Shown here in pieces: positions 1 through 64,000 of a stretch of DNA of 64,000 nt. The notes under the pieces were generated by a model. That model searched no databases. It was not told the DNA's origin and saw nothing but the letters and a program-made list of their open reading frames with translations. This stretch comes from Janibacter sp. Soil728 (GTDB lineage: Bacteria > Actinomycetota > Actinomycetes > Actinomycetales > Dermatophilaceae). The position numbers were made by a program, and so were the translations under genes. Location: contig NZ_LMRZ01000006.1 in assembly GCF_001428305.1 (NCBI RefSeq), positions 62,001 through 126,000 on the forward strand. Reading direction: 5' to 3'. Each line of letters starts with the position of its first letter. The first letter of the stretch is position 1.

Positions 1-1029
1 ATCGGCGCAGTACTCGGCGGCCATGTACTTGGCCATGCCGGCCTCGAGGTCGTTGCGCTCGCCCTTGTCCTTCAGGCGGGCGGCCTTGACCATCAGCTGG
101 TGACCGGCCTCGACCTTGGCGGCCATGTCGGCGATGCGGAAGAGGATGCCCTGGTGCTCGATGATCTTCTTGCCGAAGGTCTCGCGCTGCTGGGCGTACT
201 CGATGCCCAGCTCGAAGGCGCGCATCATCAGGCCGCACGCCCGCGAGGCGACGTTGACCCGACCGACCTCGACGCCGTCCATCATCTGGTAGAAGCCCTT
301 GCCGGGCTCGCCGCCGAGCAGCTGCGCGGTGGTGGTCTTGTGGTTGTCGAAGATCAGCTCGGTCGTGTCGACTCCCTTGTAGCCCATCTTCTCGATCTTG
401 CCGGGGACCGTGACGCCCTGCGCGGTCTCGCCGAAGCCCTCGGTCTTGTCGATGAGGAAGGTCGACATGTTCTTGTACGGCCCCTCGGCACCGGTGTCGG
501 TGCGGCACAGGACGGCGACGAGGTTGGAGGAGCCACCGTTGGTCAGCCACATCTTCTGACCGTTGATGACCCACTCGTCACCCTCACCCTTGACGGCCTT
601 GGTCTTGATGGCGGAGACGTCGGAGCCGAGCGCGGGCTCGCTCATCGAGAAGGCGCCGCGGATCTCACCGGTGGCCATCTTGGGCAGGTAGTGCTGCTTC
701 TGCTCCTCGGTGCCGTGCTTGAGGATCATGTACGCCACGATGAAGTGGGTGTTGATGATGCCGGAGACCGGCATCCAGCCGCGGGCGATCTCCTCGACGC
801 ACAGGGCGTAGGTCAGCAGCGACTCGCCGAGACCGCCGAACTCCTCGGGGATCATCAGACCGAAGATCCCCATCTCCTTCATCTGGTCGACGATCTTCTG
901 CGGGTACTCGTCAGCGTGCTCGAGCTCCTGCGCGACAGGGATGATCTGCTCGTCGACGAACTCCTTGACCAGCTTGAGCAGGTCCTGCTGCTCCTCGGTC
1001 AGTCCGTCGGTCGTCTGCAGTCGGGACAT
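1..1029 (-). CDS. Acyl-CoA dehydrogenase, C-terminus cut by window edge
   Basis: FAD-dependent acyl-CoA dehydrogenase that oxidises an acyl-CoA to the enoyl-CoA and passes electrons to electron-transfer flavoprotein. Reading leftward from the ATG at 1027-1029, the frame stays open for all 343 codons to the window edge. It shows the all-alpha N-terminal domain and the FAD/substrate motif around residues 130-142 (FSMSEPALGSDVS). The part carrying the catalytic glutamate lies outside the window. It follows two malyl-CoA-type lyases on the same strand, with an L,D-transpeptidase between. That context makes methylsuccinyl-CoA dehydrogenase of the ethylmalonyl-CoA pathway a possible role, but the substrate cannot be read from this fragment. 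Family assignment is secure, substrate is inference. Confidence 0.9.
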   Translation of the reverse strand, partial: MSRLQTTDGLTEEQQDLLKLVKEFVDEQIIPVAQELEHADEYPQKIVDQMKEMGIFGLMIPEEFGGLGESLLTYALCVEEIARGWMPVSGIINTHFIVAYMILKHGTEEQKQHYLPKMATGEIRGAFSMSEPALGSDVSAIKTKAVKGEGDEWVINGQKMWLTNGGSSNLVAVLCRTDTGAEGPYKNMSTFLIDKTEGFGETAQGVTVPGKIEKMGYKGVDTTELIFDNHKTTTAQLLGGEPGKGFYQMMDGVEVGRVNVASRACGLMMRAFELGIEYAQQRETFGKKIIEHQGILFRIADMAAKVEAGHQLMVKAARLKDKGERNDLEAGMAKYMAAEYCAD

Positions 1030-1133
1030 GCGTCCACCTTCGTTGTTCGGGGTGCGGGGTTTTGCGCCAGTATCCCAGCGCGCCACTTCCCTTGCCATGG
1101 TGTCCACGGGTGTCCTCTGCCACGCGGGCACGA

Positions 1134-1167
1134 CGAAGGGGGAGGAGCGGCTGCTCCTCCCCCTTCG
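1134..1167 (-). terminator. Hairpin terminator after the L,D-transpeptidase gene
   Basis: A perfect 15-bp inverted repeat with a 4-base loop (arms 1134-1148 and 1153-1167). It lies between the stop of the L,D-transpeptidase gene and the start of the acyl-CoA dehydrogenase, both leftward. There is no T-tract. The arms contain the CGAAGGGGG motif that recurs through this window. Confidence 0.7.
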
Positions 1168-1199
1168 AGACCTTGGGCGGTCGCGCGATCGTCGTGGGC

Positions 1200-2213
1200 T
1201 CAGTAGACCCAGACGAGGCGGTTGTTGGGCATCCAGTTGTTCGCCCAGATGGCGTTCATCGCGGCATTGGAGACCCGGCAGCAACCGTGCGAGGCCGGGT
1301 AGGCCGGCACGCTGGAGTAGCCGTGCACGGCGATGCCGCCGTTGAAGTAGACCGGGCGGTACAGCGCCCCGAGCGGGCCGTAGTCCATGCCGTTGACCCT
1401 GCGGAAGAAACGGTAGCGGCCCGTCGGCGTCGTGGCCGTGTGCCACCGACCGCCCTGGTAGTAGCGCTTGCCACTGCCGGTGCTCGTGTTGAAGACCCAC
1501 GCGGTGCGGCCGTTGAGCACGAGGCGAAGCACCTGACGCGTGAGGTCGACCTCGATGGCATTGCCGCTCGTGGTGCGGCACCGGGGACGGGTGAGGCGGT
1601 CGATCCTCGCCCAGGTGACCGGACCGCAGACGCCGTCGCGGGTCATCCCGTAGTTCTTCTGCACGGTCATGACGGCCTGCATCGTCGTGTCGCCGTACTC
1701 GCCGTCACTTCCCGAGTGCCAGTAGCCGTTGGCCCGCAGCTTGATCTGCAGCTCCTTGACGGCGGCGCCCTTGCTGCCCGGCTTGAGCAGCGGGTGCGAG
1801 CTCGCCGGGGGATCGGCCGGCTCGGGGTCGGTGGGCTCCGGGTCCGGCGGCGGCGTCGACCCGGACAGGCCGATGACGACATCCCAGGTCCGGGGTCCGA
1901 CGACGCCGTCCTTGACGAGGTGGTGGTCACCCTGGAGCTTGACGACCGCGGTATGGGTCTGCCGACCGAAGATGCCGTCGGCCGGTCCGGGCGAGTAGCC
2001 GCCGGCCGTCAGCCGACGCTGGAGGCCGGCCACGACGAGGCCGCGGTCGCCCAGCTTGATGGTGCGGCGGGTCGCCGCAGCTGCGGGCACGAAGAATCCA
2101 GCGCCCGTGACTGCCGTGACGGATGCCGCGGCCAGCCCCCCGCGCATGAGCAGTCGACGGTGGGGCGAGGGCTCCACGTCGAGCATGGCGTGACGTGCTT
2201 CGTAGGTGCTCAT
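1200..2213 (-). CDS. L,D-transpeptidase with two peptidoglycan-binding repeats
   Basis: Secreted enzyme expected to form 3-3 cross-links in peptidoglycan. From the ATG at 2211-2213 the 337-residue product has an N-terminal export signal with a twin arginine (HRRLLMRGG, then an Ala-rich hydrophobic stretch), two peptidoglycan-binding_1 type repeats (each with a DGxxGxxT-like core: DGIFGRQTHTAV and DGEYGDTTMQAV), and a C-terminal YkuD domain ending in the catalytic motif HGYSSVPAYPASHGCCRV. The conserved His and Cys of HxxxxxxxxxxSHGC are present. An in-frame start upstream at 2282 exists but would put unlike sequence before the signal peptide. The RR motif suggests Tat export, which is inference. 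It separates the CoA-lyase pair from the acyl-CoA dehydrogenase and is functionally unrelated to them. Confidence 0.92.
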   Translation of the reverse strand: MSTYEARHAMLDVEPSPHRRLLMRGGLAAASVTAVTGAGFFVPAAAATRRTIKLGDRGLVVAGLQRRLTAGGYSPGPADGIFGRQTHTAVVKLQGDHHLVKDGVVGPRTWDVVIGLSGSTPPPDPEPTDPEPADPPASSHPLLKPGSKGAAVKELQIKLRANGYWHSGSDGEYGDTTMQAVMTVQKNYGMTRDGVCGPVTWARIDRLTRPRCRTTSGNAIEVDLTRQVLRLVLNGRTAWVFNTSTGSGKRYYQGGRWHTATTPTGRYRFFRRVNGMDYGPLGALYRPVYFNGGIAVHGYSSVPAYPASHGCCRVSNAAMNAIWANNWMPNNRLVWVY

Positions 2214-2281
2214 CTGAAGTTTTCCTATTCCTCCGTGGAGAGCCCCCTGAAGCCCCCCTTTCACCCTCAGACGCACCAGCA

Positions 2282-2332
2282 CGAGATGTGGTTGCCCGGG
2301 ATCAGCGAGATCTTACGGGCAACCACATCTCG
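2282..2332 (-). terminator. Perfect 17-bp inverted repeat after the CitE-like gene
   Basis: Arms at 2282-2298 and 2316-2332 are exact inverted copies separated by 17 bases. The repeat starts 7 bases after the stop codon of the leftward CitE-like lyase and lies upstream of the L,D-transpeptidase gene. It is most simply a rho-independent-like terminator lacking a T-tract. An operator role is not excluded. Confidence 0.6.
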
Positions 2333-2338
2333 ATCAGG

Positions 2339-3208
2339 TCACGAGCGTGCGGAGATGACCTCGTGGGTCGCCAGGACCCGACGCGCGATGTCGACGTGCA
2401 GGTTCTCGATCATCTTGCCGTTGAAGGTGACGACACCCTTCCCGGCACCGTCCTCCCACGCCTGCAGGATCCCCTGCGCCTCCTCGACCGCCGCCTCGCT
2501 CGGGGCGAAGGTCGTGTTGCAGACCTCGACCTGACCCGGGTGGATCAGGGTCTTGCCGTCGAAGCCCATGTCGCGGCCCTGCTCGCACTCCGCGGTGAAG
2601 CCCTCGAGGTCCTTGACCGCGTTGTACACGCCGTCGAGGACCGCGATGCCGGCCTCGCGAGCGGCCAGCAGCGACCACGACAGAGCGGTGAGAAGGGGGG
2701 CGCGCCCGGGGACGTGGTCGGCCTGCAGCTCCTTGACCAGGTCGTTGGTCCCCATGACGAAGGCGACGAGCCGGTCGGAGGCCTGCGCGATCTCACGGAT
2801 GTTGAAGATCGCGGCGGGCGTCTCGATCATCGCCCAGAGCTTGGTGTGCTCGGGGGCGCCGGCGGCCTCCATCGCCGCGACGAGCTGACGCACCTCGTCG
2901 GCCGAGTTGACCTTGGGCACGACGATGCCGTGCGGACCGGCCTTCGACGCGGCCGCGATGTCCTCGTCGTGCCACTGGGTGCCGATGCCGTTGACCCGGA
3001 TCGTCAGCTCACGGTCGCCGTACTCACCGGACTGCACTGCGGCACAGGCGGCCTCGCGCGCGGCGGGCTTGTCGTCGGGACCGACGGCGTCCTCGAGGTC
3101 GAGGATCAGGGCGTCGACCGGGAGGGTCTTGGCCTTGTCCAGCGCACGCGCGTTGGAGCTCGGCATGTAGAGGACCGAGCGACGAGGGGTGTAGGTGCTC
3201 TCGGTCAT
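2339..3208 (-). CDS. HpcH/HpaI aldolase family CoA-ester lyase (CitE-like)
   Basis: A 289-residue citrate-lyase-beta-like protein. It has the family hallmarks: RSVLYMPSSN near residue 10, DLEDAVGPDDK near 38 (metal-binding/helical segment), IRVNGIGT, VVPKVNS, the catalytic/metal MIETPAA segment, and a C-terminal GKTLIHPGQVE signature. Members of this group cleave or hydrolyse malyl-CoA, citramalyl-CoA or related esters. In organisms with the ethylmalonyl-CoA pathway, Mcl2 (malyl-CoA thioesterase) is of this size and type. The gene starts 3 bases after the stop of the malyl-CoA lyase gene, so the two form an operon. The exact reaction (lyase or thioesterase) cannot be settled from sequence. 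Confidence 0.85.
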   Translation of the reverse strand: MTESTYTPRRSVLYMPSSNARALDKAKTLPVDALILDLEDAVGPDDKPAAREAACAAVQSGEYGDRELTIRVNGIGTQWHDEDIAAASKAGPHGIVVPKVNSADEVRQLVAAMEAAGAPEHTKLWAMIETPAAIFNIREIAQASDRLVAFVMGTNDLVKELQADHVPGRAPLLTALSWSLLAAREAGIAVLDGVYNAVKDLEGFTAECEQGRDMGFDGKTLIHPGQVEVCNTTFAPSEAAVEEAQGILQAWEDGAGKGVVTFNGKMIENLHVDIARRVLATHEVISARS

Positions 3209-3211
3209 GGC

Positions 3212-4282
3212 TCAGGCCTTCGCGTAGAGCTCGGCGAGCTCCGGGTCGTTGGCCGACAGCCGCTCGGCGAGCTCGAGGATGACCATGCACTGCTTCCAGG
3301 AGGCGTCGTCCTCCATCTTGCCGTCGATCATCACGGCGCCGGCGCCGTCAGGCATGGCCTCCTTGACACGGCGGGCATGCGTGACGTCCTCCGCGGAGGG
3401 GCTGAAGACCTTCTTCGCGATCTCGATCTGCACCGGGTGCAGGCTCCACGCGCCGACGCAGCCGAGGAGGAAGGCGTTGCGGAACTGGTCCTCGCAGGCG
3501 ACCGTGTCCTTGATGTCGCCGAAGGGCCCGTAGAAGGGGAAGATGCCGTGCATCGCGCAGGCGTCGACCATGCGCGAGATCGTGTAGTGCCACAGGTCCT
3601 GCTGGAAGACGGTGCGCTGCCCCTGGTAGTCCGGGACACCGTCGGCGCCCTTGGTCGGGTCCTGACGCACGAGGTAGCCGGGGTGGCCTCCACCGACGCG
3701 GGTGGTCTTCATCCGGCGGTCGGCCGCGAGGTCGGCCGGGCCGAGCGAGATGCCCTGCATCCGCGGGCTCGCGCCGGCGATCGCCTCGACATTGGCGACA
3801 CCGCGAGCCGTCTCGAGGATCGCGTGGATCATGATCGGGCGCTGGACGCCCCCCTTCGCCTCGAGCTGCGCGAGGATGCGGTCCACGTAGTGGATGTCCT
3901 CGGGGCCCTGGACCTTGGGCACCATGATGACGTCGAGCTTGTCGCCGACCTCGGTCACCAAGGTGGTCAGGTCGTCGAGGACCCACGGGCTGTCGAGGGC
4001 GTTGACGCGGGTCCACAGCTGGGTGTGCTCACCGAAGTCGACCTCCTTGGCGATCTTGACCAGACCGGCCCGGGCGGCTTCCTTCTTGTCCGCGACGACG
4101 GCGTCCTCGAGGTTGCCCAGGAGCACGTCGGAGACGCCGACCATGGCGGGGACCTTGGCCGCCATCTTCTCGTTGCTCGGGTCGAAGAAGTGGATCATCC
4201 GGCTGGGCCGGGCGGGCACCTCACGGACGGGCGTGGGGGCACCCACGGCCAGTGGGGTGAAGAAGTCCTTGGCGCTGCGCAT
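3212..4282 (-). CDS. mcl: Malyl-CoA/beta-methylmalyl-CoA/citramalyl-CoA lyase
   Basis: Reversible C-C lyase acting on malyl-CoA, beta-methylmalyl-CoA and possibly citramalyl-CoA, giving glyoxylate or pyruvate plus acetyl- or propionyl-CoA. The 356-residue protein is strongly reminiscent along its whole length of the trifunctional lyase of Chloroflexus aurantiacus: [13 protein letters not shown] at the start, [96 protein letters not shown] and [14 protein letters not shown]. That resemblance is from memory and was not searched. It is first in a leftward pair with the CitE-like gene. Acetate or C2 assimilation by the ethylmalonyl-CoA pathway is the likely setting. Confidence 0.88.
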
Positions 4283-4425
4283 GTGTGGCGAGTCCTCTCA
4301 GGGGGAGCGAAGGGGGAATCTCCGCGAAACCTAGCAAGCGGCCTCCCCCACTGGTTATGACGGAGACCACCCACCCCCGAGCCACATCTCCTCGAGACCG
4401 TGCACCCCGGGCCTAGAGTGGCGAC

Positions 4426-4938
4426 ATGAGCGAGGTCAACCTCTCCGCACTCACGACGGAGGCGCTGGGCAAGTCCGACATCCTGTGGCTGCGACTGCCG
4501 GCGGGCGAGCGGCTCACGTGGTTCGCGACCGGCACCGAGGACCTCGACGGACGCGTCCTCCTCGTCTCCGGCGGCCCGGAGGCCGATCTCGGGCCCCTGC
4601 CCGAACAGCTGGAGATCGTCCTGCGCAGCAAGGGCAACGGCGGACGTCTGCTCACCCTGCGAGCGCGCGCGCAGTCGTTGACCTACGACAACCCGTGGTG
4701 GGACCCGGCCGCTGCCGTCCTGCTCACCAAGCGGCTCAACGCTCCGAGCGACCTGCTCCAGAGGTGGCGCAGCGAGTCGACGATCTGGCTGCTGGCTCCC
4801 TTCGGCGCGCCGGCGCAGGCCCCGGGACGTCCCGGCCCGGAGGGCAGCGCCCGTGCAGCGGCGCCCGTCACGGTCGGCGCCGCCGGCACCCGCGTGCGAC
4901 GTCCGTGGCACCTCGGCGGGCGCGGCCGCCGCGGCTGA
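4426..4938 (+). CDS. Conserved hypothetical protein upstream of the MgtE-like gene
   Basis: A 170-residue protein I do not recognise as a named family. The first ~125 residues look folded (alternating hydrophobic/charged, with a YDNPWWDPAAA segment). The last ~45 are rich in Ala, Gly, Pro and Arg and look disordered. No signal peptide or membrane segment is visible. The start is supported by a TAGAGT -10 element at 4414-4419 only six bases before ATG, so the mRNA is probably leaderless. It is divergent from mcl and 35 bases ahead of the PRC/MgtE/CBS gene, an arrangement suggesting co-expression. Confidence 0.75.
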   Translation: MSEVNLSALTTEALGKSDILWLRLPAGERLTWFATGTEDLDGRVLLVSGGPEADLGPLPEQLEIVLRSKGNGGRLLTLRARAQSLTYDNPWWDPAAAVLLTKRLNAPSDLLQRWRSESTIWLLAPFGAPAQAPGRPGPEGSARAAAPVTVGAAGTRVRRPWHLGGRGRRG

Positions 4939-4973
4939 CCGATCCTCGTCGTGCCCGCGGTTAGTCTGTGACC

Positions 4974-6248
4974 GTGAGTGCTCCCACCCGCTTCTACGTC
5001 GCGCGCCTGGCGAGTCTCAACGTCTTCGACCCCCTCGGTGACCAGGTCGGACGGGTGCGCGATGTCGTCGTCACCTTCTCCCCCTCCCGCCGGCCACGAG
5101 TCATCGGTCTGGTCGTCGAGGTCCCGGGACGTCGGCGCGTCTTCGTGCCGATGACCCGGGTGACCTCCGTCGAGGGCGGTCAGGTCATCACCACCGGTCT
5201 GGTCAACATGCGCCGCTTCGAGCAGCGCGCCACCGAGACCCTCGTCCTCGCCGACCTGCTCGAGCGCCCGGTCACCGTGCGCACCGACGACGGTCAGGTC
5301 GAGGCGACCGTCGAGGACGTCGGTGTCGAGCAGTCCGCCAGCCGCAACTGGACGGTGACCAAGGTCTTCGTCCGTGGCGGCCGGCAGTCGCGTCGGGGCC
5401 TCCTCGTGCGCCGCAGGGGCGAGACCTTCACGGTCCCCGTCGAGGACGTCACCGGCCTCTCCGCGTCGGTGAGCGCTGCAGAGCACTCCGCGGTCAAGCT
5501 GCTCGAGTCCGTCGAGGACCTCAAGGTCGCCGACCTCGCCGAGGTCGTCATCGACCTCGCCCCCGAGCGTCGCGAGGCGGTCATCGCGGCCCTCGACGAC
5601 GATCGCCTGGCCGACATCATCCAAGAGCTCGGTGACGACGACCAGGGCGAGATCCTCGGCCTGCTCACCCAGTCACGCGCCGCCGACGTGCTCGAGGCGA
5701 TGGACCCCGACGACGCGGCCGACCTCCTGGCCGTCCTGCCCCCCGAGCGGGCCGAGACGCTGCTGCAGCTGATGAAGCCCGACGACGCCGAGCCGCTGCG
5801 TCGTCTGCTCAGCTATGACGAGAACACCGCCGGTGGTCTGATGACCACCGAGCCCGTGGTGCTCGCGCCCGAGGACACCGTGGCCGAAGCCCTGGCCGTC
5901 GTGCGCCGTGAGGAGATCACCGCGGCGCTCGCTGCCACCGTCTACGTCTGCCGACCCCCGCTGGAGACCCCCACGGGCAAGTACCTCGGGATGATCCACA
6001 TCCAGCGCCTGCTGCGTGAGCCCCCGCACGAGAGCATCGGCCGGTACCTCGACAAGGCGATCGACCCCCTTCGTCCGGAGGCTCCGCTCGGGCAGGTGAC
6101 CCGCACGCTGGCGACCTACAACCTCATCTCGGCACCGGTCGTCGACGAGAGCGAGCGCCTCCTCGGCGCGGTCACGGTCGACGACGTCCTCGACCACATC
6201 CTCCCCGAGGACTGGCGCGAGGAAAGGCACGAGGTGAGCGATGACTGA
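4974..6248 (+). CDS. PRC-barrel / MgtE-N / CBS-pair protein (MgtE-like, no membrane domain)
   Basis: About 424 residues: an N-terminal PRC-barrel-like segment (RFYVARLASLNVFDPLGDQVGRV), a helical MgtE N-domain (repeated DLAPER/DDDRLADIIQEL units around residues 185-270), and a CBS pair (GLMTTEPVVLAPEDTVAEAL onward). The MgtE channel domain is absent, so this is a cytosolic magnesium-sensor-like regulator rather than a transporter. M. tuberculosis Rv1232c has this architecture. Two GTG codons are possible. The one at 4974 lies six bases after a TAGTCT element at 4962-4967, matching the leaderless pattern of neighbours, and is chosen over 4968. The stop overlaps the DUF1003 gene start by 8 bases. 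Confidence 0.88.
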   Translation: MSAPTRFYVARLASLNVFDPLGDQVGRVRDVVVTFSPSRRPRVIGLVVEVPGRRRVFVPMTRVTSVEGGQVITTGLVNMRRFEQRATETLVLADLLERPVTVRTDDGQVEATVEDVGVEQSASRNWTVTKVFVRGGRQSRRGLLVRRRGETFTVPVEDVTGLSASVSAAEHSAVKLLESVEDLKVADLAEVVIDLAPERREAVIAALDDDRLADIIQELGDDDQGEILGLLTQSRAADVLEAMDPDDAADLLAVLPPERAETLLQLMKPDDAEPLRRLLSYDENTAGGLMTTEPVVLAPEDTVAEALAVVRREEITAALAATVYVCRPPLETPTGKYLGMIHIQRLLREPPHESIGRYLDKAIDPLRPEAPLGQVTRTLATYNLISAPVVDESERLLGAVTVDDVLDHILPEDWREERHEVSDD

Positions 6249-6783
6249 GCGCCGCCAGAGCCGTGTGGACACCCCGCAGGAGGTGCGCCGGCAGCTGATC
6301 CGCCGCCCGTCCGCCTTCTCCACCGAGGCCTTCGGGGTGATCTCGGAGAAGTTCGCCCGCTTCATGGGCACGCCCAGGTTCCTCATCTGGATGTCGGTCT
6401 TCGTCATCGTGTGGCTGGCCTGGAACACCTTCGTGCCCGAGGCCGCCCAGTTCGACCCCCGCTCGCTCAACTACACCCTGCTGACGCTCATCCTGTCGCT
6501 GCAGGCCTCCTACGCCGCGCCCCTGATCCTCCTCGCGCAGAACCGTCAGGACGACCGCGACCGAGTGGCTCTGGAGCAGGACCGCGTGCAGGCCGAGCGG
6601 GCCCTGGCCGACACCGAGTACCTGACCCGTGAGGTGGCGGCACTGCGGATCGCCTTGCGCGATGCGGCGACCCGCGACTTCATCCGCAGCGAGCTGCGGG
6701 ACCTGCTCGAGGAGATGGAACGCAAGAGCCTCGAGGTCAGGACCCGCGAGGACGAGGTGTCGGAGCCCAGACCCCGCTCCTGA
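6241..6783 (+). CDS. DUF1003 membrane protein
   Basis: A 180-residue protein of the DUF1003 family. Two hydrophobic segments at about residues 46-62 (FLIWMSVFVIVWLAWNTF) and 80-100 (TLLTLILSLQASYAAPLILLA) flank a short loop and are followed by a long charged coiled-coil tail (QNRQDDRDRVALEQDRVQAE). Function is unknown. It overlaps the end of the MgtE-like gene by 8 bases and is therefore probably translated with it, as the neighbouring Rv1231c/Rv1232c pair is arranged in mycobacteria. A role linked to divalent cations is inference from that pairing. Confidence 0.88.
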   Translation: MTERRQSRVDTPQEVRRQLIRRPSAFSTEAFGVISEKFARFMGTPRFLIWMSVFVIVWLAWNTFVPEAAQFDPRSLNYTLLTLILSLQASYAAPLILLAQNRQDDRDRVALEQDRVQAERALADTEYLTREVAALRIALRDAATRDFIRSELRDLLEEMERKSLEVRTREDEVSEPRPRS

Positions 6784-6831
6784 CGCCGGACCCGGGTATG
6801 GGGCCCGTCGACGCCGACCTACCATGGAGGA

Positions 6832-7974
6832 ATGGCTCCCCATCCCACGATCACCGACGAGCAACTGCGCGCCGCACTCGAGACGGTCATCGACCCCGAG
6901 ATCCGTCGTCCCATCACGGAGCTCGGCATGGTCGAGTCCGCCGCCGTCGACGTCAACGGCCTCGCCGCCGTCACCATCCTGCTCACGGTCTCCGGCTGTC
7001 CCATGAAGGACACGCTGACCAAGGACACCACCCAGGCGATGCTCGGCGTCGAGGGCGTCACCGACGTCAAGGTCACGCTGGGCGTGATGAACGACGAGCA
7101 GCGCTCCGAGCTCAAGACCCACCTGCGCGGCGGTCAGGCGGAGAAGGAGATCCCCTTCGCCAAGCCGGGCTCGTTGACCCGCGTCTACGCGATCGCCTCG
7201 GGCAAGGGAGGGGTCGGCAAGTCGTCGATCACCGCCAACCTCGCCGCTGCACTGGCGCAGGAGGGCCTGAAGGTGGGCGTCGTCGACGCCGACATCTACG
7301 GCTTCTCCATCCCGCGCATGCTCGGCGTCACGCACGCGCCGACCCAGGTCGACGACATGATCCTGCCGCCCATCGCCTCCGAGGTGAAGGTGATCTCGAT
7401 CGGGATGTTCGTCCCCGGCAACCAGCCCGTCGTCTGGCGTGGCCCGATGCTCCACCGTGCGCTGCAGCAGTTCCTCGGTGACGTCTTCTGGGGCGACCTG
7501 GACGTCCTGCTGCTCGACCTGCCCCCGGGCACCGGCGACATCGCGATCTCCATCGCCCAGCTGATCCCCAACAGCGAGATCATCATCGTCACCACCCCGC
7601 AGCAGGCCGCCGCCGAGGTCGCCGAGCGGGCCGGCTCGATCGCCATGCAGACGCACCAGCGTCTCGTCGGCGTCATCGAGAACATGTCCTGGCTCGAGCT
7701 GCCCGACGGATCGCGCCAGGAGATCTTCGGCTCCGGTGGCGGTCAGGCCGTGTCCGACTCGCTGACCCGCACGGTCGGCGCCGATGTGCCGCTGCTCGGC
7801 CAGATCCCGCTCGACGTCTCCCTTCGCGAGGGCTCCGACAACGGCGACCCGGCCGTGCTGTCCAACCCCGACGGCGCCGCCGCGGTCGCACTGCGCGGCA
7901 TCGCCCGTGGTCTGGCCACCCGCTCCCGCGGACTCGCCGGTCGCAGCCTGGGTCTGACCCCGATGGGTCGCTGA
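6832..7974 (+). CDS. mrp: Mrp/NBP35-type iron-sulfur carrier ATPase
   Basis: P-loop ATPase thought to carry and deliver Fe-S clusters. The 380-residue product has an N-terminal MIP18/DUF59 domain (residues ~5-85, with SGCPMKD), a deviant Walker A (SGKGGVGKSS, ~120), switch/Walker B (VGVVDADIYGFSIPRM, then LLLDLPPGTGD) and the C-terminal ParA-like fold. The usual C-terminal CxxC cluster-ligand pair of ApbC is not evident: the corresponding region reads IENMSWLELPDGSRQEIFG. The start is supported by TACCAT at 6820-6825, six bases before ATG. It is convergent with the tatB-htrA-sigE operon across a strong shared terminator. Confidence 0.93.
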   Translation: MAPHPTITDEQLRAALETVIDPEIRRPITELGMVESAAVDVNGLAAVTILLTVSGCPMKDTLTKDTTQAMLGVEGVTDVKVTLGVMNDEQRSELKTHLRGGQAEKEIPFAKPGSLTRVYAIASGKGGVGKSSITANLAAALAQEGLKVGVVDADIYGFSIPRMLGVTHAPTQVDDMILPPIASEVKVISIGMFVPGNQPVVWRGPMLHRALQQFLGDVFWGDLDVLLLDLPPGTGDIAISIAQLIPNSEIIIVTTPQQAAAEVAERAGSIAMQTHQRLVGVIENMSWLELPDGSRQEIFGSGGGQAVSDSLTRTVGADVPLLGQIPLDVSLREGSDNGDPAVLSNPDGAAAVALRGIARGLATRSRGLAGRSLGLTPMGR

Positions 7975-7989
7975 GCCCCGTCCCACCAC

Positions 7990-8034
7990 GACGAGGGGGG
8001 GCCGAGGAGTTGAACTCCTCGGCCCCCCTTCGTC
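7990..8034. terminator. Bidirectional terminator between mrp and tatB
   Basis: A near-continuous palindrome: 16-base arms at 7996-8011 and 8013-8028, with flanking GACGA/TCGTC extending the stem. It lies between the convergent mrp and tatB stops, so it can serve both strands. The right arm ends in the recurrent CCCCCTTCG motif. Confidence 0.8.
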
Positions 8035-8049
8035 ATGTCTGCAGCGGAC

Positions 8050-8427
8050 TCAGGTGGCCTCGCGGTCCCACGGGGTACCGATCGGCAGCACGGCGACCGC
8101 AGCCGGCTCTGGGGCGTCCGACTCGTCCGAGCGGCTGGTGGTGGCCGGCTTGTCGTCGAACCGGAAGGCGTCGTCGAGGGGCTCCAGGAGCGCCTGCTTG
8201 ACGATGCGCCGCGGGTCGTACTGACGCGGGTCGTACTGACGCCAGTCGAGGTCCTCGTACTCAGGACCCATCTGCTCCTTGAGCTGGATCTTGGCGTCGT
8301 TGGCCATCCGTCGCGCCTTGACGATGACGCGAGCCAGCTTGGCGGCGTACTCGGGCAGCTGCTTGGGGCCGAGGATGATGAAGGCCAGCAAGATCAGGAC
8401 GAGGAACTCGCTCCCATGGACCGGCAT
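8050..8427 (-). CDS. tatB: Sec-independent protein translocase subunit TatB
   Basis: Component of the twin-arginine export system. The 125-residue protein has the expected single N-terminal membrane helix (FLVLILLAFIILGP), the hinge GPKQLPEY, and an amphipathic helix (AAKLARVIVKARRMANDAKIQLKEQ) followed by an acidic disordered tail. The start is 3 bases after the htrA stop, so it is the last gene of the sigE-htrA-tatB unit, as in mycobacteria (Rv1221-Rv1224). The alternative TatA assignment is less likely given the context and the tail. Confidence 0.88.
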   Translation of the reverse strand: MPVHGSEFLVLILLAFIILGPKQLPEYAAKLARVIVKARRMANDAKIQLKEQMGPEYEDLDWRQYDPRQYDPRRIVKQALLEPLDDAFRFDDKPATTSRSDESDAPEPAAVAVLPIGTPWDREAT

Positions 8428-8430
8428 CGG

Positions 8431-9918
8431 TCAGCCTTCCTTCGCCGCTTCGAGCGTCATCGTCAGCTCCTGGTCCTTGCCATCCCTACGCACCTTCAGG
8501 GTGACCTTATCCCCCACGGCCTTGGCCCTGATGCGCGTGATCAGCTGGTCGAGGTCGGTGATCCGCCGCCCGTCCATCTCCGTGATGAGATCGCCGGGCT
8601 CGATGCCCGCGTCGTCGGCCGGTCCGCCGGGGACGACAGCGTCACCGCCCGGCACGTCGGAGTCCTGGAGCACCTTGGCGCCCTCACCGCTCCAGCGCCG
8701 GTCCAGGCTCACGCCGATCATCGGGTGGACCGCCTTGCCGGTGGCGATGAGCTGGTCGACGGTGCGCACCACCACGTCGGAGGGGATGGCGAAGCCGACG
8801 CCGATCGATCCGGAGGCCTGACCCTGCCCGGGCACCTGCGCGATCGCGGAGTTGACGCCGATGACGTCGCCGTCGCTGTTGAGGAGCGGTCCGCCGGAGT
8901 TGCCGGGGTTGATCGCCGCGTCGGTCTGGATCGCGGAGATGAAGGACTCGTCGCCGGCCTCGCCCGCGGTGACCGGGCGCTCGAGCGCGGAGACGATTCC
9001 AGCGGTGACGGTGGACCCGAGCCCGAGGGGCGAACCCACGGCGACGACCTCGTCACCGACGACGACATCCCCGGAGGTGCCGATCGACAGCGGTTGCAGC
9101 GAATCGGGCTCCACCTTGAGCACGGCCAGGTCGTAGGAGGAGTCCTGGCCGACCACCTTGGCGGGCAGGCGGGTGCCGTCGGTCATCTCGATGCTCACCT
9201 TGCCGCTGGCGCCTGCGGCGTCGACGACGTGGTCATTGGTGACGATGTGGCCGCGGTCGTCATAGACCCACCCGGACCCGGTCCCTCCCCCACCGTTGCC
9301 GCGGACGCGCACCGTGACGACGCTCGGCACCGCATCGGCCGCGATGGCCGCGATCGACCCGTCCGGACGCTGTGTGGGGTTGCCGTCGCGCTGGACGATC
9401 GTCGGGCCGCCGCCGCTGTCGCCGAGCAGCGCACCACCGGCACCGCCGATGCCCCCGGCCAGCAGCGCGGCGGTCAGCGTCATCACGCCCGCGCCCACCC
9501 AGCCGGGTCCACGCCGCCGCCGAGGCGAAGGGGGGAGCTGCTGCGGGTGCGCCGTGCCCGCGGCCTGTGGGTAGGGAGCCTGCGGGTAGGGAGCCTGCGG
9601 GTAGGGAGCCTGTGGGTAGGCCCCGCTCATCACGGGGACGGCATTCGTCTGCTCATGGGGGCCGTCGCTGCTGGTCTGGCCGAAGGGCTGCCCGTAGGTC
9701 TGGGCCGGCTGGTCACCGACCGGTTGCTCGAAGGTCTCGTAGGGCAGGTAGGGGCTCTGCGGCACGGGTTGGGTGTGCTGGGCAGCGGCCTGCTCGGCAG
9801 CGTCGTGCTCGGCGCCGTGCGCGCTGCTCAGGTGACCATCGGCCGAGAAGGCCGGGCCTGCGGGCTCGGCGGGCGTGTCCGAGGGGCGGGGCTCTTCACC
9901 CGGGTGCGGAGAGCTCAT
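8431..9918 (-). CDS. htrA: HtrA/DegP-like membrane-anchored serine protease with PDZ domain
   Basis: Envelope quality-control protease of 495 residues. The order is a long Pro/Gln-rich cytoplasmic tail (1-~140) with PYPQA repeats, a membrane anchor (~147-170), a trypsin-like domain, and a C-terminal PDZ domain (~385-485). The catalytic triad is visible: His230 (TNDHVVD), Asp263 (SSYDLAVL) and Ser341 (NPGNSGGPL). The gene begins 34 bases after the sigE stop and ends 3 bases before tatB. In mycobacteria an anti-sigma gene (rseA) separates sigE and htrA. Here there is no room for one. Expression is probably driven with sigE under surface stress. Confidence 0.93.
   Translation of the reverse strand: MSSPHPGEEPRPSDTPAEPAGPAFSADGHLSSAHGAEHDAAEQAAAQHTQPVPQSPYLPYETFEQPVGDQPAQTYGQPFGQTSSDGPHEQTNAVPVMSGAYPQAPYPQAPYPQAPYPQAAGTAHPQQLPPSPRRRRGPGWVGAGVMTLTAALLAGGIGGAGGALLGDSGGGPTIVQRDGNPTQRPDGSIAAIAADAVPSVVTVRVRGNGGGGTGSGWVYDDRGHIVTNDHVVDAAGASGKVSIEMTDGTRLPAKVVGQDSSYDLAVLKVEPDSLQPLSIGTSGDVVVGDEVVAVGSPLGLGSTVTAGIVSALERPVTAGEAGDESFISAIQTDAAINPGNSGGPLLNSDGDVIGVNSAIAQVPGQGQASGSIGVGFAIPSDVVVRTVDQLIATGKAVHPMIGVSLDRRWSGEGAKVLQDSDVPGGDAVVPGGPADDAGIEPGDLITEMDGRRITDLDQLITRIRAKAVGDKVTLKVRRDGKDQELTMTLEAAKEG
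9571..9615 (-). repeat. 15-bp tandem repeats encoding PYPQA in HtrA tail
   Basis: Three near-identical 15-base units (third differs by one base) plus partial flanking copies, in frame with htrA. They encode repeats of Ala-Pro-Tyr-Pro-Gln in the cytoplasmic tail. Fifteen being a multiple of three, copy number can change without a frameshift. Confidence 0.85.
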
Positions 9919-9952
9919 GCTGCGATTCTGCCTTGTCGTGGGGGCCCCGGCG

Positions 9953-10588
9953 TCACAGGGTGCCGGTCACCGGGCGTGCCATCGGGAAGCCTGAACCACC
10001 ACGGCGGCGGCTCTCGGTGCGTGTGGACGGGGCTGGCTGGCGGTGGCTGAGGCTCTCGCGCAGGAGGGCCCGGCCACGGTGGATGCGCGAGCGGACGGTG
10101 CCGAGCTTGATGTCGAGGGTCTCGGCGACCTCCTCGTAGGTCAGTCCCTCGATGTCGCAGAGGACGACGGCAGCGCGGAACTGCGGCGGCAGCTCGTCCA
10201 GTGCGCGCTGGATGTCGGCATCGAGGTGATGCTCCAGGTAGACCTGCTCCGGGCTGGCCGTCCCGCTGTGCAGCAGCGCCGCGAACTCGTCGGTCAGGGC
10301 ATCGAAGCGCAACCTCTGCTTGCGGCGGGCGCGATCGAGGAAGAGGTTGGTCGTGATGCGGTGCAACCACCCCTCGAAGGTCCCGGGGGTGTAGCCGTCG
10401 AGCGAGCGGAAGACCCTGATGAAGACGTCGTGCGTGAGGTCCTCCGCATCGTGGACATTGCCGGTCAGCCGGTATGCCAGGCGGTAGACCCGGGCCCCGT
10501 GCTCCTCGACGACCTCGGTCCAGGTCGGCGGGACCCACTCGGGCCGGGTGTCGTCGGTGGTCGCGATATCGCTGCTCACGGTGTCCAT
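9953..10588 (-). CDS. sigE: ECF sigma factor, SigE family
   Basis: RNA polymerase sigma factor of the extracytoplasmic-function class, about 211 residues. Region 2 is at ~25-95 ([29 protein letters not shown], then [18 protein letters not shown]) and region 4 at ~130-185 ([41 protein letters not shown]). A basic tail follows. Start is the ATG at 10588. A GTG two codons earlier is possible. It is divergent from an O-methyltransferase gene exactly as Rv1220c/Rv1221 and is followed by htrA and tatB. No ZAS-type anti-sigma factor is encoded next to it, which is unusual for this group. Confidence 0.9.
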
Positions 10589-10647
10589 GGTCACCGCCCA
10601 ACCTGAAGGAAGTCTGGGGATGCGGACCCGGACTAGGGTGGACTCCC

Positions 10648-11280
10648 ATGACCGCCGCACAGCTCAACAGCCATGCCTACGCCGAGCAGTTCATCCCCGA
10701 GGACGAGGCCGCCGAGGCCGCCCGTCGCACCGGGACCGAGCTCGGAGCGGTGCCGATCGGCACCGGTGGCGGAGCCGCCCTTCGCCTCCTCGCGGCCGCG
10801 GTCGGGGCCCGCCACGTCATCGAGGTCGGGACCGGGGCCGGGACCTCGGGCCTGTGGTTGCTCGGGGGCATGCCCGAGGACGGTGTGCTGACCTCCATCG
10901 AGATCGAGCCGGAGCACGCGCTGCGCGCGAAGCGCTCCTTCGCTGCTGCAGGCATCGCCGTGCAGCGCACCCGCGTCATCACGGGCCGCGCCCTCGACGT
11001 CCTGCCGCGGATGAACGACGCCTCCTACGACCTCGTGCACATCGACGCCGACAAGGAGGGCTACCCCGACTACGTCGAGCACGCCATCCGGCTGCTGCGG
11101 CCCGGTGGCGTCCTGGCCATGGACAACATGCTCTGGCACGACCGGGTCGCCGACCCCGCCTCACGCGAGGCGACGACCGTCCTGCTGCGCGACCTCGGCA
11201 AGCAGCTGCGCGACGACGAGCGGCTCATCCCCAGCCTGCTGCCGGTGGGCGACGGGCTCTTCGCGGCCGTCAAGCGCTGA
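10648..11280 (+). CDS. SAM-dependent O-methyltransferase (Rv1220c-like)
   Basis: A 210-residue class I methyltransferase of the caffeoyl-CoA/catechol O-methyltransferase type. It shows the SAM-binding motif [16 protein letters not shown] (~50-65), the acidic loop SIEIEPEH, the metal-site motif [13 protein letters not shown] and [17 protein letters not shown]. The substrate is unknown. A TAGGGT -10 element at 10634-10639 eight bases before ATG supports this start and leaderless expression. It shares a ~60-base intergenic region with divergent sigE, conserved in mycobacteria. Confidence 0.9.
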
Positions 11281-11283
11281 GCG

Positions 11284-11640
11284 TCAGCGGCTTCCGGGAC
11301 CGGGACCGCGCCGGAACTGCGCGGGCCCCTCGGCGATCGCGACGACCTCGAAGGGCGTGATCTCCGTCGGGGACGACCCGATGATCTGGCTGCCTGCGGA
11401 GTCGGCGGCCTTGCCGGTGAAGTCCTCGCAGAACTCGTCCCGGTCCTTGGCCGCGTCGAAGACATAGGTGCCCTCGAACCACTGCCCCTCGACCATCCGC
11501 CAGGTCTTGAAGGCCAGACCGTCGAGGAACATGAAGTTGGCCATCGAGGTCCCGACCACGTACTCGCGCAGCTGCGCGGCGACATCGGCAGGTGCGTCGG
11601 TCAGCGACCAACGGACGGCGAGTCCATATCCAGCGTTCAT
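11284..11640 (-). CDS. Putative YdhR-like dimeric alpha/beta-barrel protein
   Basis: A 118-residue protein with a ferredoxin-like pattern: a beta strand (YGLAVRWSL), a helix (APADVAAQLREYV), then GLAFKTWRMVEGQWFEGTYVFDAAKDRDEFCEDFTG, which resembles the core of YdhR-type monooxygenase-like proteins. No cofactor motif is visible and the activity is unknown. A GAGGGG ribosome-binding site precedes the ATG at 11640. It is convergent with the O-methyltransferase, with only 3 bases between stops. Confidence 0.55.
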   Translation of the reverse strand: MNAGYGLAVRWSLTDAPADVAAQLREYVVGTSMANFMFLDGLAFKTWRMVEGQWFEGTYVFDAAKDRDEFCEDFTGKAADSAGSQIIGSSPTEITPFEVVAIAEGPAQFRRGPGPGSR

Positions 11641-11750
11641 TCAGATCCCCTCGGGCCCGAGAGCCACGTCAGCAGTGTCCGAGCACCGTAACCAGTGGCT
11701 CCGATGCTGGGCATCCCCGTGTCATCATCCGAACGCTCCGAGCACGCGAG

Positions 11751-11779
11751 AGCCCCCGGACGCACGGCGTCCGGAGGCT
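11751..11779 (-). terminator. Hairpin terminator after the DUF3117 gene
   Basis: Inverted repeat with 12-base arms (11751-11762 and 11768-11779, one mismatch) lying 14 bases beyond the stop of the leftward DUF3117 gene. No T-tract. Confidence 0.65.
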
Positions 11780-11792
11780 CCTCGACGGGGGA

Positions 11793-11972
11793 CTACTTCT
11801 TCTGCAGGCCCTCGCAGCTGTCGATGGCCTCACCGAGGGCGAGGACCTCGTCCGGCTTCATCTCGACGACGAGCCGGCCACCGCCCTCGAGCGGCATGCG
11901 CAGCACGATGCCGCGACCTTCCTTGACGACCTCGAGCGGGCCGTCCCCCGTGCGTGGCTTCATTGCCGCCAT
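11793..11972 (-). CDS. DUF3117 small protein
   Basis: A 59-residue actinobacterial protein of the DUF3117 family (Rv1211 type), recognised from MAAMKPRTGDGPLEVVKEGR, EGGGRLVVEM and the acidic, helical C-terminus KPDEVLALGEAIDSC. No function is established. Ribosome-binding site GAAGGGA precedes the ATG at 11972. It sits alone between two hairpin-containing gaps, downstream of the glycosyltransferase gene. Confidence 0.9.
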   Translation of the reverse strand: MAAMKPRTGDGPLEVVKEGRGIVLRMPLEGGGRLVVEMKPDEVLALGEAIDSCEGLQKK

Positions 11973-12091
11973 GTGCGTTCCCTTCGATCCAAAACCGACC
12001 GGTGCCTCACCGACCGGCGGCGCATTCGCGCCAACGCTTGCGCTCATTATCCACCCCTGCCACGCCGTCGGCCTAATCAGGGGGCTGGGCG

Positions 12092-13414
12092 TCACGGCGG
12101 GGTGACATGCCACGGGACGTAGGGCAGCAGTCCGCAGGACCAGGCGACGACACCGAGCGCCAGGAGGAGCACCACCACTGCGGCGCGACGCCGCCAGTGC
12201 CGCACGACCCGACCTCCGGTCGAGGTGCGCATCGTGACCGACGCCAGGAGCGCCATGAGCGGGAAGTCGAGCAGCAGGAAGCGCCACATGCTGGTGATCG
12301 GGCGCACGACCGCGAAGAGGTAGAGCGGGTAGACCAGCGCCCACATCCGCACCTCGATCGGGATCCACGCACCGTGTCGACCGATGACGAGCGCCAGGTA
12401 GGTCCCCACGAGAGCGACCATGACGATGACCGAGAAGAGGCCGCGCTGCTCCCACGCCCAGTTGAACCACAAGACGAAGGGGCCCTCGTCGGGGCGCTGC
12501 CCCCACGCGGCCTGCACCTGGAAGAAGGCATCCGGCAGTCCCGACAGGTACCCCACGGCGACCGGCCAGGCGACCCCCGAGACGGCGGTGGCCAGGCACA
12601 TGACGACGATGCGCAGCCGGTCATGGGCGAAGGGAGCGGTGCCGCTGCCCCGCTCCTCCCGCCAGCGCAGCCACAGGTGTGCCAGCACCGCCAGTCCGAG
12701 CGGGGCGGCGGCAGCGCGGGTGAAACCGAGCAGGAGTACGAGGACCGCGACCGTGAGGTACCGGCCACGCATGAGCATCAGGAGCGAGCCCGCGATCAGG
12801 GCCGCCGCGAGCGCCTCCGTGTAGGGCAGGACCATCACCCCGGTGGCGGGGTAGAAGCACCACAGGGCGGCGGCCACGAAGGCGAGGCGTTCGCGGGCGG
12901 GCTGGCTGGCGGCGTGACCGGGGAAGCTCAGGACCTTCCACACCAGAAGGGTCGCGGCGGCGCCGAGTGCGAGGTTGAGCAGGACGGCCGAGGCGGTGAA
13001 GCCCAGACCGGTGAGCATGAGCAACCGGACCAGGGCGGGGAAGAGCGGGAAGAAGGCCCACGCGCTGTAGGTGATCTGTCCCGTCTCGGGGTCCGACGGA
13101 AGGGGGATGGGGTAGCCGTCGGTGACGATGCGCCGGTACCACTCGGTGTCCCACAGGCGGAACATGTCCGCCAGCCCCGGGTGGAGGTGACCGACCCCAG
13201 CGGGCGACTGGTAGTAGTGCGCTGCGATCCAGATCGCGAGCACCGCCACGACCCGGCTGACTGCGTAGATGACGAGCAGTGAGCGCACGGGACGCGCGAG
13301 CACGGCTCGGCCGAGCTCGGACCGGCCGGCAGAGGTGCGCCACCGCGCGGGACGGGGGTGCCCCCCTTCGCCGGCGGTGGTCGCGGTGTCAGAGGAGGTC
13401 GGTGCCGTCATCAC
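12092..13414 (-). CDS. Polytopic membrane glycosyltransferase (PIG-V/mannosyltransferase-like)
   Basis: A 440-residue integral membrane protein with about ten hydrophobic segments. It fits the GT-C fold mannosyltransferase group: an early extracytoplasmic acidic loop (LADMFRLWDTEWYRRIVTDGYP, with the DTEWY motif typical of PIG-V-like enzymes), then YSAWAFFPLFPALVRLL and CFYPATGVMVLPYTEA. It probably transfers a sugar from a polyprenyl-phosphate donor to an envelope lipid or glycan, but acceptor and donor are not determined. The start overlaps the DivIVA-like gene by 26 bases, indicating translational coupling. The start could be either of two adjacent ATGs. Confidence 0.78.
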   Translation of the reverse strand: MMTAPTSSDTATTAGEGGHPRPARWRTSAGRSELGRAVLARPVRSLLVIYAVSRVVAVLAIWIAAHYYQSPAGVGHLHPGLADMFRLWDTEWYRRIVTDGYPIPLPSDPETGQITYSAWAFFPLFPALVRLLMLTGLGFTASAVLLNLALGAAATLLVWKVLSFPGHAASQPARERLAFVAAALWCFYPATGVMVLPYTEALAAALIAGSLLMLMRGRYLTVAVLVLLLGFTRAAAAPLGLAVLAHLWLRWREERGSGTAPFAHDRLRIVVMCLATAVSGVAWPVAVGYLSGLPDAFFQVQAAWGQRPDEGPFVLWFNWAWEQRGLFSVIVMVALVGTYLALVIGRHGAWIPIEVRMWALVYPLYLFAVVRPITSMWRFLLLDFPLMALLASVTMRTSTGGRVVRHWRRRAAVVVLLLALGVVAWSCGLLPYVPWHVTPP

Positions 13415-13694
13415 GCCGCTCGACGGGGCGCTCTGCGCGCTCCTCCAGCTCGGCGACCCGCCGCTGGAGCTGGTCGAGGACCTCGTCGACCTGGTCCATG
13501 CGGTACCCGCGCAGTGCGGTGTCGAAGCGGATCTGGTCGACGTCTGCTGCCCGCCAGTCGGTGTCGGGCAGCCCGTGGTGGGGCGAGGTGCCGACGGCCG
13601 GGGCCATCGGGTCCGGGCTGAGGTGACCGGTGAGCACCGCGGCGAAGACCACGACGACGAGGACGGCGACGAGGGCGAAGAGGATCCAGACCAT
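13389..13694 (-). CDS. DivIVA-domain small membrane protein
   Basis: A 101-residue protein with one N-terminal membrane helix (ILFALVAVLVVVVFAAVL) and a C-terminal DivIVA-like motif: IRFDTALRGYRMDQVDEVLDQLQRRVAELEERAER, where the [FI]xxxxRGY-DxxxVDxxLD pattern is clear and runs into a coiled coil. DivIVA motifs bind curved or growing membrane, so a role in envelope growth with the overlapping glycosyltransferase is plausible but unproven. It starts 3 bases after the LOG-family gene. Confidence 0.85.
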   Translation of the reverse strand: MVWILFALVAVLVVVVFAAVLTGHLSPDPMAPAVGTSPHHGLPDTDWRAADVDQIRFDTALRGYRMDQVDEVLDQLQRRVAELEERAERPVERRDDGTDLL

Positions 13695-13697
13695 CGA

Positions 13698-14474
13698 CTA
13701 CTCCGGCTGCTTCGGGGTCTCGGGACGCACCCGCGCCGACTCCCTCTTGACGTACTCGACGGCGTCGACGAGGTCGTCGGTGACGTAGAGCCGGTCGAGG
13801 TCGTCTGGGCTGATCATGCCGCCCTCGAGCACGGAGTCGCGCAGCCAGTCGATGAGGCCGGCCCAGTACTGGGTGCCGATCAGGACGATCGGGAAGCTGG
13901 TCACCTTGCCGGTCTGGGCGAGGGTTACGGCCTCGAAGACCTCGTCGAGGGTGCCGAAGCCGCCGGGGAGGACGAGGAAGCCCTCGCTGTACTTGACGAA
14001 CATCGTCTTGCGGGCGAAGAAGTAGCGGAAGTTGATGCCGAGGTCGCAGTACGGGTTCAGGCCGGCCTCGAAGGGCAGCTCGATCCCGAGCCCGACGCTC
14101 GTGCTGCCGCCCTCGCGAGCGCCGCGGTTGGCGGCCTCCATCGCACCCGGGCCTCCCCCGGTGATGACGGCGTACCCGGCCTCGGCGACGAGTCGGCCGA
14201 GCTCGATCCCGTCCGCGTAGCGCGGGGAGTCGACGGGGGTGCGGGCGCTGCCGAAGATGCTCACGGCCGGTCCGAGCTCGGCGAGCGCGCCGAAGCCCTC
14301 GACGAACTCGGCCTGGATGCGCAGCACCCGCCAGGGGTCGGTGTGCAACCAGTCGGCGTGACCCTTGTCGTCGAGGAGACGCTGGTCGGTCGTCGACTTG
14401 GGCACCTGCCGACCACGCATGAGCACGGGGCCCTTGTGGTACCAGCGCTCTGAGTTCTTCCCCTGATCCGTCAC
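13698..14474 (-). CDS. LOG-family (TIGR00730) Rossmann protein
   Basis: A 258-residue protein with the LOG-family signature PGGFGTLDE (VLPGGFGTLDEVFE) and the partner motif GGGPGAMEAANRGA. Characterised relatives are cytokinin riboside 5'-monophosphate phosphoribohydrolases or pyrimidine/purine nucleotide 5'-monophosphate nucleosidases. The bacterial substrate here is not known. GTG at 14472-14474 is chosen because a TAGGGT element (14482-14487) lies seven bases upstream, giving a leaderless message whose promoter overlaps the end of dapE. Orthologous to Rv1205 by position near the dap genes. Confidence 0.88.
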   Translation of the reverse strand: MTDQGKNSERWYHKGPVLMRGRQVPKSTTDQRLLDDKGHADWLHTDPWRVLRIQAEFVEGFGALAELGPAVSIFGSARTPVDSPRYADGIELGRLVAEAGYAVITGGGPGAMEAANRGAREGGSTSVGLGIELPFEAGLNPYCDLGINFRYFFARKTMFVKYSEGFLVLPGGFGTLDEVFEAVTLAQTGKVTSFPIVLIGTQYWAGLIDWLRDSVLEGGMISPDDLDRLYVTDDLVDAVEYVKRESARVRPETPKQPE

Positions 14475-14484
14475 GGTCGCGACC

Positions 14485-15561
14485 CTACGCGAGCCAGCGC
14501 AGCACGGCCTGCTCCGCGGTGACGATCTGCTCGACCGGGCAGCGCTCCTCGTCGTGGTGTGCGAGGTTGGGGTCGCCGGGACCGAAGTTGACCGCCGGGA
14601 TGCCCAACGTGGAGAAGCGCGCGACGTCCGTCCACCCCTCCTTGGGCCCGACGGGGACGTCGAGGGCGGCGACGAAGGCCTGCGCCGCCGGCAGGTCGAG
14701 TCCGGGTCGGGCGCCCTCGGCCATGTCGCGCACGTGCAGCTCGCGGCCGGGCAGGACGGTCTGCACGTAGGCCAGCGCAGCCTCCGCGTCCTTGTCCGGG
14801 GCGAAGCGGTAGTTGATGAGCACGGTGCAGCTGTCGGGGATGACATTGCCCGCGATGCCGCCGGTGATCCCGACGGCCTGGAGCGCCTCGTGGTAGTCCA
14901 GCCCGTCGACGTGGACGGTGAGCTCCTCGTGCGCGGCGAGCGCGGCGAGGACCTCGTGGGCGTCGTGGATGGCGTTGTGGCCGTTCCACGGGCGGGCCGA
15001 GTGCGCGGCGATGCCCTTGAGGCGCACCTCGACCCGCATCGTGCCCTTGCAGCCGCCCTCGACCTCGGCGTTGGTGGGTTCGAGGAGGACGGCGAAGTCC
15101 CCGGCCAGCAGCTCGGGGTCGGACTCGGCGAGCAGCTGCAGCCCGTTGTGGACCGCGTCGACCTCCTCGGCCTCGTAGAAGAGGAAGGTGATGTCCCGGC
15201 TCGGCTCCTCGATGAGGGCGGCCTTCAGCTGGACGGCAACGCCTCCCTTCATGTCGACCGTGCCGCGGCCCCACAGGACGTCGACGCCGCCGACCTGCTC
15301 GCGGCGGACGGGCAGGTTGGCCGGCTCGCTCGTGAGCGGCACGGTGTCGATGTGCCCGGCGAGCACGACGCGCTCCTCGCGCCCGAGGTGGGTACGGGCG
15401 ATGACGGTGTTGCCCCGGCGGATCACCTCGAGATGGCGAAGGGGGGTCAGCACCGCCTCGACAGCGTCCGCGATCGCCGCCTCGTCATGGCTGACCGACT
15501 CGATGTCGCACAGCTGCTGGGTGAGGGTCACGACGTCGGCGGTGAGGTCCAGGCTCGGCAT
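14485..15561 (-). CDS. dapE: Succinyl-diaminopimelate desuccinylase
   Basis: Zinc-dependent M20-family hydrolase removing succinate from N-succinyl-LL-diaminopimelate in lysine/meso-DAP synthesis. The 358-residue product has the zinc ligands and catalytic acid in order: VVLAGHIDTVP (His, Asp), GRGTVDMKGG (Asp), FYEAEEVD (Glu pair), LLEPTN (Glu), and a late histidine in LAHHDEE. Start is ATG at 15561, where a TAGGCT element (15569-15574) lies seven bases upstream. An in-frame start at 15603 would add unrelated residues. It is divergent from dapD across a repeat-rich gap. Confidence 0.95.
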   Translation of the reverse strand: MPSLDLTADVVTLTQQLCDIESVSHDEAAIADAVEAVLTPLRHLEVIRRGNTVIARTHLGREERVVLAGHIDTVPLTSEPANLPVRREQVGGVDVLWGRGTVDMKGGVAVQLKAALIEEPSRDITFLFYEAEEVDAVHNGLQLLAESDPELLAGDFAVLLEPTNAEVEGGCKGTMRVEVRLKGIAAHSARPWNGHNAIHDAHEVLAALAAHEELTVHVDGLDYHEALQAVGITGGIAGNVIPDSCTVLINYRFAPDKDAEAALAYVQTVLPGRELHVRDMAEGARPGLDLPAAQAFVAALDVPVGPKEGWTDVARFSTLGIPAVNFGPGDPNLAHHDEERCPVEQIVTAEQAVLRWLA

Positions 15562-15701
15562 GCCCGCCAGCCTATGGCGTCCGGCCCGACCCGCTGTCGG
15601 CACCCGGCGTCGGCATCCGAGATCCCGTCCCTGCCGCTCCAGCCGTGACTCACGCGGTGAATCGCCATGCGGTCTCGGCGCCCGGGAGCCTCGTCTCGGG
15701 C

Positions 15702-15757
15702 CCTCCGGCCGTGACTCACGCCGTGCATCGATGCATGGGATGAGTCACGGCCGGAGG
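15702..15757. repeat. Perfect 17-bp inverted repeat in the dapE upstream region
   Basis: Arms 15702-15718 and 15741-15757 are exact inverted copies around a 22-base centre that holds a GCATCGATGC palindrome. Part of the left arm (CCGTGACTCACGC, 15709-15721) also occurs as a direct repeat at 15643-15655. The region 15562-15925 holds this, a 19-bp tandem duplication and the dapE -10 element, with no convincing gene of its own. Confidence 0.8.
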
Positions 15758-15800
15758 TGCTGGAGACCCCTTGCAGCGTCCCTCGGGAAGCCCGCGCCGG

Positions 15801-15838
15801 GCCATTGACCAGACTCAGCGCCATTGACCAGACTCAGC
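15801..15838. repeat. Exact 19-bp tandem duplication
   Basis: GCCATTGACCAGACTCAGC occurs twice back-to-back (15801-15819 and 15820-15838), about 90 bases before the HTH open frame. Two adjacent perfect copies suggest recent slippage or a tandem operator. Confidence 0.85.
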
Positions 15839-15925
15839 GTTGCGCACCCCTCGCCGAAGCGTGCGGTCCTTCCACAGGGCGTGAGGACCTCCGGCCGTGC
15901 GGCGCCCGGGCACCGAGGATGGGGC

Positions 15926-16627
15926 ATGGCCCCCGATCCGGACCCCGACCCCGCCGCCGAACCAGGCCGCGTCGCTGAACCAGACCGCGTCGCTGAACCT
16001 GACGCGGTCCTGTGCCCGATGCCCTGCGACCGGTGCGACGAGATGGGCCCCGGCGGTTGCGAGGACTGCCTCGACTGCCTCCTCTGGCCGGAGGTCCCCC
16101 CGGCCAGCTCGCCCCGCGAGATCGCGCCGCCCACGGGAGCGATGGCCCCCACGATGACCGAGGACCTGCGTCGCCTCCGGACTGCCCTCGACATCGGCGC
16201 ACGCATCGGGTTGGTGAGCCGCCGCTACCGCCGCGAGCACGACCTGAGCCAGCGGATGCTCGCCGACGAGCTCGGCTGGACCCAGCCGAGCGTCAACCGG
16301 GCAGAGCGCGATGCGGCGCCGTTGAGCCTGCGTCGGGCCGGAGCCTTCCTGAGGCACCTGGGCTACCGGCTGGCCGTCGTGCCCGTCCACTGCGACGCGG
16401 CGGTCGCCCTGGGGGAGGATCCGGACGAGGCCTGGGGCGCGCCCGACCTGATCGCCCGGGACGCCCTCGGCCGGCGTCCGCCGCCCCACGCCGAGGTCTC
16501 GTGGAACCCGGCCATCGACCGGAGGCTGATGGCGGGCGCCCGCGGTCACGAGAATCCATGGACCTGGCGTGTCCACAGGCAGCAAGCAGTTGTCAGGTGC
16601 GCGGCGGGGTTTCGTAGGATCGGGTCC
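15926..16627 (+). CDS. Cys-rich HTH (Xre-like) protein, open in frame into dapD
   Basis: About 234 residues before the dapD start. There is a repeat-containing acidic N-terminus (VAEPD units), a six-cysteine cluster ([19 protein letters not shown] then LDC) that could bind a metal, then a helix-turn-helix (~residues 95-145: [32 protein letters not shown]) and a short C-terminal domain. The HTH is typical of Xre-like DNA-binding proteins. Notably there is no stop codon before the dapD ATG at 16628: the frame is open from 15824 through 17560. The dapD promoter lies inside the last codons. Either the regulator is made as a fusion with DapD, or its own stop has been lost, or a sequencing error is present. 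The true start could also be 16142 or 16154. Confidence 0.6.
16590..16620 (+). promoter_or_regulatory. Leaderless dapD promoter
   Basis: TTGTCA (16590-16595), 19-base spacer, TAGGAT (16615-16620), then seven bases to the dapD ATG. This is the spacing seen at many other starts in the window and implies transcription beginning at or next to the start codon. Confidence 0.65.
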
Positions 16628-17560
16628 ATGACGACGACGCGCGCAGCCTGGGGCCATGGAGTGGCCACCGTGACGACCGATGGATCGGTCCTGGACACCT
16701 GGTACCCGGAGCCGACCCTGGGCGAGGCCCCGGAGGCCGTCCAGGTGCCCGCGGAGCTGCTGGCACTCGCAGGCGAGGACGAGGCCCGCGGTGTCCGCAC
16801 CGAGGTCGTCACCATCGCCATCGACCTCGACGCCGCTCCCGAGGGCGCGTCCGATGCCTACCTGCGCCTGCACCTGCTCTCCCACCGCCTCGTGGCGCCC
16901 AACTCGATCAACCTCGACGGCCTCTTCGGTCAGCTGAACAATGTCGTGTGGACCAACCACGGTCCGTGCCCTGTCGAGGGCTTCGAGACCACCCGCGCCC
17001 GGCTGCGCGCCCGCGGACCCGTCCAGGTGACGAGCATCGACAAGTTCCCCCGCCTCACCGACTACGTCACCCCCGCCGGCGTGCGCATCGGCGACGCCGA
17101 CCGCGTCCGCCTGGGCGCTCACCTCGCCTCCGGCACGACCGTCATGCACGAGGGCTTCGTCAACTTCAACGCCGGAACCCTGGGCACCTCCATGGTCGAG
17201 GGCCGGATCAGCCAGGGCGTCGTCGTCGGCGACGGCTCCGACATCGGCGGAGGCGCCTCGACGATGGGCACCCTCTCGGGCGGCGGCACGCAGCGCGTCT
17301 CGATCGGCGAGCGCTGCCTCGTCGGCGCGGAGGCGGGCGTGGGCATCGCGCTGGGCGACGACTGCGTCGTCGAGGCGGGCCTCTACGTCACCGCCGGGAC
17401 CAAGGTCACCCTGCCCGACGGCACCGTCGTCAAGGCAGCCGAGCTCTCCGGCCGCAACGGCCTGCTCTTCGTCCGCAACTCCGTCACCGGCACCGTAGAG
17501 GCCCGCGACCGCACCGGCCACGGCATCGCGCTCAACGACGCGCTGCACGCCAACGACTGA
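16628..17560 (+). CDS. dapD: Tetrahydrodipicolinate N-succinyltransferase
   Basis: Transfers succinyl from succinyl-CoA to tetrahydrodipicolinate in the succinylase branch of lysine/DAP synthesis. The 310-residue product matches the actinobacterial DapD type: an N-terminal domain ending in [26 protein letters not shown], then a left-handed beta-helix of hexapeptide repeats ([68 protein letters not shown]). I show these in pieces as they read in order. Start ATG is fixed by the promoter seven bases upstream. It is divergent from dapE and 2 bases ahead of the next gene. The HTH frame runs into it without a stop. Confidence 0.95.
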
Positions 17561-17562
17561 TC

Positions 17563-18438
17563 GTGCCCCGACGCGAGCACCCACCCCTGGCCGACGAGCG
17601 TGGCCCCCGGTGGCCCACCGCTGTGGCGATCGTGTGCGTGCTCGCGCTCGTCGTGGGCATCGGGGTGTGGTTCGCCCGGGACCGCATCGGCCTCTTCCGC
17701 AGCGAGGAGTGCCGGGCGACCGCACTGCAGCAGAGCGTGAACTTCCAACCGGAACAGATGCACCACGCGAGCACCATCGTCCTCATCGCGGTCAAGCGCG
17801 GGATGCCCGCACGCGCCGGCAGCATCGGCATTGCCACGGCCATCCAGGAGTCCAAGCTGCGCAACCTCTCCTACGGTGACCGCGACTCGGTGGGCCTCTT
17901 CCAGCAGCGGCCGAGCCAGGGCTGGGGCACCGTGGAGCAGCTGCAGGAGCCCGTCTTCGCCACCAACGCCTTCTACGACGCACTGGTCAAGGTCGACGGC
18001 TGGCAGGACATGGTGATCACCGAGATCGCCCAGGAGGTCCAGCGCAGCGGCTATCCCGAGGCCTACGCCGACCACGAGCAAGAAGGCCGGATCATCGCCT
18101 CCGCCATGAGCGGCCACTCCCCCGAGGGCTTCGTCTGCCGGCTCGACGACCCGACGGCCGCTGGCCGCCCCGACACCTTCGTGCGGGCGCTGTCCGAGGA
18201 GACCGGGCAGACGGGCACCGCCGCAGGGCAGGTCATCACGGTCACCGCCACGGACGACCGCCACGCCTGGGCGATCGGCGCCTGGTCGGTCGCCCAGGCC
18301 AAGGCCCGCAATGTCCTCTCGGTGCAGGTCGGCGCGCGGCAGTGGACGCGAGGCGGAGGTGACGGCGCCATGCAGTGGACCGACGCCACGACTCCTGTCC
18401 CCGCCGGCCAGGTCGTCGTCACCCTCCACCAGGGCTGA
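17563..18438 (+). CDS. Membrane-anchored extracytoplasmic protein of unknown function
   Basis: A 291-residue protein: a basic N-terminus, one membrane anchor (~residues 18-38: AVAIVCVLALVVGIGVWF), then an extracytoplasmic domain. That domain holds segments like AGSIGIATAIQESKLRNLSYGDRDSVGLFQQRPSQGWGT, reminiscent of lysozyme-like/transglycosylase-associated folds seen in actinobacterial hypothetical proteins (Glu in IQESKLRN, GLFQQRP). Catalysis is not shown. GTG start two bases after dapD suggests co-transcription with it, so a wall-related role is a reasonable but unproven inference. Confidence 0.75.
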   Translation: MPRREHPPLADERGPRWPTAVAIVCVLALVVGIGVWFARDRIGLFRSEECRATALQQSVNFQPEQMHHASTIVLIAVKRGMPARAGSIGIATAIQESKLRNLSYGDRDSVGLFQQRPSQGWGTVEQLQEPVFATNAFYDALVKVDGWQDMVITEIAQEVQRSGYPEAYADHEQEGRIIASAMSGHSPEGFVCRLDDPTAAGRPDTFVRALSEETGQTGTAAGQVITVTATDDRHAWAIGAWSVAQAKARNVLSVQVGARQWTRGGGDGAMQWTDATTPVPAGQVVVTLHQG

Positions 18439-18441
18439 GCC

Positions 18442-18543
18442 CTCCCCCCTTCCTGCATTGCCATAGGGGAATGCAGCGACCCCCTCCGCCCGCTCCCCCC
18501 TTCCTGCATTGCCATAGGGGAATGCAGCGACCCCCTCCGCCCG
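18442..18543. repeat. Exact 51-bp tandem duplication containing a palindromic core
   Basis: Two perfect 51-base units (18442-18492, 18493-18543) between the convergent dapD-linked gene and gltA. Each contains a 24-base near-palindrome (18453-18476 and 18504-18527) with arms CTGCATT/AATGCAG. The same element as a perfect palindrome occurs at 42610-42633. It may terminate transcription from both sides. No T-tract is seen. Confidence 0.9.
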
Positions 18544-18594
18544 TGAGGACGAAGGGGGTGCTGTGCGTCTTGTGACGCGGTGGCGCGCCGTGGG

Positions 18595-19878
<1,284 letters not shown>

Positions 19879-20008
19879 AGGTATCTGCCCTTCAGTCGTT
19901 CCGTGCCGCGGAGGCGGTGGCCCCGGGCATGCGGTTTCATCCCAAAACTACCTCAGCGGTGGCCTGGATCACCACGCGGGTACCACCCAGCGGACTGCCG
20001 TGTGTGCT

Positions 20009-21166
20009 TCAGGCGGACAGCCGGGCGGCCGCCGCCGCGATGCGCTCGTCGCTCGCCGACAGCGCGACCCGCACGTGCTGAGCACCCGCAGCGCCGTAGA
20101 AGTCACCGGGTGCCACGAGGATGCCCAGATCGGCCAACCGGTCGAGCGTGACCCGGCAGGGTTCCCCCGCGGTCGCCCACAGGTAGAGGCCGGCGGCGGA
20201 GTCGTCGATGCGCATGCCGAAGCCTTCGAGGGCAGGGCGCAGCACCTCGCGCCGCGCCAGGTAACGCTCCCGTTGTGCGGCGACGTGCTCGTCGTCGCGC
20301 ACGGCCGCGAGCAGCGCGCGCTGCACGGGCCAGGGCACGATCATCCCGGCGTGCTTGCGCACCTCGAGCAGCTGCTTCACGAGCGTCGGGTCACCGGCGA
20401 CGAAAGCCGCCCGGTAGCCGGCGAGGTTGGACTGCTTGGACGTCGAGTAGACGGCGAGCAGGCCCTCGGTGGACCCCCCGGTGACGCGCGGGTCGAGGAT
20501 CGACGGGGTCGTCGGCAGCTCGGCGTAGGACTGCTGGCGCTCCTGCTCCGAGCGCCAGTCCAGCTCGGCGTAGCACTCGTCCGAGGCAACGACGACGCCA
20601 CGCGCTCGGGCCCACGCGACGACCTTGGCCAGGTGCTCGACACCCAGGACCTTGCCCGTCGGGTTGCTCGGGGTGTTGAGCCACAGCAGCTTGGGTGCGC
20701 TCGAGGAGGTCGTCGGGCCGAAGGCCGTCGTGGCATCAGCAGCGAAGGGGGTCGCCCCCGCGATCCGTGCGCCCACGTCATAGGTCGGGTAGGCGACCCG
20801 GGGGAACCCGACGATGTCACCGGCCCCCAGGCCGAGCAGGGTGGGCAGCCACGCGACGAGCTCCTTGGAGCCGATGGTCGGCATGATGCCGTCCGGGTCC
20901 AGGCCGGGCGCACCGCGGCGGCGGGCGAACCAGTCGGCGATGCCTTCGCGCAGGTCCGGCGTGCCCCACGTCTGCGGGTAACCGGGCGCGTCAGCGGCCT
21001 CGCGCAACGCGTCCTGGACGACCTCTGGGGTCGCGTCGACGGGGGTGCCGACCGACAGGTCGACGATGCCCTCCCCCTTCGCCTCGTCCGACGATGAAAA
21101 GGCTCTCGCCCGCTCCTTGGCAGGAGCGAGCGAGTCCCAGGGAAAGTCAGGCAGCGACGAGATCAC
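20009..21166 (-). CDS. dapC: N-succinyl-diaminopimelate aminotransferase
   Basis: PLP-dependent fold-type I aminotransferase converting N-succinyl-2-amino-6-ketopimelate to succinyl-DAP. About 385 residues, with PxNPTG (LNTPSNPTGKVLG), SDECYAELDW, and the PLP lysine in YSTSKQSNLAGYR. The GTG start at 21164-21166 overlaps the fdxA stop (GTGA), as in the Rv1177-Rv1178 (fdxC-dapC) pair, which fixes both the start and the pathway assignment. A generic aspartate-type aminotransferase is possible but less likely in this context. Confidence 0.9.
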   Translation of the reverse strand: MISSLPDFPWDSLAPAKERARAFSSSDEAKGEGIVDLSVGTPVDATPEVVQDALREAADAPGYPQTWGTPDLREGIADWFARRRGAPGLDPDGIMPTIGSKELVAWLPTLLGLGAGDIVGFPRVAYPTYDVGARIAGATPFAADATTAFGPTTSSSAPKLLWLNTPSNPTGKVLGVEHLAKVVAWARARGVVVASDECYAELDWRSEQERQQSYAELPTTPSILDPRVTGGSTEGLLAVYSTSKQSNLAGYRAAFVAGDPTLVKQLLEVRKHAGMIVPWPVQRALLAAVRDDEHVAAQRERYLARREVLRPALEGFGMRIDDSAAGLYLWATAGEPCRVTLDRLADLGILVAPGDFYGAAGAQHVRVALSASDERIAAAAARLSA

Positions 21167-21489
21167 TCGTCGTGCTCCTGCGGGGGCAGCGCCGCGACAA
21201 TCGGGTGGTCCTTGTCGATCATGCCCATCTTGGCCGCACCACCGGGGCTGCCGAGGTCGTCGAAGAACTCGACATTGGCCTTGTAGAAGTCGGCCCACTC
21301 CTCGGGGGTGTCGTCCTCGTAGTAGATGGCCTCCACGGGGCACACCGGCTCGCAGGCGCCGCAGTCGACGCACTCGTCGGGGTGGATGTAGAGACTGCGC
21401 TTGCCCTCGTAGATGCAGTCGACGGGGCATTCCTCGATGCAGGCCTTGTCCTTGAGGTCTACACACGGCTGCGCGATCACGTACGTCAT
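21163..21489 (-). CDS. fdxA: Seven-iron ferredoxin (3Fe-4S/4Fe-4S)
   Basis: Small electron carrier of 108 residues. The first cluster region C-x7-C-x3-CP (CVDLKDKACIEECP) is of the type binding 3Fe-4S. The second, CVDCGACEPVCPVEA, has C-x2-C-x2-C-x3-CP for 4Fe-4S. An acidic C-terminal extension (EEWADFYKANVEFFDDLG) is typical of FdxA. ATG at 21489 has a TAGTAT -10 element seven bases upstream (21497-21502 on the top strand), so the message is probably leaderless. It is coupled by overlap to dapC. Confidence 0.95.
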   Translation of the reverse strand: MTYVIAQPCVDLKDKACIEECPVDCIYEGKRSLYIHPDECVDCGACEPVCPVEAIYYEDDTPEEWADFYKANVEFFDDLGSPGGAAKMGMIDKDHPIVAALPPQEHDE

Positions 21490-21496
21490 GCCGCAC

Positions 21497-21503
21497 ATAC
21501 TAT
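21497..21503. promoter_or_regulatory. Shared back-to-back -10 element for fdxA and the GNAT gene
   Basis: The seven bases ATACTAT read TACTAT rightward (8 bases before the GNAT ATG) and TAGTAT leftward (7 bases before the fdxA ATG). Both divergent genes would therefore be leaderless and compete for one melting site. Confidence 0.7.
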
Positions 21504-21511
21504 GACGCTCC

Positions 21512-22522
21512 ATGAGCGATCTGATGGTGGGTCTCACCACAGGGACACGAGTCGCGGTCCGCACGCGGATCGACCCCGCGCCGGCGCACGGCCCGACCCT
21601 GACCGACACCGTCGGCGAGATCCTCGCCCTGGACGGGCAGCAGGTCCGCATCGCGACCCGCACCGGCGAGGTGACCCTGCGCCGCGACCTCGTCGTCGCG
21701 GCCCGCGCCATCCCCCCGAAGCCGACCCGCCGCGGCGCCCCCCACCGGGCCATCACCATCGAGGACCTCCACCTCGTCATGACCAAGGGCCAGCCCGGCC
21801 TCGAGGAGGCATGGCTGGGGACGAAGGGGGCGGGCTGGCTCCTGCGGGCCGGCGCCGGGTGGACCGGACGGTCCAACTCCGTTGCCCCCGTGGGCGACCC
21901 GGGTCTGCCGTTGCCGCAGGCCGTGGACGCGATCGAGTCCTGGTACCGCGAGCGCGAGCTCGTACCGCTCGTGATGCTCCCCCGGCCCGTCGGCGCCGGC
22001 ACGGCCGACGACCCGTTGGGAGCCCTTCTCCTGGAACGCGGCTGGATCGAGGGCAACCCCGCCGACGTGCTCACCGGCCGGACCGAGACACTGCTCCGCG
22101 GCGCCGCCCCCTCCCCTGACGGCTTCGCGCTCCACGTGGGCGATGCCCCCGACGAGGACTGGTTGGCCGGCGGCTCGCCGCGGATCCTGGGCCACCTCGA
22201 CGCGGCCCGCCAGATCCTCGCACTGCCCGCGCATCAGTTCTTCCTCACCGCCCGCGACGACGCAGGCCACGTCGCCGGCGTCGTGCGGGTGGCGCTCAAC
22301 GACGGCTGGGCCGGCATCTTCGGTCTGCACGTCGACCCCGAGCACCGCGGACGAGGTCTGGGGCGCTGGCTGACCGCGGAGGCCCTGCGAGCCGCCGCCG
22401 ACGCGGGCGCCTCGCTCACCTACCTGCAGGTCGAGCCGGGCAACGAGCCCGCCCAGCGCCTGTACCGGGGGCTCGGTATGACCACGCACCACGACTACGT
22501 CTACCTGGCCAAGCGTCCCTGA
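21512..22522 (+). CDS. GNAT-family N-acetyltransferase with N-terminal SH3-like domain
   Basis: A 336-residue protein. Residues ~1-65 form a small beta domain (TGTRVAVRTRI, TVGEILALDGQQVRIATRTGEVTLRR). The C-terminal ~110 residues are a GNAT fold with the acetyl-CoA motif LHVDPEHRGRGLGRWLTAEAL and a closing LEPGN-like segment (VEPGNEPAQRLYRGLGM). The substrate is unknown. It is divergent from fdxA across a shared -10 element. It is the last gene before the iron module. Conserved GNATs occur next to fdx-dapC in related bacteria. Confidence 0.85.
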   Translation: MSDLMVGLTTGTRVAVRTRIDPAPAHGPTLTDTVGEILALDGQQVRIATRTGEVTLRRDLVVAARAIPPKPTRRGAPHRAITIEDLHLVMTKGQPGLEEAWLGTKGAGWLLRAGAGWTGRSNSVAPVGDPGLPLPQAVDAIESWYRERELVPLVMLPRPVGAGTADDPLGALLLERGWIEGNPADVLTGRTETLLRGAAPSPDGFALHVGDAPDEDWLAGGSPRILGHLDAARQILALPAHQFFLTARDDAGHVAGVVRVALNDGWAGIFGLHVDPEHRGRGLGRWLTAEALRAAADAGASLTYLQVEPGNEPAQRLYRGLGMTTHHDYVYLAKRP

Positions 22523-22566
22523 CCCGGCCTGCTCCGCGGGTACCGGACCAGGTGTGGCCCCAAGGA

Positions 22567-22620
22567 CGAAGCCGGCGGGCTCTCCCTTCGGACGTGTGTT
22601 GCTCTTTTGTGCCGGCTTCG
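22567..22620. terminator. Inverted repeat between convergent GNAT and PPTase genes
   Basis: CGAAGCCGGC at 22567-22576 is repeated inverted at 22611-22620 around a 34-base centre. It lies between two convergent genes and probably serves both. Confidence 0.6.
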
Positions 22621-22647
22621 CCCATGAGTCGGGCCGACACCTGACCG

Positions 22648-23193
22648 TCACCCGCTCAGGTGGTCGGCGGACTCTTCCTGCGTGTGGGTGATGACCCCGA
22701 CCTCATCTGTGTCATGGCAGGCGAGGGCGGCGAGGTAGCCGTGGAGGGGCACGGGGAGGGACTGGACCTGCAGGCCCGCCAGGTCCCTCGAGCCCGAGGC
22801 CTTGAAGGCCGCCTCTTCGCGGACCCAGCGCCCGATGTCGTCACCACGGGTGGTCGCCTCGACGTCGACGCCGACGCGGGTGGGTGAGGTCGCGACGAGG
22901 ACGAGCGGGCCGGCGTGCGCGACGGAGACGTGCAGGCTCGGGACGCGGGGGCGGCCGTGGGGGCCGCCGCACTCGTCGCAGGCGCGGTCGACGGGCACCT
23001 CTCGCGGGTCGAGACCCGTCGCGGCCGCCACGGCCACCCTCAGCAGCGCGGCCCCGACGACGAAGCGCCCCACGTCGGCCGCCGACGCGATCCCCTCCGC
23101 CCGGCGGGTCTCCACGGGGTCGAGGTGGGCGAGCAGCCGGCGGTCCATCGCGCGCAGGTCTGACCACCAGATGTCCACGACGTGGTTCGGCAT
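22648..23193 (-). CDS. 4'-phosphopantetheinyl transferase (Sfp-type)
   Basis: Transfers phosphopantetheine from CoA to a serine of a carrier protein. The 181-residue protein has the three Sfp motifs: LHVSVAHAGPLVLVA, VGVDVEATTRGDD (metal-binding Asp/Glu) and WVREEAAFKASG. In the last, the catalytic Glu and final Lys of WxxKEAxxK are kept but the first Lys is Glu. An Arg/Cys-rich segment ACDECGGPHGRP precedes them. It is divergent from the adenylation-carrier fusion gene with only 60 bases between them, so the carrier domain there is its obvious client. The iron box in that gap may control both directions. Confidence 0.88.
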   Translation of the reverse strand: MPNHVVDIWWSDLRAMDRRLLAHLDPVETRRAEGIASAADVGRFVVGAALLRVAVAAATGLDPREVPVDRACDECGGPHGRPRVPSLHVSVAHAGPLVLVATSPTRVGVDVEATTRGDDIGRWVREEAAFKASGSRDLAGLQVQSLPVPLHGYLAALACHDTDEVGVITHTQEESADHLSG

Positions 23194-23234
23194 GTGTGTC
23201 AGGCCCTTCCGCGGCTGTACTCTGACCCGCAGAC

Positions 23235-23253
23235 TAAGGATAGGCACACCAAC
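23235..23253. promoter_or_regulatory. Probable DmdR/IdeR-type iron box
   Basis: TAAGGATAGGCACACCAAC ends one base before the ATG of the adenylation-carrier fusion gene. It matches 14 of 19 positions of the Streptomyces desferrioxamine iron box TTAGGTTAGGCTCACCTAA as I remember it. Repressor bound here would block the fusion-transporter operon, and perhaps the divergent phosphopantetheinyl transferase gene, when iron is plentiful. Confidence 0.65.
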
Positions 23254-25830
23254 ATGACGCTGACGATCCCCCTCGAGGCGATGCCGACCGCAGCGCCCGA
23301 GCGCACCTCGCGGCGTGTCGGCCCCTTCCTCCACCCGGGCTCCCCCGACCCCGCCCTCGTCGAGCACGGCCGGGTCATCACCCACGACGCGTTGGCTCGT
23401 CGCGTCGCCGACCTCGCCGATCGCCTGCCCCCGGTCGCGACCGGCCGCCGCCTCGTGCACCTCCCCCTCGCCCGGGACGTCGCCGGGATCGTCGGTCACC
23501 TCGCGGTCCAGGCCGCCGGTCACGTCGCCCTGGTCACCGGACCGGGCGCCGAGTCGATCACCGAACGCTTCGCCCCCGACCTGCGCCTGACGGACGAGCA
23601 CGTCGAGACGCTGGTGGAGCACGCCGCCCACCTGCTCCACCCGGACCTGGCGCTCCTGCTGTCCACCTCCGGGAGCACCGGCAGCCCCAAGCTGGTACGG
23701 CTGTCCCACGACAACATCACCAGCAATGCCGCCGCCATCGCCGAGGCGCTCGGCCTGGGCCCGACGGACCGCGCGATCACCTCCCTTCCCCTCCACTACT
23801 GCTACGGGCTGTCGGTGCTGCACAGCACGCTCCACGTCGGAGGCAGCGTCGTCGTCACCGACCAGTCGGTGACCGACGACGCGTTCTGGCGGGAGCACGT
23901 CACGCATCAGGTCAGCGTCCTCGCGGGAGTACCGCACACCTTCGACCTCATCGAGCCGCGCCTGCGCGGCGGCCTGCCGGGGCTGCGCCTGGTCACCCAG
24001 GCAGGCGGCGCGCTCGCCCCCGACCGCATCACGCAGCTCACCGAGATCGGACGGGCCCAGGGATGGCAGCTGGGCGTCATGTACGGCCAGACCGAGGCGA
24101 CCGCGCGCATGGCCATCCACATCGGCGACGGGGTGGCGCAGGCTCCAGAGGCCGTGGGCCATGCCCTGGTCGGGTCCGCCGTGCGCGTGGACCGCGCCGG
24201 TCACGAGGACCGCGACGACGGTGCCGGTGAGCTCGTCTTCACCGGCCCGGGCGTGATGCTCGGGTACGCCGAGCACCCCGACGAGCTGGCCCTGGGCCGC
24301 ATGATCGACGAGCTGCGCACCGGCGACCTCGGGCACGTGGACGAGGACGGCCTCGTCCGCGTCGTCGGCCGCTGCGACCAGGTCGCCAAGATCCTGGGTC
24401 TGCGCATCGATCTCGGTCGGGTGAACGCGGCCCTCACCGGCGCCGGGCACCGCGCCATGGTCACGGCTGACGCGCAGCACCTCCTCGTCACCCTCGTGAC
24501 CGACCCTGCCGAAGGGAGCGCCTCTCGCCTGCTGCAGTCGGTCCGGGGCCTCGCGGCACAGGCCTCCGGCCTGCAGCCGGGGGCCGTCGTCGTCGCTCCC
24601 GTCGACGCGATCCCGTTGCTGCCCAACGGCAAGACCGACCGCATCGCCTGCCGTGAGCACGCTCTGGCCAGCATCGATCGGGAGGCCGACACCAGCGACG
24701 ACCACCTCGCCGCAACGGTCTCGATCGTCGCGAGCGCCCTCGGCCGCGACGAGGCCGACCCCGACCGGTCCTTCGCGCAGCTCGGCGGCGACTCCTACAA
24801 CCTCGTCCAGACCTCGGTGCGCCTCGAGCGGGTGCTCGGCACGCTGCCCGACGGGTGGCACCACATCCCCCTTCGTCAGCTCGCGCAGGACGCCACCCCG
24901 CCCGGCCGCCACGTTCACTGGGTGGACACCCCACTGCTCCTGCGGGCCGTCGCGGCCATCGCGATCTGCGCCAGCCACCTGGGACTCGTCGCCGCCCCCG
25001 GCGGTGCGCACACGCTGCTGGCCCTCGCCGGGTGGTCGATGAGTCGCTTCACTCTCGACACCCCCGAACCCACGCTCCGCCGACGGAGCGGGCTGCGCTC
25101 GATCGCCGCCCTGGCCATCCCCTCCATGGTCGTCGCCCTGATCGGCCTGGTCACCGCTGGCGGATACGGCTGGGAGAACGTGCTGCTCGTCAACTGGCTC
25201 ATCGGGGAGATGGAGTGGGGCGCACGCATCAACCTGTGGTTCATCGAGGCGCTGCTCGCCTGCAGCCTCGCCGTCCTCGCACTCCTGTCCGTGCCGCGTC
25301 TCGGACTGGTCCACGTGCGCCACCCGTGGGCCTGGAGCATGGCGCTGGCGGCGGCTGCGCTCGTCCCCCGCTGGATCCTCGTCCCTGACTCCACCGGCGC
25401 CACTCGTGGGCTGCCCGGGTCCGTCCTGTGGCTCTTCGCCATCGGCATGGCGCTGGGCGTGGCCCGCACCCGCAGGCAGCGCGTGGCCACCATGGCGCTC
25501 ACCGGCATCGGCATGTGGGACTTCTTCGTCGAGCCCAGCCGCGGCCTGACCGTGCTCGTCGCCATCACCGTGCTCGCCTTCGTCCCGCGGATCCCGCTGC
25601 CACGCCTCCTCGTGCTACCCCTCGGGCTGCTCGCCGCCGCCTCCCTGCACATCTACCTCGTCCAGTGGCAGGTCTTCCGGGTCGTCGACCAGCCGGTCCT
25701 CGCCCTGCTCACCTCCTTCGCCGCCGGTATCGCCGTGTGGTGGCTCTTCCAGGCGCCCACCCGAGCGCTCACCGACCGTCTCGTCCGACTCCGCCCCACC
25801 CTCCCGACCCCGACCGGAGATCCCTCATGA
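23254..25830 (+). CDS. Adenylation-carrier-Acyltransferase_3 fusion protein
   Basis: An 858-residue three-part protein. The adenylation domain (~20-475) has A3 TSGSTGSPK (138-146), A5 YGQTEA (277-282), A7 TGDLGH (356-361), A8 GRCDQVAKILGLRIDLGRV and A10 PNGKTDR with Lys460. A carrier domain follows (~480-550) with the phosphopantetheine serine at 514 in LGGDSYN. The rest (~560-850) is a ten-or-so helix membrane domain of the Acyltransferase_3 type, with the family Arg564...His575 pair (RAVAAIAICASH) and a late LHIYLVQW segment. The adenylation A4 region reads LPLHYCYGLS rather than the FDxS typical of amino-acid-activating domains, so a carboxylic acid is likelier than an amino acid. Its stop overlaps the ferric-binding-protein start (ATGA). 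No condensation or thioesterase domain is present. Product unknown. Confidence 0.88.
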   Translation: MTLTIPLEAMPTAAPERTSRRVGPFLHPGSPDPALVEHGRVITHDALARRVADLADRLPPVATGRRLVHLPLARDVAGIVGHLAVQAAGHVALVTGPGAESITERFAPDLRLTDEHVETLVEHAAHLLHPDLALLLSTSGSTGSPKLVRLSHDNITSNAAAIAEALGLGPTDRAITSLPLHYCYGLSVLHSTLHVGGSVVVTDQSVTDDAFWREHVTHQVSVLAGVPHTFDLIEPRLRGGLPGLRLVTQAGGALAPDRITQLTEIGRAQGWQLGVMYGQTEATARMAIHIGDGVAQAPEAVGHALVGSAVRVDRAGHEDRDDGAGELVFTGPGVMLGYAEHPDELALGRMIDELRTGDLGHVDEDGLVRVVGRCDQVAKILGLRIDLGRVNAALTGAGHRAMVTADAQHLLVTLVTDPAEGSASRLLQSVRGLAAQASGLQPGAVVVAPVDAIPLLPNGKTDRIACREHALASIDREADTSDDHLAATVSIVASALGRDEADPDRSFAQLGGDSYNLVQTSVRLERVLGTLPDGWHHIPLRQLAQDATPPGRHVHWVDTPLLLRAVAAIAICASHLGLVAAPGGAHTLLALAGWSMSRFTLDTPEPTLRRRSGLRSIAALAIPSMVVALIGLVTAGGYGWENVLLVNWLIGEMEWGARINLWFIEALLACSLAVLALLSVPRLGLVHVRHPWAWSMALAAAALVPRWILVPDSTGATRGLPGSVLWLFAIGMALGVARTRRQRVATMALTGIGMWDFFVEPSRGLTVLVAITVLAFVPRIPLPRLLVLPLGLLAAASLHIYLVQWQVFRVVDQPVLALLTSFAAGIAVWWLFQAPTRALTDRLVRLRPTLPTPTGDPS

Positions 25831-26846
25831 ACCGACGCACCCTCCTCACCGCGGCCCTCAGCTCCTCGGTCCTGGCACTCGCCGCCTGCGGTGGCGCCGA
25901 CGGTCCGACGACCGACCCGGATGCGCTCCAGATCTACTCCAGCCAGCACGACAGCCTCACCAAGGCGTGGGCCGAGGGCTTCACCAAGAAGACCGGGATC
26001 AAGACCCAGATCCGCCCCGGCAAGGACGCCTCGATGGGCCACCAGATCGTCCAGGAGGGCGAGAAGTCCCCGGCCGATGTCTTCCTCACGGAGAACAGCC
26101 CGGCGATGACCCTCGTCGAGGACAGCGGCCTGCTCGCACCGATCGACTCCACGACCCTCGCTCAGGTGCCCACGAACCGCCGCCCCTCCAGCGGTGACTG
26201 GACGAGCGTCGCGGCCCGATCCACCGTCCTCGTCTACAACCCGGACAAGGTCAGCGACAAGGACCTGCCCGCCTCGCTGATGGACCTGAGCAAGCCGGAG
26301 TACAAGGACCAGTGGGGTGCCGGTGCCACCGGCGCCGACTTCCAGGCCATCGTCGCCGGCATGCTGGCCGACCAGGGCGAGGCCAAGACGAAGAGCTGGC
26401 TCGAGGGCATGAAGACCAACGCCCGCATCTACGAGAACAACATCGCGACCATGAAGGCCGTCAACTCCGGCGAGGTCCCGATGGGCGTGATCTACCACTA
26501 CTACTGGTACCGCGACCAGGCCGAGACCAAGGAGGGCACGGCCAACACCAAGCTGCACTACTTCAAGCAGAAGGACCCCGGCGCCTTCGTCAGCCTCTCC
26601 GCCGCGGGTGTGCTCGCGTCCGCCAAGCACCCGGACGAGGCGCAGAAGTTCGTCGAGTACATTCTCTCTGACGAGGGGCAGAAGGTCCTCGAGACGAGTG
26701 GCTCCAAGGAGTACGCCGTGGCCAAGGGTGCGGCGTCCGACCCCGACCTCCCGACGCTCGAGTCCCTGCAGGCGCCCGCCGTCGACCCCTTCGCCCTCGA
26801 CTCAGAGAAGGTCACCCAGCTGATGACCGATGCCGGCCTCCTCTAG
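25827..26846 (+). CDS. Ferric iron ABC transporter, substrate-binding lipoprotein
   Basis: Extracytoplasmic iron-binding protein of the FbpA/FutA class, 339 residues. The lipobox is LALAAC, placing the lipidated Cys near residue 19. The mature protein has YSSQHDSLTKAWAEGFTKKTGI at the start and, near residue 220, a Tyr-rich segment (IYHYYWYRD) corresponding to the paired tyrosines that coordinate ferric ion in FbpA proteins. The ATG overlaps the stop of the adenylation-carrier fusion gene by 4 bases and its end overlaps the permease gene, so all are co-translated. It could bind free or chelated ferric iron, which is not resolved. Confidence 0.9.
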   Translation: MNRRTLLTAALSSSVLALAACGGADGPTTDPDALQIYSSQHDSLTKAWAEGFTKKTGIKTQIRPGKDASMGHQIVQEGEKSPADVFLTENSPAMTLVEDSGLLAPIDSTTLAQVPTNRRPSSGDWTSVAARSTVLVYNPDKVSDKDLPASLMDLSKPEYKDQWGAGATGADFQAIVAGMLADQGEAKTKSWLEGMKTNARIYENNIATMKAVNSGEVPMGVIYHYYWYRDQAETKEGTANTKLHYFKQKDPGAFVSLSAAGVLASAKHPDEAQKFVEYILSDEGQKVLETSGSKEYAVAKGAASDPDLPTLESLQAPAVDPFALDSEKVTQLMTDAGLL

Positions 26847-28359
26847 GCACCTCTTGATGGCCGCGGCGATCATCGTCGCGGCCATCACCGTGCTCCCGAT
26901 CGCGCTCGTCGCGGCGGACGGACTGGGGACGTCGCCGGGTGGGGCGCTGGACTACCTGCTGCGACCCCGGATCGGGGAGCTGCTGAGCAACACCCTCCTG
27001 CTCGTGGCCGTCACCGTCCCGGCGTGCATCGCCCTCGGGGTGGGCGTGGCCTGGCTCGTGGAGCGCACCGACCTCCCCTTCGCCGGGGTCTGGCGCGTCC
27101 TGCTCGGCGCACCGCTCGCCGTGCCCGCCTTCGTCGCCGCGTACGCGTGGGTGTCCGTGCGGCCGGGACTCGACGGGCTCGCCGGGGCGGCCCTCGTCAC
27201 CACCGCCGCCTACTTCCCCTTCGTCTACCTCCCGGTCGCCGCCATCCTGCGTGACCTCGACGCGGCGCCCGCCGAGGACGCCCGGGCACTCGGCCTGACC
27301 GCCTTCGCCGCCTGGCGACGCACCGTGCTGCCGCGGCTACGACCGGCGGTCAGCGGCGGCGCGCTCCTCGTCGCACTGCACCTCCTCGCGGAGTTCGGCG
27401 TGCTGGAGATGATGCGCTACCCGACCTTCACCACGGCGATCCTCGTCCAGTACCAGGTCAGCTTCAGCAGCAACCAGGGCAGCCTGCTCGCCGTCGTCCT
27501 GGTGCTGCTGTGCATCACCGTCCTGACGCTCGAGCACTTCCTGCGCGGGTCCGCGCGCACCTCCCGCGTCGGCCGCGGCGTGCACCGCGCCGCCGAGCCC
27601 GTGCCCCTCGGCCGTTGGGCACCCCTCGCGTGCGCGGCGCTGTCCGTCGTCGTGCTCGTCTCCCTCGTCGTGCCCGTCACCCTCGTCGGGCGGTGGCTCC
27701 TGGCTCACCTCGCCGACCCGACCCCCGACCCGGGGCTGCGCCCGTCACTGCTCCTGACCACCGGGAGCACCATCTCGCTCGCGCTGGCCGCCGCGGTCCT
27801 CACGACCGTCATGGCCCTCCCCGGCGCGTGGCTGCTCAGCCGACGACGCTCCGGCTGGACGCTCCTGCTCGAACGCGTCACCTACGTCGCCAGCTCCCTG
27901 CCGGGCGTCGTCATCGCGCTGGCCATGATCACGCTGACGGTCAGGTACCTGCCGTCCGTCTACCAGAGCCCCGCGCTGCTCGTCCTGGGCTACACGATCC
28001 TCTTCATCCCGCGGGCCATGGTCTCGCTGCGCTCCGGGCTGGCTGCCGCGCCACCTGAGCTGAGCGATGCCGCCCGTTCTCTGGGCAGCAGCCCGCTCAG
28101 CGCCTTCCGCCGGGTGGTGCTCCCCCTCATCCTCCCTTCGGTCCTCACCGGGGCCGCGCTCGTCGCCATCGCGGCAGCGACCGAGCTGACGGCCACCCTG
28201 CTGCTGTCACCGACCGGGACCTCCACGCTCGCGACCGCCTTCTGGGCGGCGAGCGACGAGTTCGACTACGCGGGGGCTGCTCCCTTCGCGGCGATGATGA
28301 TCTTGCTGTCAGCGCCCCTGACCGTCCTGATGCTGCGACAGAGTGGGATCGAAGAATGA
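26830..28359 (+). CDS. Ferric iron ABC transporter, double-length permease
   Basis: Integral membrane protein of 509 residues with about twelve helices and two binding-protein-dependent transport domains fused in tandem, as in FbpB/SfuB. Two EAA loops that contact the ATPase are visible: EDARALGLTAFAAWRRTVLPRLRP in the first half and LSDAARSLGSSPLSAFRRVVLPLILP in the second. The ATG at 26830 overlaps the binding-protein gene by 17 bases. A later ATG at 26857 is possible. The stop overlaps the ATPase gene start (ATGA). Confidence 0.9.
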   Translation: MPASSRHLLMAAAIIVAAITVLPIALVAADGLGTSPGGALDYLLRPRIGELLSNTLLLVAVTVPACIALGVGVAWLVERTDLPFAGVWRVLLGAPLAVPAFVAAYAWVSVRPGLDGLAGAALVTTAAYFPFVYLPVAAILRDLDAAPAEDARALGLTAFAAWRRTVLPRLRPAVSGGALLVALHLLAEFGVLEMMRYPTFTTAILVQYQVSFSSNQGSLLAVVLVLLCITVLTLEHFLRGSARTSRVGRGVHRAAEPVPLGRWAPLACAALSVVVLVSLVVPVTLVGRWLLAHLADPTPDPGLRPSLLLTTGSTISLALAAAVLTTVMALPGAWLLSRRRSGWTLLLERVTYVASSLPGVVIALAMITLTVRYLPSVYQSPALLVLGYTILFIPRAMVSLRSGLAAAPPELSDAARSLGSSPLSAFRRVVLPLILPSVLTGAALVAIAAATELTATLLLSPTGTSTLATAFWAASDEFDYAGAAPFAAMMILLSAPLTVLMLRQSGIEE

Positions 28360-29396
28360 GCACTGTTGACGTCCGAGGGATCACCGTCGGGTACGGCGGC
28401 GATCCGGTCCTGCGCGAGATCGACCTCGTCGTCCCGACCGGCACGACGACGGCCGTGCTCGGCGCCTCCGGGGGCGGCAAGACCACGCTGCTGCGGGTCA
28501 TCGCCGGCTTCCTGGCCCCCGACGCCGGCACGGTCCGTCTCGACGAGCGCATCGTGTGCAGCGACGGACGAGCCGTGCCGCCCGAGCGTCGCGGCATCGG
28601 CTACGTGCGTCAGGACGGCGGTCTCTTCCCCCACCTGGACGTCGGCGGGAACATCGCCTTCGGGCTGCCCCGCGCAGCCCGGCGTCGGCGCGACCGCGTC
28701 GCCGAGCTGCTCGAGCTCGTCGGCCTACCCGCGCAGACCGCGACCCGGCGACCGGCCCAGCTCTCCGGCGGTCAGCAGCAGCGTGTGGCCCTGGCGCGCG
28801 CGCTGGCCCTCTCCCCGGGCGTCGTGCTGCTCGACGAACCCTTCTCCTCGCTCGACACGGCCCTGCGAGCCAGCACCCGCGACGCCGTCGCAGCTGCCCT
28901 CGCCGAGACCGCGGCCACGACGATCCTCGTGACGCACGACCAGCAGGAGGCGCTGTCCTTCGCCGACCAGGTCGCGATCATGCGCGACGGCCGGTTCAGC
29001 CAGGTCGGCACCCCTCGCGAGATCTACGAGGCGCCCATCGACATGCGCGAAGCCTCCTTCCTCGGCGACGTCGTGCACCTCGCCGGCCACTGCACCGACG
29101 ACGGCATCGCCAGCCCGCTGGGCCTGGTCACGGCCCGCGGAGACTCGCCAGCGGCCGTCTCTGGTGACGTCGACGTCGTCGTCCGCCCGGAGGACCTGAC
29201 CCTGACCGACTCCCCCGGTTGTCCCCACGGCACGGTCCAGGACATCAGCTACCACGGCGCCCACGCGCTCGTCCGGGTCGCCCTGGACGACGGGACCACC
29301 GTCAGCGTGCGGGTCGTCGGCCGCTGGACTCCCGAGCCCGGCGAGCAGGTGCCCGTCAGCGTCATCGGCCCCGTCCTGGCCTACCCGCGCCCCTGA
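28356..29396 (+). CDS. Ferric iron ABC transporter, ATP-binding protein
   Basis: A 346-residue ATPase energising the permease. Walker A GASGGGKTT (~36-44), signature LSGGQQQRVALARAL, Walker B VVLLDEPFSSLD and switch THDQQEA are all intact. The C-terminal ~90 residues form a TOBE-like domain (VVRPEDLTLTDSPGC onward), as in FbpC. It ends the four-gene operon and is followed by an inverted repeat. Confidence 0.92.
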   Translation: MSTVDVRGITVGYGGDPVLREIDLVVPTGTTTAVLGASGGGKTTLLRVIAGFLAPDAGTVRLDERIVCSDGRAVPPERRGIGYVRQDGGLFPHLDVGGNIAFGLPRAARRRRDRVAELLELVGLPAQTATRRPAQLSGGQQQRVALARALALSPGVVLLDEPFSSLDTALRASTRDAVAAALAETAATTILVTHDQQEALSFADQVAIMRDGRFSQVGTPREIYEAPIDMREASFLGDVVHLAGHCTDDGIASPLGLVTARGDSPAAVSGDVDVVVRPEDLTLTDSPGCPHGTVQDISYHGAHALVRVALDDGTTVSVRVVGRWTPEPGEQVPVSVIGPVLAYPRP

Positions 29397-29421
29397 CGTC
29401 GCGGCTGAAGGGCGACCAGGA

Positions 29422-29503
29422 GCGGGCGAAGGGAGGGGTCGGCCCGACTCATGGCGAAGGCCGCCAGGCCTGAGCCTTGGGGCCACCCCTCCCCTTTGCC
29501 CGC
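29422..29503. terminator. Convergent terminator after the iron operon
   Basis: An imperfect inverted repeat, left arm 29422-29439 and right arm 29485-29503, between the rightward iron operon and the leftward VanW gene. The centre holds further GC-rich self-complementary sequence. Confidence 0.6.
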
Positions 29504-29531
29504 GAGCGTCGCGGACGCTCGAGAGCGGGGC

Positions 29532-31283
29532 TCACGGGTTGGTGCAGGTGACGCTGTCCTGGGGGATGTAGCGGGTGGTGAAGGTCGAGGACTTCACCGT
29601 CTTGCCATCCTTGATGAAGGTCCGGGTGATGTCGACGGAGAAGCCCGGGGCGGGTGACTGCGGGACGCAGCCCTTCTTGTCGTCGACGATCTTCTTGGGC
29701 GGGGTGATGTTCTTGCGGGCGCTCTTGCCGGCCTTGATCTCGTCGTAGGCCTTGCGACCGTGGAAGGACACCGTGACCTCGTTGCCGTTGACCTCCGCGG
29801 TGATGAGGATCCCGGCGCCGGTGTCGTTGGTGAAGCGGTTGTCGACATTGGGCCAGGAGATCGTCGCCTCGCGACCCTCCGGGTAGCGGGAGATGTAGAA
29901 CGAGTGCGGGTGGAACTCCTCGATCTTGGCGCCGGAGAAGAAGACCGCGTTGAAGAGCGTCGTCGACAGCTGCGAGATGCCGCCGCCGTAGTCATTGGCG
30001 AGTCGGCCACCCATGATGACGCCGGCCTTGCCGTAACCCGCGGCTGCGGTGCGTTGCCCCAGCTGTTGGTTGAGCGAGAAGGTCGCGCCCGGGGCGACGT
30101 AGGCGCCGTTGAGCCTGCGTGCAGCCAGACGGATGTTGTCGGCCCGCACGCCGGTGGTGCTCGGCAGGTAGGTCGTGAAGGTGGAGATCTGCTCCTTGGG
30201 CAGGGTCTTCTTCGCCTGCGCCGTCGTCAGCTGCGGCTGCGACTCCTTCGACGCGACGTCGAGGGTGCGCTGATCGCCCGACTTCTTCATGGCGGCGACG
30301 ACCTTGGCCCCGATGCCGTCCTCCGTGAGTGCCAGCCCCGTGCTCGACGGCGTGACCTCGAAGCCCGACCCGTGACGCACGACGGTCGCGTCCTTGGCCG
30401 ACCGGAACTTGCCGGAGGCCTTGCCCGCGTCGATCGCTGCCTGACCGACCTTCTTCTCGTCCACGGTGGCAGAGAGCTTGCCGTCCGTGTTGGTGATCGA
30501 GACGGCCGCGGCCAGCTGGTCGGCCGGCACGGAGAAGGAGATGTCCTTGGCCGCGCCCTCACCCGTGGGGTCGGTGGACGTGACGGTGACGGGTCCCGAG
30601 ACGAGGGGAGCGAGGTCGTCCTTGACGAAACGGTCGATCTCGGTCTGGCTGAGCTCGGGGGCCGGTGCGCTGGTCGGCGCGTCGAAGGATCGCTGCTGGG
30701 GCCAGTCCTGCGCGATCGAGTCGACGACGTGGGCACGATCGACGGTGAGCCCGGGCGCCGACGCCGTCTTCTTGATCGTCGCGCCCTCGAGTGTCACCTT
30801 GCCCTCGACCGGCTTCTTGTCCAGAGCCTTGGTCTTGGCGTCGACGGCCTTGGTGAGCGCGGCCTTGTCGACATCGACCTCGACCTCACGGTCGACGCCA
30901 CCGCGCACGTGGTTCCACAGGTCCGCCGGGTTGAGGCTGAAGCCGGTGAGACCCTCGACGGAGGCCGCGTAGTCGTAGGTCAGGCCCGAGTCCGCGGGGG
31001 CCAGCTCGACCTTCTTGCCGGCGACGGTCACGGCGACCTTGCGGGCCGCCTCGTCGGACAGACGACTCTCGAGGGTCTGGCTCGCCTCGTCGGGGGTCTG
31101 GCCACCGACGGCCACCCCACCGATGCGGGTCTCGGCCGGCACCCGGTCGGCGAAGTACAGCGCCGCGGCGACATACAGGCCCGCGAGGACCACCAGGACG
31201 AAGGCCACGGCCAAGAAGGTGCGACCTCCTCGCCGGCGGCCCACGACCTCCTCGCTGTCCGTCCAGCTCTCGTGCGTGCTCAT
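29532..31283 (-). CDS. VanW-family protein with repeated PG-binding-4 domains
   Basis: A 583-residue membrane-anchored protein: a cytoplasmic basic segment, one anchor (~24-46, FLAVAFVLVVLAGLYVAAALYF), two or three extracytoplasmic YoaR/PG_binding_4-like domains, and a C-terminal VanW domain (TTYLPSTTGVRADNIRLAARRLNGAYVAPG..., GGGISQLSTTLFNAVFFSG). VanW domains occur in some vancomycin-resistance clusters, but no vanHAX genes are here, so a general wall-assembly role is more likely. ATG at 31283 is preferred over a GTG at 31292 because GAGGTGA lies six bases before it. Last gene of the typA-lpqW-mshB series. Confidence 0.88.
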   Translation of the reverse strand: MSTHESWTDSEEVVGRRRGGRTFLAVAFVLVVLAGLYVAAALYFADRVPAETRIGGVAVGGQTPDEASQTLESRLSDEAARKVAVTVAGKKVELAPADSGLTYDYAASVEGLTGFSLNPADLWNHVRGGVDREVEVDVDKAALTKAVDAKTKALDKKPVEGKVTLEGATIKKTASAPGLTVDRAHVVDSIAQDWPQQRSFDAPTSAPAPELSQTEIDRFVKDDLAPLVSGPVTVTSTDPTGEGAAKDISFSVPADQLAAAVSITNTDGKLSATVDEKKVGQAAIDAGKASGKFRSAKDATVVRHGSGFEVTPSSTGLALTEDGIGAKVVAAMKKSGDQRTLDVASKESQPQLTTAQAKKTLPKEQISTFTTYLPSTTGVRADNIRLAARRLNGAYVAPGATFSLNQQLGQRTAAAGYGKAGVIMGGRLANDYGGGISQLSTTLFNAVFFSGAKIEEFHPHSFYISRYPEGREATISWPNVDNRFTNDTGAGILITAEVNGNEVTVSFHGRKAYDEIKAGKSARKNITPPKKIVDDKKGCVPQSPAPGFSVDITRTFIKDGKTVKSSTFTTRYIPQDSVTCTNP

Positions 31284-31288
31284 CCTGG

Positions 31289-31777
31289 TCACCTCGTGCT
31301 CGTGTAGCGGCTGCGGTAGTAGATCAGTGGATCATCCCGACGGGCATCCGCCAGGCTCGTGATGACCTCGCCGACGACGATCGTGTGGTCCCCGGCCTCG
31401 TGGAGGGCGGTGGTGCGGCACTCGAGCGTGGCCAGCGCGTCGTCGACGAGCGCCACCCCGAGCTCGCCGCGATGGTGCGGGATGCCGGACAGCTGCCCGT
31501 AGAGCGGCCGCCCGCCCGTGCTCAGCCAGGTCGCCGTCGGACGCGCCCCGACCGGCAGGATCGAGACACCCCACACCCCGGACGAGACCACGGCATCGTG
31601 CCAGCCGCTGTCCTGCTGGACGCAGACCAGGACGAGCGGTGGCTCGAGGGAGACGGAGGTGACCGAGTTGGCGGTCATCGCGTGGTCGTGGCCGTCCTCC
31701 AGGGTCGTCACGACGGTCACCCCGGTCGCGAAGTGCGCCATCGCGTGGCGCAGGCTCGTCGGCGTCGGACCGCTCAT
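31289..31777 (-). CDS. Flavin reductase-like FMN-binding protein
   Basis: A 162-residue flavin reductase domain protein. It opens with LRHAMAHFATGVTVVTT and continues MTANSVTSVSLEPPLVLVCVQQ, the flavin-binding strand pattern, and ends GDHTIVVGEVITSL...PLIYYRSRY. Such proteins reduce FMN or FAD for a partner monooxygenase or act as pyridoxamine-oxidase-fold enzymes. No partner monooxygenase is adjacent. The start overlaps the mshB stop (ATGA). Confidence 0.9.
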   Translation of the reverse strand: MSGPTPTSLRHAMAHFATGVTVVTTLEDGHDHAMTANSVTSVSLEPPLVLVCVQQDSGWHDAVVSSGVWGVSILPVGARPTATWLSTGGRPLYGQLSGIPHHRGELGVALVDDALATLECRTTALHEAGDHTIVVGEVITSLADARRDDPLIYYRSRYTSTR

Positions 31778-32685
31778 CGGCGGGCCACCAGCGGCGGCCG
31801 TTCGCCCGGGACCAGGGCCGGCAGCGGCTCGCCCGTGGCCACGTCGAGGCGGGCATAGCCCTCTCGCCCGGAGAGCCTGGCGACGATGTCGTTGGACAGC
31901 GCGTAGGTCCCCCGCGGCCCGAGGGTGACCTGGGTGCGGTGGTGGCGCAGCGCGGCGGTCTGCCGCTCCACCGCGGTCTCGTCGACGATGGCGTGGGTCA
32001 CCACGTCGTCCGCCACGACCGAAGGGGGGAAGTCCCCCGTCGGCAGCGCCCAGCCCAGGCCGCGCACCTCGTCGACCACGGCCAGGACCTCACGGTCCTC
32101 CCGGGCCCACGACCGCGGGGTGAGGACGGCGAAGAGGGCCGGGCGGCTCCCTTCGTCCATGCCGGCCAGCGCGCGACGGGTCACCTCGTGGGTGCGGACG
32201 TGGTCGGGGTGGTCGTAACCGCCCCGGGCGTCATAGGTGACGACGAGGTCGGGTGCGACGGACTCGATGCCCGCGGTGACGGCCGCGACCGCATGCACGT
32301 CGTCCGAGCGGACCCAGGCGCGCGGGTCGAGCGCACTCGGGGTTCCAGCCATGCCGGAGTCACGCCACCGGGAGAGCCTGCCCACCGCCGGGTCCTCACC
32401 GAGGACGGTGCTGTGGGCGCCGATCGTGGTCATGGCTCCGCGCAGCTCGTCGCGACGGAACTCACCGAGCGTGTCCTCGTGGTCGGCGTCGAGGTGGGCG
32501 AGCTCCTGCGGAATGACCTCGCCCTGCTCTCCGAGGGTGCACGTGAGCACGTGCACCTCGTCGCCGGCGGTGATGTGGTGGGCGATCGCGACCCCGGTCG
32601 CCAGCATCTCGTCGTCAGGATGGGCGTGCACGAAGAGCAGCCGCGCGGACCGCCCGGACACGAGGACCGGCGCTGCTGCGGTCAC
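31774..32685 (-). CDS. mshB: Mycothiol deacetylase
   Basis: N-acetyl-1-D-myo-inosityl-2-amino-2-deoxy-alpha-D-glucopyranoside deacetylase, the second step of mycothiol synthesis. The 303-residue product has the zinc motif AHPDDE (FVHAHPDDEMLATG) near residue 20 and the third ligand in YDARGGYDHPDHVRTHEVT. GTG start at 32685 overlaps the lpqW stop (GTGA). Mycothiol is restricted to actinobacteria, so this gene supports the taxonomic call. The related Mca amidase is longer in other segments, and the position after lpqW/typA matches mshB (Rv1170). Confidence 0.93.
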   Translation of the reverse strand: MTAAAPVLVSGRSARLLFVHAHPDDEMLATGVAIAHHITAGDEVHVLTCTLGEQGEVIPQELAHLDADHEDTLGEFRRDELRGAMTTIGAHSTVLGEDPAVGRLSRWRDSGMAGTPSALDPRAWVRSDDVHAVAAVTAGIESVAPDLVVTYDARGGYDHPDHVRTHEVTRRALAGMDEGSRPALFAVLTPRSWAREDREVLAVVDEVRGLGWALPTGDFPPSVVADDVVTHAIVDETAVERQTAALRHHRTQVTLGPRGTYALSNDIVARLSGREGYARLDVATGEPLPALVPGERPPLVARR

Positions 32686-34430
32686 TCGGACACCCCGATG
32701 ACGCCCATCTCCGGCGAACCGCCGTAGACGGGGTTGCCGATGAGCGAGGTGACCTCGGACCCGGCGACATACGACAACCGGCTCTGCCGAAGGGGGATGT
32801 AGGCGCCGTCCTCGAGCAGGCCGGTGTCGATCGCGCTCCACTGCGCGGCGCTGGACGTGCGGTCACGCGTGCCGACCGCCTTGTCCATGGCGGCAGTCAC
32901 CTTCTTGTCGGCAAACAGTCCGTAGTCGCGGCCCACCGAGGTCTTGCTCAGGTTGATCCGATCGTCGAAGAGAGGCGGCAGGACGGTGCTCGCCGAGGGG
33001 AAGTCCGGGCCCCAGTTGGCCCAGACGACGTCGTAGTCCTCCGCGACCTTGCGCTTGCCGATCTGGGTGAAGTAGTCCTCGCCCAGTGCCTTGAGGGTCA
33101 CGTCGAAGCCGGCCTTGTCCCACCCCCGCTCGAGCGCCTGCATGGCGTCGTCCATGGTGCCCCCACCCCGATAGGCGACGGTGATCCTGACGGGCGTCTT
33201 GACCTTGCCCTTGACCAGTTGCGCGCGCGCGTGCGTGGGGTCGCCGGACGGTCCGTGGTCGGCGACGTCCTCGTGGGCGGCTGGCAGCGCGGCCCCGAGC
33301 AGGGACCACGTCGGCGTCCCCGAGGCGGCGCCACGCGCCTGGTTGTAGGCCTCGCGGTCGGTGGCCTCGGCCAGCGCGCGGCGCACCCGAGGGGACTTCA
33401 TGGCCTTGCTGCGGGTGCTGACCGCCAGGTAGTCGACGAGCTGCCCGTCGACCTGGACGGTCTGGGCGCGCTCGCCCGCCTCGTCGATCGCCGGCCCGAG
33501 GACGGTGGGCACCGGGTCCAGGGCGAGCGTGCGCCCGCCGTCGTCGCCGTCGACGATGGTCTCGACGGCGTCCTTGGCCGCGACCCCCTCCTTGTGCAGG
33601 ATCGTGGTGGGCCCGGGGGTGCGAAGGGGGTCCGACGCGCGCTTCCACCTCGGGTTGCGCACCCAGGTGCCCCCGGTGCTGGGTGTCCAGCCGTCAGACA
33701 GCTGGTAGGGACCGGACGAGAAGGCCTCGTAGGTCGCGTCCTTGGCCTCGTGCGACGCCTTGTACGGCGCGAACTCCGGCAGCGAGACGACCTCGTCGAA
33801 GTACCCGACCGGCTCGTCGAGGTGGAAGACGACGGTCCGCTCGTCCCTGCACTCCACGGCCTCGTTGATGAGCTTGCGGGCGGCCTTGGAGGTCCCTCCC
33901 TTCGCCAAGGGGCCGGGATAGGTGGAGCTGCCGTCCTTCTTCTTGGGGATGTCGAGGAAGGTCAGGGCGTAGCCGCTGGAGGAGATGTCCGGGTCGAAGG
34001 AGCGCGCGACGCCGTAGCGCACGTCCTTGCAGGTGATCGGGGACCCGTCCTGCCAGGTGACGCCCTTGCGCAGGGTGAAGGTCCACGTCGACGCGTCCTT
34101 GCTGGCCTTGCCCGAGCTCGTCGCGAGGTCACCCGCAAGTTTGCGCTGACCCCCCAGGGCGGTCGCCGGGGTGTAGGCGGTGAGCGTGCGCATCCAGGTG
34201 CGCGAGGCGAACCCGGCGACCTGCCGCTGCGTGATCCGCTGCGGGTCCCATGCCTGTACCGGACCGGTCGAGAGCACCGTCAGCCGGTCCTTCGGACCGC
34301 TGACCTGCCCGGCGGAGGGGGTGGCTGCGGAGCCCGCGCCACCCCCTTCGTCAGTGGTGCACGCAGAGACACTCGCCACGAGGGCGAGTGCACCTGTTCC
34401 TGCGATGAGTCCTCGAGCGATGCGCCTCAT
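32682..34430 (-). CDS. lpqW: LpqW-like lipoprotein of the peptide-binding-protein family
   Basis: A 582-residue lipoprotein (lipobox VSAC near residue 23, followed by a Gly/Ser linker) with the SBP_bac_5 fold of oligopeptide-binding proteins: WTFTLRKGVTWQDGSPITCKDVRYGVARS, RRALAEATDREAYNQA and YDVVWANWGPDFPSAST. No permease or ATPase gene is attached. In mycobacteria and corynebacteria the same slot between typA and mshB is held by LpqW, a binding-protein-fold regulator of lipoarabinomannan/PIM synthesis. By position I assign it as LpqW-like. A solute-binding role with an unlinked transporter is the alternative. It starts 13 bases after typA. Confidence 0.78.
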   Translation of the reverse strand: MRRIARGLIAGTGALALVASVSACTTDEGGGAGSAATPSAGQVSGPKDRLTVLSTGPVQAWDPQRITQRQVAGFASRTWMRTLTAYTPATALGGQRKLAGDLATSSGKASKDASTWTFTLRKGVTWQDGSPITCKDVRYGVARSFDPDISSSGYALTFLDIPKKKDGSSTYPGPLAKGGTSKAARKLINEAVECRDERTVVFHLDEPVGYFDEVVSLPEFAPYKASHEAKDATYEAFSSGPYQLSDGWTPSTGGTWVRNPRWKRASDPLRTPGPTTILHKEGVAAKDAVETIVDGDDGGRTLALDPVPTVLGPAIDEAGERAQTVQVDGQLVDYLAVSTRSKAMKSPRVRRALAEATDREAYNQARGAASGTPTWSLLGAALPAAHEDVADHGPSGDPTHARAQLVKGKVKTPVRITVAYRGGGTMDDAMQALERGWDKAGFDVTLKALGEDYFTQIGKRKVAEDYDVVWANWGPDFPSASTVLPPLFDDRINLSKTSVGRDYGLFADKKVTAAMDKAVGTRDRTSSAAQWSAIDTGLLEDGAYIPLRQSRLSYVAGSEVTSLIGNPVYGGSPEMGVIGVSE

Positions 34431-34443
34431 GGGCGCTCCCTTC

Positions 34444-36339
34444 TCAGGAGTTGCGGGCCTTGGAGGCGGTGCGCGCCCGCAGGTTGGCGTCGAGCACGAG
34501 CTTGCGGATACGGATCGTGTCCGGGGTGACCTCGACGCACTCGTCCTCGCGGCAGAACTCGAGCGACTGCTCGAGGGTCAGCTTGCGGGGCGGAACCACC
34601 TTCTCGAAGTTGTCGGCGGAGGAGGCGCGCACGTTGGTGAGCTTCTTCTCCTTGGTGATGTTGACATCCATGTCGTCGGCGCGCGAGTTCTCGCCGACGA
34701 TCATGCCCTCGTAGACCACGGTGCCCGGCTCGGTGAAGAGGGATCCGCGCTCCTGCAGGTTGACCATGGCGTACGCCGTGACCGGACCGGAGCGGTCGGC
34801 CACGAGCGACCCGGAGACGCGCGTGGTGATGGTGCCGAACCACGGCTCGTAGCCCTCGAAGACGTGGTTGGCGATGCCCGCGCCTCGCGTCTCGGTGAGG
34901 AACTCGGTCCGGAACCCGATGAGACCGCGGGAAGGCACGAGGAACTCCATGCGGATCCAGCCGGTTCCGTGGTTGGTCATCTGCTCCATGCGGCCCTTGC
35001 GGGCAGCCATCAGCTGGGTGATCGCGCCGAGGTACTCCTCGGGGGTGTCGATCGTCAGGCGCTCGACCGGCTCGTGCACCTTGCCGTCGACCTCCTTGGT
35101 GACGACCTGCGGCTTGCCGACGGTCAGCTCGAAGCCCTCGCGACGCATCTGCTCGACGAGGATGGCCAGGGCGAGCTCACCACGGCCCTGGACCTCCCAC
35201 GCGTCCGGACGCGCGGTCGGCAGGACGCGCAGCGACACATTGCCCACGAGCTCCTTGTCGAGGCGGTCCTTGACCATGCGGGCGGTGACCTTGGTGTTCT
35301 TCGTCTCGCCGCGTCCCACGAGCGGGGAGGTGTTGGTGCCGAGCGTCATCGAGATGGCCGGCTCGTCGACGGTGATCACGGGCAGCGGGATCGGGTTGTC
35401 GACGTCGGCGATGGTGTCGCCGATCATGATCTCGGGGATACCGGCGATGGCGATGATGTCGCCCGGGCGGGCAGCACCCTGGTCGAGCGGCTTGCGCTCC
35501 AGGCCCTCGGTGATGAGCAGCTCGGTGATCTTCACCCGCTCCTGCGTGCCGTCGTGACGACACCAGGCGACCTGCTGGCCCTTGCGCAGCTCGCCGTTGA
35601 AGACGCGCAGCAGAGCGAGACGACCCAGGAAGTTGCTCGAGTCGAGGTTGGTCACGTGCGCCTGCAACGGGGCGTCGTCCTCGTAGGACGGGGCAGGGAT
35701 CGTCTCCATGATCGTCCGGAAGAGCGGCTCGAGGTCGTCGTTGTCCGGCAGGGTGCCGTTGTCCGGACGGTTGAGGCTCGCGGCGCCGTTCTTGCCGGAG
35801 GTGTAGACGATGGGGAACTCGATCTGGTCCTCGTCGGCCTCGAGGTCCATGAAGAGCTCGTAGGCCTCGTCGACGACCTCGGCGATGCGGCTGTCAGGAC
35901 GGTCGACCTTGTTGATGGCCAGGATGACCGGCAGCTTCGCGGCGAGCGCCTTGCGCAGGACGAAGCGGGTCTGGGGCAGCGGGCCCTCGGACGCGTCGAC
36001 GAGCAGGACGACACCGTCGACCATGGACAGGCCACGCTCGACCTCGCCGCCGAAGTCCGCGTGACCAGGGGTGTCGATGATGTTGATCGTGACGCCGTCG
36101 GGGGCGTCGTGCGCCGCGGCGGACGGGCCGTTGTAGTGGATCGCCGTGTTCTTGGCGAGGATCGTGATGCCCTTCTCGCGCTCGAGGTCACCACTGTCCA
36201 TCGCGCGTTCGTCGATGTGGTCGTGCTCGCCGAAGGCACCCCCCTGCCAGAGCATCTTGTCGACGAGGGTGGTCTTGCCGTGGTCGACGTGGGCGACGAT
36301 GGCGACATTGCGGATGTCGCTGCGGGAGATCATGGGCAT
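34444..36339 (-). CDS. typA: GTP-binding protein TypA/BipA
   Basis: Ribosome-associated translational GTPase of the elongation-factor family, 631 residues. G1 AHVDHGKTT, G2/G3 DTPGHADFGGEV, G4 NKVDRPDSR and the BipA-specific C-terminal segment (GEVERGLSMVDG, then PSRGLIGFRTEFLTETRG and GTVVYEGMIVGENSR) are all present. ATG at 36339 is chosen, with GAGAGAA upstream. The frame is open further but without a plausible start signal. First gene of a leftward series with lpqW, mshB, flavin reductase and vanW. Confidence 0.96.
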   Translation of the reverse strand: MPMISRSDIRNVAIVAHVDHGKTTLVDKMLWQGGAFGEHDHIDERAMDSGDLEREKGITILAKNTAIHYNGPSAAAHDAPDGVTINIIDTPGHADFGGEVERGLSMVDGVVLLVDASEGPLPQTRFVLRKALAAKLPVILAINKVDRPDSRIAEVVDEAYELFMDLEADEDQIEFPIVYTSGKNGAASLNRPDNGTLPDNDDLEPLFRTIMETIPAPSYEDDAPLQAHVTNLDSSNFLGRLALLRVFNGELRKGQQVAWCRHDGTQERVKITELLITEGLERKPLDQGAARPGDIIAIAGIPEIMIGDTIADVDNPIPLPVITVDEPAISMTLGTNTSPLVGRGETKNTKVTARMVKDRLDKELVGNVSLRVLPTARPDAWEVQGRGELALAILVEQMRREGFELTVGKPQVVTKEVDGKVHEPVERLTIDTPEEYLGAITQLMAARKGRMEQMTNHGTGWIRMEFLVPSRGLIGFRTEFLTETRGAGIANHVFEGYEPWFGTITTRVSGSLVADRSGPVTAYAMVNLQERGSLFTEPGTVVYEGMIVGENSRADDMDVNITKEKKLTNVRASSADNFEKVVPPRKLTLEQSLEFCREDECVEVTPDTIRIRKLVLDANLRARTASKARNS

Positions 36340-36642
36340 GTCAGGGATTCTCTCAGCAGAAACGGCCTCTCCCCAAATGCTTGCCCTGAGGTGTGACGCA
36401 CGAGCCACGAAGGGGACGGGCGAGGCCACCCCCTTCGCGCCGTCCCGGGAGGCACCGCGGCTGCCACCGGACAAACATCGGGAAAGAGGTCACAATCCCG
36501 CAAAACTGCTGCGTATCTCCCCGTCCGGACCGGATGTTGGCTAGATTGCCCGACCAGCCCCAGTGTGCGGTGGATCACCATCGCGCCCACGGGTGCCCCA
36601 CCCCGGCAATGGTGCCGGGGCCGGCCACAAGAGCGAGGAAAC
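36340..36642. other. Divergent regulatory gap between typA and dppA
   Basis: A 303-base gap between divergent typA and dppA. It holds a TAGATT possible -10 for dppA at 36542-36547 without a convincing -35, a GCGAGGAAA ribosome-binding site just before dppA, and a CCCCCTTCG copy near 36430. A small inverted repeat (CCCCGGCA...TGCCGGGG near 36601-36620) could attenuate dppA. I see no gene in it. Confidence 0.5.
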
Positions 36643-38301
36643 ATGTCGATGAGGAAAGCAGCCCCGCTGGCCGCTCTGGCAGCAACCGCACTGACGCTCA
36701 GTGCGTGCGCCGCGAGCGACCGTGACGACTCGGGCTCCGACGGCGGTGACACCGGGGGGACCTTCACCTTCGGCGCCGCGGGCGCCCCGGAGGTCTTCGA
36801 CCCCTTCTACGCCACCGATGGCGAGACCTTCCGCGTGACCCGCCAGATCTTCGAGGGCCTCGTCGAGGTCAAGCCCGGAAGCGCCGAGCTCGGCCCGGGC
36901 CTGGCCGAGTCCTGGGAGCCGTCCAAGGACGGCAAGGACTGGACCTTCCACCTGCGCGAGGGCGTGAAGTTCACCGACGGCGAGGTGTTCGACGGCAAGG
37001 CCGTGTGCGCCAACTTCGAGCGGATGGCCAACCAGAACGAAGCGGCCCAGTCCGGCCCGGCCGAGTACTGGAGCACCGGCATGGGCGGCTTCGGCAAGGA
37101 CGCCCTCTACGACGGGTGTGAGGTCAAGGACGCCAAGACCGTCGTCATCAAGGTCAAGTCCGCCACCTCCAAGTTCCCGGCGATGCTCTCCCTCTCCTCC
37201 TTCGCGATGCAGTCGCCCAAGGCGCTCAAGGAGGGCAAGGCCAACGACGTCAAGGTGCAGGGCGAGGGCTTCGTCTACCCGGCGAACTCCGAGAATCCTG
37301 TCGGCACCGGCCCCTACACGCTGGAGAAGTACGACACCGCCAACAAGACGGTCACGCTCAAGCGCAACGACGACTACTGGGGCGAGAAGGCCAAGACCGC
37401 GAAGATCGTCTTCAAGATCATCCCCGACGAGTCGACCCGTCGTCAGGAGCTCGAGGCCGGCAGCATCGACGGCTACGACCTGCCCAACCCGGTGGACTGG
37501 AAGGGCCTGGAGGAGTCCGGCAACAAGGTCGAGGTCCGCGACCCCTTCAACATCCTCTACCTGGGCCTGCAGCCCGAGGCCAACGCCAAGCTCAAGGACG
37601 TGCGGGTGCGGCAGGCGATCAACTACGCGATCAACCGCGACCAGCTCGTGAAGTCCCAGCTGCCTGAGGGCGCCACGCCCGCCTCGCAGTTCATGCCGGA
37701 CACGGTGAGCGGGTACAACAAGGACCTCGAGCCCTACCCGTACGACACGGCCAAGGCCAAGGCCCTGCTCAAGGAGGCCGGCGCCACGGGCATGACCTTG
37801 AAGTTCGCCTACCCGAGCGAGGTCACCCGCCCGTACATGCCCAACCCGCAGAAGATCCACGAGGCGATCCGCAAGGACCTCGAAAAGGCGGGGATCAAGG
37901 TCGAGGTCACCACCAAGCCGTGGAACGGCGGGTACCTCGACAACGTCGACGCCCACAAGTACGACGCCTGGCTGCTGGGCTGGACCGGTGACTACGACTC
38001 GGCCGACAACTTCATCGGCACCTTCTTCGGCAATGCCAAGCTCAACGACTTCAGCACCGTGGCGGGTGGCTACGGCAAGGAGCTGTCGAAGGAGCTCAAG
38101 GACGCGGACTCGACCGTCGACGAGGCGGAGCGCTCGGCCAAGTACGAGGCGATCAACAAGAAGATCGCCGAGGACTACGTCCCCGGTGCGCCGATCTCCC
38201 ACTCCCCGCCGGCCATCGTGGTCAGCAAGGACGTCAAGGGGCTGGTCACGAGCCCGCTGACGGCCGAGGAGTTCTCCACCGTCACCGTCGGCGGCAAGTG
38301 A
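36643..38301 (+). CDS. dppA: Peptide/nickel ABC transporter substrate-binding lipoprotein
   Basis: A 552-residue SBP_bac_5 lipoprotein: lipobox LSAC near residue 20, an acidic Gly-rich linker, then FDPFYATDGETFRVTRQIFEGLVEV, WTFHLREGVKFTDGEVFDGKAVCANFERM, RVRQAINYAINRDQLVK and WLLGWTGDYDSADNFIGTFFG. The second acidic lobe motif is typical of dipeptide-binding proteins. GCGAGGAAAC precedes the ATG. It begins a rightward set with dppB, dppC, dppD and dppF, separated from dppB by a hairpin that probably lowers permease expression relative to this protein. The gene symbol reflects the family, not proof of dipeptide specificity. Confidence 0.88.
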   Translation: MSMRKAAPLAALAATALTLSACAASDRDDSGSDGGDTGGTFTFGAAGAPEVFDPFYATDGETFRVTRQIFEGLVEVKPGSAELGPGLAESWEPSKDGKDWTFHLREGVKFTDGEVFDGKAVCANFERMANQNEAAQSGPAEYWSTGMGGFGKDALYDGCEVKDAKTVVIKVKSATSKFPAMLSLSSFAMQSPKALKEGKANDVKVQGEGFVYPANSENPVGTGPYTLEKYDTANKTVTLKRNDDYWGEKAKTAKIVFKIIPDESTRRQELEAGSIDGYDLPNPVDWKGLEESGNKVEVRDPFNILYLGLQPEANAKLKDVRVRQAINYAINRDQLVKSQLPEGATPASQFMPDTVSGYNKDLEPYPYDTAKAKALLKEAGATGMTLKFAYPSEVTRPYMPNPQKIHEAIRKDLEKAGIKVEVTTKPWNGGYLDNVDAHKYDAWLLGWTGDYDSADNFIGTFFGNAKLNDFSTVAGGYGKELSKELKDADSTVDEAERSAKYEAINKKIAEDYVPGAPISHSPPAIVVSKDVKGLVTSPLTAEEFSTVTVGGK

Positions 38302-38328
38302 GCCACACCCGTAGGTGACCTCGTGACG

Positions 38329-38360
38329 GGGCCGCCTCGACCATCTGGTCGAGGCGGCCC
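38329..38360 (+). terminator. Hairpin between dppA and dppB
   Basis: A perfect 14-bp inverted repeat with a 4-base loop (38329-38342, 38347-38360). It sits between the binding-protein gene and the permease genes, as expected for an attenuator or mRNA-stabilising hairpin. Confidence 0.75.
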
Positions 38361-38392
38361 TCGTCCGCGATCCACGTCAGGAGCGCACACAC

Positions 38393-39400
38393 GTGCTGAA
38401 GTTCATCATCCGGCGACTGCTACAGCTGGTCGTCGTCCTCTTCGTCCTCTCGATCCTGCTCTTCGCCTGGCTGCGTGCCCTCCCGGGTGGGGTCGTCTCG
38501 GCGATGCTCGGCGAACGCGCGACCCCCGAGTCCCGCGCCCGCCTGACCGAGGCCTTCGGGCTCAACGAGCCTCTGCCGGTGCAGTACTGGCGCTTCCTGA
38601 CCCGGGCGCTGCAGGGTGACTTCGGCGTCTCCACGGGCGTGCAGCCCGGAAAGACGGCCACCTCGATCCTCATCGAACGCTTCCCCGCGACCGTGGAGCT
38701 GAGCGTCGTCGCGCTCCTCCTGGCGGTCGTCGTGGCGATCCCGCTCGGTTATCTCGCAGCCAAGAAGCGCGCCAGCTTCCTCGACAACAGCTCGATCGTC
38801 GTGTCGCTCATCGGTGTCGCGGTCCCCGTCTTCTTCCTCGCCTTCCTGCTGAAGTACGTCTTCGCGATCAAGCTCGGCTGGCTCCCGGTCTCCGGTCGGT
38901 CGAGCATCCCCGATGCCACCCAGGTCACGGGCTTCTTCGTCCTCGACGGTCTGCTCACCCGTGAGTGGGATGCCGCGTGGGACGCCCTGAAACACCTGGT
39001 CCTGCCCGGCATCGCGCTGGCGTCCATCCCCTTCGCGATGATCTTCCGCATCACCCGCGCGTCGGTGCTGGAGGTCCTCGACGAGGACTTCGTGCGCACC
39101 GCCCAGGCGAAGGGGTTGAGTCACCGCGTCGTGCGCGGTCGCCACATCATGCGCAATGCACTTCTCCCGGTCATCACCGCCGTGGGCCTGCAGGTAGGCG
39201 CGCTGCTCGCCGGCGCCGTCCTCACCGAGACGGTCTTCAACTTCGGTGGCATCGGTGAGGCACTCAAGTTCGCCTTCACCCTGCGTGACTACCCCGTGCT
39301 GCAGCTGCTCGTCTTCGTCGCGGCCCTGACCTATGTGCTGGTCAACCTGCTCGTGGACATCCTGTACGCCGTCGTCGACCCCCGAGTGAGGACCCGATGA
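38393..39400 (+). CDS. dppB: Peptide ABC transporter permease
   Basis: A 335-residue inner-membrane permease of the DppB class, about six helices. The N-terminal FIIRRLLQLVVVLFVLSILLFAWLRALPGG and ALNEPLPVQYWRFL-type region are characteristic, and the EAA loop reads FVRTAQAKGLSHRVVRGRHIMRNALLPV. GTG start with CAGGAG upstream. The stop overlaps dppC (ATGA). Confidence 0.92.
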   Translation: MLKFIIRRLLQLVVVLFVLSILLFAWLRALPGGVVSAMLGERATPESRARLTEAFGLNEPLPVQYWRFLTRALQGDFGVSTGVQPGKTATSILIERFPATVELSVVALLLAVVVAIPLGYLAAKKRASFLDNSSIVVSLIGVAVPVFFLAFLLKYVFAIKLGWLPVSGRSSIPDATQVTGFFVLDGLLTREWDAAWDALKHLVLPGIALASIPFAMIFRITRASVLEVLDEDFVRTAQAKGLSHRVVRGRHIMRNALLPVITAVGLQVGALLAGAVLTETVFNFGGIGEALKFAFTLRDYPVLQLLVFVAALTYVLVNLLVDILYAVVDPRVRTR

Positions 39401-40395
39401 ACGACTCCCAGATGCCCGACCGGCCCCGCGGGCTGGGCGCCCGCCGCAAGCAACGCATCGACGACCTCGCCGCGACCAGCGGCGGCACGACCGTCGCGGA
39501 GGCCGGTACCGTCGACGACTCCGGCGGCGTCGGCCTGATCGCCTCCGCCTGGCGGCGGTTGCGGCGCAACCCGATCTTCCTCACCGGTTTGGCGATCACG
39601 GTCGCCTTCGTCCTGCTCGCCGTGCTCTCGCCGTGGATCGCACCGCACGACGCAGCCGACAACCCACTCATCGACAAGGTGAGCCGGCAGAGCAACCCCA
39701 TCCCGGGGCCCGAGCCGGGCTTCCCGCTCGGCGGCGACGACTCCGGACGAGACCTGCTCTCGCGCCTGCTCGTCGGCAGCCAGCAGACGCTTCTCGTGGG
39801 GGTCTTCGCGACGCTCTTCGGGCTCATCGGCGGCCTCACCCTGGGCACCGTGGCGGGAGCCTTCGGCGGCTGGGTCGACTCCGTCGTCATGCGCATCGTC
39901 GATGTCATGCTCTCGATCCCGTCGCTGCTGCTGGCAGTGTCGATCTCGGCCCTGGCGGCCGAGCCCAGCCAGTGGACGGTGATCATCGCCGTGGCCGTCG
40001 TGCAGGTCCCGATCTTCGCCCGCCTCCTGCGTGGGTCGATGCTCGCCCAACGCGGCAAGGACCACGTCCTCGCGGCGCGAGCCCTCGGCGTCAAGCGGTC
40101 GGCGATCATCCTGCGGCACATGCTGCCCAACTCGCTCGGCCCGGTCATCGTGCAGGCGACGCTCGTGCTGGCCACGGCGATCATCGATGCCGCGGCGCTG
40201 TCCTTCCTCGGCCTCGGCAACCCCGACGACAGCAAGCCCGAGTGGGGCCAGATGCTCGGGCAGGCCCAGCAGTACATCTATGACAACCCGCACCTGGCCT
40301 TCTACCCGGCGGCGTGCATCATCGTCGTCGCCCTCGGCTTCACCCTCATGGGTGAGTCGCTTCGCGAGGCCCTCGACCCCAAGAGCAGGCGGTGA
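39397..40395 (+). CDS. dppC: Peptide ABC transporter permease
   Basis: A 332-residue partner permease with a longer hydrophilic N-terminus (~55 residues) before its first helix. It carries the DppC hallmarks LGGDDSGRDLLSRLLVGSQQTLLVG and the EAA loop VLAARALGVKRSAIILRHMLPNSLGPVIV. The last line DPKSRR is typical of the family C-terminus. It overlaps dppB and dppD by 4 bases each. Confidence 0.92.
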   Translation: MNDSQMPDRPRGLGARRKQRIDDLAATSGGTTVAEAGTVDDSGGVGLIASAWRRLRRNPIFLTGLAITVAFVLLAVLSPWIAPHDAADNPLIDKVSRQSNPIPGPEPGFPLGGDDSGRDLLSRLLVGSQQTLLVGVFATLFGLIGGLTLGTVAGAFGGWVDSVVMRIVDVMLSIPSLLLAVSISALAAEPSQWTVIIAVAVVQVPIFARLLRGSMLAQRGKDHVLAARALGVKRSAIILRHMLPNSLGPVIVQATLVLATAIIDAAALSFLGLGNPDDSKPEWGQMLGQAQQYIYDNPHLAFYPAACIIVVALGFTLMGESLREALDPKSRR

Positions 40396-41456
40396 GCGAC
40401 ATGACCTCCCCCAGCACCTCCCCCACGTCCCGACGCGGCGACGAGCCGCTGCTGTCCGTGCGCGACCTCTCGGTCACCTTCGGCATCAAGAACGAGCGTC
40501 CCTTCACCGCCGTCGACGGGCTGAGCTTCGACGTGCGCCCCGGGCAGACCGTGGGCCTGGTCGGCGAGTCCGGGTGCGGCAAGTCGGTGACCTCGCTGGC
40601 GATCATGGGGCTGCTGCCCCCGCGCGGCAACCGGGTCACCGGCACCGTCACCTACGGCGGTTCGGACCTGCTGTCGCTCTCCGACAAGGAGATGACCGCC
40701 AAGCGCGGCAAGGACATCAGCATGATCTTCCAGGATCCGCTGTCCTCGCTGAACCCCGTCGTGCCCATCGGTCGCCAGGTCAGCGAGGTCCTCGAGCGAC
40801 ACAAGGGCATGTCCCGCAAGGAGGCCACGCCGCACGCCCGCGACATGCTCGACAAGGTGGGCATCCCCGACCCTGACCGCCGGCTCAAGGAGTACCCGCA
40901 CCAGCTGTCCGGCGGCATGCGCCAGCGTGCCCTGATCGCGATGGCGCTGGCCTGCGAGCCACGGCTGCTCATCGCCGACGAGCCGACGACGGCCCTCGAC
41001 GTGACGATCCAGGCGCAGATCCTCGCGCTGCTGCGAGAGCTCGTCGAGGACACCGGCACGGCACTGATCATGATCACCCACGACCTCGGCGTCGTCGCCG
41101 GGCTGTGCGACGAGATCAATGTCCTCTACGGCGGACGTCTCGTCGAGCGCGCTGAGCGTCACGACCTCTTCGCCGAGCCCCGCCACCCCTACACGGGTGG
41201 CCTCCTCGCGAGCGTGCCGAGCCTCGACGACGAGCGCGGGACCCGACTCACCCCGGTGCCGGGCTCCGTCTCCGACAACCTGCCGTGGACGAGCGCCTGC
41301 GCGTTCGCCCCCCGGTGCGCCAATGCCGTCGAGCACTGCCGCGAGGAGACCCCTGATCTGGCCGTGGCCCCCGGTGGCCGGGCACTGCGCTGCTTCAACC
41401 CGCTCGCGGGCGACCCCTCCCCCGCCGAGGGCACGACGACCCAGGAGGTCCGATGA
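40392..41456 (+). CDS. dppD: Peptide ABC transporter ATP-binding protein
   Basis: A 354-residue ATPase: Walker A GESGCGKSV, Q-loop FQDPLSSLNP, signature LSGGMRQRALIAMAL, Walker B LIADEPTTALDV and switch THDLGVVA. The C-terminal oligopeptide-transporter domain with conserved cysteines (CAFAPRCANAVEHC) is present and may carry an Fe-S cluster as in some DppD proteins. GTG at 40392 overlaps dppC. An ATG at 40401 is possible. It overlaps dppF by 4 bases. Confidence 0.92.
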   Translation: MSDMTSPSTSPTSRRGDEPLLSVRDLSVTFGIKNERPFTAVDGLSFDVRPGQTVGLVGESGCGKSVTSLAIMGLLPPRGNRVTGTVTYGGSDLLSLSDKEMTAKRGKDISMIFQDPLSSLNPVVPIGRQVSEVLERHKGMSRKEATPHARDMLDKVGIPDPDRRLKEYPHQLSGGMRQRALIAMALACEPRLLIADEPTTALDVTIQAQILALLRELVEDTGTALIMITHDLGVVAGLCDEINVLYGGRLVERAERHDLFAEPRHPYTGGLLASVPSLDDERGTRLTPVPGSVSDNLPWTSACAFAPRCANAVEHCREETPDLAVAPGGRALRCFNPLAGDPSPAEGTTTQEVR

Positions 41457-42601
41457 CCACCGACGCCACGATGACCGACGCACCCACGAGCGGCACTCCC
41501 GGCGAGGTACTCGTCGACGTCCGCGGGATCAAGGTCCACTTCCCCATCACCAAGGGGATCATCTTCGACAAGGTCGTGGGACACGTCTACGCGGTCGACG
41601 GTGTGGACCTGCAGATCCGACGCGGCGAGACCTACGGTCTGGTCGGCGAGTCCGGGTGCGGCAAGTCGACGCTCGGCCGGGCGATCCTGCACCTGGAGCC
41701 CCCCACCGCGGGCACGGTGACCTTCGACGGCCAGCCGATCTCCACGCTCAAGGGTGAGGAGCTGCGCCGCCGGCGCAAGGACCTGCAGATGGTCTTCCAG
41801 GACCCCATGGGCAGCCTCGACCCGCGGCAGAGCGTGGAGGCCCTGCTCGTCGAGGGGATGAAGGCGCACGGGATCGTCAAGGATGCCAAGGAGGCCCAGC
41901 CACGGCTGCGCCAGCTCCTCGCCGACGTGGGTCTGCCCACCGCTGCCCTGAAGAAGTATCCGCACGAGTTCTCCGGCGGCCAGCGCCAGCGCATCGGCAT
42001 CGCCCGGGCGCTGAGCGTCAACCCGGAGCTGATCGTCGCCGACGAGCCGGTCTCGGCACTCGACGTGTCCGTGCAGGCCCAGGTCATCAACCTGATGTCG
42101 GACCTGCAGGAGGAGTACGGGCTCACCTATCTCGTCATCGCACACGACCTCGCGGTCGTGCGGCACATCTCCGACCGCGTGGGGGTGATGTACCTCGGCG
42201 GACTCGTCGAGGAGGCCCCCGCCGACGACCTGTACGCCACGCCGCGGCACCCGTACACGCGGGCGCTGCTGTCGGCAGTGCCGGTGCCGGACCCCGTCGT
42301 CGAGGACTCACGTGAGCAGATCCTGCTGAGCGGTGACCTCCCTTCGCCCGCCAACCCGCCGTCCGGATGCCGCTTCCACACCCGCTGCCCGTGGCGCCAG
42401 GAGACCCTGTGCGACACCGAGCGACCACAGCTGCGGGTCGTGCAGGGCGCCGATCACAAGGTCGCCTGCCACTGGGCCGAGCAGATCGAGACCGGCGAGA
42501 TCCAGCCGCACTCGGTCACCGCCAAGGTCGACGAGACCGCTACCCAGCTCGCGGCGGACGCCGAGGCGGAGCGCCTGACGGGGGACCTCCCCTTCGCCTG
42601 A
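41453..42601 (+). CDS. dppF: Peptide ABC transporter ATP-binding protein
   Basis: Second ATPase, 382 residues: Walker A GESGCGKST, FQDPMGSLDPRQ, signature FSGGQRQRIGIARAL, Walker B IVADEPVSALDV and switch AHDLAVVRH. The C-terminal Cys-containing domain (GCRFHTRCPWRQETLC) follows. It ends the dpp operon and faces the oppF gene across a perfect palindrome and a strong hairpin. Sequence segments shared with the opposing oppF indicate an old duplication of the whole transporter type. Confidence 0.92.
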   Translation: MTTDATMTDAPTSGTPGEVLVDVRGIKVHFPITKGIIFDKVVGHVYAVDGVDLQIRRGETYGLVGESGCGKSTLGRAILHLEPPTAGTVTFDGQPISTLKGEELRRRRKDLQMVFQDPMGSLDPRQSVEALLVEGMKAHGIVKDAKEAQPRLRQLLADVGLPTAALKKYPHEFSGGQRQRIGIARALSVNPELIVADEPVSALDVSVQAQVINLMSDLQEEYGLTYLVIAHDLAVVRHISDRVGVMYLGGLVEEAPADDLYATPRHPYTRALLSAVPVPDPVVEDSREQILLSGDLPSPANPPSGCRFHTRCPWRQETLCDTERPQLRVVQGADHKVACHWAEQIETGEIQPHSVTAKVDETATQLAADAEAERLTGDLPFA

Positions 42602-42609
42602 CCGCTCGT

Positions 42610-42633
42610 CTGCATTGCCCTAGGGCAATGCAG
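42610..42633. repeat. Perfect 24-bp palindrome after dppF
   Basis: Arms CTGCATTGCCCT and its inverse meet without a loop. The same element, with two base changes, is found twice within the tandem repeat at 18442-18543, also between convergent genes. It may be a dispersed terminator-like or protein-binding element. Confidence 0.85.
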
Positions 42634-42650
42634 GTTAGTTACAGACGCAG

Positions 42651-42699
42651 CACGAAGGGGGCGCCCCACCGGTCATCCGGTGGGGCGCCCCCCTTCGTG
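42651..42699. terminator. Bidirectional terminator between dppF and oppF
   Basis: A 22-base left arm (42651-42672), 4-base loop and matching right arm with one bulged C. It contains CGAAGGGGG on one arm and CCCCCTTCG on the other. It serves two convergent operons. Confidence 0.85.
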
Positions 42700-42712
42700 C
42701 GTGCGTCAGTGC

Positions 42713-43867
42713 TCAGACACCGCTGGCGCCAGCGGTCGAGGTGTCGGTGTCGGGTACACCTGCACCCGCACCGCCAGTCCGACCGGCGGCGGCCGCGTCG
42801 GTCGAGTCGACCATGCCCTGCCCGGCGAAGAGGGAGTCCTGGTCCTGCCCGCTCACGTCCGTCGTCTCGACGATGACCCGAGGCTCCGCGAAGTGGCACT
42901 TGGAGAGGTGCTGGCCGACACCGTCGGGACGCAGCTCCAGCACGGGGGTCTCCGTGCGACAGATGTCCTGCGCCTTCCAGCAGCGCGTGTGGAAGTGGCA
43001 GCCCGACGGAGGGTTGGCCGGCGAGGGCACATCCCCCTGGAGCACGATCTGGTCCCGCTTGCCGCGCAGCGACGGGTCCGGCACGGGCACAGCGGACAGC
43101 AGTGCCTGCGTGTAGGGGTGCGTGGGGCGCGAGTAGATGTCGTCCTCGTCACCGATCTCGACCATGCGACCGAGGTACATGACCCCGACCCGGTCGGAGA
43201 TGTGCCGCACGACCGACAGGTCGTGCGCGATGAAGATGTAGGACAGCCCCAGCTCGTCCTGCAGCTTTTCCATCAGGTTGATCACCTGGGCCTGCACTGA
43301 CACGTCGAGCGCGGAGACCGGCTCGTCGCAGATGAGCACCTTGGGGTTGAGCGCGATGCCACGGGCGATGCCGATGCGCTGACGCTGGCCTCCCGAGAAC
43401 TGGTGCGGGTAGCGGTTGATGTGCTCGGGGTTGAGCCCCACGAGCTCCAGCAGCTCCTGCACACGCGCCTGCCGGTTGCCCTTGGGGACGACGTCGGAGT
43501 GGATCTCCAGGGGCTCGGCCACGATCTCGCCGACGGTGCGTCGCGGGTTGAGCGACGTGTACGGGTCCTGGAAGACGATCTGGATGTCGCGGCGCAGCCG
43601 CCGCATGTCGCTGCCCGACTGCGCGTACATGTCCACGCCGTCGAAGTCGACCGTGCCCTCGGTGGGGTCCTCGAGTCGCATGAGCAGGCGACCGAGCGTG
43701 GACTTGCCACACCCGGACTCGCCGACGATGCCGAGCGTCTCACCCTTGTAGAGCTCGAAGTCGACGCCGTCGACGGCCTTGACGTGACCGACCGTGCGAC
43801 GCAGGACGCCGCCCTTGATCGGGTAGTGCTTCTTCAGGCCACTGGCCTTGAGGATCACCTCAGGCAT
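42713..43867 (-). CDS. oppF: Oligopeptide ABC transporter ATP-binding protein
   Basis: A 384-residue ATPase with Walker A GESGCGKST, FQDPYTSLNPRRTV, FSGGQRQRIGIARGI, LICDEPVSALDV and AHDLSVVRH, and the C-terminal Cys region GCHFHTRCWKAQDIC. A 45-residue acidic/Ala-Gly tail extends beyond the family norm. ATG at 43867 overlaps the oppD stop by 8 bases. It is last in the leftward oppABCDF set. Confidence 0.92.
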   Translation of the reverse strand: MPEVILKASGLKKHYPIKGGVLRRTVGHVKAVDGVDFELYKGETLGIVGESGCGKSTLGRLLMRLEDPTEGTVDFDGVDMYAQSGSDMRRLRRDIQIVFQDPYTSLNPRRTVGEIVAEPLEIHSDVVPKGNRQARVQELLELVGLNPEHINRYPHQFSGGQRQRIGIARGIALNPKVLICDEPVSALDVSVQAQVINLMEKLQDELGLSYIFIAHDLSVVRHISDRVGVMYLGRMVEIGDEDDIYSRPTHPYTQALLSAVPVPDPSLRGKRDQIVLQGDVPSPANPPSGCHFHTRCWKAQDICRTETPVLELRPDGVGQHLSKCHFAEPRVIVETTDVSGQDQDSLFAGQGMVDSTDAAAAGRTGGAGAGVPDTDTSTAGASGV

Positions 43868-44870
43868 CAAGCACCTCCTGGCTGAAATGGCACGCCGACT
43901 GGCGCTGCGGGCCGACGTCGAGCAGCTCGGGCCGCTCGGTCCGGCAGATGTCCTGGGCCATCACGCAGCGCGGGTGGAAGGCGCAGCCCGGCGGGATCCG
44001 CGTGAGGTTGGGCGGGAGGCCACCGATGGCGGAGAGCTTCTGCCCCTTCTGGTCAAGACGAGGGATCGACTCGAGCAGGCCCTTGGTGTACGGGTGTCCG
44101 GGGCGGGCGTAGATGTCGCCCACCTCGGCCCGCTCGACGATCCGCCCGGCGTACATGACCGCGATGCGGTCGGCGACATCGGCGACGACGCCGAGGTCGT
44201 GGGTGATGAGGATCAGACCCATCCGGAACTCCTCCTGCAACTCTTGCAGGAGGGCCATGATCTGGGCCTGGACCGTCACGTCGAGCGCGGTCGTCGGCTC
44301 GTCGGCGATGAGGACCTTGGGGTCCAGGGCGATCGCCATGGCGATCATGATGCGCTGGCGCATCCCCCCGGAGAACTGGTGGGGGTAGGCCTTGACCCGG
44401 TCCTTGGCGGCCGGGATGTTGACCCGCTCCATCAGCTTGATGGCCTGGGCGTAGGCATCGGCCTTGTTCACCCCGCGGTGGACGCGGAACATCTCGGCGA
44501 TCTGCCACCCGACGGGGAAGACGGGGTTCAGCGAGCTCAGCGCGTCCTGGAAGATCATCGAGATCTCCGGGCCGCGCGTGAGGCGCCGCTCCTCCTCGGG
44601 CATGGTCAGCAGGTCCTGACCCTTGTAGAGGACGCGACCGGCGGGGATCGTGGCCGGGGGCATGTCGAGGATGCCCATGATCGCCTGCGCGGTCACGGAC
44701 TTGCCCGACCCCGACTCGCCCAGGATCGCGAGGGTCTCCCCCTCGTCCAGGCTGAAGTCGACGCCGTTGATCGCCTTGGCCACTCCTTCGCTGGTGTGGA
44801 ACTCGACGTGCAGGTCCTCGACCTCGAGCAGGTGCTGCTCACCGGTCGCAGGTGTCGTCTGTGTGCTCAT
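43860..44870 (-). CDS. oppD: Oligopeptide ABC transporter ATP-binding protein
   Basis: A 336-residue ATPase with Walker A GESGSGKSV, FQDALSSLNPVF, FSGGMRQRIMIAMAI, LIADEPTTALDV and THDLGVVAD, plus the C-terminal GCAFHPRCVMAQDIC segment. The ATG at 44870 is 19 bases beyond the oppC stop. It overlaps oppF. Confidence 0.92.
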   Translation of the reverse strand: MSTQTTPATGEQHLLEVEDLHVEFHTSEGVAKAINGVDFSLDEGETLAILGESGSGKSVTAQAIMGILDMPPATIPAGRVLYKGQDLLTMPEEERRLTRGPEISMIFQDALSSLNPVFPVGWQIAEMFRVHRGVNKADAYAQAIKLMERVNIPAAKDRVKAYPHQFSGGMRQRIMIAMAIALDPKVLIADEPTTALDVTVQAQIMALLQELQEEFRMGLILITHDLGVVADVADRIAVMYAGRIVERAEVGDIYARPGHPYTKGLLESIPRLDQKGQKLSAIGGLPPNLTRIPPGCAFHPRCVMAQDICRTERPELLDVGPQRQSACHFSQEVLDA

Positions 44871-44889
44871 GTGCTCACTCACCTTGCTC

Positions 44890-45882
44890 TCAGCGGCTCT
44901 TGGGGTCGAAGGCATCACGCACGGCATCGCCGAGCATGATGAAGGCCAGGACCGCGATGCTGAGGAAGAGGGCCGGGAAGAAGAGGATGTGCGGCGATGC
45001 GCGCAGCGGCGTCAGGCCGTCGTTGATCATCACACCCCAGGAGACGGTCGGCGGCCGCAGGCCGATGCCCAGGAAGGACAGCGTCGCCTCAGCCGCGATG
45101 TAGGCACCGAGGTTGATCGTCGCGACGACGATCGCCGGAGCCATCGCATTGGGCAGGACGTGCCGACGGATGATCCGCATCGGCGTGGCACCGAGGGCAC
45201 GAGCTGCCTGGACGTAGTCGTTGGGCTTGACCTGGATGACCGACGAGCGCATCAAGCGCATCAGGCTCGGCCAGCCGAAGAGGACGAAGACGAGCACGAC
45301 CTGGAAGATCACGCCGAAGTAGCCCTGGATCGGGATGCCCAGCAGCGTCGGGGTGTCCTGCAGGGAGGACAGGAAGATGATGCCGACGAGCAGCAGCGGG
45401 ATGGCGAAGAAGATGTCGCCGAGACGGCTGATGAGCGTGTCCACCCAGCCGCCGACGTACCCCGCGATCAGGCCGAGCAGGGAACCCAGCAGCAGCACGC
45501 CGGTCGTGGCGAGCACACCGACGAGGATCGAGGCGCGCGCGCCGTAGACGGTGCGCGTGTAGATGTCCGCGCCCTGGGTGTCGGTCCCGAACCAGTGCGC
45601 CCCGCTCGGGGTCTCCCGCGAGCGACTGAGGTCGTTGAAGCCCAGGTCATAGGTGGTGAAGAGCGAGGGCCAGACGGCCATCAGCATGAAGATCACGATC
45701 AGTGCACTCGAGATCCAGAAGAAGGGGTTGCGCCGCAGCGAGCGGAAGGCGTCGGCGGTCAGCGAGCGCGAGGTGCCATCGGCTGCCTCGGCCACGACGG
45801 CCGCACGGGTCGTGGTGGCGTCGGCCTCGTCGTTGCCGGGGCCGCCCGGGGTAGCGCCCTGCGCCGTGGTCTTGTCAGTCAT
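44890..45882 (-). CDS. oppC: Oligopeptide ABC transporter permease
   Basis: A 330-residue permease with a long hydrophilic N-terminus (~55 residues), GAHWFGTDTQGADIYTRTVYGAR (the OppC/DppC periplasmic motif), EAA loop YVQAARALGATPMRIIRRHVLPNA and a C-terminal DAFDPKSR. It overlaps the oppB end by 8 bases. Confidence 0.92.
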   Translation of the reverse strand: MTDKTTAQGATPGGPGNDEADATTTRAAVVAEAADGTSRSLTADAFRSLRRNPFFWISSALIVIFMLMAVWPSLFTTYDLGFNDLSRSRETPSGAHWFGTDTQGADIYTRTVYGARASILVGVLATTGVLLLGSLLGLIAGYVGGWVDTLISRLGDIFFAIPLLLVGIIFLSSLQDTPTLLGIPIQGYFGVIFQVVLVFVLFGWPSLMRLMRSSVIQVKPNDYVQAARALGATPMRIIRRHVLPNAMAPAIVVATINLGAYIAAEATLSFLGIGLRPPTVSWGVMINDGLTPLRASPHILFFPALFLSIAVLAFIMLGDAVRDAFDPKSR

Positions 45883-46804
45883 TGCTGATCCTCGGGTCGA
45901 GGGCACCGTAGAGCAGGTCGACGAGCAGGTTCATCAGGAGGTACACGATGACCAGAGCGGTCACGGCGCCGACGACGGCGATGCCGTCGCGGTTCTGGAT
46001 GCCCTTGAAGATGTAACCGCCCACGCCATTGATCCCGAAGATCCCCTCGGTGACGATCGCGCCGCCGAGCAGGGCGCCGAAGTCGTAGCCCATGAAGGTG
46101 ACCACGGGGATCAGGGAGTTGCGCAGCGTGTGCACCCCGACGACACGGCGCGGGGTCAGGCCCTTGGCCTTGGCGGTGCGCACGTAGTCGGACTTGATGT
46201 TCTCAGCGATGTTGCTGCGCATGAGACGGGCGATGTAGGCCAACGAGGTGGACCCGAGGACCATCGCGGGCAGGACCAACGAGAAGAGGCTGGGGTCCTT
46301 GCCGGTCGCCAGGGCGGGGAAGATCTCCCACTTGAGACCCAGGAAGTACTGCGCGGCGAAACCGGTGACGAAGATGGGTACCGAGATGACGAAGAGGGTG
46401 CTGATCAGGACCAGGTTGTCGATGAACCCGCCCTTGCGCAGTCCCGCGAGCACACCCGCGAGGATACCGATGACGCCCTCGAAGATCAGCGCCATGACGG
46501 CGAGCTTGGCCGTGACCGTGAAGCGCTCGCTGAGCTCCTCCGCGACGGGACGGCCGTACTGGTTCTCGCCCAGGTCACCCTGGACGACATTCTTCGCGTA
46601 GTAGCCGTACTGGACCGGCAGTGGCTCGTCCAGGTGGTACTTGGCGTTGAACTTCTCGATGTATGCCGCGGGACAAGGCCGCTCGCCACACTTGCCTGCC
46701 GTGGGGTCACCCGGCATGGCGAAGACCATGGCGTAGATCAGGAACGTGGAAAGGATGACCACCGGGATCATCTGCAGCAACCGGCGAACGATGTACTTGC
46801 CCAC
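45875..46804 (-). CDS. oppB: Oligopeptide ABC transporter permease
   Basis: A 309-residue permease. N-terminus KYIVRRLLQMIPVVILSTFLIYAMVFAMPGDPT, then the substrate-side insert with GKCGERPCPAAYIEKF (two Cys) and the EAA loop YVRTAKAKGLTPRRVVGVHTLRNSLIP. GTG at 46804 is chosen because AAGGAGGTG lies just upstream; a longer frame to 46906 lacks such a signal. It begins about 170 bases after oppA, past a hairpin. Confidence 0.91.
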   Translation of the reverse strand: MGKYIVRRLLQMIPVVILSTFLIYAMVFAMPGDPTAGKCGERPCPAAYIEKFNAKYHLDEPLPVQYGYYAKNVVQGDLGENQYGRPVAEELSERFTVTAKLAVMALIFEGVIGILAGVLAGLRKGGFIDNLVLISTLFVISVPIFVTGFAAQYFLGLKWEIFPALATGKDPSLFSLVLPAMVLGSTSLAYIARLMRSNIAENIKSDYVRTAKAKGLTPRRVVGVHTLRNSLIPVVTFMGYDFGALLGGAIVTEGIFGINGVGGYIFKGIQNRDGIAVVGAVTALVIVYLLMNLLVDLLYGALDPRISND

Positions 46805-46910
46805 GAGCACCTCCTTCGGATCTGGTACGCACCTCATGCCCGGGGTGCCGGGAGAGGCTATCTCATACGGTGTGACGCCGGTCGCTTCCCGGCGTCCGGC
46901 ATGCACGCCA

Positions 46911-46945
46911 CCGGCCGGCCATCACGAAAAGGGATGGCCGGCCGG
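46911..46945 (-). terminator. Hairpin between oppA and oppB
   Basis: Perfect 13-bp arms (46911-46923, 46933-46945) with a 9-base loop. It is positioned like the dppA-dppB hairpin and should favour the binding protein over the permeases. Confidence 0.75.
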
Positions 46946-46974
46946 CGTCGTGCTGAATCAGCCCAGGGGCTGGG

Positions 46975-48588
46975 TCACTTGACCTTGATCGCGGCCAGGT
47001 CGGGGTTACCGAAGGGGGTCGCCTTGACGTCGGTGACCTTGTCCGACCACCCGATGATCGTCTTGCCGTACCACAGCGGGATCGTGGTGAACTCCTTGGC
47101 GATCAGACCCTCGGCCTCCTGGTAGAGCTTGTTGGCCGCCTCGGGGGTGTCCGCAGCGCCAGCCTCGCTCATCTTCTTCTGGAAGGCGGCGTTGTCGTAG
47201 CCGTAGTAGTTCGAGCTCGCCGTCGCACCGTAGATGGGCGAGAGGTAGTTCTCGATGGACGGGTAGTCCATGACCCAACCCATGCGGAAGAGACCCTTGA
47301 CCTCGTCCTTGCCGAGCTTGGTCAAGATGGTCTTGAAGTCGACGGACGGGGTGGCGACACAGTCGATGCCGATGGACTTCTTGACGGAGTTGCAGACCGC
47401 CTGGGTCCACTCCTTGTGGCCGCCGTCACCGTTGTAGGACAGGGTGAGCTTGCCGTCGTAGCCGCCGCCCTCCTTGAGGAGCTTCTTGGCCTTCTCCGGG
47501 TTGAACTCGCAGTACTCGCCACAGGCGCCGGCCTTGTAGCCGTCGACGACCGGGGAGACCCAGCCGGTGGCGGGGGTGTAGGCGTCGTTGAAGATCTGCT
47601 TGACGATCGTCGGCCGGTCGATGGCCATCGAGATCGCCTGACGGACCTTGACGTTCTTCAGCTTCGGGTCGACGTGGTAGTTCATGCCGACGAACTGGAA
47701 GGTTGAGTTCTCCTTCTCGAGGTAACGCCCGTCACCCAGGTCGGTCTTGAACTTGTTGTCGATGAGCGCGCTCGGCGGGATCTGACGGACGACGTCGATC
47801 TCACCGGCGAGCAGGGCGGTGTACTCCGCGTCCGCGTCCTGGAAGATCTTGAAGGTGATCTTGTCGGAGTTGCCGCCGAAGTCACCCGAGTAGTCGTCGA
47901 ACTTGCTGACGACGATCGCGGAGTTCTCCTCCCAGGAGTCGAACTTGTACGGACCGGCGGCGACCGGCTTCTTGCCGAAGGCCTCCGGGTCGTCGAAGAA
48001 CGAGTCCGGCTGCGGGGCGAAGGCGGTGTAGCCCAGACGCAGCGGCAGGTTGGAGACCGGCGTGGTGGTCTTGATGGTGAAGGTGTGGTCGTCGACGACC
48101 TTGAGGCCGGAGAGCTTCTTGACCTTGGACTTGGGGTCGGAGACCTCCTTGAAGCCCTCGACGGGCTCGAAGAAGTAGCCACCCTGCTGGCCGTTGGGCC
48201 CGAAGGCGGTGTAGTTCCAGGCGTCGACGAAGTTCTTGGCGAGCACCTCGGTGCCGTCGTGGAACTTGTAACCCTTCTTGATCTTGACGGTGAAGGTCTG
48301 GTTGTCCTTCGTCTCGATCGACTCGGCGATGTCGTTCTCGGGCTGCGCCGTCTCGGGGTTGTAGTGGATGAGCTTGGCGGTCAGGACGTCGAGGACGTCA
48401 CCACCACAGGTCTCAGCGGTGTTGCCCGCGACGAGCGGGTTCTCGGGGTTGCAGCCACCGGAGACGATCGCACCTCCGGCCGTGCCGCCCGAGGTGCTGT
48501 CCGTGTCACTGCTGCCACCGCACGCGGTCGCGAGAAGCGCGACCGCGGAGATGCTGGCGATTGCCATCGCGCGAGACTTCACTCGCAT
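46975..48588 (-). CDS. oppA: Oligopeptide ABC transporter substrate-binding lipoprotein
   Basis: A 537-residue SBP_bac_5 lipoprotein. Signal and lipobox end at LATAC (Cys near 23), followed by a Ser/Gly/Thr linker. The mature part shows TVKIKKGYKFHDGTEVLAKNFVDAWNY, VRQAISMAIDRPTIVKQIF and RMGWVMDYPSIENYLSPIYG, as in OppA. AGGAGG precedes the ATG. It heads the leftward opp set facing dpp. Peptide specificity cannot be read. Confidence 0.9.
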   Translation of the reverse strand: MRVKSRAMAIASISAVALLATACGGSSDTDSTSGGTAGGAIVSGGCNPENPLVAGNTAETCGGDVLDVLTAKLIHYNPETAQPENDIAESIETKDNQTFTVKIKKGYKFHDGTEVLAKNFVDAWNYTAFGPNGQQGGYFFEPVEGFKEVSDPKSKVKKLSGLKVVDDHTFTIKTTTPVSNLPLRLGYTAFAPQPDSFFDDPEAFGKKPVAAGPYKFDSWEENSAIVVSKFDDYSGDFGGNSDKITFKIFQDADAEYTALLAGEIDVVRQIPPSALIDNKFKTDLGDGRYLEKENSTFQFVGMNYHVDPKLKNVKVRQAISMAIDRPTIVKQIFNDAYTPATGWVSPVVDGYKAGACGEYCEFNPEKAKKLLKEGGGYDGKLTLSYNGDGGHKEWTQAVCNSVKKSIGIDCVATPSVDFKTILTKLGKDEVKGLFRMGWVMDYPSIENYLSPIYGATASSNYYGYDNAAFQKKMSEAGAADTPEAANKLYQEAEGLIAKEFTTIPLWYGKTIIGWSDKVTDVKATPFGNPDLAAIKVK

Positions 48589-48795
48589 GGATGTCCTCCT
48601 ACGTCATTCCGCCGGGAAGGGCGGGTCTATCGGCTTTCCCGACGGTCCGGGTCCACCCCTGGGTGCAGCCGCGATCCGCGGCTGCACGAGCCATCAAAAA
48701 CCACGACGCACCCTGTGGCCACGATCGAGTGTGCTGTGAGACACAACTGTGACTCTTCGGTGACCACTCCGGCACCCCTCCCGTCAGATGGAGGG

Positions 48796-50889
48796 TTATC
48801 CCTCGACCACCGCGTCGAGCGTGATGGGCCGCCGATCCGCCCCCGCGAGCGGGAGGCGCCAGTTGGGGTACTCCTCGTCGGTCCCGGGCTGGTTGATGGC
48901 CCGCACGTCACCGACGAGGTCGGTCAGCGCGACACCCCGAAGGCGCGAAGGGGTGAGCCCGAGCCAGCGGTGGAGCGCGGCCACCACGGCGGTGTCCGGG
49001 GCGTCCACCTCCTCGAGCAGGCCCCGCTCGTGCAGCGCCTCACGGACCGCACGGATCCTCCCTTCCTCGGCTGCCGCCTCCTCCTGGACGGGCCGCGTCA
49101 GCAGCCCCAGACGCTCACGGATCGCGACATGCTCCAGCGCGAGGTAGCCGGCGCTCGGCGGGAGGTCGTGGGTGGTCACCGTCGCCAGGCAGAGCTCCCG
49201 GTAGTCCTCCGGCGGACGAGGACGCCCGTCGTCGCCCCACTCGAACCACGCGACGCTCGTCCCCAGGACCCCGCGCTCGACGAGGTGGTCGCGCACCCAC
49301 GGCTCGACGACGCCGAGGTCCTCGCCGATGACGATCGCGCCGGCGCGCTGGGCCTCCAGGGTGAGGATCCCGATGAGCGCCTCGTGGTCGTAGCGCACAT
49401 ACGCCCCGTCGCCGGGAGCGGCGTCCTCGGGCACCCACCACAGGCGGAAGAGGCCGATGATGTGGTCGATCCGCAGCCCTCCTGCCTCCGCGAGCACCGC
49501 GCGCAGCATGTCTCGGAAGGGGGCATAGCCGAGCTCCGCGAGCCGGTCCGGTCGCCACGGCGGTTGGGACCAGTTCTGTCCCAGCTGGTTGAACTGGTCC
49601 GGCGGAGCGCCCACGTCGATGCCTCGGGCGAGGGCTTCCCCCAGCGCCCACGCATCGGCGCCCTCGGGGTGGATGCCCACGGCCAGATCGGCGATGACAC
49701 CGATCCCCATGCCGGCGGCACGCAGCCGCTGCTGGGCACGGGCGAGCTGGCTGCGCACCACCCACTGGGTCCAGACGACGTAGGAGATCTCCTCGCGGTG
49801 GGTCTCACGGTGCGCCTCGACCGCTGCCGACGAGGGGTCCTGCAGCTCCTGCGGCCAGTCCGTCTGCCAGAGGGTTCCGTGCGTCGCGGCCAGCGAGCAC
49901 CACGTCGCGAAGTCCACGAGCGGCTGGCCCTCCTCACGGTGCATCTGCCCGACCTCGCGTGCCTGCGCCGGTCCCAGGTGGCGGAAGGCGATGCGCAACG
50001 CTGCGTCCTTGAGCGCCCAGGCGGCATCACGGTCGATCATGTCGACGGTGTTGAGCTCGCGCGCTCGGTCCGCGAGCTCCTCCACCCGGGCGCGGGCCGG
50101 CGCGGGCAGGTCCTCCAGTCCCGGCACGAGCCTCAGGTCGATGTAGACCGGGTTGAGGAAGCGACGCGAGGTCGGCAGGTACGGAGACGGCTCCATCGGC
50201 GCGATCGGCTCGGCAGCGTGCAGCGGGTTGACGAGGAGGAAGTGCGCATCGTGCTCTCGGGCGGCCCACTCCCCCAGCACCGCCAGGTCCCCCAGGTCAC
50301 CGATGCCCTGGCTGCCCGAGCTGCGCACCTGGTAGATCTGCGTCATCAGGCCCGTGCGCGGCTCCTCCTGGAGCAGGGCCGGCAGCTCGAGCCGCTGCGG
50401 GACGGTGACCAGCACGGCTCGCTCACCACCGTCCGGGAGCGACGCGTCGCCGGGCTCGGCGACGAGCCGGTGCCAGCCGAGCGGCAGGTCGGCAGGTATC
50501 TCGAAGGCGGCCTCGCCGACGAGTGCGCCGTCGACGTCGCGCGGGTCGACCACGTGCTCCAGCTGCTCGAGATCACGACGATCGTCCCCTTCGAGGACGA
50601 CGTGGACCCGGACCGCGCTGCCGTGCGGCACGTGCACGAGGAGGCGAAGGGGGTCGCCCTCACGCTGGACGACGGTCGGGGGCAGGACGCGGCGCCACGG
50701 CGCGGTTCGGGTGCGCTCGAGCGCAGCGGTGAGCGACTCCTCGCTCGAGGTGTCCTCACCCATGGCCTCGAGGACGGCGCGCAGGGAGGACTCGGGAACC
50801 TCACGGTGCTCACCGCGCCAGTCCCACCACTGGGTGTCGACTCCCTTCGCTCGGGCAAGGTCGACGATCTGGGCGGTCGCATCGGTCAC
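48796..50889 (-). CDS. malQ: 4-alpha-glucanotransferase
   Basis: GH77 amylomaltase that transfers glucan segments between maltodextrins. The 697-residue size matches the actinobacterial MalQ with an N-terminal extension (~1-150) before the barrel. Catalytic elements are seen: LRIDHIIGLFRLW (nucleophile Asp), VIGEDLG (acid/base Glu) and VTTHDLPPSAG (Asp). Start GTG at 50889 has AAGGTGG upstream; a GTG at 50916 is possible. It is divergent from pirin. The gap 48589-48795 to oppA shows no obvious terminator. Confidence 0.94.
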   Translation of the reverse strand: MTDATAQIVDLARAKGVDTQWWDWRGEHREVPESSLRAVLEAMGEDTSSEESLTAALERTRTAPWRRVLPPTVVQREGDPLRLLVHVPHGSAVRVHVVLEGDDRRDLEQLEHVVDPRDVDGALVGEAAFEIPADLPLGWHRLVAEPGDASLPDGGERAVLVTVPQRLELPALLQEEPRTGLMTQIYQVRSSGSQGIGDLGDLAVLGEWAAREHDAHFLLVNPLHAAEPIAPMEPSPYLPTSRRFLNPVYIDLRLVPGLEDLPAPARARVEELADRARELNTVDMIDRDAAWALKDAALRIAFRHLGPAQAREVGQMHREEGQPLVDFATWCSLAATHGTLWQTDWPQELQDPSSAAVEAHRETHREEISYVVWTQWVVRSQLARAQQRLRAAGMGIGVIADLAVGIHPEGADAWALGEALARGIDVGAPPDQFNQLGQNWSQPPWRPDRLAELGYAPFRDMLRAVLAEAGGLRIDHIIGLFRLWWVPEDAAPGDGAYVRYDHEALIGILTLEAQRAGAIVIGEDLGVVEPWVRDHLVERGVLGTSVAWFEWGDDGRPRPPEDYRELCLATVTTHDLPPSAGYLALEHVAIRERLGLLTRPVQEEAAAEEGRIRAVREALHERGLLEEVDAPDTAVVAALHRWLGLTPSRLRGVALTDLVGDVRAINQPGTDEEYPNWRLPLAGADRRPITLDAVVEG

Positions 50890-50950
50890 GGGGCCACCTT
50901 TCAGGAGGCGGGCCACCCCTGTCCACCGGGATCGGGGTAGCGTCGTAGTG

Positions 50951-51868
50951 GTGGACGACGTGCAGATCCTGATCCCACGCGAGGTGCCGCTGGGCGGCCC
51001 ACGCGCGATGCCCGTGCGGCGGACCCTCCCCTCTCGGCAGCGCAGCCTCGTGGGCGCCTGGTGCTTCCTCGACCACTTCGGCCCCGATGACGTCTCCGCG
51101 ACCGGCGGGATGGTCGTGCCACGTCACCCGCACACCGCGCTGGCGACGGTCTCCTGGCTCTTCACGGGCGAGGTCGAGCACCGTGACTCGACCGGCGCGC
51201 ACGCGATCGTGCGGCCCGGCGAGCTCAACCTCATGACGGCAGGTCTCGGGGTGAGCCACTCGGAGTTCTCGACGCCGCAGACGAGCACGCTGCACGGGGT
51301 CCAGCTCTGGCTGGCCCTCCCCGCGCGCGCTCGGGGCACAGCCCCCAGCTTCGACCACCACGTCCCTGAGCCGATCTTCGTGCCCGGAGGGATCGCCAGG
51401 GTCTTCCTCGGAGAGCTCTTCGATGTCGTCTCCCCCGTCGCCACCCACACTCCACTCACCGGCGCGGAGATCCTCCTCGACGCCGACGCCGAGACGGTGA
51501 TCGAGGTCCCCGAGGGGCACGAGCACGCGGTCCTGCTCGACGACGGTGACGTCACCCTGGAGGGCACCGCGCTGGAGCGCGGCGAGCTCGGCTACCTCGC
51601 CCCCGGGCGTCGCACGATCACCATCCGGTCCGCCACCGGCGCCCGCCTGGTGCTCATCGGCGGTGAGCCGCTCGGCGAGCAGATCGTCATGTGGTGGAAC
51701 TTCATCGGGGGCAGCCACGACGAGATCGTCGCTGCCCGCGAGCAGTGGATGGCCGAGATCGGCGGCCGCGCCACCGACTCGGGGCGCTTCGGACCCTTCC
51801 CCGAGGGGCAGCCCGCCCCCCTTCCCGCTCCGGCACTGCCCGGCGGACGTCTTCGGCCGAGGGGCTGA
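50951..51868 (+). CDS. Pirin-family cupin protein
   Basis: A 305-residue bicupin. The N-terminal pirin motif reads VPRHPHTALATVSWLFTGEVEHRDSTGA...MTAGLGVSHSE, keeping the metal ligands His, His, His, Glu. Bacterial pirins are quercetinase-like or redox regulators, and the substrate is unknown. GTG at 50951 is seven bases after TAGCGT (50938-50943), consistent with leaderless expression; GTG at 50948 is also possible. It is followed after 1 base by the hydrolase gene. Confidence 0.87.
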   Translation: MDDVQILIPREVPLGGPRAMPVRRTLPSRQRSLVGAWCFLDHFGPDDVSATGGMVVPRHPHTALATVSWLFTGEVEHRDSTGAHAIVRPGELNLMTAGLGVSHSEFSTPQTSTLHGVQLWLALPARARGTAPSFDHHVPEPIFVPGGIARVFLGELFDVVSPVATHTPLTGAEILLDADAETVIEVPEGHEHAVLLDDGDVTLEGTALERGELGYLAPGRRTITIRSATGARLVLIGGEPLGEQIVMWWNFIGGSHDEIVAAREQWMAEIGGRATDSGRFGPFPEGQPAPLPAPALPGGRLRPRG

Positions 51869-51869
51869 G

Positions 51870-52562
51870 ATGGGTCTGCTGGGTGCCCCACCCGCCCGCA
51901 CGGTCTTCATCCACGGCCGCGGTCGCAGCGGCCCCGAGGCCTGGCCGCTCATCGCCCGGCTCGAGCGTCCCGACCACGTCTTCCTGACGCGGACCTGCGC
52001 CGCCGACCAGCCGGAGCGCGACGCCGACCGGGCCATCGAGGCGCTCGGCGGGCGCGGTCATCTCGTCGGGCACTCCTACGGTGCAGTCACGGCAATGCTT
52101 GCGGCGCAACGCCGCCCGGACGTGGTGCGCAGCCTCGTGGTCATCGAGCCGGCCTGCTACGACCTCGCCCGCGGCGGGCGTGGCGTCGAGCGACACATCA
52201 GTGCGATGGCGCCCGTCTTCGCCGTCGCCGACGACCCGGGCGTCGACGGGACGGACTTCCTCGCGAGGTTCGCAGCCGGGATGGGTTCACTGCCACCCCA
52301 GCTGGACACCGGCACCTGCGAGGCCGTGGCCGCGCGCATCCGCGCGACACCGGCCCCCTGGGAGATCGACCTGCGCACGGACACACCGCGGCTCGTCCCG
52401 ACCCTCGTCCTCACCGGTGACGCCGACCCGATGTACACCGAGGTCGCCGCGGCGCTCCAGGCGCAGGGCGCCACCCACCTGGCCGTGCCCGGCACGGGTC
52501 ACCGCCCGCAGGACACCGACGAGGGTCTGGCCGCGATCTGCCGGTGGCAGTCGGAGCACTAG
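51870..52562 (+). CDS. Alpha/beta hydrolase
   Basis: A 230-residue alpha/beta-hydrolase: oxyanion region FIHGRGRSGPEAW, nucleophile elbow GHSYG (Ser in LVGHSYGAVTAML), Asp in LTGDADPMY and His in GTGHRPQ. The substrate is unknown. Starts one base after the pirin stop, so they form an operon. No leader or membrane segment. Confidence 0.9.
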   Translation: MGLLGAPPARTVFIHGRGRSGPEAWPLIARLERPDHVFLTRTCAADQPERDADRAIEALGGRGHLVGHSYGAVTAMLAAQRRPDVVRSLVVIEPACYDLARGGRGVERHISAMAPVFAVADDPGVDGTDFLARFAAGMGSLPPQLDTGTCEAVAARIRATPAPWEIDLRTDTPRLVPTLVLTGDADPMYTEVAAALQAQGATHLAVPGTGHRPQDTDEGLAAICRWQSEH

Positions 52563-52581
52563 CCCGAGCGGTCGCCCGGGG

Positions 52582-53493
52582 CTACTGCTTGTGCAGGATC
52601 GCCACGGGGCAGGTCGCCAGTGCGAGCACTCGCTGCGACACCGAGCCCAGGAGCATCCCGCGGAAGCCGCCCCGTCCACGCGATCCCACCAGGAGCAGGT
52701 CCGCGCCGTCGGCCACCTCGACGAGGGAGTCTGCGGCCCGGCCGTGGACCACCTGCACGTCGACCTCGATCTCGGGGTGCGCGTCGCGGTCAGCGGCGAT
52801 GGTGCGTTCGGCCATCGCGCGGTACCGGGCATCGACGGTCTCCCACTCCGGGGTACCCGGCTCGGTGACGACCACGCCCTTCTCGACCTCGACATTCCAC
52901 GAGGTCACCGTCGTGACCCTCTTGCCGCGCACAGCTGCCGCGTCGAGCGCGTGCCGGAAGGCCAGCCTGCTGTGGTCACTGCCGTCGACACCGACGACCA
53001 CGCGACCGTCGCCGGTGGTGTCCGCGTTCTCGGGCACGAGGACGACCGGGCACGGGGCGTGCGCGACGACGCTCATCGAGGTCGTGCCCAGCACGATGCG
53101 CTCGGCGCGGTTCTTGCGGGCGGACCCGACGACGAGGACTCGGGCGCCGTCGGCCGCTGCGAGCAGGGCGCCGGAGGGCGACCCGGTGGGCAGTGCAGTG
53201 GTCACGGGGAGGTCGGGGCGGGCAGCCTCGACCGCGGCCCGCGCCTCGGTGACGACCCGCACCGACTCCTGCTCGACCCGATCGACGATCTCGGGGCTGG
53301 TGAGCAGCTCTCCGTATGCAGACAGCGGCGTGCCGAGGTCCACGGCGTGCACGAGGTGCAGCGGGGCGGAGAGCGCGGCGGCCTCGGCCCCGGCCCAGGC
53401 GATCACCGCGTCATCGCGTTGACTCCCGTCCAGTGCGGCGACCACGGCATTGGCGGGGGTGGGGGTGTCGTGAGTGCTGGCGTCGTTGCTCAT
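52582..53493 (-). CDS. Tandem universal stress protein
   Basis: A 303-residue protein with two Usp domains. Each has the nucleotide-binding pattern: first AALDGSQRDDAVIAWA and GSARKNRAERIVLGTTSMSVV, second VGVDGSDHSRLAFRHAL and GSRGRGGFRGMLLGSVSQRVL, where G-x2-G-x9-G(S/T) is intact in the second. Such proteins bind ATP and help in dormancy or energy stress. Single gene, convergent with the hydrolase. Confidence 0.94.
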   Translation of the reverse strand: MSNDASTHDTPTPANAVVAALDGSQRDDAVIAWAGAEAAALSAPLHLVHAVDLGTPLSAYGELLTSPEIVDRVEQESVRVVTEARAAVEAARPDLPVTTALPTGSPSGALLAAADGARVLVVGSARKNRAERIVLGTTSMSVVAHAPCPVVLVPENADTTGDGRVVVGVDGSDHSRLAFRHALDAAAVRGKRVTTVTSWNVEVEKGVVVTEPGTPEWETVDARYRAMAERTIAADRDAHPEIEVDVQVVHGRAADSLVEVADGADLLLVGSRGRGGFRGMLLGSVSQRVLALATCPVAILHKQ

Positions 53494-53533
53494 GCCCCAT
53501 TGTCCCCATGAAACACCGCTGGGTGAAGGGGGG

Positions 53534-53989
53534 TCAGGTCCAGGTGGTCAGTCCGACGCGGTCGTGCGCGCCGTCCGGCCAGACCGCCCGGACGATGCCC
53601 GCGGCCGCGAGCGCCTTGCGACAGCCCGGGCAGGGCGGGTCGGTGATGTAGGCGGTCGCACCCTTGGTGTCGCGCGTGGCGAAGAGCAGGGCGTTGACCT
53701 CGGCATGGATCGCGATGCAGAAGCCGGGGCTCCCCGGCCGGTCGTAGTCGCCGAGCCCGGGCACGGCCTCGTAGTCGAGCTGTCCACGGGGGCAGGCTCC
53801 CTGGAGGCAGTCGGCCTCACCCGGCGCTGCACCGTTGTATCCCGTCGCGATGATCCGGTGCTCGATCGTCAGCACGGCACCGACCCGGCGGCGTGTGCAC
53901 TTGGCGCGCGCGGCGACGGCGCTCGCGATGCCGAGGAAGTAGTCGTCCCAGCTCGGCACGCTCGGGACAGGAGTCATCTCTTCGGGCAT
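53534..53989 (-). CDS. dCMP/cytidine deaminase-like zinc protein
   Basis: A 151-residue deaminase. Zinc/proton-shuttle motif IHAEVNAL (His-Ala-Glu) and the PCPGC pair (DPPCPGCRKAL) are complete. Extra cysteines upstream (RAKCTRRRVG, GEADCLQGACPRG) match dCMP deaminase/ComEB types, so it probably supplies dUMP for thymidylate synthesis. The start at 53989 has a TAGGAT element (53997-54002) seven bases upstream, giving a leaderless message. Confidence 0.88.
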   Translation of the reverse strand: MPEEMTPVPSVPSWDDYFLGIASAVAARAKCTRRRVGAVLTIEHRIIATGYNGAAPGEADCLQGACPRGQLDYEAVPGLGDYDRPGSPGFCIAIHAEVNALLFATRDTKGATAYITDPPCPGCRKALAAAGIVRAVWPDGAHDRVGLTTWT

Positions 53990-54060
53990 GGACCGAATCC
54001 TAGGCACCGCTGACCGGCACCGATGCGGCGATGGCCGGCACCCGGTGATAGACCACGCAG

Positions 54061-55290
54061 GTGAGCACTGACGACAGCACGCCCGGGACGACCCGGCGGG
54101 TTCCCCCCTTCGGACCCGTCCTCGCCCTCCTCGCCGTCGCGCTGATCTCGGTCAACCTGCGTCCGGGGGCCACGTCCCTCGGGCCGCTGCTCGAGGAGGT
54201 GCGGACCTCGCTCGACCTGGGCGGCACGCTCGCCGGGCTGCTCACGGCGTTGCCGGGCTTCGCCTTCGCGATCGCCGGCGGACTCGCCGTCGGGCTGGCC
54301 CGCAAGGTCGGCCTGTCGGCCGGCATCACCCTCGGTGTCGTCGCCGTGGTGGTCACCCTCGTCGCACGGGTCCTCACCGACTCCTCTGCCCTCTTCCTCG
54401 TGCTCACCGCTCTCGGTCTCGCCGGCATGGGTCTGGGCAATGTCCTCGTCCCGGCGTGGATCAAGACGCACTCCAGCGATGGCGGCGTCCGCCTGATGAC
54501 GATCTACGGCATGGGCCTCACGGTCGGCGGCTCGGCCGGTCCACTGCTTGCGGCACCGGTCGCCGCGGTCGCGCCCGGTGAGTGGCGGGGGGCGCTCGGC
54601 ATGTGGGGCCTGGTCGCCGTCACCGCCCTCGTCCCCTGGGTGATCATCACGGTCAAGGACCGCGTGCACCGGCGCGCTGCCGGCGAGCGCCCGACCTCCG
54701 GGATCCGGCACTCACCGACCGCCATCGCGCTGACGGTCCTCTTCGGGGTGCAGTCCACCAATGCCTACGTGCAGTTCGGCTGGCTCCCGCAGATCTATCG
54801 GGATGCCGGTCTGTCTGCCGGGGCCGCGGGCGCGATGATCTCCATCGTCGCCTCGCTCGGGATCTTCGGTGGTCTGATCATGCCGACCGTCATCGCCCGC
54901 AGCCGCGACATCTCCGCCTGGATGATCGGCTTCGGTGGCCTGTCCATCGCCGGCTACGTCGGGCTGCTCCTCGCACCGGCCACCCTGCCGTGGCTCTGGG
55001 CAGTGCTGCTCGGCCTGTCCGGCTTCGCCTTCCCCACCGCCATCGCTCTCATCACGGCACGCACCCGCGACCCGCACGTCACCGCTCAGCTGTCGGGCTT
55101 CGTCCAGCCGGTCGGGTACCTGCTCGCGGGGATCGGCCCCTTCCTCGTCGGTCTGCTGTACGAGATGACGGGCGGCTGGACGCTGGTCCTGGTGCTGCTC
55201 GCGGCGACGACGGGCCTCGGGATCACCCTCTCGGGTCTGCGGGTCTCCCGCCCGGTCTGGGTGGACGACGAGGTCGCCGGTCGGTCCTGA
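54061..55290 (+). CDS. MFS transporter, CynX/NimT type
   Basis: A 409-residue permease with twelve hydrophobic segments and the early motif SVNLRPGATSLGPLLEEV, typical of the CynX/NimT group, whose members move cyanate or nitroimidazole-like solutes or other small anions. The substrate here is unknown. GTG start, with TAGACC six bases upstream as a weak -10. It is convergent with thiE, with only 6 bases between stops. Confidence 0.87.
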   Translation: MSTDDSTPGTTRRVPPFGPVLALLAVALISVNLRPGATSLGPLLEEVRTSLDLGGTLAGLLTALPGFAFAIAGGLAVGLARKVGLSAGITLGVVAVVVTLVARVLTDSSALFLVLTALGLAGMGLGNVLVPAWIKTHSSDGGVRLMTIYGMGLTVGGSAGPLLAAPVAAVAPGEWRGALGMWGLVAVTALVPWVIITVKDRVHRRAAGERPTSGIRHSPTAIALTVLFGVQSTNAYVQFGWLPQIYRDAGLSAGAAGAMISIVASLGIFGGLIMPTVIARSRDISAWMIGFGGLSIAGYVGLLLAPATLPWLWAVLLGLSGFAFPTAIALITARTRDPHVTAQLSGFVQPVGYLLAGIGPFLVGLLYEMTGGWTLVLVLLAATTGLGITLSGLRVSRPVWVDDEVAGRS

Positions 55291-55296
55291 CCGACC

Positions 55297-55944
55297 TCAC
55301 CCCCACCGCCGCAGGCAGGCAGCGGCCGCGACCTCCGGGTCGCGTGCCCCCATGACCGCGCGCACGACCGCGACCCCGGCGATGCCGGTCGTCGACAGGA
55401 GCGGGATGTCCGCCGGCGTGATGTCACCGATCGCGATGACCGGCAGGTCGGTGGCGGCAGCACGAAGGGGGTACCCGGCCAGCCCCACGGGTGGCCGGCC
55501 GACGTCCTTGGTGGGCGTCGGGCGGAAGGGCCCGCTCCCCAGGTAGTCCGGGCGACCCGGACCGGTGCGGGCGTGGGCCTCCCGGACGTGGTCGAGCGTC
55601 CCGGCTGTCAGCCCCACGAGCGCGTCGGGTCCGAGCAGCGCGCGTGCCTCGGCGACCGGCAGGTCTGCCTGGCCGAGGTGGACCCCGTGGACGGGTGCAC
55701 CGCGCCGTCGGGCGGCGTGCGCGACGTCCGCCCGGTCGTTGACCAGCACCCGGGTGGTCGGCGCGGCGTGCTCCACCGCGACGGCGACGGCGAGGACGAG
55801 GTCGAGCAGGTCGCCCGCGAGCAGGTGCTTGGCACGGACCTGGACGACGCCCGCACCGGCTGCCGCGGCGGACGCGGCGGCCGCCACGGTCGACGGCCCG
55901 TCCCCGGACGTGACGAGGTACAGCCGCCAGTCGATCAGCCCCAT
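55297..55944 (-). CDS. thiE: Thiamine-phosphate synthase
   Basis: Joins HMP-PP and thiazole phosphate to give thiamine phosphate. The 215-residue TIM barrel shows VQVRAKHLLAGDLL, VLVNDRADVA, GVHLGQADLP, YLGSGPFRPTPTKD and VIAIGDITPADIP in order. The VQVRAK site replaces the usual VQLREK, a mild deviation. It overlaps thiM by 10 bases and is last in the riboswitch-controlled operon. Confidence 0.93.
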   Translation of the reverse strand: MGLIDWRLYLVTSGDGPSTVAAAASAAAAGAGVVQVRAKHLLAGDLLDLVLAVAVAVEHAAPTTRVLVNDRADVAHAARRRGAPVHGVHLGQADLPVAEARALLGPDALVGLTAGTLDHVREAHARTGPGRPDYLGSGPFRPTPTKDVGRPPVGLAGYPLRAAATDLPVIAIGDITPADIPLLSTTGIAGVAVVRAVMGARDPEVAAAACLRRWG

Positions 55945-56725
55945 GACAGGCGCACCCCCTGCGCCACCTCGTGGGGTTCGACCGCGTCGAGGGCATCGAG
56001 CAGAGCGACGCGGAAGCTCCCCGGCCCCAGGTGCGCGACCCGCTCGGAGGCCACCGTGAGCAGCGCGGTGGCCGCCACGGTCGCGACGAAGGGAGGAGCC
56101 ACCGCCAGGTGGGCGGCCGTCAGTGCGCCGAGGAGGCAGCCGGTGCCGGTGACCCGGGTGAGGGTGGGCGATCCGGAGTCGACGCGCACCGTCCGCCCAC
56201 CGTCGGTGATCCCGTCGACGGGTCCGGAGACGGCGACGACGCACCCGTGCCGGGCCGCGATCTCCCGGGCCGCATCGGCCGCGTCGGCCGGAGCGACCGT
56301 GCTGTCCGCACCGCGTCCGCCACCCGCACCACCGGCCAGGGTGAGGACCTCGGACGCGTTGCCGCGCACCGCCGTCGGTCCCAGCGCGAGCAGCTCGTGC
56401 GCCATCCGGGTGCGCACCGGCGCCAGGCCGATCGCGGTCGGGTCGAGGACCCAGGGCAGCCGTCTGGACGCCGCCACCCGAGCGGTCGGGAGCATGCCCG
56501 CCATCCCGTCCGAGCCGAGGGACCCGAGGTTGACCAGGAGGGCGTCGGCGACGGACACGAGGACGGGCGCCTCCTGCTCGCTCTCGGTGAGCATCGGCCG
56601 CGCCCCGGCGGCGAGGAGCCCGTCGGCGACGAGCGCCCGGGTCACCGAGCCCGTGGCGCCGTGCACCAAGGGTTCACGGGCGCGCATCGCGTCGATCGCG
56701 TCGCGGATCCCAGCGCGCAGCTCCT

Positions 56726-56729
<4 letters not shown>
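55935..56729 (-). CDS. thiM: Hydroxyethylthiazole kinase
   Basis: Phosphorylates 4-methyl-5-hydroxyethylthiazole, the salvage entry to the thiazole half of thiamine. The 264-residue ribokinase-fold protein has PMLTESEQEA, LVNLGSL, VLDPTAIG, RGNASEVLTLAG, and the phosphate/catalytic loop VTGTGCLLGAL. Its presence with thiC and without thiG/thiS here implies thiazole is salvaged. It overlaps the MFS gene (ATGA). Confidence 0.92.
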
Positions 56730-59911
<3,182 letters not shown>

Positions 59912-59945
59912 TCCTCCGATACAACCACATGACTACGGTTGCGGC

Positions 59946-60806
59946 ATGACAGCCCCTCTCCCCCGTCCCCCCGTGGTCCTCTCGATCGCCGGATCGGACC
60001 CCTCGGGAGGGGCCGGGATCCAGGCCGACCTGAAGACCTGCAGCGCGCTCGGCGCCTATGGCACGTGCGTCATCACCGCCTTGACCGCGCAGTCGACGCG
60101 GGGCGTCACCCGGGTGCACGAGGTCCCCGCCGAGATCGTGCGGGCGCAGGTCGAGACCCTCGTGGCGGACGTGCGCATCGACGTGGTCAAGCTCGGCATG
60201 CTCGCCTCCGCAGAGATCGTCGAGACGGTGCACGACCTGCTCCTCACCGGGCCCTTGGCCACGGTGCCGGTCGTGCTCGACCCGGTGATGGTCTCGACCT
60301 CGGGCTCACGTCTGCTCGCACCGGACGCGGTAGCCGCTGTGCAGGCCCTGCTGCCCCGAGCCGACGTCATCACCCCCAATGTCCCGGAGGCCGCCGTGCT
60401 GCTCGACGAGGACCCCGTCCAGTCGGCCGACGCCCTCCTCGACCACGCCCGACGGCTCCTGGACCACGGGGCCCGCAGGGTGCTCCTCACGGGTGGCCAC
60501 CTCGACGGCGACACGGCGGTCGATGTGTGGATCGACGCGTCAGGGGCAGTGCCGCTCCACGCCCCTCGCGTCGCGACTCGATCGACGCACGGCACCGGAT
60601 GCACGCTCAGCTCGGCGCTGGCTGCCCTGCGACCGCGGCACGACGACTGGCTGTCGACGGTGCGCGAGAGCAAGGCCTGGCTCACCGAGGCCCTGCGGCA
60701 CGGCGACAGCCTGGACATCGGTCGGGGGGCCGGGCCCGTGCACCACTTCCACGAGCACAGCCGGTGGCGGGCACCGCTGCCCGTCGAGGCCTTTACCAAC
60801 GGCTGA
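59946..60806 (+). CDS. thiD: Hydroxymethylpyrimidine (phosphate) kinase
   Basis: Phosphorylates HMP and HMP-phosphate for thiamine synthesis. The 286-residue ribokinase-fold protein has AGSDPSGGAGIQADLKT at the start, KLGMLASAEIV, LDPVMVSTSGSRLL, TPNVPEAAVLL, and the catalytic loop THGTGCTLSSALAA. TACGGT at 59934-59939 six bases before the ATG indicates a leaderless message. It is therefore not controlled by the thiC riboswitch on the other strand. Confidence 0.95.
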   Translation: MTAPLPRPPVVLSIAGSDPSGGAGIQADLKTCSALGAYGTCVITALTAQSTRGVTRVHEVPAEIVRAQVETLVADVRIDVVKLGMLASAEIVETVHDLLLTGPLATVPVVLDPVMVSTSGSRLLAPDAVAAVQALLPRADVITPNVPEAAVLLDEDPVQSADALLDHARRLLDHGARRVLLTGGHLDGDTAVDVWIDASGAVPLHAPRVATRSTHGTGCTLSSALAALRPRHDDWLSTVRESKAWLTEALRHGDSLDIGRGAGPVHHFHEHSRWRAPLPVEAFTNG

Positions 60807-60818
60807 CCACGGAGCAGA

Positions 60819-61604
60819 ATGGTGAGCGTGTCGGGGCAGGGCATGGAGCCGTATCTTGCCGTCATCGACCTCATCACGAGGGTCGCGGATGCGCCTGCGC
60901 ATGTCGATCAGCGGCTGGAGACGATGAGCGAGCTGCTCATCGAGATGACCGTCTCGGTCACCGGACTGATGGTGCACGGCGCCCCCGACGGGTACGAGGT
61001 CCGCGCCCTGGGACGTGGAGTCAGCGCCGCCGCGCAGCAACGGATGAGCCAGGAGCTGCGGATCACCGCCGGCCCCGACCCCTTCCTCGATGCCTTCCGC
61101 GCAGGTGACCTCACCCCCACCACCGCCGGCCGCGCCTACGGCGGGCAGCAGATCTGGCAGGTGAGCGCCAAGTGCCTCGGCAGCATCGACATCTGGGGTA
61201 TCGACCAGGTCGCGGGGCTGCCCGTGCGGGGCGGTGAGCAGTTCGTCGCCTTCCTCGTCGGCCGCCGAGGTGCGGACTACACCGACGCGGACCTGGACCG
61301 TCTGCGTGCGGTGCAGCCGGCCGTCGCGGGCCTGGTCAGCATGCTGGAGCCGCATGACCTGCCCCCCCGCTCCATCCGCGTCGCCCAGCTGACTACTCGC
61401 GAGCTGCAGGTGCTGCGCCTCCTCGCGGACGGGCACAAGGCCACTGCCATCGGCCACCGGGCCGGGTGCTCCCAGCGCACGGTGCACCGGCACCTGTCCA
61501 ACATCTACGGCAAGCTCGACGTGAGTGACCGGCTCAGCGCCGTCGTCAGGGCCCAGGAGACCGGGCTGCTCGAGCACGGCCCGTCGCTCCCGCGCCATGG
61601 GTAG
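60819..61604 (+). CDS. LuxR-type regulator with GAF-like sensory domain
   Basis: A 261-residue protein. Residues ~10-175 look like a GAF/PAS-like sensor with no ligand motif I can name. The C-terminus is a LuxR HTH (~190-250: LTTRELQVLRLLADGHKATAIGHRAGCSQRTVHRHLSNIYGKLDVSDRLSAVVRA). It lies 12 bases after thiD and ~85 bases before a small secreted protein, which it may control. The signal sensed is unknown. Confidence 0.88.
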   Translation: MVSVSGQGMEPYLAVIDLITRVADAPAHVDQRLETMSELLIEMTVSVTGLMVHGAPDGYEVRALGRGVSAAAQQRMSQELRITAGPDPFLDAFRAGDLTPTTAGRAYGGQQIWQVSAKCLGSIDIWGIDQVAGLPVRGGEQFVAFLVGRRGADYTDADLDRLRAVQPAVAGLVSMLEPHDLPPRSIRVAQLTTRELQVLRLLADGHKATAIGHRAGCSQRTVHRHLSNIYGKLDVSDRLSAVVRAQETGLLEHGPSLPRHG

Positions 61605-61689
61605 ATGTACGCATGGCGAGGGCCCTGCGGGAGGAGTCTGCTGGAGGTGCCGCCGGGCGGGCCGGCGGCACCCCTCGAAGGAGAACTCC

Positions 61690-62133
61690 ATGGCACACCA
61701 CATCTGGCGCCGGAGCCTGGCGGTCGCCGCCGGTACCGCTGCGCTGACCCTCGGGGCGGCGACGGCCGCCTCGGCGCACCACTGCTACAAGGTCGACTGG
61801 AACGAGAACGCCTATGCCCACCACATGACCGGCAACACTGCGTGGATGCCCCTGAGCTCCTTGGGCGCCATGATCATCTCGGCCCCGGCACCGGACGGTG
61901 CCGGCCTGCCCCAGTGCGCGAGCTACGCGTCGATCGCCGTGAATCACTGGATGGCCGAGACCGGTGCCACCTCGGAGCCGCTCATCCACTCCAAGGCGAC
62001 CGTCGGGGGCGGTGCGGCCCACCAGGGCAAGACCGTCAAGCCCTTCTCCTACCTGCAGGACTCCGACTACGCCATCCTGGAGGAGGGCCTGGGCATGGCC
62101 ATCGGGCAGTGCATGGCCGACCAGGGCGCCTGA
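61690..62133 (+). CDS. Small secreted protein of unknown function
   Basis: A 147-residue protein with a Sec signal peptide (basic start, hydrophobic core LAVAAGTAALTLGAATAASA, cleavage before HHC). The ~117-residue mature part has three cysteines (HHCYK, PQCAS, GQCMAD), several histidines and aromatic residues, and repeats no family I recognise. The His/Cys-rich start HHCYKVDWNENAYAHHM may bind a metal. GAAGGAGAA precedes the ATG. It follows the LuxR gene. Confidence 0.72.
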   Translation: MAHHIWRRSLAVAAGTAALTLGAATAASAHHCYKVDWNENAYAHHMTGNTAWMPLSSLGAMIISAPAPDGAGLPQCASYASIAVNHWMAETGATSEPLIHSKATVGGGAAHQGKTVKPFSYLQDSDYAILEEGLGMAIGQCMADQGA

Positions 62134-62154
62134 TCGCCCTCCAGCTGATCATGG

Positions 62155-62232
62155 TCAGCGCGTGAGCAGCGCCTGCAGGACGACCGCGTGGTCGGCGACG
62201 ACCTCCTGCAGGCGCTGCTGCGCAGTGGTCAT
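62155..62232 (-). CDS. Possible 25-residue coupled small open frame
   Basis: A frame of 25 codons, MTTAQQRLQEVVADHAVV then LQALLTR, whose ATG overlaps the TDT transporter stop (ATGA, 62229-62232). The same overlap style joins the genes upstream, and the peptide is an amphipathic helix. It could be a real small protein, a truncated gene remnant, or chance. Confidence 0.3.
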   Translation of the reverse strand: MTTAQQRLQEVVADHAVVLQALLTR

Positions 62233-63269
62233 GCTCGGACACCACGCCGGCGGGGCCGCACCCAGCCGAGCGCCATCGAGACGGCGGCGAAGGTCCACGC
62301 GGCCGCGGCCACCCACAGCCACGCGGCGCCGATCGACTCGACGATCGGCAGGGAGTCGGCCCGGCCGAGGTACATCCCGGCGACGGCGTACATGCCGAGG
62401 GGGAAGACGATGCTCCACCAGGTCGACTCGTAGCGCAGCGGGATGCGGTGCACGACGTGCCGCCAGACCCCGACGGCGAAGAGGACGGGGATCAGCCAGG
62501 AGGCCCACGCCCAGCACAGGACGACGAGGCCCGCGATGAGCCCCGAGGTCGCGTCGACCATCGGTGTCGAGGTCATCTCCACGATCTTGGCGCCTGCGAC
62601 CACGGTGATGGCGACCGCTCCCATCGACACCCAGTAGGGCGGGTCGAGGTCCTCTGGCGTCAGCGGGTACTGCACGAGCCGCAAGGCGACGAAGACCGCG
62701 CAGGCGGCGTAGAGCACGACGCCCACCGACCACGCGATGACGGCCAGGATCGCGAGCGCCTCCTGACCGCGGGTGACGTGCGGCTCCAGTCCTGCCGCCG
62801 TGGTGGCCACCGACTGGCTGGCGACGACCCAGATGAACCAGGTGCCGTTGGCCTCGGTGAGCACGGGACGCTGCGCACGGGAGAGCACCGCCGCCCACGG
62901 CACTGCGTACCCGAGGACCAGCCACACCACGCTCGCGACGGCGAGAAGGACTGCGCTCATCGTCGGCTGCACCTCCAGGAGGCGGACCGCGAGGACCCCG
63001 GAGCCGGCGACCACGGTGAAGTACCCGAAGGCCCGCCGCGGGTCGTGCAGATCGGCGACGGCGCGCTCGCGGTGGCCCACGATCCGGCCGACGAGGGCGA
63101 GGACCAGGAGTGCGTATGCCACGACGGCCACGACGAGCAGTGCGTCCGAGGCGGTCGACAGACCCTGCTGGTCCAACCCCACGGAGACGATGCCGGTCGC
63201 CATGACGAAGGCGAAGGCCCCCGGTGGCAGGTCAGCGACGGCGGTGCCGATCCGCCCCATGGGACTCAT
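62229..63269 (-). CDS. TDT/SLAC1-family transporter
   Basis: A 346-residue membrane protein with ten hydrophobic segments of the tellurite-resistance/dicarboxylate transporter family: PPGAFAFVMATGIVSVGL at the start, NGTWFIWVVASQSVATTAAGL, PPYWVSMGAVAITVVAGA and YESTWWSIVFPLGMYAVAGMYLG. Relatives move C4-dicarboxylates, sulfite or anions, so the substrate is open. It overlaps the DinB gene at its start (ATGA). Confidence 0.87.
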   Translation of the reverse strand: MSPMGRIGTAVADLPPGAFAFVMATGIVSVGLDQQGLSTASDALLVVAVVAYALLVLALVGRIVGHRERAVADLHDPRRAFGYFTVVAGSGVLAVRLLEVQPTMSAVLLAVASVVWLVLGYAVPWAAVLSRAQRPVLTEANGTWFIWVVASQSVATTAAGLEPHVTRGQEALAILAVIAWSVGVVLYAACAVFVALRLVQYPLTPEDLDPPYWVSMGAVAITVVAGAKIVEMTSTPMVDATSGLIAGLVVLCWAWASWLIPVLFAVGVWRHVVHRIPLRYESTWWSIVFPLGMYAVAGMYLGRADSLPIVESIGAAWLWVAAAAWTFAAVSMALGWVRPRRRGVRA

Positions 63270-63808
63270 CCGTCGACGTCGTGCAGGTGGTGCTCGATGT
63301 CGTGCAGCAGGTAGCGGCTCAGCTGGGCGACCGTGAAGGGCTGACCGTCACCGCGCAGGCCCGTGCGCTCCCAGGCATCGCCCCGGACCCCGCCCAGGAC
63401 GTCGACGGTGCGCTGCGTCTCGGCCGCGATCTCCCCGGCCACGGTCTGCGGGTCGCCGGCCCAGAACTCCTGGCGGACGGCCTCGACCTCCCCGTCGTAG
63501 TCGGCGAAGGGAGCCCCCTGCTGCTGCGCGAGCATCATCGTCACGCGCTCGCCGAGCACCCGCACGAGGTCACGGGAGTGGCTCGCGTACTCGAGCGGCG
63601 ACCACACCGCGGGCGACGGGCGCTCCCTGACACCGGGGCGCTCGAGGACGCTCGCCCAGCGCGGGACGGTGGCCTGCAGACGCTCGCTCGTCAGGACCGG
63701 GTCGTGGGGGGTGTACCCGCACTCGGCGCAGCCGTCGTCGACGACGAAGGTCCAGTCCGTGGTGTCGTGCTCGGCAGGTGGCGGAGGCATGGCGTCCATG
63801 CCTGCCAT
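63266..63808 (-). CDS. DinB-like four-helix protein
   Basis: A 180-residue DinB/YfiT-type protein: an N-terminal segment with DDGCAECGYTPHD, then a helical bundle with EYASHSRDLVRVLGERV (His near 90) and LLHDIEHHLHDV (His pair at the C-terminus), the expected metal ligands. Members are thiol-dependent transferases in some actinobacteria, where mycothiol can be the thiol, and mshB lies nearby in this window. The function here is unproven. Start could be one of three in-frame ATGs. Confidence 0.82.
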   Translation of the reverse strand: MAGMDAMPPPPAEHDTTDWTFVVDDGCAECGYTPHDPVLTSERLQATVPRWASVLERPGVRERPSPAVWSPLEYASHSRDLVRVLGERVTMMLAQQQGAPFADYDGEVEAVRQEFWAGDPQTVAGEIAAETQRTVDVLGGVRGDAWERTGLRGDGQPFTVAQLSRYLLHDIEHHLHDVDG

Positions 63809-63841
63809 GGTGCCACCGCCGGACGCGGCGGCAGGGTGTGG

Positions 63842-64000
63842 TCAGCCCTCGACGAGGGGGACGAAGCTGTAGGCGCCGTGGCGGGTGGTCTCCGGGCCGT
63901 GCGGGCCGCGCGTCACCCGGAGCATCTCGCCGGTGACGGGGATGACCATGACGCCGCCGTCGCCCAGCTGGTCGACGAGCCCCTGCGGGAGCGTGGTGGG
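63842..64000 (-). CDS. pcm: Protein-L-isoaspartate O-methyltransferase, C-terminal part
   Basis: The frame reads in from the right edge and ends at a TGA (63842-63844). The 52 visible residues include TLPQGLVDQLGDGGVMVIPV and TRHGAYSFVPLVEG, which is the C-terminus of Pcm, an enzyme repairing isoaspartyl residues. The SAM-binding part lies outside the window, so identity rests on these segments. Confidence 0.75.
   Translation of the reverse strand, partial: PTTLPQGLVDQLGDGGVMVIPVTGEMLRVTRGPHGPETTRHGAYSFVPLVEG

Follow-up and report, generated by a model that had tools for sequence, protein, structure and literature searches.

An A-PCP-AT3 fusion protein family as a probable partner of the ferric importer FbpABC in the iron regulon of Actinomycetota

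A protein family that joins an adenylation domain, a carrier (PCP) domain and an AT3-type membrane acyltransferase domain in one chain (A-PCP-AT3) is scattered widely in Actinomycetota. Comparison across genomes points most plausibly to a partner of the ferric importer FbpABC within the iron regulon, and, judged from sequence, it is very probable that the fusion is functionally coupled to ferric uptake. This reading draws on what comparison established: the domain make-up, the intact catalytic residues, the iron box, the linkage and the genome co-occurrence. What the enzyme makes is a more tentative matter; we put at somewhat less than even the chance that one iron-repressed protein replaces a siderophore pathway plus exporter, building from a carboxylate-bearing acid a surface or minimal released Fe(III) ligand for FbpA.

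The locus and its importer genes

The locus lies within the 64-kb stretch of DNA analysed here (the window), which comes from a Janibacter-like genome. Gene coordinates and overlaps re-derived from the sequence bear out the layout proposed in a first-pass annotation, namely, a PPTase gene diverging from the fusion gene, which is followed by a chain of overlapping importer genes (Table 1). The spacer between the divergent genes (23194-23253) is 60 nt long, and the fusion/SBP, SBP/permease and permease/ATPase overlaps are 4, 17 and 4 nt, respectively. A promoter scan returned no sigma-70 consensus site, which counts against TACTCT as a -10 hexamer.

Table 1. Features of the fusion-importer locus, in window coordinates
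Feature	Position	Strand	Remarks
PPTase gene	22648-23193	-	181 aa, predicted Sfp-like, divergent from fusion gene
Possible -10 hexamer TACTCT	23218..23223	+	TANNNT in 7/7 non-redundant genus spacers, by eye
Putative IdeR/DmdR-like iron box TAAGGATAGGCACACCAAC	23235..23253	+	13/19, abuts start codon
A-PCP-AT3 fusion gene	23254-25830	+	858 aa
Adenylation domain	23335..24648	+	~residues 28-465; C183, R285, K460
Carrier (PCP) domain	24709..24858	+	~residues 486-535; Ser514 = codon 24793-24795
Putative AT3-type membrane acyltransferase domain	24916..25758	+	~residues 555-835; R564, H575
FbpA/SfuA-type ferric-binding protein (SBP)	25827-26846	+	H41, E89, Y225, Y226; lipobox by eye
FbpB/SfuB-type two-domain permease	26830-28359	+	two BPD_transp_1 stretches
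FbpC/SfuC-type ATPase	28356-29396	+	ABC_tran + TOBE_2

The importer had been assigned to the FbpABC ferric type, and structure matches, ligands and Pfam domains, all at the level of sequence, support this well. The SBP is of the SfuA/YfuA type (PDB 1xvx and 1xvy; E ~1e-112 to 1e-114) and keeps all four Fe ligands, and it shares one operon with a two-domain permease and a TOBE-bearing ATPase. Among the 57 SBPs linked to a fusion gene, that of the window included, both tyrosines were present in all 57, the histidine in 47 and the glutamate in 45, the latter two being replaced in 10 and 12, respectively. In these three components, the importer resembles the siderophore-independent SfuABC/FbpABC systems (Serratia SfuABC, Yersinia YfuA), whereas the iron-boxed A-PCP-AT3 enzyme is an addition of the window operon. 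SfuABC has also been reported in Arthrobacter, and the iron section of that paper mentions no such enzyme gene (PMC3534580).

The window PPTase matched AASDHPPT_N at 18.9 bits (E 0.0019), below the Pfam cut-off of 27, and the homologue beside the fusion gene of locus L047 scored 28.6 bits, above it. The pairing of PPTase and fusion genes noted earlier stands in the window but is not a constant part of the system, a homologue lying no more than 6 kb from the fusion gene at only 15/75 loci.

Linkage, co-occurrence and iron boxes among relatives

A gene-neighbourhood check of the kind suggested in the first-pass annotation found the linkage conserved far beyond the genus: at 57 of 75 loci, and at 47 of the 65 outside the genus, all of FbpABC is encoded no more than 6.5 kb from the fusion gene. 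These counts were made with tblastn, since simple ORF calling had produced some ORFs on the antisense strand. The other 18 fusion genes, without an adjoining FbpABC, include those of L047 and L158, where on one side the sequence runs out 1.9 kb and 0.4 kb, respectively, beyond the fusion gene. When neighbouring ORFs up to 6 kb away were grouped by similarity, the clusters of FbpA, FbpB and FbpC alone recurred in at least 20 loci outside the genus, which speaks against further widely conserved biosynthetic neighbours. The rarer neighbour clusters were mostly without profile identity.

Fusion and importer genes occur in four arrangements. Placed with a "none" label on a quick tree of 74 rows, in which 14 of 71 inner branches were weak, these required 21 changes, against a least possible 4 and a shuffled mean of 44; L081, cut by a contig edge, was left out of the tree and kept in the locus counts.

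Across the class, the fusion was present in 46 of the 296 genomes sampled. FbpA (E<=1e-40) was found in 45/46 fusion-bearing genomes versus 33/250 others, and an SfuA-like FbpA (E<=1e-80) was accompanied by the fusion in 30 of 34 genomes. The order sample, which partly overlaps that of the class, gave 18/22 fusion-bearing genomes versus 18/176 others; the Fisher p values for these comparisons ignore relatedness. Loci were examined from 45 of the 46 fusion-bearing class genomes; in the one left out (G361), the fusion and FbpA matches lie ~2 kb apart on one strand. Of the 16 genus genomes, 6 yielded no full-length fusion. The signal weakens beyond the class: among five genomes, two had an adjoining FbpABC, two had a box scoring at least 13 and two had neither, one of the five loci (L161) ending 1.8 kb from the fusion gene.

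The box ahead of the fusion gene had been scored as 14/19, which a recount corrected to 13/19 against TTAGGTTAGGCTAACCTAA, which we take to be the IdeR/DmdR 19-position box consensus. Because the window holds two further 13/19 sites and a strict box pattern matched the source genome twice, as did its backwards control, the window box alone is unremarkable, and significance from the window alone was rejected. The sole other strict site in that genome lies 47 nt ahead of a FecB-like SBP gene.

By comparison across relatives, the putative iron box is significant. In the genus footprint, 14/15 box-core columns were invariant versus 0/55 flanking columns. A box of at least 13/19, a threshold chosen after the window's box had been seen, stood at the fusion gene or its FbpA-first operon at 67 of the 75 loci (56 fusion genes boxed directly and 11 in a boxed FbpA-first operon), with none by this rule at the other 8; the same score occurred in 49/2250 random windows, which may themselves overlap boxed promoters, and in 10/1460 first-order Markov shuffles. 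Scores of at least 15 were reached by 25/73 fusion genes versus 35/930 other ORFs of the same loci, 65/930 of which scored at least 13 (L125 and L153, missed by the ORF caller, were left out of this comparison but included in the counts of linkage, residues and boxes at the 13/19 threshold, and control ORFs with <250 nt of flank were skipped). Both units were boxed at 11/11 convergent loci, and the box was kept at 15 of the 18 fusion genes unlinked to FbpABC. A 19-bp box of the IdeR/DmdR regulon kind is thus conserved in relatives, even though the window's own 13/19 is not exceptional. The earlier proposal of iron control is in this way well supported by sequence comparison, and so is the proposed role of the fusion protein in iron capture, by the linkage together with the boxes on unlinked copies.

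Genus-level synteny alone would look much like the window's gene order, and the operon could then be shared without functional coupling. The repeated changes among four arrangements on the tree, the co-occurrence of fusion and FbpA across genomes and the boxes on unlinked copies leave such chance neighbourhood already strongly disfavoured, with a probability close to nil.

Domains of the fusion protein and its possible products

The fusion protein matched the Pfam families AMP-binding (E 3e-37) and PP-binding (E 2e-6). The phosphopantetheine Ser514 was conserved in 75/75 members, and the A10 lysine K460 was present in all 74 with a letter at that position. The "235" position, C183 in the window, held no Asp (C in 62, V in 9 and S in 3 of 74) and falls in the alignment where a solved DltA has its Asp; because Asp235 is absent, an alpha-amino-acid substrate is disfavoured. 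R285, at the "331" position, was invariant (74/74). Its counterpart in VinN, Arg331, is proposed to bind the substrate carboxylate (PMC7756342, PMC12186527), and the VinN loop has been described (PMC11253843). The fusion shares with VinN a YGQTE motif, the Arg at 331 and a bulky residue at 236, but is without Asp230, Ser299 (A250 in the fusion, not conserved) and the shortened loop, which in VinN is one residue shorter than in the fusion. VinN (3wvn) was the best solved match for single-sequence structure queries, whereas the family-profile query placed LgrA chains first and VinN eighth. Because of the unconserved Ser299, the differing loop length and the dependence of VinN's rank on single-sequence queries, a dicarboxylate donor is a weak guess.

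The C-terminal part of the window fusion matched Acyl_transf_3 at 26.4 bits (22.5 bits for the whole protein, E 7e-5; Pfam cut-off 31), and 16/16 family members scanned matched at E<=0.01, the best at 6.8e-10. R564 and H575, the Arg/His pair typical of AT3, were conserved in 75/75. In its likeness to the AT3 proteins OafB, OatA and VanT, the fusion has its Arg and His 11 residues apart, as are R14 and H25 of OafB, which have been called essential (PMC9833829). A hydropathy scan gave peaks merging to ~8 helices versus ten for AT3. The sections of an AT3 review on which we drew name fusions to SGNH, racemase and NRF domains and do not mention an N-terminal A-PCP donor module such as that of the fusion; the AT3 proteins covered there modify cell surfaces, with surface sugars as targets. 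Pls and PosA (epsilon-poly-lysine and delta-poly-ornithine) likewise carry a membrane-bound C-terminal part behind their A-PCP, described as ~730 residues with three helix pairs and modelled beta-helices (PMC10522769). The C-terminal part of the fusion differs in having ~300 residues and an AT3 match, and there is no Asp at 235.

The order of domains also recalls a well-known envelope pathway. In the Dlt system, DltA, DltC and DltB carry out the adenylation, carrier and membrane acyltransferase steps of teichoic acid D-alanylation, which tunes wall charge. The fusion would cover the same three steps, and a DltA is among its nearest solved A domains; it differs in being one chain that is iron boxed and tied to FbpABC, in having Cys183 in place of DltA's amine Asp and in a membrane domain that matches AT3, with no MBOAT match in Pfam. 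By a Dlt-like logic, then, the fusion could acylate the envelope with a group that does not itself bind iron and so ease the access of iron to FbpA through charge, porosity or lipid. The surface modification by AT3 proteins in that review fits such a role, which would nevertheless leave FbpABC unexplained as the specific partner at 57/75 loci, and we consider it rather unlikely. An importer lipoprotein, FbpA above all, might instead be the acceptor, given that FbpA looks like a lipoprotein (Table 1) and is encoded in the same operon. The review's AT3 targets are sugars, however, and the 18 fusion genes without adjoining FbpABC argue in the same direction, making this reading quite improbable.

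Pfam profiles detected no condensation domain in the fusion or in any of its four companion genes, and to that extent the locus is, as first annotated, not a standard siderophore cluster; the genome, however, encodes one IucA_IucC-type synthetase protein away from the locus and has two PF00668 matches on another contig, C1 (57.6 and 30.8 bits; cut-off 30.6). Both the IucA_IucC family and the condensation domain were absent from 9 of the 23 fusion-bearing genomes tested, in which the fusion route may stand alone. The resident IucA_IucC protein would suit a fusion that modifies the product of a separate siderophore pathway, such as one for a desferrioxamine-type compound, as would a Peripla_BP_2 SBP gene near the L047 fusion (a family searched at L047 alone). 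Those nine genomes disfavour the modification of a resident siderophore as a general role, and the usual neighbour is FbpABC, so that we hold it very improbable.

The same nine genomes count in favour of a minimal diffusible metallophore, for which the protein would couple an acid with some small acceptor molecule and release the product outside, where FbpA would take the chelate's iron. Linkage, co-occurrence and regulation fit this equally, as does the lack of any widely recurring neighbour cluster beyond FbpA/B/C; no exporter would be needed if the enzyme, sitting in the membrane, transferred its product vectorially. FecB-class SBPs, unlike FbpA-type SBPs, serve siderophores, and it counts against a released chelate that the ligand of the FbpA type is Fe(III) itself, bound by the tandem Tyr kept in 57/57 linked SBPs. 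The AT3 proteins of the review, moreover, act on surface sugars. We regard release of a metallophore as possible but doubtful.

A proposed route for ferric iron

We favour a surface-held ligand and, with all steps taken jointly, give this mechanism a probability of roughly 0.42 from the sequence comparisons. Here we infer the identity of the repressor, the donor, acceptor and product, the direction of transfer and the role as an iron ligand. The operon would be an iron-starvation uptake system. With ample iron, an IdeR/DmdR-type repressor, to judge from the site, would sit on the box by the start codon; iron shortage would lead to joint production of the fusion protein and FbpABC. A PPTase, either the divergent one or a different one of the same cell, would arm Ser514. 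The adenylation domain would activate a carboxylic acid without an alpha-amine, for which a di- or hydroxy-acid is possible, and charge the fused carrier with it. From there, the AT3 domain would move the acyl group across the membrane and attach it to an acceptor outside the cytoplasm, the probable candidates being an envelope glycan, lipid or polyol. The ligand thus held at the surface would gather Fe(III) and pass it on to FbpA, and FbpBC would import it.

Among the matches listed in the open-licence PMC literature, we found no description of an A-PCP-AT3 fusion or of its tie to FbpABC, in keeping with the earlier remark that no system of this make-up had been described. Such fusion genes may be overlooked in natural-product mining as incomplete NRPS genes. 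For enzymology, the fusion suggests a single-protein route from an activated acid to an extracytoplasmic product, with a carrier-bound donor for AT3. The wider question is how soluble Fe(III) is supplied to FbpABC in Gram-positive bacteria, which have neither transferrin receptors nor an outer membrane, and an iron-controlled partner enzyme conserved in many Actinomycetes offers a concrete answer that can be knocked out. If the iron-ligand reading is true, it would represent a previously undescribed way of acquiring iron.

The five-gene unit and its importer

The unit comprises a phosphopantetheinyl transferase (PPTase) gene, the fusion gene and then the SBP, permease and ATPase genes, and the coordinates bear out the description in the first-pass annotation of a divergent PPTase gene and a fusion gene overlapping an SBP-permease-ATPase chain (successive overlaps of 4, 17 and 4 nt). 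It lies on contig C6 of the 3.6-Mb genome, flanked by dapC-type, GNAT and vanW-type genes, none of which is a known iron gene. Among the loci that a scan gave at 70-89% identity to the window's fusion protein, those with names are Janibacter (L031-L034), and the genus is treated as such. Two pairs of inverted repeats surround the whole unit. Their core, TCGGCCCGACTCATG, has four exact copies and four with one mismatch in the genome (none for the backwards control) and thus resembles an intergenic element dispersed through the genome.

Coordinates of the fusion unit and its surrounding repeats in the window
Feature	Position	Remark
PPTase gene	22648-23193	divergent from fusion gene
Iron box	23235-23253	abuts fusion start codon
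Fusion gene	23254-25830	+ strand
Inverted repeats, first pair	22610-22642 with 29434-29466	82% complementary
Inverted repeats, second pair	22550-22580 with 29460-29490	74% complementary

In a search of solved structures, the window SBP was close to YfuA and SfuA (E about 1e-112 to 1e-114), which we take to be the Yersinia and Serratia proteins, respectively, with other FbpA-type ferric-binding proteins as more distant relatives. The four Fe(III) ligands of Haemophilus FbpA, named in PMC3534580 as H9, E57, Y195 and Y196, are kept in the window SBP as H41, E89, Y225 and Y226. Against the NCBIfam models of 2-aminoethylphosphonate SBPs and of thiamine SBPs, its scores fell short of the cut-offs. 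Taken together, the likeness to SfuA and YfuA, the kept ligands and the subthreshold alternatives make the proposed assignment to an FbpABC/SfuABC-type ferric importer sound at the sequence level.

Linkage of the fusion gene to FbpABC and to an iron box

Genome searches queried with the C-terminal part of the fusion found it in 22 of 198 genomes of the host's order (E≤1e-10) and 46 of 296 genomes of its class (E≤1e-15). The 75 loci studied comprise the window, 18 from the search including genus genomes, 15 more from the order, 40 more from the class, and L035, whose contig bears the label of an Acidobacteria MAG. A complete FbpABC lay within 6.5 kb of the fusion gene at 57 of the 75 and at 47 of the 65 outside the genus, so that the linkage for which a neighbourhood search had been suggested is conserved in other actinobacteria. 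The arrangement was a fusion-first operon at 20 loci, a fusion-last operon at 17 (with the ATPase gene on the opposite side of the fusion gene in 3), convergent at 11, divergent at 9 and none at 18. These five labels required 21 changes on a quick 74-row tree (minimum, 4; shuffled mean, 44), so the partnership seems to have persisted through repeated rearrangement of the surrounding genes. At L165, L121, L123 and L141, the importer genes are split, the fusion gene lying between the permease and ATPase genes. The L035 contig matches the window in gene order and has a 15/19 box; since its fusion falls within the actinobacterial tree, the contig is probably mis-binned.

In the class sample, FbpA (E≤1e-40) was present in 45 of 46 fusion-bearing genomes versus 33 of 250 others (Fisher 1e-30, with relatedness ignored); of the 34 genomes whose FbpA was SfuA-like (E≤1e-80), 30 had the fusion. 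The corresponding FbpA counts in the order sample were 18 of 22 versus 18 of 176, and in two of the four exceptions (G032 and G146) the fusion gene adjoins a gene for a diverged SBP. Full-length fusion was not found in 6 of the 16 genus genomes searched (G001-G005 and G010). G003, the only one of the six that the order sample includes, had no FbpA at E≤1e-40 either.

We scored boxes against a 19-position consensus that we take to represent IdeR/DmdR sites. The window box matched at 13 positions, not the 14 counted in the first-pass annotation, and two further 13/19 sites occur elsewhere in the window. A stricter pattern gave 2 sites in the genome versus 2 for its backwards control, namely, the window box and L159 (C4:556898). 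The gene that begins 47 nt after the latter reads by eye as a FecB-like lipoprotein gene, and the 3-kb locus also has an ORF that reads by eye as FecCD-like.

Comparison between relatives is what decisively gives the window box weight. When seven non-redundant spacers from the genus were compared, the box core was invariant at 14 of its 15 columns and the flanks at 0 of 55; the flanks were aligned without gaps, which lowers their conservation score. Many distant homologues have better boxes than the window, up to 18/19. At a threshold of 13/19, fixed after the window's own box had been seen, 56 of 75 fusion genes were boxed, 11 more lay in an operon headed by a boxed fbpA, and 8 had neither. 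That threshold was reached in 49 of 2250 random 330-nt windows from the same loci, 10 of 1460 Markov-randomised upstream regions and 65 of 930 other ORFs of these loci, which include divergent or neighbouring fbpA-type genes; at 15 or more, the counts were 25 of 73 fusion genes versus 35 of the 930 ORFs. Fusion genes without adjacent FbpABC were boxed at 15 of 18 loci, and the fusion and importer units were both boxed at all 11 convergent loci.

Elsewhere in the phylum, five genomes outside the class carry the fusion, two with adjacent FbpABC and two with a box of at least 13 (both features in one, one feature in two, neither in two). On these comparisons, the association of fusion, FbpABC and box is established for the class and holds only partly outside it.

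Other metal-related genes also lie near fusion genes. Peripla_BP_2 is a family of iron-siderophore SBPs, and one such gene, together with a PPTase gene, lies close to the unlinked fusion gene on the short contig L047. At several loci of the L130-L140 region (family f38), the 6 kb around the boxed fusion gene include ORFs from two clusters, one of ZnuA-type zinc SBPs (7 loci; the L135 member has a Pfam ZnuA match) and one that is Fur-like (9 loci; named by eye), and zinc control may also play a part. Possible further links are a weak ZIP-like gene (L048, 7468-8217; 23.5 bits versus a cut-off of 35.1) and a Cation_efflux gene (L091, 10188-11009), each adjoining an unlinked fusion gene.

The fusion protein and its possible product

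According to profile matches, an adenylation domain is followed by a carrier and then by a C-terminal AT3-type membrane domain. The carrier Ser and the AT3 Arg/His pair were invariant in the alignment of 75 family members (75/75), as was the A10 lysine in all 74 members with a letter at that column. The Arg-His distance of 11 equals that of OafB R14/H25, residues termed essential in a passage of PMC9833829. The window's AT3 score is under the Pfam cut-off, and all 16 members scanned matched Acyl_transf_3 at E≤0.01. With catalytic residues invariant and this match in every member scanned, the fusion looks like a complete, conserved enzyme rather than a relic.

Asp235 (GrsA numbering), which binds the amine in α-amino-acid adenylation domains, corresponds to Cys183 of the window fusion (Cys in 62, Val in 9 and Ser in 3 of 74 members), a residue that also aligns with the corresponding Asp of a solved DltA. 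Part of a review gives Ala, Gly, Val or Ile as its replacements in hydroxy- and keto-acid domains (PMC11253843). Arg285, present in 74/74 members, aligned (counted by hand) with VinN Arg331, for which passages of two papers propose a role in holding the substrate carboxylate (PMC7756342, PMC12186527). A carboxylate-bearing acid as the substrate is nevertheless a lead, not a result, because the nearest solved core domains in single-sequence queries included DltA and NRPS chains alongside VinN, oxalate-CoA ligases and a malonyl-CoA synthetase, a family-profile query of solved adenylation domains put LgrA first and VinN eighth, and VinN's Ser299 and shortened loop are missing from the fusion.

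SfuABC was noted in an Arthrobacter in 2012, the iron section of that paper mentioning no partner enzyme (PMC3534580). By term count, AMP-binding, adenylation, phosphopantetheine, acyl carrier and iron are all absent from an AT3 review. Pls/PosA synthetases, as partly described, share the A-PCP and membrane parts, but their membrane part differs in size. We found no description of a fusion-FbpABC system in the open-licence PMC literature, which agrees with the earlier statement that none of this make-up was known; the component families are known, and their combination, iron control and spread seem undescribed.

AT3 domains are described, in passages of two papers, as transferring acyl groups across the membrane onto external acceptors, mostly carbohydrates (PMC9558356, PMC12423673). 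The simplest reading is Dlt-like surface acylation, in which the fusion would be a self-contained machine decorating the outer face of the membrane or wall with an iron-binding acyl group; the main rival is that it makes a minimal metallophore, released from the cell. The fusion product would deliver Fe(III) to FbpA and would not itself need import, because FbpA-type proteins bind Fe(III) itself. Both IucA_IucC proteins and condensation domains were missing from 9 of the 23 fusion-bearing genomes tested, so the fusion system may in some genomes act without a siderophore of either known kind.
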